A stretch of 21,198 nucleotides of DNA from a virus: IMG/VR virus record IMGVR_UViG_3300031787_000979, positions 1 through 21,198 of that record; one strand, given 5' to 3'. Shown piece by piece: positions 1-21,198 of this stretch. The translations under genes and the position numbers were made by a program. The notes under the pieces are model-generated. The model saw only the letters and a list, made by a program, of their open reading frames with translations. It did no database searches and was not told the DNA's origin. The stretch's first letter is position 1. Each line of letters opens with the position of its first letter.

Positions 1-219
1 GAATCTCGGTGGCGAGAAAAATAAAGGTGGGCTAAAGAAATCAGGTGGGCTAAAGAATCTCGGCGGTGCAAAAAATAAAGGTGGGCTAAAGAAATCAGGT
101 GGTGAAAAGAATAGCGGTGGGCTAAAGAATAGCGGTGGGGAAAAGAATCTTGGTGGAGTAAAGAAATCAGGTGGGGCAAAAAATAGAGGTGGTGCAAAGA
201 AAGTGGGTGGCGAGAAGAA
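1..219 (-). repeat. 18-bp tandem repeat encoding FF[S/A/T]PPx
   Basis: Twelve full 18-bp units plus one codon of a thirteenth are seen, continuing off the left edge. On the plus strand the typical unit is GGTGGGCTAAAGAAATCA; the minus-strand reading is Phe-Phe-Ser-Pro-Pro-x. Phe-Phe and Pro-Pro never change. The third residue is Ser, Ala or Thr, and the sixth is Leu, Asp, Arg or Thr. Several units are nearly identical at DNA level, which suggests recent expansion, while others differ at synonymous sites. Confidence 0.95.
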
Positions 220-876
220 TGTTGTAATCTGATTGGATGACCTTGACAAAGATGTTCCATTTGCATTTACTGCAACTATAGAATAAGTTTGAGCAGTTCC
301 CATTGTTTCTCTAATATTAAGTGAAGTTGTTGTACCATCAACTTCATATGGAGAAGACAATCCTCCTGGTTGGGCCGCTGTGTCTGTAGAAGTAATAATG
401 TATTTAGTTAAAGATTTTCCACCATTGGTAGCAGCAGGCCAAGACAGGGAGTCTTGTCCTCTTAGATCTGTTGTTGTGTGCCCTGGCCCAGTTGTAGTAG
501 ATGTTGCAGTTAATGATGCAGGGGCGGCTGGCACTGTTGTAAATAATACAGAAGATGAAGGAAGTGAAGGCACAGACTGTCCGTTTGCATTTGTTGCAAC
601 TACTGTTGCAACTCCAGTTACATTTTGTGGAATTCCAATAATTGTAATTGGCGAAGATGCTCCTACTTCTGAAAATGTTCCATTTACACCGCAATTTATT
701 GTTACTGTATAATTTATAATTGGAAGCTGATTTGGAGGATATTCAAAAGAAACAGTTCCTGCTGCATTGTTAAATGGTCTATTTGTTCCAACGTCTGTTA
801 AAACAACATTAATAGGTGGTACTGGAAGCTCGAAGTCTCCAGATAATTGAGATTTTCTACCAACTTTTTTACCCAT
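1..876 (-). CDS. Virion/tail protein with fibronectin-III-like domains and FFxPPx repeats (3' end outside window)
   Basis: The frame is open for 292 codons from ATG at 876 (start MGKKVGRKSQ, preceded by the SD-like AAAGGTAA) and runs off the left edge without a stop. Residues about 20-115 and 118-219 look like two fibronectin type III-like beta-sandwiches, each ending in strands of the type YSIVAVNANGTS. From residue 220 the protein becomes a strict hexapeptide repeat FF-[S/A/T]-PP-[L/D/R/T], with 12 full copies before the edge. It is the last visible gene of the minus-strand virion operon, 13 nt after its neighbour, so a role in the tail fibre or adsorption apparatus is inferred. I do not recognise a specific family for the repeat. 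A long hydrophobic and proline-rich repeat is unusual for an exposed fibre; it could pack as a rod, insert in an envelope or be modified. That it is coding is clear; its function is open. Confidence 0.85.
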   Translation of the reverse strand, partial: MGKKVGRKSQLSGDFELPVPPINVVLTDVGTNRPFNNAAGTVSFEYPPNQLPIINYTVTINCGVNGTFSEVGASSPITIIGIPQNVTGVATVVATNANGQSVPSLPSSSVLFTTVPAAPASLTATSTTTGPGHTTTDLRGQDSLSWPAATNGGKSLTKYIITSTDTAAQPGGLSSPYEVDGTTTSLNIRETMGTAQTYSIVAVNANGTSLSRSSNQITTFFSPPTFFAPPLFFAPPDFFTPPRFFSPPLFFSPPLFFSPPDFFSPPLFFAPPRFFSPPDFFSPPLFFSPPRF

Positions 877-889
877 TTAATTACCTTTC

Positions 890-1390
890 TTACGCAGTTA
901 AATCTCCGAAGAGAAGCCAAGTGTTTGCATCTCTTTTTAAAAGTGTTGCCATAGACCATTGAAATCTTAGTTTGTTGCCTGGAGTGTAATTTAAAACTAC
1001 ACCTTCAGCAGGAACAACGGTTGTTTGGCCTGTTCCAGATTGCAAAATATCTAAAGTTGTTCCAATTGGAAAATTTACAACTGAATCTTTTGGTATTGTA
1101 AATGTATTCGCAACCTGCATTCTAATATCTATAATCGTATCTCTTTGACTTAAGCTGTTAAGAGTATGTGGAAAGTAGACTGTATTAATTGGGGTCAAAG
1201 AGGCTACGGCTATTTTATCTTGAACACCATCTTGAAATCTTACCGTACCGCCTGAAAGATCTAGATCTCCCTTTAGCTTAATGGTGCCAGCTAAAGTTGT
1301 CTCCCCTTGAAATCCAGCACGTTTATTTACGGATAATGAATTAACCTGAAGGTCTTCGTCAGTATTGAATTTACCCTTGTTGAGAGCCAT
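890..1390 (-). CDS. Phage virion protein, 166 aa
   Basis: The start is MALNKGKFNT, with SD-like AAGGT just upstream, 9 nt after the stop of the 1005-aa virion gene. The N-terminal part (about residues 1-55) has an adaptor-like beta pattern with GGTVRFQDG. The C-terminal part (about residues 95-166) carries a pattern I recognise from many phage fibre or baseplate proteins: FPIGTTLDILQSGTGQTTVV, then the GxxLRxQWSxATLLKRxxNTWLLFGDL pattern. It has no signal peptide or membrane segment. A role as a small structural component of tail or fibre is inferred from this motif and from the operon. The alternative is a capsid decoration protein. Confidence 0.8.
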   Translation of the reverse strand: MALNKGKFNTDEDLQVNSLSVNKRAGFQGETTLAGTIKLKGDLDLSGGTVRFQDGVQDKIAVASLTPINTVYFPHTLNSLSQRDTIIDIRMQVANTFTIPKDSVVNFPIGTTLDILQSGTGQTTVVPAEGVVLNYTPGNKLRFQWSMATLLKRDANTWLLFGDLTA

Positions 1391-1399
1391 GGCTTTACC

Positions 1400-4300
1400 T
1401 TATGCCTGGGCTTCTGTCCAGGATAATCTTCCGAACACAGATGCTGTAGAAGATCCAATATTTTGAACAACGATTGTTAGAACATCTGGTCCATCAGGAT
1501 AAATTTGAGTATTGGCGGTTGTTCCTCCACCACCCTGAATTGAGTTTCCAAGGTCTCTAACGTTCGATAGATCAATTGAGTTTGCTCCAGATCCTAAGAA
1601 GAATCCTGCGGTTGTTTCTCCGCCAGTAACTGTTGTTGATCCTCCAGAGTAATCTGCAATTTGTGATAGTGAAGAGTTTGCAATATTTGCAACGTTTCCT
1701 ACTGCGTTAGTCCATGCTGTTGAGGATGAAGGAACACCATTAAGAATTGCTGTAACTAAAAGGTTTGCTGTACCAGTAGATGTTGTAGCAGTTACATCAA
1801 GTGCTTTTAGTGTTAGCTGCATTCTATTAATAAGTTCTCTTGCACCAAATACTGAGGCAATACCGTTATCTACAGAAGGCGCTACACGAATTGAGAATAG
1901 TGCTCTCTGTTGTCCCGATGGAACCGTAGTAGCAGTTCTCTGTCCATAAGTAAAGACGAGAGACTTATCATCGTTAAACTGTCCATCCATAATAACAGAT
2001 GTTCCCCAGTGAGATATAGAAGCGGCAAAGCTAGGGTAAGCCAACTCTACCATTGTTGGAGATACTGGATCAAGTGTAAATAATTGAGGAGTTGTAGCAC
2101 CCATTGGGGCTGCAATTACTCCTGTTGGGTTAGCATCAAGAGCAGCTTTGCTGGTCTTGATTTCTAATCCATTTATAGAAGAAATAAATGTTCCTTCTGG
2201 GTAAGATGAGCTAATTAATCTCATACCAGCTTGAAGGTTAGCTGTGCTAGCCACTGTTCCATCTGATGTACCAGCTGCTTGAGTTACGCTTAAATTAGCT
2301 TCTCCTGCTCTACCTCTTGTAAGACCAGTAAATGATGATACAGATTTTGCAGAATAATTTACATATTCAATACCAGATTCATTTCTGATTGCTAGTGTTC
2401 CGCTTGGAGGGAAACCAGCTGTTGATACAACATTTACAGCTAAGTCTGTTGTTAAAACAGTTGCAGTTGTTGATGTGTATGGAGGTGTAGTTGAAGACTC
2501 ATAGCGTCCTGGAAGGTTTCCGCTTCGCATGTAAGCTTCTGTATTTATGTTATTATTTGGCATCTTGTGGCAATAAATAACGTCACCCTTAGGCCCTCTT
2601 ACACCCCATCGTACGAAACCAGCTCCATACCAAGTGTAGTCAATATAAAACATCTGCATCTTTGAAAGATCGATATTATATTGAGATGGTCCCGTTCCAT
2701 CTAATTTATCCATATTAAATTCTGATTGCTTTATTTTAGTTTCTACTGTTTTTGATAATACGGCAAAAGTAGTAGATGCGCCTCGATACGCAGGGCTAAT
2801 AGTCATAGATGTATCGTTTGCAATTCCAACAATCTTGTATGATTGTCCTCTAATTACAATATAATCTCCTGGAATTAATTGCTTAGCAAAAAATGTTGGG
2901 AAATAGCTACTTGACTGAGTAACTGTTGATGAATTTTGAGTTACGCTTACTTTTCCAGATAGCTGGAATGTAGAATTTCTACGAACTGCATTTAGGTTAG
3001 TTCCATCAAACTCCCAATATAGACCGTTTTGATTATCAAACATTCCTAGTCTATTTTGGCAGCCATACCAGGACTCTACGGAAGCAAAGAAGTTGCCTGT
3101 TGCAATTGTAGAAGTTGGCACTGCTAAAGCAGTATATTGAAACTTATCGTCTGTAAGAACGTTAGAAATTATAAATGTTCCGTTATAATTTTGTTCATTA
3201 CAGCCACCAATTTTAATTTGAGTTCCTGGTTGTAAATTATGCTTTTCTTTTGTTTGAACTGTTACAGTAGTAGTGCCGTTGCTTTGAATGTTTTCAATTC
3301 CAGCATATGGCTTTAAAATTGTACCAGAAGAAACCTGAAGTCCCTTACCAGACTGATATCTAAAATATCTTCTAGTCTGTCTTACGCAAGAGGCATAGTT
3401 AGATGAGGCATTTGTGCCAAATAGAACTCCTCCGTCATTTGGTCTGTGAGCAAAGTATGACTGTGGTCTTACGAAGACCTGTATTCCACCAGCAATTGTT
3501 CCTGTTGGAGCCGCATCAACATAATAAGAAAATGTTGTTGGAGAAACAATCTGAGCAACCTCATGATTTCCATTTGGTGGATTAGTTGTTGCTGTTGCAC
3601 CTTGGATGCTAACTTCATTTCCAAGTGCTAGTCCGTGAGGAATCTGCGTAGTTACAGTTATTTTTCTTCCGCTGTATGTTACTGTTGGAAGACCGCCAAT
3701 TGATGCTCCAGTAAAGATATCTCCTTGTACAACAAGAGTCTTGTTTGGATCAAATATAGCTGTGATACCTGTTCTATTGACTGCATTTGCACTGTATGTA
3801 AATGTGCTTGTTCCTCCACCACTTTCGATTACGAAGTTTCCATTTGCAGAAGTAATATAAGTATCAATTACTGAAATAGGAGTTCCGTTTGCTGGAGCAG
3901 AACCTGAAGAAAGTGTTACTGAAACTGTCTTTGATAAATTTGCAAAAGTTATTGAACCAATATTAGGGATTGGAGTTGGTCTAGCAAACGAGTACGGTCT
4001 ATTGTTGTATAGTCCTAGGTTTTCCCACTTGGTCTGCTGAATACCGTATTCGAAGTCTGTATCGATTAATGCTTGAGGTTGAGACACTCTAAGCTTATTG
4101 GTTGTATCCATCAAAGTTTCTGCTGGCATAAATGTTTCATTGGCATCATCAATTGTAATCTGAATTTTATCAGTAGAAGTCATTGACGCAGTATTGTATT
4201 CTAGAACAAGCGTGGTGTTTTCCACCATTTCTGTGCTTGTGCTTGTATTGTATGAAGTGCATCCCAAGCTAGGATCTGAAAAATTATAAATAACCTGGTT

Positions 4301-4417
4301 GGTTGTTACGTTTGTAATCAACAGAAGTCTTTCACGAAGAATTGTCTTTGGAATTGAAATTGTTCGTGTTGAAGGGTTAAATGTGTAGCTTGTTTCTAGT
4401 AATACTTTTCTTGCCAT
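1400..4417 (-). CDS. Large virion structural protein, 1005 aa
   Basis: The gene starts MARKVLLETSYTFNP, 3 nt after the stop of the big fibre gene; the SD AGGAG lies in that gene's last codons, so the two are translationally close. The protein is Ser/Thr/Gly-rich with many short beta-type segments. Around residues 320-365 is HRPNDGG followed by RQTRRYFRYQSGKGLQ, a signature I associate with large structural proteins of T4-like cyanophages and other aquatic myoviruses. Further on, TMVELAYPSF and SHWGTSVIMDGQFNDDKS belong to the same type. Several repeated modules of the form VTVxxxxPHGLxxGNxVxIxG (about 250-300 and 385-440) look like small beta-barrels. It is probably a tail or baseplate-associated structural protein; an exact position in the virion cannot be read from the sequence. 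Confidence 0.82.
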   Translation of the reverse strand: MARKVLLETSYTFNPSTRTISIPKTILRERLLLITNVTTNQVIYNFSDPSLGCTSYNTSTSTEMVENTTLVLEYNTASMTSTDKIQITIDDANETFMPAETLMDTTNKLRVSQPQALIDTDFEYGIQQTKWENLGLYNNRPYSFARPTPIPNIGSITFANLSKTVSVTLSSGSAPANGTPISVIDTYITSANGNFVIESGGGTSTFTYSANAVNRTGITAIFDPNKTLVVQGDIFTGASIGGLPTVTYSGRKITVTTQIPHGLALGNEVSIQGATATTNPPNGNHEVAQIVSPTTFSYYVDAAPTGTIAGGIQVFVRPQSYFAHRPNDGGVLFGTNASSNYASCVRQTRRYFRYQSGKGLQVSSGTILKPYAGIENIQSNGTTTVTVQTKEKHNLQPGTQIKIGGCNEQNYNGTFIISNVLTDDKFQYTALAVPTSTIATGNFFASVESWYGCQNRLGMFDNQNGLYWEFDGTNLNAVRRNSTFQLSGKVSVTQNSSTVTQSSSYFPTFFAKQLIPGDYIVIRGQSYKIVGIANDTSMTISPAYRGASTTFAVLSKTVETKIKQSEFNMDKLDGTGPSQYNIDLSKMQMFYIDYTWYGAGFVRWGVRGPKGDVIYCHKMPNNNINTEAYMRSGNLPGRYESSTTPPYTSTTATVLTTDLAVNVVSTAGFPPSGTLAIRNESGIEYVNYSAKSVSSFTGLTRGRAGEANLSVTQAAGTSDGTVASTANLQAGMRLISSSYPEGTFISSINGLEIKTSKAALDANPTGVIAAPMGATTPQLFTLDPVSPTMVELAYPSFAASISHWGTSVIMDGQFNDDKSLVFTYGQRTATTVPSGQQRALFSIRVAPSVDNGIASVFGARELINRMQLTLKALDVTATTSTGTANLLVTAILNGVPSSSTAWTNAVGNVANIANSSLSQIADYSGGSTTVTGGETTAGFFLGSGANSIDLSNVRDLGNSIQGGGGTTANTQIYPDGPDVLTIVVQNIGSSTASVFGRLSWTEAQA

Positions 4418-4420
4418 ATT

Positions 4421-7400
4421 CTAATCTCCTAATTGTATATCCACTGCTCTAAATGGATAAATTGATTTTTTAGCGTTTTGTTGATCTGGACCCGACAGAT
4501 ATCTTGCTTCAAATTTAGATCCGACTGGAATGGGTTCTCCAAACTGTACGTATCCATCTTCATCAATAAAATATCCATCGGAAGGGATCAAACTTAGCCA
4601 ATGTTTTTCTTGGTTTCCCAATATTTGTAGTATACCATTAATTGTTACTAAAAGCTTGTAGGGGTTTTGAACTACAAATTGTTCTCCTTCATATGTTAAA
4701 GGGAACCTTGACTGTGACCCGTCAAAATATATTGAAATATCATCTATCGGATATATGTCGGACCCAACAGATTGGGCAATTTGTGCCAACAAATATGCCT
4801 TATTTACTGCATGTGTCTCTTCTACTGGAGGCCCCACAGATACTGGAGCGTTTCCAAAATCAACCCCGTTAATAATAGGGTTGGTTAGTGTTTTATTTGT
4901 TAGAGTCTGTGTCCCAGTTAAGGTTACAACTCCAGGTAAATTGTTAGTTAGTGGATCAATTGTTTTATTTGTTAGAGTCTGTGTGCCAGTTAAAGTAGCT
5001 ATACCAATAAGCGTATTATCTGCGGCACTAATTGTTTTATTGGTAAGAGCTTGCACATTGTTCTGGCCTACAATTTCTCCTTGAGCTCCATGAGAAGAAG
5101 TAGAGCTGGCATGTCCTATAACAAGGTCATTAGCAGTTTGCTCTAATACAACAGCTTTTGCTTGAACAAATCCAGTTGTTGCAATTGCAAGCGAGTCATT
5201 TCCTGGAGATTGAGTTACTGCAACAGTTCCTGTTGGAAGACTGGGTGTGCCAGTAAATGTTGGTGAGGATAGTAATGCGTATCCTGAAATAGCAGCACCT
5301 GCTGGAATTACTACTGTTCCAGTAAATGTTGGTGAAGCAATCGGGGCTTTAAGTCCAATTTCAGCTGTTAAGGTTGCTGCAATATTTGCATCATCGTTTA
5401 AAGCTAATGCAATTTCATCAAGTGTGTTTAAAGTTGTTGGTGCAGCACCAACTATGGCAGCTACTGCAGTAGATGCAGCATTATCCGCATAGGTTTTTGT
5501 AGCAAGAAGAGATGTGTCTGCAATTCCGTGAATATTTGTAGTATCTAATTCGTGGCTTGACAGAGCAGAAGTTGAAGCTTTAAGATCTAGTGCGGTCTGT
5601 GTAGCAGTAGAAACTGGCTTATTTGCATCTGAAGTATTATCAACATTTGCAAGACCTACATCAGATTTTGTGATTCCAGTTGGATTATTAATAACTGGAG
5701 CAGTTAAAGTTTTATTTGTTAAAGTTTCAATACCAGCACGAGTTGTTACTGTATGTGCACCATTTCCAACTGGAATTGTTGTTGTATTTCCACTATGACT
5801 AAATTGAATATTTCCAGAATTTAATTGCATTGATGCTGTATCAAGATATAGGGTTGTTCCAGAAAGGTACAAGTCCTTAAATTTATTAGCAGATGAACCA
5901 AGGTCATACGTTCCATTAGTTGATGGAATTAAGTTGCCACCTATAGTTGCACCATTAATTATTGGGGATGTCAGTGTTTTGTTTGAAAGAGTTTGAGCTG
6001 TATTTAAATCTACAGTTGTTCCTGTATTAATACTAAATGTATTTCCATTAAGGCTTAATCCATTACCCGCAAGATATGTACCAGCACCTGAGAACTGTGT
6101 AAAGTTAATAGCGTCTGTTCCAATTGTTGCTGGACGATTTGTTTGTACCCAGCCAGTTGAAGCGTTTACTGTTCCTGAGTATACAAAGACAAAGTCTCCA
6201 GAATCAACCTCTGCTGCAGTATCAAAGTCTGTTGCACGAGTTGGTTGGCCTGAAGCCTGAACTACGTAAATACCGTTTTCTGATGCAGTGCTCTGGTTCT
6301 TAACAAGAACACGGTTGCCAGTAGCAAGTGTAATTCCGTCAATAACGTCTCCGTTTTCAAGAGCATTTGCAAGATTTACATTTTCTGTTGTTGCGGCGAC
6401 TGCTGCTTCGTGGATATGTAGACCTTCTGTTACTGAGTCTACATAAGCCTTTGTTGCTGCATCTGTTGCATCTGTTGGTGTTCCAAGGCTTGTAATCTTG
6501 TATGTAGCAAGAGAAAGATTACCTGTTGGTGCTCCTACTGATGTTAGGGCAAACTCTGAAGGATCTACAGAAATTGCTCCTGAAGTATCATCATAATCAA
6601 GTCCGTTTCCAACTGCATTTCCTACTGCGTCTTGAGCGTTTTCATCTGTATATGTTACTGCTCCAGTTAAAGAAATTGAATTTGCTACATCATTATAAGA
6701 TACTGAAATATTTGTGTGTGTGCCAGCTGCTAAAGCAGCTGCTACAGCATCTTGTGCTCTATCATCTGTAAAGTATTTATTTGTACTACCTTCAGCTAAG
6801 GCGTCTGTTGTAGAGTCCGCCACTCCATTTTCAGCAGTAATAGTAAGTCCGTTTTTATCTCCTGTAATTGATATATTAGACTTTGTAGCATTTGTAAGCA
6901 GCTCTGCTGCAAATGCTTTGGTTGCCAGTTCTGCTGTATCTGCAATACCATGTATATTTGTTGTATCTGATTCGTGGTTAGAGAGATTTGTTGCAACTGT
7001 TGTAAAAAATGCTGGGTCGTCATTAACTGCAGCTGCTAATTCATTTAATGTATCTAGTAGGCCAGGTGCTCCGTCTACTAAATTGCTGACAGCAGTTGAA
7101 ATATCTGATGTTAATGCTATTGTTCCAGAACTATTTGGAAGAGTAATTGTTCTGTCTGCTGTTGGCTCTGTAGCAGTTAATGTTGTTGTATAGTCGTAAG
7201 CCGCATCATTCCATAAAATAATTGAGTTTTCTGGAATTATTAAATCGCCATTTGAATTTAATTCTGCTGGTCCACCAGGAGACCCTTGATCTGCTACAAG
7301 TATGTAGTCTCCAAGGCTATTGGTTAATCCAGAAGGAGTTACGTTTGCATAACTAGTTGTGGCTGTCCATGTAGAACCATTACCTATTTTAAACTTAAGG

Positions 7401-7498
7401 GTATCTGTCTCAATACCAATCTCGCCTGCTCTTAATACTGGATTTGCTGAAACCCAATTTGCTGCGGTATCTCTACGAAGTTGAATTCTAGTTGCCAC
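4421..7498 (-). CDS. Repetitive tail fibre protein with tropism-determinant-like N-terminus
   Basis: The preferred start is GTG at 7498, giving MATRIQLRRDTAANW and 1025 aa, because a perfect GGAGGTGA Shine-Dalgarno sits 5 nt upstream. An ATG at 7516 in the same frame lies upstream of that site. The first 40 residues (IQLRRDTAANW, then LRAGEIGIETDTLKFKIGNG) match the small N-terminal attachment domain seen in Mtd-like and many other phage fibres. The rest is modular fibre: repeats of TLTNKT, TFTGT and TNIHGIADT, plus TKSDVGLANVDNTSDANKP. The C-terminal 110 residues change to a non-repetitive fold (YPIDDISIYFDGSQSRFPLT) that may be the tip or a trimerisation domain. It should bind a host surface receptor, as an inference from architecture and operon. 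It overlaps the upstream 79-aa gene by 11 nt. Confidence 0.88.
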   Translation of the reverse strand: MATRIQLRRDTAANWVSANPVLRAGEIGIETDTLKFKIGNGSTWTATTSYANVTPSGLTNSLGDYILVADQGSPGGPAELNSNGDLIIPENSIILWNDAAYDYTTTLTATEPTADRTITLPNSSGTIALTSDISTAVSNLVDGAPGLLDTLNELAAAVNDDPAFFTTVATNLSNHESDTTNIHGIADTAELATKAFAAELLTNATKSNISITGDKNGLTITAENGVADSTTDALAEGSTNKYFTDDRAQDAVAAALAAGTHTNISVSYNDVANSISLTGAVTYTDENAQDAVGNAVGNGLDYDDTSGAISVDPSEFALTSVGAPTGNLSLATYKITSLGTPTDATDAATKAYVDSVTEGLHIHEAAVAATTENVNLANALENGDVIDGITLATGNRVLVKNQSTASENGIYVVQASGQPTRATDFDTAAEVDSGDFVFVYSGTVNASTGWVQTNRPATIGTDAINFTQFSGAGTYLAGNGLSLNGNTFSINTGTTVDLNTAQTLSNKTLTSPIINGATIGGNLIPSTNGTYDLGSSANKFKDLYLSGTTLYLDTASMQLNSGNIQFSHSGNTTTIPVGNGAHTVTTRAGIETLTNKTLTAPVINNPTGITKSDVGLANVDNTSDANKPVSTATQTALDLKASTSALSSHELDTTNIHGIADTSLLATKTYADNAASTAVAAIVGAAPTTLNTLDEIALALNDDANIAATLTAEIGLKAPIASPTFTGTVVIPAGAAISGYALLSSPTFTGTPSLPTGTVAVTQSPGNDSLAIATTGFVQAKAVVLEQTANDLVIGHASSTSSHGAQGEIVGQNNVQALTNKTISAADNTLIGIATLTGTQTLTNKTIDPLTNNLPGVVTLTGTQTLTNKTLTNPIINGVDFGNAPVSVGPPVEETHAVNKAYLLAQIAQSVGSDIYPIDDISIYFDGSQSRFPLTYEGEQFVVQNPYKLLVTINGILQILGNQEKHWLSLIPSDGYFIDEDGYVQFGEPIPVGSKFEARYLSGPDQQNAKKSIYPFRAVDIQLGD

Positions 7499-7727
7499 TT
7501 GCGTCACCTCCATCATAAACTTCTAAATAAGTACTTGATGCTGATCCACCGTCAAGCAAGATCATGTTTGAATTTGTTCCACCTGCACCGATTGCGTTCC
7601 ATATAGTTCCATTATAAACCTTTATTGTTTCTTCTGGTATATTATAGTACATCTCTCCGACTGTTGTTCCAGATGGATCTGAAGTTAAAGCTGGGGGAGC
7701 AATTGGTGTTTTAAATTGCTTTGCCAT
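7488..7727 (-). CDS. Short fibre-associated protein, 79 aa
   Basis: It starts MAKQFKTPIAPPALT, 2 nt after the stop of the 472-aa fibre gene, and its last 11 nt overlap the large fibre gene. The core SGTTVGEMYYNIPEETIKVYNG is the same short beta-hairpin adaptor pattern found near the N-terminus of the 472-aa fibre (VTGQIYYDTSNNTMYYYNG) and of the 151-aa protein (EGDFYYDKQTTRFYG). Three consecutive genes therefore share one attachment module, which suggests parts of one fibre complex. It could be a free-standing connector or chaperone. No enzymatic motif is seen. Confidence 0.75.
   Translation of the reverse strand: MAKQFKTPIAPPALTSDPSGTTVGEMYYNIPEETIKVYNGTIWNAIGAGGTNSNMILLDGGSASSTYLEVYDGGDASGN
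7504..7511 (-). promoter_or_regulatory. Consensus Shine-Dalgarno that fixes the fibre start
   Basis: The minus strand reads GGAGGTGA, fully complementary to the usual bacterial 16S rRNA 3' end, 5 nt before GTG at 7498. It lies inside the 3' end of the preceding gene. It argues that translation starts at the GTG and not at the ATG codons at 7516 and 7513. Confidence 0.75.
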
Positions 7728-7729
7728 TA

Positions 7730-9148
7730 TTAACCTACAACTACTACTTTATATGCTCCTGCAGCAGGTGCTACTGTAAATCCTAAAGTAACTACAGATG
7801 CTGAAGTTCTAACAACATCACACTCTATAGTATCGTAAGTTACAGAATCATAAACTTGAACTGTAATTTCACGAGTTCCTAAATTGTGTGTTACTGCAAG
7901 TTGAGTTAAGGAACCGTCTCCAATTGTTGCTACGTATTTACGTGCAATATCATGGTAGATTCCACCAACTAGTCCAACTTGCCATCTATCTGCATCTTCT
8001 TCCCATAAAAGTTCAGCGTCTGCTTCAAGTCCACGATGAACAACTATACCAGCATCTAAAGAAGGAGCGTTCTCTTCAGGCATATCAGAGTTAAGATTAA
8101 TCTTATTATCTGAAATATTTACCTGTGTAGAATTAACTGTATTAATTACACCAGTTACGTTTAAGTCTCCACCAACATTTAAGTTATTAGCAATTGTTAC
8201 ATCGCTTGGTAAACCAATTGTTACAGTTGAGTTTTCAGAACCAGAACCAGTAACTTCAATTTCATTTGTTGTTCCAGAAATTGTTGCTACATAATTACCA
8301 GTTGTTTGTGTTGCAAGGTTAACATTTTTAATTGTCACCGCACCACTTGTTACTGTGAAGTCTGCATCTGCAAAAGAAGCAACACCCTTATTAGTTGTGC
8401 TTGCGTCTTCTCCAGCTACTGTTATTGATGTTCCAGCGTGTGTTACATCAATTCCTTCTCCGCCAAGAATTGATAGGCCGTGTCCTGATGGAGTTAGTGC
8501 TCCAGAGTCAGTTGTTACTGTTTTAACAACAGTATCTTCTAGTTCTACGTGTCCATCTGTTGTATTAAAATCATCTGAGTTAAATGACGCAACACCCTTG
8601 TTGCTAGTAGAAGCATCTTCTCCAGCAATTGTAATTGTGTTATCTGTTACAGTTGTATTGATTCCTTCGCCTGCGGCAAATGTTAAAGTATCTGTTAAAA
8701 GATTTACTGTGTCTGCTGTTCCAGACTCTGCAGCAATCGAAAGAGTTGTTGCTACAGCTACAGTTCCAGCTGCAGTCAAACGACCTTGAGCATCTACTGT
8801 AAATGTTGGAATTGCTGTTTGAGATCCATAAGAACCTGCTGTTACCGCTGTGTTGTCTAAATCTATTGTTGTGATTCCTGTTGAATCAACATATGTTGCT
8901 GTTAAACCAGTTCCACCTGATACTGATTCACCAATAACATCTTGAATAACTTCTGTGGAGCCAGACATTGGCATCCATGGACCATTTGGTGATGCAAGTC
9001 CATTGTAGTAGTACATCGTGTTATTCGATGTGTCATAATAAATTTGTCCAGTTACTGGACTAGATGGAGCTGATGAAAGCCCCTGAATTCTTGCATTCTG
9101 AAGTTCATTCTTATTCAGGTTTATGTCAGTTACAAATAATCTTGCCAT
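7730..9148 (-). CDS. Tail fibre protein, 472 aa
   Basis: It starts MARLFVTDINLNKNELQNAR with an SD-like GGGAGAT upstream. Residues 1-70 form an attachment-type module containing PVTGQIYYDTSNNTMYYYNG. The middle is a low-complexity Thr/Val/Ala-rich beta region with an internal duplication: ITIAGEDASTSNKGVASF recurs as ITVAGEDASTTNKGVASF about 70 residues later. The C-terminal 90 residues (from about KYVATIGDG to the end) contain VTHNLGTREITVQVYDS and VTLGFTVAPAAGAYKVVVVG, a fold I recognise from the tips of many phage fibres. It sits between small fibre genes of the same operon and probably forms a trimeric fibre shaft with a receptor-proximal domain. Confidence 0.86.
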   Translation of the reverse strand: MARLFVTDINLNKNELQNARIQGLSSAPSSPVTGQIYYDTSNNTMYYYNGLASPNGPWMPMSGSTEVIQDVIGESVSGGTGLTATYVDSTGITTIDLDNTAVTAGSYGSQTAIPTFTVDAQGRLTAAGTVAVATTLSIAAESGTADTVNLLTDTLTFAAGEGINTTVTDNTITIAGEDASTSNKGVASFNSDDFNTTDGHVELEDTVVKTVTTDSGALTPSGHGLSILGGEGIDVTHAGTSITVAGEDASTTNKGVASFADADFTVTSGAVTIKNVNLATQTTGNYVATISGTTNEIEVTGSGSENSTVTIGLPSDVTIANNLNVGGDLNVTGVINTVNSTQVNISDNKINLNSDMPEENAPSLDAGIVVHRGLEADAELLWEEDADRWQVGLVGGIYHDIARKYVATIGDGSLTQLAVTHNLGTREITVQVYDSVTYDTIECDVVRTSASVVTLGFTVAPAAGAYKVVVVG

Positions 9149-9162
9149 GTGCTATATCTCCC

Positions 9163-9618
9163 TTAAGACAGGTATGCTGTCCCACCGAATGGTTGAGCCA
9201 TTGTCAGTGTAATTTTGTTAATACTATTATAGTCTATTCCTGTTTCTAATATATCGCCTGCGCTGTTTTTTACAGTTACATTTGGGTTATAGCCCATATT
9301 GTGAACTATTTCAAGGTAGTAGTAGGAGCCTTCGTTTACAACTTGATTGATTGAGAATGGGTATGTTAGTGTGCTTGTGCTAAGCAAATAATTGGTTGCC
9401 CCCGACCAAGAAGCATCGTTGGGCTTTGGGCCATAAAATCTAGTTGTTTGCTTATCATAATAAAAATCGCCTTCAAAGCCCAGGTTGTCTGCTGGAAGGC
9501 CATTTCCGTTTAAAATTGTTTTTCCTCTAGGTCCCTGAGGGCCAGGAGTATTTAAAACAATTTTATTAGTCTGTTCAGTTACTACTACTGTTGGGTTACT
9601 GTTGTTATTTATTGGCAT
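9163..9618 (-). CDS. Fibre/baseplate protein with short collagen-like stretch
   Basis: The start is ATG at 9618, overlapping the previous stop as TGATG; a longer reading from the TTG at 9621 adds one residue and is less likely. The 151-aa protein has an N-terminal strand region, then NTPGPQGPRGKTILNGNG, a short Gly-Pro collagen-like piece. The module EGDFYYDKQTTRFYG, also found in the neighbouring fibre genes, follows. The C-terminal half contains VHNMGYNPNVTVKNSAGD, related to the NLGxREITVQVYD fold at the end of the 472-aa fibre. It is therefore likely a small fibre or adaptor of the same complex. Two or so Gly-x-Pro triplets are too few to form a triple helix on their own. Confidence 0.8.
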   Translation of the reverse strand: MPINNNSNPTVVVTEQTNKIVLNTPGPQGPRGKTILNGNGLPADNLGFEGDFYYDKQTTRFYGPKPNDASWSGATNYLLSTSTLTYPFSINQVVNEGSYYYLEIVHNMGYNPNVTVKNSAGDILETGIDYNSINKITLTMAQPFGGTAYLS

Positions 9619-9965
9619 CAAATGGTTACCGATCTGCTCAACGTTATATATCCTTCAAGCAATTTAGTTTTATTTAAATTACTATCGGTTAGCATAAGAT
9701 CGTATGAGGACTTTGGATAGAATAATTTATTGGTTTGAGTAGGCGTCATCTTAATAGTTAGCTTACCATATAGCTCATCAATAATTATTCCGCCAGCAGG
9801 TGATGTAAGACTAAAGGCTAGCTTGCTTCCGCCTTTTGTATCTCTTACCTGTAATTTTGCTGAACAGTCTGTAAGATTGATTGGATCTCCGTTGTTGTCT
9901 TTATATTCAACGGTAAATGTAAAGGTAGTGTTTTGATCCACTTCCCAATTTTTTTGTCCTGCCAT
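9618..9965 (-). CDS. Beta-sandwich baseplate/tail protein, 115 aa
   Basis: It starts MAGQKNWEVDQNTTFTFTVEY with the SD AGGAG 9 nt upstream, and it is the first gene of the virion operon after the terminator at 9987. The layout is TFTVEYKDNNGDPINLTDCSA, then KLQVRDTKGG, IIIDELYGKLTIKMT, YPKSSYDLMLTDSN and LLEGYITLS. This is a common phage beta-sandwich family found next to fibre genes, resembling the N-terminal part of receptor-binding baseplate proteins (BppU-like). It probably helps to dock fibres to the baseplate. The family is recognised by pattern only; there is no catalytic motif. Confidence 0.78.
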   Translation of the reverse strand: MAGQKNWEVDQNTTFTFTVEYKDNNGDPINLTDCSAKLQVRDTKGGSKLAFSLTSPAGGIIIDELYGKLTIKMTPTQTNKLFYPKSSYDLMLTDSNLNKTKLLEGYITLSRSVTI

Positions 9966-9986
9966 TTGCTAAATCTCCTAAATAGG

Positions 9987-10016
9987 AAAACTCCTATGCC
10001 AATTTTAGCATAGGAG
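9987..10016 (-). terminator. Intrinsic terminator after the holin-like gene
   Basis: On the minus strand a 9-bp perfect stem CTCCTATGC / GCATAGGAG with an 8-nt loop is followed by TTTT. It lies between the holin-like gene (ends 10040) and the virion operon (starts 9965). The U tract is short, so read-through into the virion genes is plausible, and I see no clear promoter between it and 9965. Confidence 0.7.
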
Positions 10017-10039
10017 CTATCCTAATCTGTTACTATTCT

Positions 10040-10264
10040 TTACTTTTTTGTAAAGCCAAATGAGCTTTCATTTGGATTAAGTGCCTTCAAAATAACTGGT
10101 AGACAAGCCGCAATACCACCCTTGATTAAGTCTCCTGGGTCAGTATTTCCAGTCATGTAAAGAGCAATAGCCGCACCTAAAAAGTGACGACCATAGCTTG
10201 CTAACGCTGCTAGAATTTTCTCTTGCATAGTTACCTTTCCATCATTGTTAAGATCTTGTTTCAT
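10040..10264 (-). CDS. Small membrane protein with EF-hand-like loop, holin candidate
   Basis: This 74-aa protein has a strong SD AAGGAGG 7 nt before its ATG. Residues 4-15 (DLNNDGKVTMQE) match all key positions of a 12-residue EF-hand calcium loop: Asp1, Asn3, Asp5, Gly6, hydrophobic 8 and Glu12. Residues about 27-43 and 46-62 are hydrophobic (FLGAAIALYMTG; LIKGGIAACLPVILKAL) and could be two membrane helices. The tail NPNESSFGFTKK is polar and basic at the end. Small phage proteins of this ALASYGRxFLGAxIALY type are known to me from other phages, usually unnamed. A holin or membrane-anchored role is inferred from size and hydrophobicity; the lysis enzyme lies 3 kb away on the other strand. 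Confidence 0.75.
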   Translation of the reverse strand: MKQDLNNDGKVTMQEKILAALASYGRHFLGAAIALYMTGNTDPGDLIKGGIAACLPVILKALNPNESSFGFTKK

Positions 10265-10317
10265 AAGATCCTCCTTATTTCTGGGCCTCGTGCCCAGGAA
10301 TTTTGGGTTTTACCCCA
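10265..10317 (-). promoter_or_regulatory. Structured 5' leader of the holin-like gene
   Basis: From the predicted transcription start near 10317 the minus-strand RNA begins directly with TTGGGGTAAAACCCAA, a hairpin with a 5-bp TTGGG/CCCAA core. CTGGGC-ACGAG-GCCCAG follows, a 6-bp GC-rich hairpin ending 6 nt before the SD AAGGAGG. A hairpin at the very 5' end often protects mRNA from decay; the second could limit access to the SD. Both roles are inferred. Confidence 0.5.
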
Positions 10318-10323
10318 ATATTT

Positions 10324-10352
10324 ATTATATACCTGTTAAGCGGAAATGTCTA
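10324..10352 (-). promoter_or_regulatory. Sigma70-like promoter inside the end of the reductase gene
   Basis: The minus strand reads TAGACA (10352-10347), a 17-nt spacer, then TATAAT (10329-10324), so five of six and six of six consensus matches with ideal spacing. The -35 box overlaps the last codons of the reductase gene. It should drive the holin-like gene, and the virion operon if transcription passes the terminator at 9987. Confidence 0.65.
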
Positions 10353-12270
10353 CTAATTCGCAATTTCCATCTGAACTACATGCTAGCGTAGAGTTAATAG
10401 ATGTTCCATCTTCTGTCTCATAAAAAGATAAATCTTCCCAGCGAATGCTTTTTGGCATTTTGGCAAGGAGATCCTCGTATTCTTCTTTTGTTACTTCTTG
10501 ATAAGGAGCCTGCTTATAAGAGTGATCTGAATGCGGTAAGAATGAAATTCCAGAAACCTCATCAAAATGCTTATATACCCAAGCACCAACTTCCATCCAT
10601 TCATCTTCTTTTACAGAAACTGTAATTGATGGCTTATGCTCACACCATGCACGTTGATAGACTAGCCATGTATTTAAATGATCTAATGCTGTTAAATCAT
10701 TTCTAACAATCGCACCCTCTGGTGCTTTAACTGGAAATGAAAATACGTATGTATCGTTTGGCTTCATAACATCATCTTCTACTGGAATTCCAACTTCCTT
10801 TAAAAATGTAGAGATTGGATCTCCCTTTGAGCCACGAACTGTACGAATGTAATATGGTGAATGCCAAGGATGCATTCCTGAAGATACCCCGACCAATTGA
10901 GACACTGTACCAGAAGGCTTTACGCATGTAATAGCTGCAGACTCAGGAATCCCAATTTTCCCAGCCTCTTCTTTATTAACTTCACGAGCATACTCACGAA
11001 GTCTAGACAAGGCATCTTCCAGTTTATCAAGACCCTGCTTTCCAGAAAAGAACTTATGTCCAAATTGTCCCGTCAATGAAACTCCAAGCAATCTTTCTTC
11101 TTCTGTATTGTCCTTCCAAATTTTACGAAGGTATTTAAAGTCTGTTAGCGTTGATTGCCAAGTTCCAAGAATTGTTGCAAGGCGGACTTTATTTGCAACA
11201 TCTTCATTTGTATCTTTTTCACGTAATACGACTTCTGAAAGATTACAAAACTGGTAAGGACGTAAGATAATTTCTGAGCAGGGGTTAGTTCCATAGTGAA
11301 TATCTGGATCTCTTCTTCCATACTTGGCTGCTTGGGCTTGAGCTGCGGCCACATTGTATATACCTCGTTCTCCTGACTTTGAATCATAAAGATTTTTCCA
11401 TTCTGCTATAAATTGTTCCATCTCTGGCTTGCGAGAGTAAGCAACAGAGTTATTTGAAAGTGCACGTTGAGTATTATTTTCCCACCAGTTACCAGATTTT
11501 GCTGAAGCCATTTCAATATCGTTAATATTAGAAAGAGAAATCATTGCTGAGCGACGAACGCCGCCAACAACAACAACTTCACCAATCTTGCACATAATAT
11601 CATGTGCCTCAATAGGCTTTAGTTGTCTTCCTACTGCGTTTTTAAATTTTGCAATTGTAAAATCAAAAAGATTAATTAATGGTTGTGGTCCAGATGAACG
11701 ACCACCCATTGTCTTAAGTCTTGCACCCGCTGGACGAACTTTTGAAACATCAATTGCTGGAATATGTCCAGTCCATAGCAAAGCAAGTAGTTCACGGTAT
11801 GCCTTGGCCCAACCTTGCTTTGAATCTTCTACAACAATTACTGTATCTGATTTTTCAAGGGCTTCTGGAATAGCAGGAAGCTTGTTAACATACTTGTATT
11901 CAACAGAAAATCCAACTCCAGTACCGCACATAAGAATATACATTGTTTCATCAAACGAACGTGGAGAATCTACTGGAACAAATGAACAATTGTAACCAGC
12001 AACATTATCACGATCTAATGCAGCGCCTGCAGTCATTACAGATCTCATTGACGGCATAACATTTCTATTAAAAACTGCAGACTTTAACTCTTCAATTAAC
12101 TTTGATTCTGGTTCGTATGAATGTTCTTTGAAAAGACGATCTAGCATAAACTCAAAATATCTGTCTACTGTTTCCCCCCATGATTCACGGCGATTCTCTT
12201 CTGGAATCCATCTTGCATAACGTGACAAAGCAATAAAATTTTCGTATGGGTTTTCAATAGTTCTTGACAT
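10336..12270 (-). CDS. nrdJ: Adenosylcobalamin-dependent (class II) ribonucleotide reductase, monomeric type
   Basis: This enzyme reduces ribonucleotides to deoxyribonucleotides for phage DNA synthesis, using vitamin B12 to form a thiyl radical. The 644-aa chain shows the monomeric (Lactobacillus-type) class II pattern. GYNCSFVPVD carries the N-terminal redox Cys95, followed by CGTGVGFSVE. TNPCSEIILRPYQFCNLSE contains Cys331 (radical site), Glu333 and Cys342. ITCVKPSGTVSQLVG is the conserved loop before the end of the barrel. The C-terminal tail carries Cys631 and Cys637 for external reduction. It is shorter than the roughly 740-aa Lactobacillus enzyme, as is usual for phage versions. An oxygen-independent, one-chain enzyme suits a phage whose host makes or imports cobalamin. 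An extended -10 at 12327 lies upstream of the gene. Confidence 0.93.
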   Translation of the reverse strand: MSRTIENPYENFIALSRYARWIPEENRRESWGETVDRYFEFMLDRLFKEHSYEPESKLIEELKSAVFNRNVMPSMRSVMTAGAALDRDNVAGYNCSFVPVDSPRSFDETMYILMCGTGVGFSVEYKYVNKLPAIPEALEKSDTVIVVEDSKQGWAKAYRELLALLWTGHIPAIDVSKVRPAGARLKTMGGRSSGPQPLINLFDFTIAKFKNAVGRQLKPIEAHDIMCKIGEVVVVGGVRRSAMISLSNINDIEMASAKSGNWWENNTQRALSNNSVAYSRKPEMEQFIAEWKNLYDSKSGERGIYNVAAAQAQAAKYGRRDPDIHYGTNPCSEIILRPYQFCNLSEVVLREKDTNEDVANKVRLATILGTWQSTLTDFKYLRKIWKDNTEEERLLGVSLTGQFGHKFFSGKQGLDKLEDALSRLREYAREVNKEEAGKIGIPESAAITCVKPSGTVSQLVGVSSGMHPWHSPYYIRTVRGSKGDPISTFLKEVGIPVEDDVMKPNDTYVFSFPVKAPEGAIVRNDLTALDHLNTWLVYQRAWCEHKPSITVSVKEDEWMEVGAWVYKHFDEVSGISFLPHSDHSYKQAPYQEVTKEEYEDLLAKMPKSIRWEDLSFYETEDGTSINSTLACSSDGNCELVDISA

Positions 12271-12326
12271 TTTTAAATAACACCTTTTCTCCGCCCTGCG
12301 GTTTATGATTTTTTAGTTGAAGTCTA

Positions 12327-12335
12327 ATTCTACCA
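12327..12335 (-). promoter_or_regulatory. Extended -10 promoter upstream of the reductase
   Basis: The minus strand reads TGG TAGAAT, an extended -10 element, 56 nt before the reductase ATG. No convincing -35 is seen (TTCCCC at the right distance), as is common with extended -10 promoters. The same TGGTAGAAT sequence occurs before the oxygenase gene at 15498. Confidence 0.45.
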
Positions 12336-12359
12336 AACTTTAATCTAAAGGGGAAGGGG

Positions 12360-13343
12360 TTATGATATTTTTTTAAATACTTCTTCAAATGCTTTATTAG
12401 TCAACTGGTCCCAATTATATTCCTTATGTATTTCAGTTGACTGAGCATAATAGTATCCAGAATATGCTTTAAAATTAATTGCTGCATCTTCTATCAAATT
12501 AACTAGATGGTTGCTGTCTGGCTTGTAAACTTTTCCAGGATGCATAACATCCCATGGAGAATCTATAAGTGTAGAGTTTAACTTTAGGGGTCCTAAATAT
12601 TTTTTGTAATCTGCCCAGTCGTGTGTTGATATAACTGGCATACCTGTTGCAAGAGCCTGGAATGGAATAAACCCAAATCCTTCTCCATAAGTAGGATAGA
12701 TCATAACATCATGTTGATGATACATGTCTACCAACTCGTTATCCTCTAATTCTCTTTCATCTAATTTAATATTGCTATACATTTCGTGGGGAAGTCCAAG
12801 AATGCTTCCATCTCTATCATATACTCTTATAACGCTAGACTTATGAGCCTTTATTGTTAGTGTGTAGTTGGGATTATTTCCAAACGCTTTTATAAATGCG
12901 TTTACTGTATCTTGTCCGCCTTTTCTTTCTGCTGGTTCTCCAACATGTAAAAACTTTACAACATTTGTAGACTCACGCTTTTTAGGTGACCACATTTGAT
13001 CTATGCCATGCGGGAAAACATTAGATACCTTAAATCCATTATTCTCATATACATCCTTACACCATTGAGATGTTGTCCAAAACTCGTCGCAAGAATTTAT
13101 TTTTTCTCTCCAAGATTCTGGAACAACTGTTGATTCCCATGGAGTATAACCAATCTGATATTGATTTCTATGTAATTTATAATTTGTAGGTTGTGAGAAA
13201 TTAATTTGTAATTTAGCTTTAGGGTTCTGATAAGTTAATCTATGACCCATTTTAGTTAGACATTCTGCTACTTTAAATCCAGCATGGCCGTAACCATTCT
13301 TAGTTGTTAAGTTAGATCTAGGCGTAGAATATGATATTTCCAT
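12360..13343 (-). CDS. GT-B glycosyltransferase, GT4-like
   Basis: This 327-aa protein begins MEISYSTPRSN and lacks membrane segments. The C-terminal Rossmann half shows the GT4 hallmarks: FLHVGEPAERKGG (residues 131-143), a phosphate-loop-like strand, and TYGEGFGFIPFQALATGMPV (218-237) for binding the nucleotide-sugar donor. In the usual EX7E signature both ends are Glu; here the first is Glu221 but the second is Gln229, a change that may alter donor binding. The N-terminal acceptor domain has YTPWESTVVPESW and DEFWTTSQWCKDVY, seen in phage and host glycan transferases. Known phage relatives glycosylate virion proteins, DNA or host envelope glycans; the target here is unknown. It ends 89 nt before the reductase start and is divergent from the lysis gene. 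Confidence 0.88.
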   Translation of the reverse strand: MEISYSTPRSNLTTKNGYGHAGFKVAECLTKMGHRLTYQNPKAKLQINFSQPTNYKLHRNQYQIGYTPWESTVVPESWREKINSCDEFWTTSQWCKDVYENNGFKVSNVFPHGIDQMWSPKKRESTNVVKFLHVGEPAERKGGQDTVNAFIKAFGNNPNYTLTIKAHKSSVIRVYDRDGSILGLPHEMYSNIKLDERELEDNELVDMYHQHDVMIYPTYGEGFGFIPFQALATGMPVISTHDWADYKKYLGPLKLNSTLIDSPWDVMHPGKVYKPDSNHLVNLIEDAAINFKAYSGYYYAQSTEIHKEYNWDQLTNKAFEEVFKKIS

Positions 13344-13365
13344 TTAATCTTTCTGGTTGACTGGC

Positions 13366-13395
13366 TTGACACCTACTGCCAAGTAATGTTATGAT
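13366..13395 (+). promoter_or_regulatory. Strong sigma70-like promoter of the lysis gene
   Basis: TTGACA (13366-13371), an 18-nt spacer and TATGAT (13390-13395). GGTTGACTGG immediately upstream resembles the AGTTGACT core of the 22-bp repeats near 18495, 19263 and 19571. The predicted start near 13402 leaves a leader of about 27 nt with the SD AAAGGAGG. A TATAAT on the opposite strand (13394-13399) could start the divergent glycosyltransferase transcript. Confidence 0.7.
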
Positions 13396-13428
13396 TATAG
13401 TTCGTTATCTCTAAAGGAGGAAATGCCA

Positions 13429-13980
13429 ATGGAGAAAATAAAAGAACGTTTGAGTGATGTTGCTCATAACTGGGCTTATATAGGAATGATAACATTATTT
13501 CTATTTACTGTCCAGCCTGGTCCATCAGAAACTCAAGCTCTTGAGGTGGAAACACCTAAATCAACAGTACAACTAAAGAAAGAAACCTTAGAGAAGTACA
13601 GCACTACTGTATACAAGCCTTCTGAGATGCTAACAGACGGAGAACTAAAAGAACTCCTATCAGCTGTTGGTTTTGAAGGAAAAGCCCTTAAACAGGCTTG
13701 GGCTATTGCTAAGTCAGAATCCAATTCAAGGCCTATGGCTTACAATGGTGACAGGAAAACTGGAGACAGTTCCTACGGAATTTTTCAGATTAATATGTTG
13801 GGTGAACTCGGCATTGATCGTAAAGAAAAATTTGATCTAAAGTCAAACATTTTATTGTTTGACCCAGTAATTAACGCAGAGATAACGTATTATATGACTA
13901 AAGGCGGAACCGATTGGTCATCATGGTCTTCCCTGAATGGGGCAAGATACAAAGAGTTCTTAGCTGAATTCAAAAATTAG
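13429..13980 (+). CDS. Membrane-anchored lytic transglycosylase/lysozyme-like lysis enzyme
   Basis: The second ATG (13429) is chosen because it lies 8 nt after the SD AAAGGAGG (13413-13420), while the ATG at 13423 is only 2 nt away. This gives 183 aa: a basic start, a hydrophobic segment at residues 15-28 (WAYIGMITLFLFTV) that is a signal or single anchor, a linker, and a lysozyme-superfamily domain at about 67-183. AWAIAKSESNSRPMAYNGD carries the likely catalytic Glu97, and SSYGIFQINMLGELG is the typical active-site loop. It should cleave the glycan strands of peptidoglycan, for lysis or for wall entry. The location next to small genes fits an endolysin; an anchored version could also be a signal-anchor-release endolysin. 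Close relatives are resuscitation-factor or transglycosylase-like domains. Confidence 0.85.
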   Translation: MEKIKERLSDVAHNWAYIGMITLFLFTVQPGPSETQALEVETPKSTVQLKKETLEKYSTTVYKPSEMLTDGELKELLSAVGFEGKALKQAWAIAKSESNSRPMAYNGDRKTGDSSYGIFQINMLGELGIDRKEKFDLKSNILLFDPVINAEITYYMTKGGTDWSSWSSLNGARYKEFLAEFKN

Positions 13981-13992
13981 AAGGGTAGGTAT

Positions 13993-14205
13993 ATGAAGAT
14001 ACAGTATGTGTCTAAATACCTACTTCTAGCAGAGAAGGGCCTTGTTCCTAGACTTAAATGTCCTATGGATCAGGGCCCTTTAATGTGCAACGAAACAAAT
14101 GAGGGTATAATTTATTTATACTGCTTATCCTGTCAGTATACGAATAATATTGGATTGGAATTTTATGGAGAACTTAAAAAATCCGTTGACCGAAATTCAA
14201 ACTGA
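13993..14205 (+). CDS. Zinc-ribbon small protein, 70 aa
   Basis: It starts MKIQYVSKYLLLAEKGLVP, 12 nt after the lysis gene, with an AGAAGGG SD-like stretch. It carries LKCPMDQGPLMC and then YLYCLSCQYTNN, so four cysteines arranged as C-x8-C and C-x2-C that could hold zinc like a ribbon. No DNA-binding region beyond the ribbon is visible. Similar tiny zinc-ribbon proteins are common in phage lysis or late clusters, but I know no assigned function. The next gene overlaps its 3' end by 41 nt, so they are read from one transcript. Confidence 0.78.
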   Translation: MKIQYVSKYLLLAEKGLVPRLKCPMDQGPLMCNETNEGIIYLYCLSCQYTNNIGLEFYGELKKSVDRNSN

Positions 14206-14287
14206 TGGCGGGACTATTAAAGAAACAGACGCCATGGGGCGTGAAAAGTTTTGGGAAGACTTAGGAAGGCCAGATGACAGAAAATAA
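14165..14287 (+). CDS. Small acidic protein, 40 aa, overlapping both neighbours
   Basis: ATG at 14165 opens a 40-aa frame (MENLKNPLTEIQTDGG, then MGREKFWEDLGRPDDRK) ending at 14287. It fills the only gap between the zinc-ribbon gene and the next gene and overlaps them by 41 and 14 nt, the tight packing typical of a phage operon. An SD-like GGAA lies 5 nt upstream. A start at the internal ATG 14234 would be shorter. No family is recognised. It is highly charged and has no membrane segment. Confidence 0.6.
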   Translation: MENLKNPLTEIQTDGGTIKETDAMGREKFWEDLGRPDDRK

Positions 14288-14489
14288 TCCAGAGCCTCAA
14301 AATTTAGAAGATAATTTACCTATGGTTAATTATATTATGCTTCATAGAATTTATGACCTACTAACTATAATATCTAATAAAATAGTGGGTGGCGAAGATA
14401 CACAGAAAATGATACAATATCATGAACAGGGGTTCCTACTTGGGCCCACCCCTTCTTATTCAGTTGAGGAAAATAAAGATGGCGAATAA
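14274..14489 (+). CDS. Unrecognised small protein, 71 aa
   Basis: It starts MTENNPEPQNLEDNLPMVNY, inside the end of the 40-aa gene, with an AGGAAGG SD about 7 nt upstream. The N-terminus is acidic; residues about 18-38 (NYIMLHRIYDLLTIISNKI) could be an amphipathic helix; the tail has GFLLGPTPSYSVEEN. It has no cysteine cluster and no clear membrane span. It is part of the overlapping chain of genes after the lysis enzyme. A role in assembly or in adapting lysis is only a guess from position. Confidence 0.72.
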   Translation: MTENNPEPQNLEDNLPMVNYIMLHRIYDLLTIISNKIVGGEDTQKMIQYHEQGFLLGPTPSYSVEENKDGE

Positions 14490-14673
14490 AAACGCAATTG
14501 TAGAAATTATGGTAGAACAGCTTAATATTCAACAGCGTCAGTCGGCAGTAATGCAAAAGCAGGATCTTGTTGAGCTAGAAAAACACTTATTGTCAGTCCA
14601 AGAAGGATACAGACAGATGTGTGGCGGAATGGTAGACGCTTTAATTGCTCGTGGGGCTATCTCTGTAGATTAA
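14479..14673 (+). CDS. Helical small protein, 64 aa
   Basis: The ATG at 14479 (MANKNAIVEIMVEQLN) is preferred because GAGGA sits 8 nt upstream; a longer frame from 14422 would overlap the previous gene much more. The 64-aa product is almost wholly helical, Gln- and Glu-rich in the middle (IQQRQSAVMQKQDLVELEKHLL), with a more hydrophobic end (MVDALIARGAISVD). This suggests a short coiled coil. It overlaps the upstream gene by 11 nt. No family is recognised. Confidence 0.72.
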   Translation: MANKNAIVEIMVEQLNIQQRQSAVMQKQDLVELEKHLLSVQEGYRQMCGGMVDALIARGAISVD

Positions 14674-14679
14674 TAAGAT

Positions 14680-14708
14680 TTGAGTTGTTTTGCCTTAACA
14701 GGTATAAT
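14680..14708 (+). promoter_or_regulatory. Promoter for a leaderless gene
   Basis: TTGAGT (14680-14685), a 17-nt spacer, then TATAAT (14703-14708). The ATG at 14715 is exactly 6 nt after the -10 box, where transcription should begin, so the mRNA would have no leader. Confidence 0.72.
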
Positions 14709-14714
14709 GATTAT

Positions 14715-14876
14715 ATGTCTCCACGTCATTTTTCTAAAACAATGCAAAGCCCTTACTTTCAAAGTAAGTACTACAGGGAAGAAAGTGTTGCTGGAAAAAC
14801 TGAAGCTAAAATAGAAGAGCGTATAGAAAAAATATTCTATACGCTATTATTTTGGAAAAAAAATAAACGTGGCTAA
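14715..14876 (+). CDS. Basic small protein, 53 aa, leaderless
   Basis: Start ATG at 14715 (MSPRHFSKTMQSPYFQSKYY) is chosen because the promoter TTGAGT-17-TATAAT places the transcription start on it and no SD is present. A longer open frame from 14619 overlaps the previous gene and lacks support. The protein is basic (Arg/Lys-rich), with a predicted helix EAKIEERIEKIFYTLLFW and a lysine-rich end. The helix part coincides with a perfect 10-bp inverted repeat at DNA level. It has no known family and might bind nucleic acid or membrane. Confidence 0.6.
   Translation: MSPRHFSKTMQSPYFQSKYYREESVAGKTEAKIEERIEKIFYTLLFWKKNKRG
14819..14844. repeat. Perfect 10-bp inverted repeat inside the 53-aa gene
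   Basis: GCGTATAGAA, a 6-nt loop AAAATA, and TTCTATACGC, followed by TATTATTTT. It resembles an intrinsic terminator but has an AT-rich stem and lies within codons 35-44, so it could also be an attenuator or operator. Confidence 0.6.
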
Positions 14877-14910
14877 ACAAATTAATTTAAAAAGTCTTTA
14901 GAATTAACCA

Positions 14911-14939
14911 TTGACTTTAGATAGAGATTATTTTATACT
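14911..14939 (+). promoter_or_regulatory. Promoter of the candidate small RNA
   Basis: TTGACT (14911-14916), a 17-nt spacer, then TATACT (14934-14939). Five of six matches in each box with ideal spacing. The expected start is near 14946. No ORF with a start signal follows before the terminator at 15010-15041. Confidence 0.72.
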
Positions 14940-14945
14940 TCATAT

Positions 14946-15041
14946 GTACTGGTTGTAGCATCCCACAGATTAAGCTCCCAGTATAATGTGTAGCAATACA
15001 CTAGCAATGCCCATTCGGATCCGCCTCTGAATGGGTTTTTT
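14946..15041 (+). ncRNA. Candidate novel structured small RNA, about 96 nt
   Basis: The unit has its own promoter (14911-14939) and an intrinsic terminator (15010-15041), with no coding frame. Predicted folds are three hairpins. The first is an 8-bp stem (14945-14952 with 14978-14985, one G-U pair) enclosing a 25-nt loop with a possible inner AGC/GCU stem. The second is GUGUA-GCAA-UACAC (14988-15001), a 5-bp stem capped by a GNRA tetraloop. The third is the terminator. Such a layout is typical of trans-acting bacterial small RNAs. I do not recognise a known family; it is not a tRNA. The target is unknown. It could instead be a leader for the gene at 15056 that escapes termination, but that gene has its own -10. 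Confidence 0.6.
15010..15041 (+). terminator. Intrinsic terminator
   Basis: A 7-bp stem CCCATTC / GAATGGG with a 12-nt loop is followed directly by six T residues. It ends the candidate small RNA and isolates it from the gene at 15056. Confidence 0.82.
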
Positions 15042-15049
15042 GCTATAAT
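15041..15049 (+). promoter_or_regulatory. Extended -10 for the leaderless gene at 15056
   Basis: TGC TATAAT (15041-15049), overlapping the end of the terminator T tract. The box ends exactly 6 nt before ATG 15056. No -35 is seen, as usual with the TGN extension. Confidence 0.6.
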
Positions 15050-15055
15050 ATGGAT

Positions 15056-15331
15056 ATGATAAGAACTAGAAATTATACCCTAAATGCTACAACCCCTGTT
15101 GAGCTTTCAATTGAAGATGAAATAAATGTAAAATCAACAATGATAATTTCTAACACAAGTACCAATAAGCATCTAATTATTGGAAATAGCGATATGACCC
15201 CTACAAATTTTGGTATAAGAATTGAACATGATGCACAGCCCGTCACCATTGACTTATATAAAGACGATAGACTGTATGCGCTTGGCGAAGATGGCACAGT
15301 TACCTGTGCTGTAATGATAATCGAAAGATAA
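15056..15331 (+). CDS. Small beta-rich protein, 91 aa, leaderless
   Basis: The ATG at 15056 (MIRTRNYTLNATTPVELSIE) is preferred to the one at 15050 because the TATAAT (15044-15049) places transcription start at 15056; 15050 touches the -10 box. The protein is a run of short strands (MIISNTSTNKHLIIGNSDMT, PVTIDLYKDDRLYALGED, GTVTCAVMIIER), consistent with one small beta-barrel or sandwich. Similar short proteins accompany virion genes in other phages as decoration proteins, but this is only a resemblance of size and strand pattern. It is monocistronic, between the small RNA terminator and a convergent tRNA gene. Confidence 0.78.
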   Translation: MIRTRNYTLNATTPVELSIEDEINVKSTMIISNTSTNKHLIIGNSDMTPTNFGIRIEHDAQPVTIDLYKDDRLYALGEDGTVTCAVMIIER

Positions 15332-15336
15332 TTAAG

Positions 15337-15408
15337 CATCCCTAGAGAGATTCGAACTCCCGACACACAGGGTAGAAACCTGTTGCTCTTCCGCTGAGCT
15401 ATAGAGAT
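15337..15408 (-). tRNA. tRNA-Arg(UCU)
   Basis: The minus strand folds as a complete cloverleaf. The acceptor ATCTCTA pairs with TAGGGAT (one G-U). The D arm is GCTC/GAGC, the anticodon stem ACAGG/CCTGT has the loop TTTCTAC (anticodon TCT), and the T arm is GGGAG-TTCGAAT-CTCTC. The discriminator is G, and CCA is not encoded (next bases are CTT). It reads AGA, a codon favoured by AT-rich genes and found often in the neighbouring genes. Confidence 0.95.
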
Positions 15409-15482
15409 ATAAATTAAATTATATATTATTTAACGGGAATATGCAATAGGGCAATCGGGCCCCATAGCCTTGAATTTAAATA

Positions 15483-15491
15483 TGGTAGAAT
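15483..15491 (+). promoter_or_regulatory. Extended -10 for the leaderless oxygenase gene
   Basis: TGG TAGAAT (15483-15491) ends exactly 6 nt before ATG 15498, so the mRNA should be leaderless. No -35 is obvious. The same nonamer is found upstream of the reductase gene. Confidence 0.55.
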
Positions 15492-15497
15492 TAGTAT

Positions 15498-16208
15498 ATG
15501 TTCTCAGATAACCCTAATATAATTAAATACGCTGACGAAGTGTATCTATACAAAAACTTTATATCCAAAGAAGATGTTGCATACATTAATGAATTGATGG
15601 AGCCTCATAGAGAAAAAGAAAATGCTTTTTCTACAGATGTTAATACCGTAGATTGGTATAACGACAAAGAAGGACCACAAATGCCAGAGCTCACAAGAAT
15701 CTGGGATCAAATATCTGAATTTTTAGCTCCAGAGTTTGTAATACACCCGCAGCAAAATCTTGCTGTAATGAAACCAGGAGATGACGGAATGTTCGTTCAT
15801 AATGATAATCCTGGTGAAGGAATGGATGATCTATTAACCCAAGAAGATAGATGGCACACTTGCTGCGTTTTATCATATGGTGTTTGTGTATACTTTGGAG
15901 AATTTGAAGGCGGAGAATTATTTTATCCACACATACAGTCAAATGGTGAACTTGCAAAAGAAGAGCATATAGATGACTACCTTGTGGTACCAGTTCAACC
16001 TGGAGACCTTGCAATTCATTGGGCTCAATCTCCTTATGAGCATGGGACAAAGCCAGTTTCATCTGGAATCAGATATGTTTATAGCAACTTTGCGCTAAGA
16101 GCAGAAAAAAATCCAGGAACTTTTCCAGCTTGGGGAACTCAAGAAGACTTAGATAGAAAAGCTAATGGAACTTGGATGCAGGTTATCTGCGATAAGCACA
16201 AGCACTAA
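15498..16208 (+). CDS. 2-oxoglutarate/Fe(II)-dependent oxygenase, prolyl-hydroxylase-like
   Basis: This 236-aa protein has the double-stranded beta-helix pattern of the prolyl 4-hydroxylase-like family. It would use iron, oxygen and 2-oxoglutarate to hydroxylate a protein or small molecule. His101 and Asp103 (MFVHNDNPG) are the first two iron ligands. CVYFGEFEGGELFYPH is the typical core strand pair. PGDLAIHWAQSPYEHGTKPVSSGIRYVYSNF carries the third ligand His182 and the 2-oxoglutarate-binding Arg192. The residues are all present, so it is likely active. No SD is seen; the -10 box 6 nt upstream implies a leaderless mRNA. Its stop overlaps the stop of the convergent degenerate relative by 2-3 nt (CTAA). 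Such oxygenases are common in aquatic phages; the substrate is unknown. Confidence 0.88.
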   Translation: MFSDNPNIIKYADEVYLYKNFISKEDVAYINELMEPHREKENAFSTDVNTVDWYNDKEGPQMPELTRIWDQISEFLAPEFVIHPQQNLAVMKPGDDGMFVHNDNPGEGMDDLLTQEDRWHTCCVLSYGVCVYFGEFEGGELFYPHIQSNGELAKEEHIDDYLVVPVQPGDLAIHWAQSPYEHGTKPVSSGIRYVYSNFALRAEKNPGTFPAWGTQEDLDRKANGTWMQVICDKHKH

Positions 16209-16747
16209 GCCATAAAATATCCTGGAGGTTCTACCAGGAAATCTATATATGAATACTTTACTCCAGATTTAACTTTTAACACTTCTATTTCAGTAGGTTT
16301 AAAAATAATTAAATCATTCCTTTTCGGAGAATATGTTAAGTCTAAATTGATAAAACGTATTTCGCCTCCATTAAAGTCTCCTGCATAATAAGCTAATGCA
16401 TATGGAACATCTTTAAAACTAGACATATCTTGAGATACAGAATCGTCTGTAGTGCGAGTTCTTATAAAATTACCATTGCTTAATATCCAATATTGCGGGC
16501 TAACAAAATTTATTATACTGTCGTGAAAGTCTCTGCCAATAAAATCTAAGCTTAACCTATCTTTCCACATATCAGTTGAATGATCTTCTGCTTCATAGTT
16601 GCCGTGTGTTTTCCAGTCAGCCTCTGACATCTCCGCAAGGCTGCTCTCAATGCTATCTATATTGCTGTAGAAATTTTCATACAGGTATATGTCTTCTCCT
16701 AAGAGAATTCCTGTTTTACCTTTAAACCTTGAATCTTTACTTATCAT
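16205..16747 (-). CDS. Degenerate 2-oxoglutarate oxygenase-fold protein (metal ligands lost)
   Basis: Start ATG 16747 (MISKDSRFKGKTG) is chosen because AAAGGGG lies just upstream and a longer frame would run into the tRNA gene. The 180-aa protein aligns with the oxygenase encoded next door: EDIYLYENFYS matches DEVYLYKNFIS, AYYAGDFNGGEIRFINL matches YFGEFEGGELFYP, and SGVKYSYIDF matches SGIRYVYSNF. At the HxD position it has Arg96-Thr-Arg98 (NFIRTRTTDD), and no His is found where the third iron ligand should be (about 154-156). Lys164 stands in for the 2-oxoglutarate Arg. An iron-dependent reaction is therefore unlikely; a binding, scaffold or regulatory role is possible. It follows tRNA-Asn in the same direction. 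Confidence 0.78.
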   Translation of the reverse strand: MISKDSRFKGKTGILLGEDIYLYENFYSNIDSIESSLAEMSEADWKTHGNYEAEDHSTDMWKDRLSLDFIGRDFHDSIINFVSPQYWILSNGNFIRTRTTDDSVSQDMSSFKDVPYALAYYAGDFNGGEIRFINLDLTYSPKRNDLIIFKPTEIEVLKVKSGVKYSYIDFLVEPPGYFMA

Positions 16748-16765
16748 TATTCCCCTTTTCTGTTG

Positions 16766-16838
16766 CTGGACCACCAGGGCTCGAACCTGGGACATTAGAG
16801 TTAACAGCTCTACGCTCTGCCAACTGAGCTATGGTCCA
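16766..16838 (-). tRNA. tRNA-Asn(GUU)
   Basis: A complete cloverleaf is seen on the minus strand: acceptor TGGACCA/TGGTCCA, D arm GCTC/GAGC, anticodon stem TAGAG/CTCTA with the loop CTGTTAA (anticodon GTT), and T arm CCAGG-TTCGAGC-CCTGG. The discriminator is G; CCA is not encoded (CAA follows). It starts 5 nt after the glycosyltransferase stop and ends 18 nt before the next gene's start, so it is likely cut out of a shared transcript. Confidence 0.96.
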
Positions 16839-16843
16839 AAAAA

Positions 16844-17503
16844 TTATCCTAAAAACATTTTTTTATAATGTTTAACCTTTACCCCTAAATCAGAATACAG
16901 GCTGTACCCCAGATCGGAAACACGTATACACCATGAAATGTCTTCTCCTAACATAAATTTGTTTGGAGTGGGGGCATAGCTATCAGTGTAAATAAATTGA
17001 AACCATGGCCTTTCAAGTTTTTCAAATACACCACTTTTGACACAAACAAAGCCTAGTCCAAATCCGACAGATTCAATTGTATCATTATTTTCTGCCAAAT
17101 CATTTTTTTGAAAATAGTCTTTATCTTTTGGATGAACTGTAGGCTCACCTGATGTTGTCATATAAAGACCAGATATAATATCCTTGTCTGAATAATATAA
17201 TTTTAGAAATTGATCTGGCGTCCAAAATATATCAGAGTCAATTAAAAATATCTTGTCATAAGTTACGCTATCTCGTACGGGCCCTTTTGCTGAATAGTCA
17301 ATATCGTCTTTATCTAATAAATATCCAGCGTCTAGAGTAAACTCTCTAGCAACATTAACTATAGAGAAATAATCATTTATCCATAAATAGCTTATATTAA
17401 GCTTATTGAGTTCAGAAATTGTTTCAGTTAAAGCTCTAACGTAGGGGCCATCCATAGACGCTCCTGGAGTAGCAATAATTACATTATAGTGTGGTTTTCC
17501 CAT
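16844..17503 (-). CDS. GT-A fold glycosyltransferase
   Basis: This 219-aa protein has the single Rossmann-like nucleotide-sugar domain of GT-A enzymes. The N-terminal strand is YNVIIATPGASMDGPYV. The metal-binding Asp-Ser-Asp at 89-91 (KIFLIDSDIFWTPDQ) is followed by the donor-side SGLYMTTSGEP. FGLGFVCVKSGVFEKL then LGEDISWCIRVSDLGY (186-200) give the catalytic acidic residues, and His212 sits near the end for metal binding. Similar enzymes in phages glycosylate virion proteins or host glycans. The ATG at 17503 is 6 nt after TATACT, implying a leaderless mRNA, with TTTTCA as -35. It is probably cotranscribed with tRNA-Asn and the degenerate oxygenase downstream. Confidence 0.88.
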   Translation of the reverse strand: MGKPHYNVIIATPGASMDGPYVRALTETISELNKLNISYLWINDYFSIVNVAREFTLDAGYLLDKDDIDYSAKGPVRDSVTYDKIFLIDSDIFWTPDQFLKLYYSDKDIISGLYMTTSGEPTVHPKDKDYFQKNDLAENNDTIESVGFGLGFVCVKSGVFEKLERPWFQFIYTDSYAPTPNKFMLGEDISWCIRVSDLGYSLYSDLGVKVKHYKKMFLG

Positions 17504-17509
17504 TATCTT

Positions 17510-17538
17510 AGTATACTAAATAAAGTGCGAAATGAAAA
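17510..17538 (-). promoter_or_regulatory. Leaderless promoter of the GT-A gene
   Basis: The minus strand reads TTTTCA (17538-17533), a 17-nt spacer, then TATACT (17515-17510), ending exactly 6 nt before the ATG. Three AAAGTGCG direct repeats (17522-17556, plus strand) flank and overlap the -35 region and could be an operator. Confidence 0.62.
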
Positions 17539-17571
17539 GTGCGAAAAAAAGTGCGTCGGCGGTAGAAGAGA

Positions 17572-17856
17572 CTATTTATCCTTTTTAGCTATACGTCTTA
17601 TATGCGTCCTAATACGATGACAATTACTACATACGATCTCACATTTAGCTATTTCTTCATCTATCTTCTTTTTAGACAATGTGGGAATAAGTTCCATTAC
17701 ATTTGCATGCTTCTTGCCACGGACGTGGTCAAAATCCATGACATAATATGGATAAAACTTCCCACAGTCTCTACAAGGAGATTTTTCTTTAAGGTCTCTG
17801 ATATATGTAGCCAGATAAGCCTTCTGCTTGGCTATAGAGAGCTTTTCGGACTTCAT
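17572..17856 (-). CDS. Small HNH endonuclease
   Basis: This 94-aa protein has the compact zinc HNH layout: CRDCGKFYPYYVMDFDHVRGKK (first CxxC, then Asp-His at 43-44) and CEIVCSNCHRIRTHIRRI (second CxxC and His82 for metal). The basic N- and C-termini should bind DNA. Free-standing enzymes of this kind act as homing endonucleases or in DNA packaging; the location between oxygenase and glycosyltransferase genes and away from any terminase favours homing. A weak SD-like TAGG precedes the ATG. The only clear promoter is an extended -10 at 17894, with a tiny upstream frame in between. Confidence 0.88.
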   Translation of the reverse strand: MKSEKLSIAKQKAYLATYIRDLKEKSPCRDCGKFYPYYVMDFDHVRGKKHANVMELIPTLSKKKIDEEIAKCEIVCSNCHRIRTHIRRIAKKDK

Positions 17857-17893
17857 CCTAGGTAATACCTACAAGAGTGTCTCATATAGCTTA

Positions 17894-17902
17894 ATTATAG
17901 CA
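17894..17902 (-). promoter_or_regulatory. Extended -10 promoter upstream of the HNH gene
   Basis: The minus strand reads TGC TATAAT, 37 nt before the HNH ATG. No -35 is recognised. A 10-codon frame starting at ATG 17885 (MRHSCRYYLG) ends with a stop that overlaps the HNH start as ATGA. Confidence 0.45.
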
Positions 17903-17935
17903 AGAGATATTTCTAGCTTCCCCGCTTTTTAAATA

Positions 17936-18478
17936 TTAATCTTTATTAGGGTGATATTCTCCACCTGAAAAAACAATTCCTGCTCTAGGAGTTAAAGATT
18001 CTACTCCATGTTCTGTACCGTATTTAATATAAACGATATCCCCAGGTTCTACTAAATATTCATGCGCTTGATCATCCTGATACAACGTCCATATAGTAGC
18101 TCCTACTGTATTCCAGTGAATTGTATCAGTAGTATCAGTATGTCTCATAATTCCACTTCTAGATTTAAGTGCTCTATAGTTTTCAGATATTACAAAAGTA
18201 AAACACGATTGAGATGAAGTGTCATCTCCATATATAGCAGTCATTACTTTTAAAAATTCATCTGCACCGTTAAAGTGAGATATATCGTGATCTTTACCAC
18301 AATGCAGAATATAGAATCCTTCATAATCAGATCTATAATTTCCTGCTGTTTTTGAGAATTCAACATAGTCCATCATATCTTGCCAACTTGGTGTTTGAAC
18401 CAAAGCTTTTTTAAAAATTTTATGATTGACAGTAGGATCTTCCATTGCAGATCTAAAGTCTTTGACTAATTGTTCCAT
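17936..18478 (-). CDS. Cupin-type 2-oxoglutarate oxygenase-like protein
   Basis: This 180-aa protein has a beta-helix core with the iron-site pattern His113-Thr-Asp115 (GIMRHTDTTDTIHWN), then EYLVEPGDIVYIKYGTEHGVES with His157 as likely third ligand, and Arg165 (LTPRAGIVFSGG) as likely 2-oxoglutarate anchor. The order and spacing fit cupin/JmjC-like oxygenases. It is not closely similar to the oxygenase at 15498 but shares the fold. No SD is present; TATAAT ends 6 nt before the ATG, so the mRNA should be leaderless. It is followed after 79 nt by the HNH gene and preceded by the SGNH gene, whose stop lies 21 nt away, inside the promoter region. The substrate is unknown. Confidence 0.75.
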   Translation of the reverse strand: MEQLVKDFRSAMEDPTVNHKIFKKALVQTPSWQDMMDYVEFSKTAGNYRSDYEGFYILHCGKDHDISHFNGADEFLKVMTAIYGDDTSSQSCFTFVISENYRALKSRSGIMRHTDTTDTIHWNTVGATIWTLYQDDQAHEYLVEPGDIVYIKYGTEHGVESLTPRAGIVFSGGEYHPNKD

Positions 18479-18484
18479 TATATA

Positions 18485-18513
18485 ATTATACTATATATTC
18501 TAGTTGACTGCAA
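18485..18513 (-). promoter_or_regulatory. Leaderless promoter with embedded palindrome
   Basis: The minus strand reads TTGCAG (18513-18508), a 17-nt spacer, then TATAAT (18490-18485), 6 nt before the ATG. The spacer holds AGTCAACT, and the whole unit aligns base by base with the promoter at 19561-19589, apart from a few positions. Confidence 0.68.
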
Positions 18514-18516
18514 TAT
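18495..18516. repeat. 22-bp imperfect palindromic repeat, copy 1 of 3
   Basis: It reads ATATTCTAGTTGACTGCAATAT, inside the promoter of the oxygenase gene at 18478 and including the SGNH stop codon. It differs from copies 2 and 3 mainly in the orientation of the central two bases (TG against CA). Confidence 0.65.
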
Positions 18517-19063
18517 TTATATATCTTACTAGATCAATTGCTGTCTTTCTAGTTAAATGACATCCATCATCTGTATATTCAGATGTAAGGTGATCTATTC
18601 CAATTGCTTCAGATATATCTATAACCTTTTGATTATAGTTTTTTAGCGACTCATAAAAAATTTTTTGCTGAGCCATTCTTTCTTCAAAAGGATGCCAAGC
18701 TTCTTTATTACTATTAAACTCATAAGTTAGCTCATCTATAGCTTGAGGTACTGGTTGCATAAACACAACGTCTAGACCTTTAAAGAATTTAAGTGAAGTA
18801 TTTACGTACTTTTCTACAACCTCTTCTGGATTCTTATATTTAGGCAAATGCCTTCTAATATCGCATTCCCCAAAAGTGAATAGTATAGTCGTATTGTTGA
18901 TATCTGATCTGTCTAAATTTGAATAGTCGACATTATATGCACTTACACCCTTATATACAATAGATCTTGTTGTTGCCTCTACTCCATCTAGCCTAACCAC
19001 TTCATGCCAAGCAGAATTTACGCTTTCTGCGTGAGAGTCTCCAATTATGGTTATATCTTTTAT
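18500..19063 (-). CDS. SGNH/GDSL hydrolase with non-canonical start
   Basis: A GTG at 19000 would give a chain without the nucleophile. The same frame, open to 19069, encodes DITIIGDSHAES upstream, which is SGNH block I with the catalytic Ser. The start proposed is ATA at 19063, which overlaps the preceding stop as ATAA and has GGTGAG 5 nt upstream; no ATG, GTG or TTG exists in that stretch. From there, 187 aa: Ser10 in GDSH, FTFGECDIR at about 62-70 (the usual block III Gly-x-Asn-Asp is changed to Gly-Glu-Cys-Asp), and DDGCHLT with Asp166 and His169 of block V. The family includes esterases and acetyl-hydrolases acting on glycans or lipids; this variant lacks the block III Asn. A role in trimming surface glycans is an inference. 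Confidence 0.72.
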   Translation of the reverse strand: MKDITIIGDSHAESVNSAWHEVVRLDGVEATTRSIVYKGVSAYNVDYSNLDRSDINNTTILFTFGECDIRRHLPKYKNPEEVVEKYVNTSLKFFKGLDVVFMQPVPQAIDELTYEFNSNKEAWHPFEERMAQQKIFYESLKNYNQKVIDISEAIGIDHLTSEYTDDGCHLTRKTAIDLVRYINIAVN

Positions 19064-19182
19064 TTTGACTCACCGTCTTTACATGTCTTATAGTGGTTAT
19101 TTAGTGTCATATGGGCAAATCCAGATCTTACTTCGATTTCCCGCCCACAGCTATCGCATTTAACAATTCTATTGGATGCCAA
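19060..19182 (-). CDS. C2HC zinc-finger microprotein, 40 aa
   Basis: TTG at 19182 opens a 40-aa frame with VKCDSCGREIEVRSGF and HYKTC: Cys9, Cys12, His30 and Cys34 form a CxxC...HxxxC zinc finger. A stop lies 3 codons upstream of the TTG, so this is the only usual start. Its stop overlaps the start of the SGNH gene as ATAA, so the two are likely translated as a pair. Possible roles are DNA binding or protein contact. Codon-level sense (metal ligands in order) supports it despite the size. No clear SD precedes the TTG (GGATAG, 6 nt away, is weak). Confidence 0.6.
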   Translation of the reverse strand: MASNRIVKCDSCGREIEVRSGFAHMTLNNHYKTCKDGESK

Positions 19183-19262
19183 GGTATACTATCCATGAGA
19201 TCATACAGATCCAAGCAAAGTAATTAACATATCGCTTTACTTTATTTACTGTCATATTCTCT

Positions 19263-19284
19263 ATATTCTAGTCAACTAAGATAT
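19263..19284. repeat. 22-bp imperfect palindromic repeat, copy 2 of 3
   Basis: It reads ATATTCTAGTCAACTAAGATAT here, with relatives at 18495-18516 and 19571-19592. The common form is ATATTYYAGTYRACT followed by RNRATAT. The other two copies sit between the -35 and -10 of leaderless promoters; here the boxes are weaker. It looks like an operator. Confidence 0.6.
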
Positions 19285-19440
19285 ATATAATCTATATAAT
19301 CTTTTAATTACATTTCCAGATTTTTAGATTTTAGGAAAGCCCCCCTACCCCCCAAAATTCAAAATCAATTTTGTAGGATAGAGAAGCTACACATTTCCGT
19401 CATTATGAGTTTCAGTGTAAGCCCCCACAAACCAGCCTTA

Positions 19441-19470
19441 AGTATAACATGATGAAAATTGCTAGGTCAA
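19441..19470 (-). promoter_or_regulatory. Sigma70-like orphan promoter
   Basis: The minus strand reads TTGACC (19470-19465), an 18-nt spacer, then TATACT (19446-19441). It lies just after the 25-aa gene and points into the G-run region. The transcript would begin near 19434; only a 12-codon frame (MTEMCSFSILQN) is seen within the first 100 nt, so a non-coding product or a long leader for the zinc-finger gene is possible. Confidence 0.55.
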
Positions 19471-19476
19471 GAGTTT

Positions 19477-19554
19477 TTAAAAAATATCTTTACGAAATGC
19501 GATCAATAAAAAAATTATTGGTCCAAATATAATCGTAGCTTGTGTTAAATTCAT
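19477..19554 (-). CDS. 25-aa single-span membrane peptide, leaderless
   Basis: ATG at 19554 opens the frame MNLTQATIIFGPIIFLLIAF followed by RKDIF and a stop at 19477. Residues 6-20 are hydrophobic with a charged RK after, as in a small inner-membrane peptide with the C-terminus inside. It is below normal gene-calling size. The support is its promoter: TATAAT ends exactly 6 nt before the ATG, with TTGTAG 17 nt further up, the same layout as the oxygenase gene at 18478. Possible roles include a membrane toxin, an antiholin or a superinfection factor; none is shown by sequence. Confidence 0.58.
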   Translation of the reverse strand: MNLTQATIIFGPIIFLLIAFRKDIF

Positions 19555-19560
19555 GTATAG

Positions 19561-19589
19561 ATTATATCCTATATTTCAGTCAACTACAA
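19561..19589 (-). promoter_or_regulatory. Leaderless promoter of the 25-aa peptide
   Basis: The minus strand reads TTGTAG (19589-19584), a 17-nt spacer containing TTGACT, then TATAAT (19566-19561), 6 nt before the ATG. It aligns with the promoter at 18485-18513 over nearly its whole length, including the bases between -10 and ATG (NTATAN). Confidence 0.68.
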
Positions 19590-19592
19590 TAT
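19571..19592. repeat. 22-bp imperfect palindromic repeat, copy 3 of 3
   Basis: It reads ATATTTCAGTCAACTACAATAT and overlaps the -35 and spacer of the 25-aa gene promoter. Copy 1 overlaps the promoter and the SGNH stop codon at 18495-18516. Confidence 0.65.
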
Positions 19593-19645
19593 CAGATTTA
19601 TGAAAATGTTAATAGAGATTTTATTTGTATGATCCAGGGTTTTAG

Positions 19646-19661
19646 AATGTCCGATTTGTCT
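19646..19661. repeat. 16-nt motif, inverted copy at 20998-21013
   Basis: AATGTCCGATTTGTCT here is the exact reverse complement of AGACAAATCGGACATT at 20998-21013. Both lie near a Crp-like palindrome and upstream of an early promoter, so a shared phage or host regulator site is likely. Confidence 0.65.
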
Positions 19662-19699
19662 ATATAGTGCGCCCATAGATTATTAACTCTGAGCGTGAA

Positions 19700-19715
19700 T
19701 GTGATGCTAATCACA
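19700..19715. promoter_or_regulatory. Crp/GlxR-like site 1
   Basis: TGTGATGCTAATCACA matches the Crp-family consensus TGTGA-N6-TCACA fully. Its centre lies about 75-81 nt upstream of the expected early transcription start, a range in which Crp-type activators often act. Confidence 0.65.
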
Positions 19716-19752
19716 AAAATAGTTTGAGAATACTTGCCAGTAACCCCCCTAA

Positions 19753-19781
19753 ATGTCAGTGCCCCGTGTTAGGCTTATAGT
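19753..19781 (+). promoter_or_regulatory. Early promoter 1
   Basis: ATGTCA (19753-19758) with TATAGT 17 nt further (19776-19781); an alternative -10 is TAGGCT (19770-19775), which sits 11 nt after ATGTCA as in the two other copies. It drives the six-gene micro-operon. Confidence 0.55.
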
Positions 19782-19824
19782 ATAAAGAAAGTAAGAAAGT
19801 CTTACTAAAGAAAGGAGTCAGATA

Positions 19825-19995
19825 ATGACTCAACTAACAGAAACTCTGTATAGCACAATCGTGCACGATTTCCACAATGGTGGAGTAAAGTCCTCGTATG
19901 GACTAAATGCCTACACACGCAAGGCTCTATTGCGTGATTTACTAAGTAGCAAGGCTTGCTACTGTATCAACTGTATAGATAAGGAGTCTAAATAA
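19825..19995 (+). CDS. Early small protein, 56 aa
   Basis: ATG at 19825 with the SD AAAGGAG 8 nt upstream (MTQLTETLYSTIVHDF). It contains NAYTRKALLRDLLSS and ends with KACYCINCIDKESK. The two close cysteines (CYCINC) could bind a metal but no second pair is seen. Its stop overlaps the next ATG as TAATG, the first of several such junctions. No family is recognised; similar early genes in phages modulate host functions. Confidence 0.75.
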   Translation: MTQLTETLYSTIVHDFHNGGVKSSYGLNAYTRKALLRDLLSSKACYCINCIDKESK

Positions 19996-20162
19996 TGACT
20001 AATAGAATTTGGGAAAGTCGTAACGACTATCAGATAGAGTCAGACGCTAAGCGTCTAGGCTATGTATCTTGCTCAGCAGGGTGCGGGCGGGTAACCGCTT
20101 GGACACTATGCGTAATGTGTGGCGGTAACTACGCTACACATAACACACTAGGTGTGAACTAA
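19995..20162 (+). CDS. Early zinc-ribbon-like small protein, 55 aa
   Basis: It begins at the TAATG overlap (MTNRIWESRNDYQIESDAKR). CSAGC at 26-30 and CVMC at 39-42 form two cysteine knuckles (CxxxC and CxxC) 8 residues apart, a good zinc-ribbon pattern with GGNY after it. It is likely to be translationally coupled to the previous gene and to bind nucleic acid or protein. No exact family is known to me. The SD is AAGGAG, inside the preceding gene. Confidence 0.75.
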   Translation: MTNRIWESRNDYQIESDAKRLGYVSCSAGCGRVTAWTLCVMCGGNYATHNTLGVN

Positions 20163-20175
20163 ATCACACACGACA

Positions 20176-20195
20176 CTAGCCCTAAATGGGGCTAG
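20176..20195 (+). terminator. Hairpin without T tract between early genes
   Basis: CTAGCCC, loop TAAATG, GGGCTAG: a 7-bp perfect stem just before early promoter 2. There is no run of T, so it could be a weak terminator, an attenuator or a processing site. Confidence 0.4.
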
Positions 20196-20218
20196 ATGTC
20201 AGCCCACTAGGCTACAAT
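20196..20218 (+). promoter_or_regulatory. Early promoter 2
   Basis: ATGTCAG then TACAAT 11 nt after ATGTCA, and further down TAACGAAAGAAG before the ATG. The whole segment aligns with early promoter 3 (21102-21124 and leader), implying one regulon. The spacing is too short for a normal -35/-10 pair, so ATGTCAG may be an activator site. Confidence 0.45.
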
Positions 20219-20253
20219 TCCTACTATAACTACTAACGAAAGAAGAACAGATA

Positions 20254-20448
20254 ATGATGACTAAATGGGATACTATCCAAGCAGATGTAGCAGATGCCTA
20301 CACATACTTAGATGAAGAAGAAGCGTATAACAATGCGCTAAATAATGAAGATGAAGAAGATTTTTTCGGATTTTCTAAGGCTATTGAGTTAGACCATCTT
20401 ACAGATGAAGAATTAGATAATGTCGCTACTATGTTAGGAATAAAATAA
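20254..20448 (+). CDS. Acidic early protein, 64 aa
   Basis: It starts at one of two adjacent ATG codons (20254 or 20257), preceded by GAAAGAAG. The protein is strongly acidic (EEEAYNNALNNEDEEDFF and LDHLTDEELDNVATML), with no basic patch. Such acidic phage proteins often mimic DNA or bind host nucleic-acid proteins, but that is inference from charge only. Its stop lies directly before the next ATG. Confidence 0.78.
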   Translation: MMTKWDTIQADVADAYTYLDEEEAYNNALNNEDEEDFFGFSKAIELDHLTDEELDNVATMLGIK

Positions 20449-20601
20449 ATGACTATCACTTACTCACTATGGCAAGGCGCTAACTTATTATCAGTAGATA
20501 ACAAGGCGAATAGCGCAGATGAATTACTAAAGGTAATGGAAGAACTAAATAAATTAGGTAAAGGATTTACCTACAATGTAAGAGGAGTAGAGGTAAAGTA
20601 A
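20449..20601 (+). CDS. Early small protein, 50 aa
   Basis: ATG at 20449 follows the TAA of the previous gene without a gap (MTITYSLWQGANLLSVDNK). It has a helix NSADELLKVMEELNKLGKG and an end TYNVRGVEVK. It is the third to use a TAAATG or TAATG junction here, which suggests translational coupling. No family is recognised. Confidence 0.72.
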   Translation: MTITYSLWQGANLLSVDNKANSADELLKVMEELNKLGKGFTYNVRGVEVK

Positions 20602-20756
20602 TGATACCTAACGGATTAGAGTTATACATAACAAGCGACTACGGATTAGAGTTAGATAGTTTTCTAGGCGCTATCTATTTACCTTGGCACACTATCGCTA
20701 TTATCACCGCCCTAGTAATCGGCTATAAGATTTATAAGAGAAAGAAGAATAAGTAA
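20601..20756 (+). CDS. Early single-span membrane protein, 51 aa
   Basis: It begins at a TAATG overlap (MIPNGLELYITSDYG). Residues about 29-43 (WHTIAIITALVIGYK) form one hydrophobic span, followed by a strongly basic end IYKRKKNK, so the N-terminus should be outside. Function is unknown; it could be a superinfection-exclusion or membrane-perturbing factor, as inferred from form only. Confidence 0.72.
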   Translation: MIPNGLELYITSDYGLELDSFLGAIYLPWHTIAIITALVIGYKIYKRKKNK

Positions 20757-20884
20757 TGACTACTAACCGCATACTAACTACGCTAGTGCAATTAGGTATC
20801 GGGATCCCCGCCCTATATATGGCTCGCCTAATGTGGGCAGACCTAAAAGAAGATGTGAGGGAAGTCATAAAAGATTTTCGCTAA
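20756..20884 (+). CDS. Early amphipathic small protein, 42 aa
   Basis: It begins at another TAATG overlap (MTTNRILTTLVQLGIGIPAL). The first 25 residues are hydrophobic enough for a membrane span; the last 15 are charged (DLKEDVREVIKDFR). It is the last of the six-gene set. No family is recognised. Confidence 0.68.
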   Translation: MTTNRILTTLVQLGIGIPALYMARLMWADLKEDVREVIKDFR

Positions 20885-20997
20885 ATAACGGCGTGTCGGC
20901 TTGACAAAATCAAGCTGGCCCGCAAAGGCACGGGGTCGGGCGTGTCGTTACGGATTCGTTATAAAAAACCCTGAATTCTGCGGCGTGTCGATTTGAC

Positions 20998-21013
20998 AGA
21001 CAAATCGGACATT
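20998..21013. repeat. 16-nt inverted copy of the 19646 motif
   Basis: AGACAAATCGGACATT, exact reverse complement of 19646-19661. Here it forms half of the hairpin at 20989-21007 and touches the first Crp-like site. Confidence 0.65.
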
Positions 21014-21016
21014 TCG

Positions 21017-21032
21017 TGTGATGCTTATCACA
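21017..21032. promoter_or_regulatory. Crp/GlxR-like site 2
   Basis: TGTGATGCTTATCACA, full match to TGTGA-N6-TCACA. It is identical to site 3, 23 bp apart start to start, so about two helical turns and on roughly one DNA face. Confidence 0.7.
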
Positions 21033-21039
21033 TAACTTG

Positions 21040-21055
21040 TGTGATGCTTATCACA
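21040..21055. promoter_or_regulatory. Crp/GlxR-like site 3
   Basis: TGTGATGCTTATCACA. If transcription starts near 21131, its centre lies about 83 nt upstream, close to the -82.5 position used by class I Crp activation. Confidence 0.7.
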
Positions 21056-21101
21056 AAGCCCACGCTCCAAATAGTGAGACAAACCCTTGTCAAATTGGAA
21101 A

Positions 21102-21124
21102 ATGTCAGTCCGTTCGTGTATAAT
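21102..21124 (+). promoter_or_regulatory. Early promoter 3
   Basis: ATGTCAG, then TATAAT (21119-21124) 11 nt after ATGTCA; a weak -35 TTGGAA (21095-21100) is 18 nt from the -10. The leader CAAACGAAAGAAGG supplies the SD for the ATG at 21160 and matches that of promoter 2. Confidence 0.62.
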
Positions 21125-21159
21125 TCCATACATAACAACAAACGAAAGAAGGTCTGCCA

Positions 21160-21198
21160 ATGGCTACCAAACTATACACAATCGAAAGCCTACTTGTA
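21160..21198 (+). CDS. Start of an early gene (5' end only)
   Basis: ATG at 21160 with AGAAGG 9 nt upstream opens MATKLYTIESLLV and leaves the window. It has its own promoter and two Crp-like sites, so it is likely an important early gene. I have a vague memory of phage early proteins starting with TKxYTIESLLVG, of unknown function; this is not firm. Confidence 0.6.
   Translation, partial: MATKLYTIESLLV

Follow-up and report, generated by a model that had tools for sequence, protein, structure and literature searches.

In Listeria monocytogenes, the small RNA LhrC uses C-rich loops, including that of its terminator, to pair with the Shine-Dalgarno sequence of distant mRNAs and block their translation; the terminator loop acting on lapB provides the experimental precedent for Shine-Dalgarno blocking (PMC4132741). 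The c4 RNA of phages P1 and P7 and the sar RNA of P22 pair around the ribosome-binding site of ant and block translation, c4 by means of its loops, and VpdS of phage VP882 and PreS of phage lambda are stand-alone small RNAs that act in trans on phage or host mRNAs during infection (PMC12197685). Most of the examples covered by that review were described in temperate phages whose bacterial hosts are well studied. Targets have been identified for few phage small RNAs. In Actinobacteria, the Rfam family 6C is a small RNA with C-rich hairpin loops.

How does the phage RNA described here relate to these systems? Like LhrC and the UCCC-motif group (RsaE, RNAIII, SprD, FsrA), which includes RNAs of Listeria and Staphylococcus, it offers a C-rich loop to a Shine-Dalgarno region: the loop is accessible (unpaired probability about 1.0) and complementary to 49 of 51 leaders of its predicted target, the WFNP gene. 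Unlike that group, it pairs through UCCGCC and not through a UCCC motif, it is encoded by a phage and not by a bacterial chromosome, its hairpin architecture is unrelated, and its best target is a phage gene. With c4 and sar it shares a phage origin and a predicted pairing to the ribosome-binding site of a phage mRNA. Those two RNAs, however, lie beside or antisense to their target, the antirepressor gene ant of temperate enterobacterial phages, whereas the present RNA belongs to actinophages, would pair by seven bases at its terminator loop and is separated from WFNP by about 16 kb in G022. VpdS and PreS are described as Hfq-associated RNAs from phages of Gram-negative hosts, and no relation to them in sequence or structure was found or expected. 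The 6C RNA has C-rich loops in common with it, but no Rfam match at the gathering threshold was obtained in the DNA under study or in 12 divergent loci. The RNA is thus best read as a new family that would act like the known Shine-Dalgarno-blocking small RNAs, with phage-internal targets.

The RNA unit and its family

The window, by which we mean the whole stretch of DNA analysed (21,198 nucleotides of virus record IMGVR_UViG_3300031787_000979), encodes a predicted RNA of about 96 nt. An earlier note on this DNA had placed a promoter, a phage small RNA, a GCAA loop and a terminator within 14911-15041, and all of these coordinates are correct. The features, with P1 to P3 as conserved helices, are as follows.

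14911-14939, + strand: promoter, with -35 box TTGACT at 14911-14916, a 17-nt spacer and -10 box TATACT at 14934-14939
14946-15041, + strand: small RNA, its start placed by the -10 box together with the family's conserved 5' end
14946-14984, + strand: hairpin 1, made up of P1, a U-U bulge, P2 and an apical loop
14946-14952 with 14978-14984, + strand: P1 of hairpin 1, two-sided compensatory change in 6 of 7 pairs
14953-14954, + strand: conserved U-U bulge of hairpin 1, between P1 and P2
14957-14959 with 14974-14976, + strand: P2 of hairpin 1, two-sided compensatory change in 3 of 3 pairs
within hairpin 1, + strand: apical loop, containing AUCCCAC
14988-15001, + strand: hairpin 2 (P3), GCAA tetraloop at 14993-14996, compensatory change in 5 of 5 pairs
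15010-15041, + strand: intrinsic terminator, stem 15010-15019 with 15026-15035, six-U tract 15036-15041
15020-15026, + strand: predicted contact site, hexaloop UCCGCC (15020-15025) plus closing U (15026), complement of AGGCGGA
12290-12295, - strand: possible target GGCGGA in the ribonucleotide reductase leader (start codon 12270), ambiguous as it is also a hairpin arm

In agreement with the note's statement that the unit lacks a coding frame, 14911-15041 is free of overlapping ORFs of 40 aa or more, and there is no conserved ORF. Free-energy folding, one of the checks proposed there, came out better than chance: the RNA of the window folds with -31.2 kcal/mol (z = -3.64), which 0 of 200 shuffles matched. 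All three hairpins described in the note are present, but the supposed 25-nt loop of hairpin 1 holds a second conserved short helix, P2. Its near-consensus promoter likewise exists and recurs upstream of most relatives, but the sequence match by itself is at chance level in this AT-rich window (41 found versus 40.3 expected), and decisive support comes from the comparative recurrence of the promoter-RNA-terminator unit and from the covariation of its stems.

This unit was found in well over 100 viral contigs. An exact 19-mer of hairpin 1 occurs in 45 viral contigs and two further patterns of the RNA in at least about 119 contigs each; common to the copies are the promoter, P1, the short P2, the tetraloop hairpin P3 and the terminator. 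A strict sigma-70-like promoter (TTGAC, -10 TAnnnT) precedes 113 of 130 distinct copies, compared with 0.1% in shuffles. About 8 of the other 17 combine TTGAC with a GATAAT or GATACT -10 box, and about 7 members have no promoter, most of them closely following an ORF. Members without a sigma-70-like promoter include L303, L305, L333, L336, L358 and L419, where an upstream mRNA may have the RNA as its 3' end.

In an alignment of 84 distinct sequences, which was fitted to the model and thus favours the structure, 98.4% of the base-pair cells hold a pair, and compensatory change on both sides is seen at 17 of 25 base pairs. With the structure slid by 1-3 columns, 33-46% of cells still pair, and the covariation score, 0.423 in register, does not exceed 0.084. 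Replacement of whole arms is visible besides: P1 reads GUACUGG/CCAGUAU in the window, UUAUAGG/CCUAUAA in L007 and GUAUGGG/CCCAUAC in L277. The compensatory changes that the note had named as a check are thus present. The GNRA cap it drew attention to occurs in the window as GCAA but is not essential. Relatives carry GUAA, GAAA, UUCG or other loops at this position, and some lack hairpin 2 altogether, so a GNRA loop as the functional core was rejected.

At the gathering score, Rfam 15 returned tRNAs only, both for the window and for the 12 loci with divergent members, and sub-threshold matches to 14880-15070 were chance hits to eukaryotic families (best E 4.6). The note had recognised no known family, and its proposal of a phage-encoded small RNA is supported by the lack of an Rfam match together with the compensatory changes and the lack of a conserved ORF. 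On comparative sequence grounds, we regard 14946-15041 as a stand-alone small RNA with its own promoter and terminator, and as a member of a widespread, strongly covarying family of freshwater actinophages that is absent from Rfam.

Genomic setting and relatives

Records that bear the RNA reach 115 kb, and WhiB, an actinophage marker, is encoded in 12 of 18 of them, mostly the largest. Full-length records have one copy of the RNA, and in one record a copy is found at either end. A lysozyme-like gene and a few small genes precede the RNA (it follows the lysozyme operon in 114-121 loci), which is often convergent with tRNA genes. RNA anti-CRISPRs (Racr) mimic a repeat of a host CRISPR-Cas system; if the host of the present phages belongs to Ca. 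Nanopelagicales, it would come from a group whose reported strains are without CRISPR-Cas (PMC10202952).

By protein, the nearest cultured relatives are Streptomyces phages, Stanwilliamsviridae. A homologue of the RNA in this group, which has a 72-aa neighbour gene in common, was considered and rejected: the model gave no significant match in the regions searched, and the intergenic regions look different. The syntenic place in these Streptomyces phages (L363 10990-11220 and the matching intergenic regions of L364 and L365) holds a conserved strong fold of its own, the GCCCCCUAGG hairpin, unrelated to the RNA by model score. Nucleotide searches among INPHARED phages yielded chance matches only, as did one exact 17-mer scan of cellular genomes (8 chance matches).

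Could the RNA act in cis on its neighbour, ORF 15050? The 11-nt complement between 15084-15094 and 14951-14961 is not conserved, and a chance match of 11 nt is also found at 2388, so cis pairing was discarded. A role as leader or attenuator of this ORF was rejected as well, the position not being kept: in L007 the RNA precedes the homologue of ORF 14715 and lies well upstream of that of ORF 15050, and most relatives carry other genes downstream. As a separate observation, TATAAT-like boxes stand 6-7 nt before the ATG of ORFs 14715, 15056 and 15498 (box plus ATG at 14703-14717, 15043-15058 and 15486-15500 of the window), as expected for leaderless transcripts.

The terminator hexaloop and its complement at gene starts

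Some of the search patterns had included part of the terminator loop, and relatives were therefore resampled by way of a neighbouring protein. Of at least 586 related protein stretches the best 80 loci were kept, 77 of them newly fetched. The RNA is present in 68 of these 77. In 8 of the 9 loci without it the sequence ends within about 650 bases of the marker gene, and the one remaining locus, L373, lacks it with about 1 kb of downstream sequence. The octamer A-UCCGCC-U, window 15019-15026, is kept in 67 of 67 complete gene-anchored copies; we use this count as evidence and not the 130 of 130 tally of the larger set, which had been filtered on the loop. The stem beneath varies with compensation (CGGA/UCUG, UGGA/UCCG, CCGA/UUGG, UAGA/UCUA). 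Three near-complete records without a model match, G025, G038 and G046, carry the same octamer on a wholly different terminator stem, G038 and G046 together with promoter, P1 and P2, and G025 as a terminator hairpin alone, close behind an ORF. Found through an octamer search, they show that the stem is exchangeable, not how often the loop is retained. The sole known variant is CCCGCC in G050.

The loop does not belong to phage terminators in general, an explanation ruled out by its occurrence once per contig (132 in 132, first set). L316 has a second, solitary terminator hairpin with the same loop at 1368-1394 (- strand), right after an ORF and without the remainder of the RNA. For target prediction the note had proposed the 25-nt loop of hairpin 1; the invariant site is instead the terminator hexaloop. 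Only some members have UCCCAC in their apical loop. As a second seed this motif was rejected, its complement GTGGGA not being enriched at gene starts (11 versus 18.3 expected).

The exact complement of UCCGCCU, AGGCGGA, stands 1-7 nt before the ATG in 49 of 51 distinct WFNP leaders. Its seven positions each carry 2.0 bits, compared with 1.1-1.6 for adjoining purines and 0.1-0.6 for other columns. The WFNP proteins have diverged so far that a single residue is invariant across 20 of them, and conservation of the leader motif is therefore not due to recent ancestry. A fold search with the protein gave a helical model with no significant match and no known relative. Of the two exceptions, one (L529) stems from a mis-called start; in the other (L525) the sequence is AGGUGGG, which pairs at 7 of 7 positions with the UCCGCC loop of its own phage by way of two G-U pairs. 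In G050 the variant loop faces an unchanged AGGCGGA, leaving 6 of 7 pairs, which counts against pairing. Ribosome binding accounts for part of the motif's conservation (AGG, purines), given its overlap with the Shine-Dalgarno sequence; and as loop and target barely vary, true covariation between the two is not demonstrable. The window ends short of the WFNP gene; in G022, which carries the RNA sequence of the window, the gene is downstream of the RNA on the same strand. Tandem motifs (GGCGGAAGGCGGA) occur in two WFNP leaders (L463, L471) and before an unrelated small gene in L555.

Is the motif confined to WFNP? In six phage records (783 ORFs, positions -30 to -1), GGCGGA occurs in 25 start regions versus 7 and 6 in control windows, with an average of about 4 for permutations of the hexamer, and AGGCGGA in 20 versus 1 and 1. 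The sites peak at -15 to -11. At start sites the counts are 14 for AGGCGGA, 18 for AGGAGGA, 2 for AGGGGGA and 1 for AGGUGGA. None of 115 start regions of Streptomyces phage Angela, which has no such RNA, contains GGCGGA. Of all hexamers complementary to the RNA, GGCGGA and AGGCGG show the strongest over-representation across 4073 distinct leaders, and outside the three main families a modest excess of GGCGGA is left (28 of 3891 leaders versus a permutation mean of 12.1). In the MGDRANF family, 30 of 44 leaders contain GGCGGA, at sites that partly coincide with upstream coding sequence. Of all hexamers in the 25 nt that precede gene starts of this phage clade, the one in greatest excess is CGAAAG (318 versus about 33 expected).

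Ribonucleotide reductase has GGCGGA in 112 of 125 distinct leaders. Its leader (window 12271-12310, - strand) also contains a small conserved hairpin of the CCG-CAAGG-CGG type just upstream of the Shine-Dalgarno sequence, and this hairpin is kept with other letters elsewhere (CGAC-UAC-GUCG, UCGC-AUAUG-GCGA, CUGCC-AGAG-GGCAG, UCCA-UAAGG-UGGA). GGCGGA being one of its arms, the site is not clean evidence, and ribonucleotide reductase was set aside as a clean target, the hairpin explaining the site at least in part. The hairpin is possibly a cis-regulatory element of its own.

Predicted action and alternatives

We propose that the structured RNA is transcribed independently and that its terminator hairpin would present the C-rich hexaloop in the infected cell. 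Hexaloop and first U of the 3' stem arm would then pair with AGGCGGA in the WFNP ribosome-binding site; some other phage genes may be further targets, among them the MGDRANF family and possibly ribonucleotide reductase. Such pairing would mask the Shine-Dalgarno sequence together with the spacer that leads to the start codon, and thus lower translation, so that repression would be expected and not activation or mRNA decay. The most plausible purpose would be to turn target genes down at a set stage of infection. In calculation, the hexaloop is unpaired in 115 members, target sites are moderately open (mean 0.69 unpaired), and the duplex of loop and target averages -13.0 kcal/mol versus -10.9 for the anti-Shine-Dalgarno at the same sites, with a 16S 3' end that we take to be the standard sequence. 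Seven base pairs are short for pairing without a chaperone, and this counts against pairing in trans. Weighing these points, and judging the pairing from conservation, we give a probability of about 0.7 to the reading in which this phage RNA acts in trans, pairing with ribosome-binding sites of WFNP and some other phage genes and so blocking their translation.

Might the fixed loop instead contact a protein? The RNA could be a decoy or scaffold for a phage or host protein, with hexaloop and U bulge as the contacts and the WFNP motif either coincidental or the site of another regulator (a protein that represses translation, for instance, or a DNA operator close behind the promoter). The conserved bulge between P1 and P2 and an invariant loop on a covarying stem would also suit a protein site, and the WFNP leader is short and starts near its promoter, which makes an operator possible. 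We nevertheless consider this unlikely, as it does not account for two sequences, each invariant in its own right, being exactly complementary over seven bases, and as the exceptional AGGUGGG preserves pairing to the RNA and not the letters. The note had favoured host mRNAs, and a general, C-rich, anti-Shine-Dalgarno-like loop might indeed pair mainly with these or with other host RNA, phage leaders being minor or accidental partners; C-rich loops of small RNAs in other bacteria hit many Shine-Dalgarno sequences (PMC4132741). This appears slightly less probable still, as the conserved phage WFNP leader matches the loop to the letter and the loop suits AGGCGGA and not the canonical AGGAGG; support is best for ribosome-binding sites of the phage itself as targets. 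That the element is merely a bidirectional terminator, shared with the tRNA operon, at the 3' end of the lysis-gene operon and devoid of a function in trans, would fit its place behind lysozyme and against tRNA genes, the promoterless members behind ORFs and the lone hairpin of L316, but is very improbable, given that termination needs neither an invariant loop nor a dedicated promoter nor covarying P1, P2 and P3.

For the trans-acting RNA that we favour, comparative genomics alone has, in phages of hard-to-culture freshwater actinobacteria, led to a new RNA family, its contact loop and a specific site on a target, and to a concrete prediction of seven base pairs and one gene. The covariance model of the family is a possible metagenome marker for these phages. 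Somewhat less confidently than for the pairing, though still on balance, we believe that a post-transcriptional switch is built into a large clade of actinophages: a single phage RNA, acting in trans with its fixed hexaloop, would control a target gene that is nearly always present, plus a small further regulon, by way of a ribosome-binding-site motif that does not change, while the stems of the RNA and the target protein have been almost wholly replaced. This suggests that the phage clade may time its own gene expression by a trans-acting RNA.
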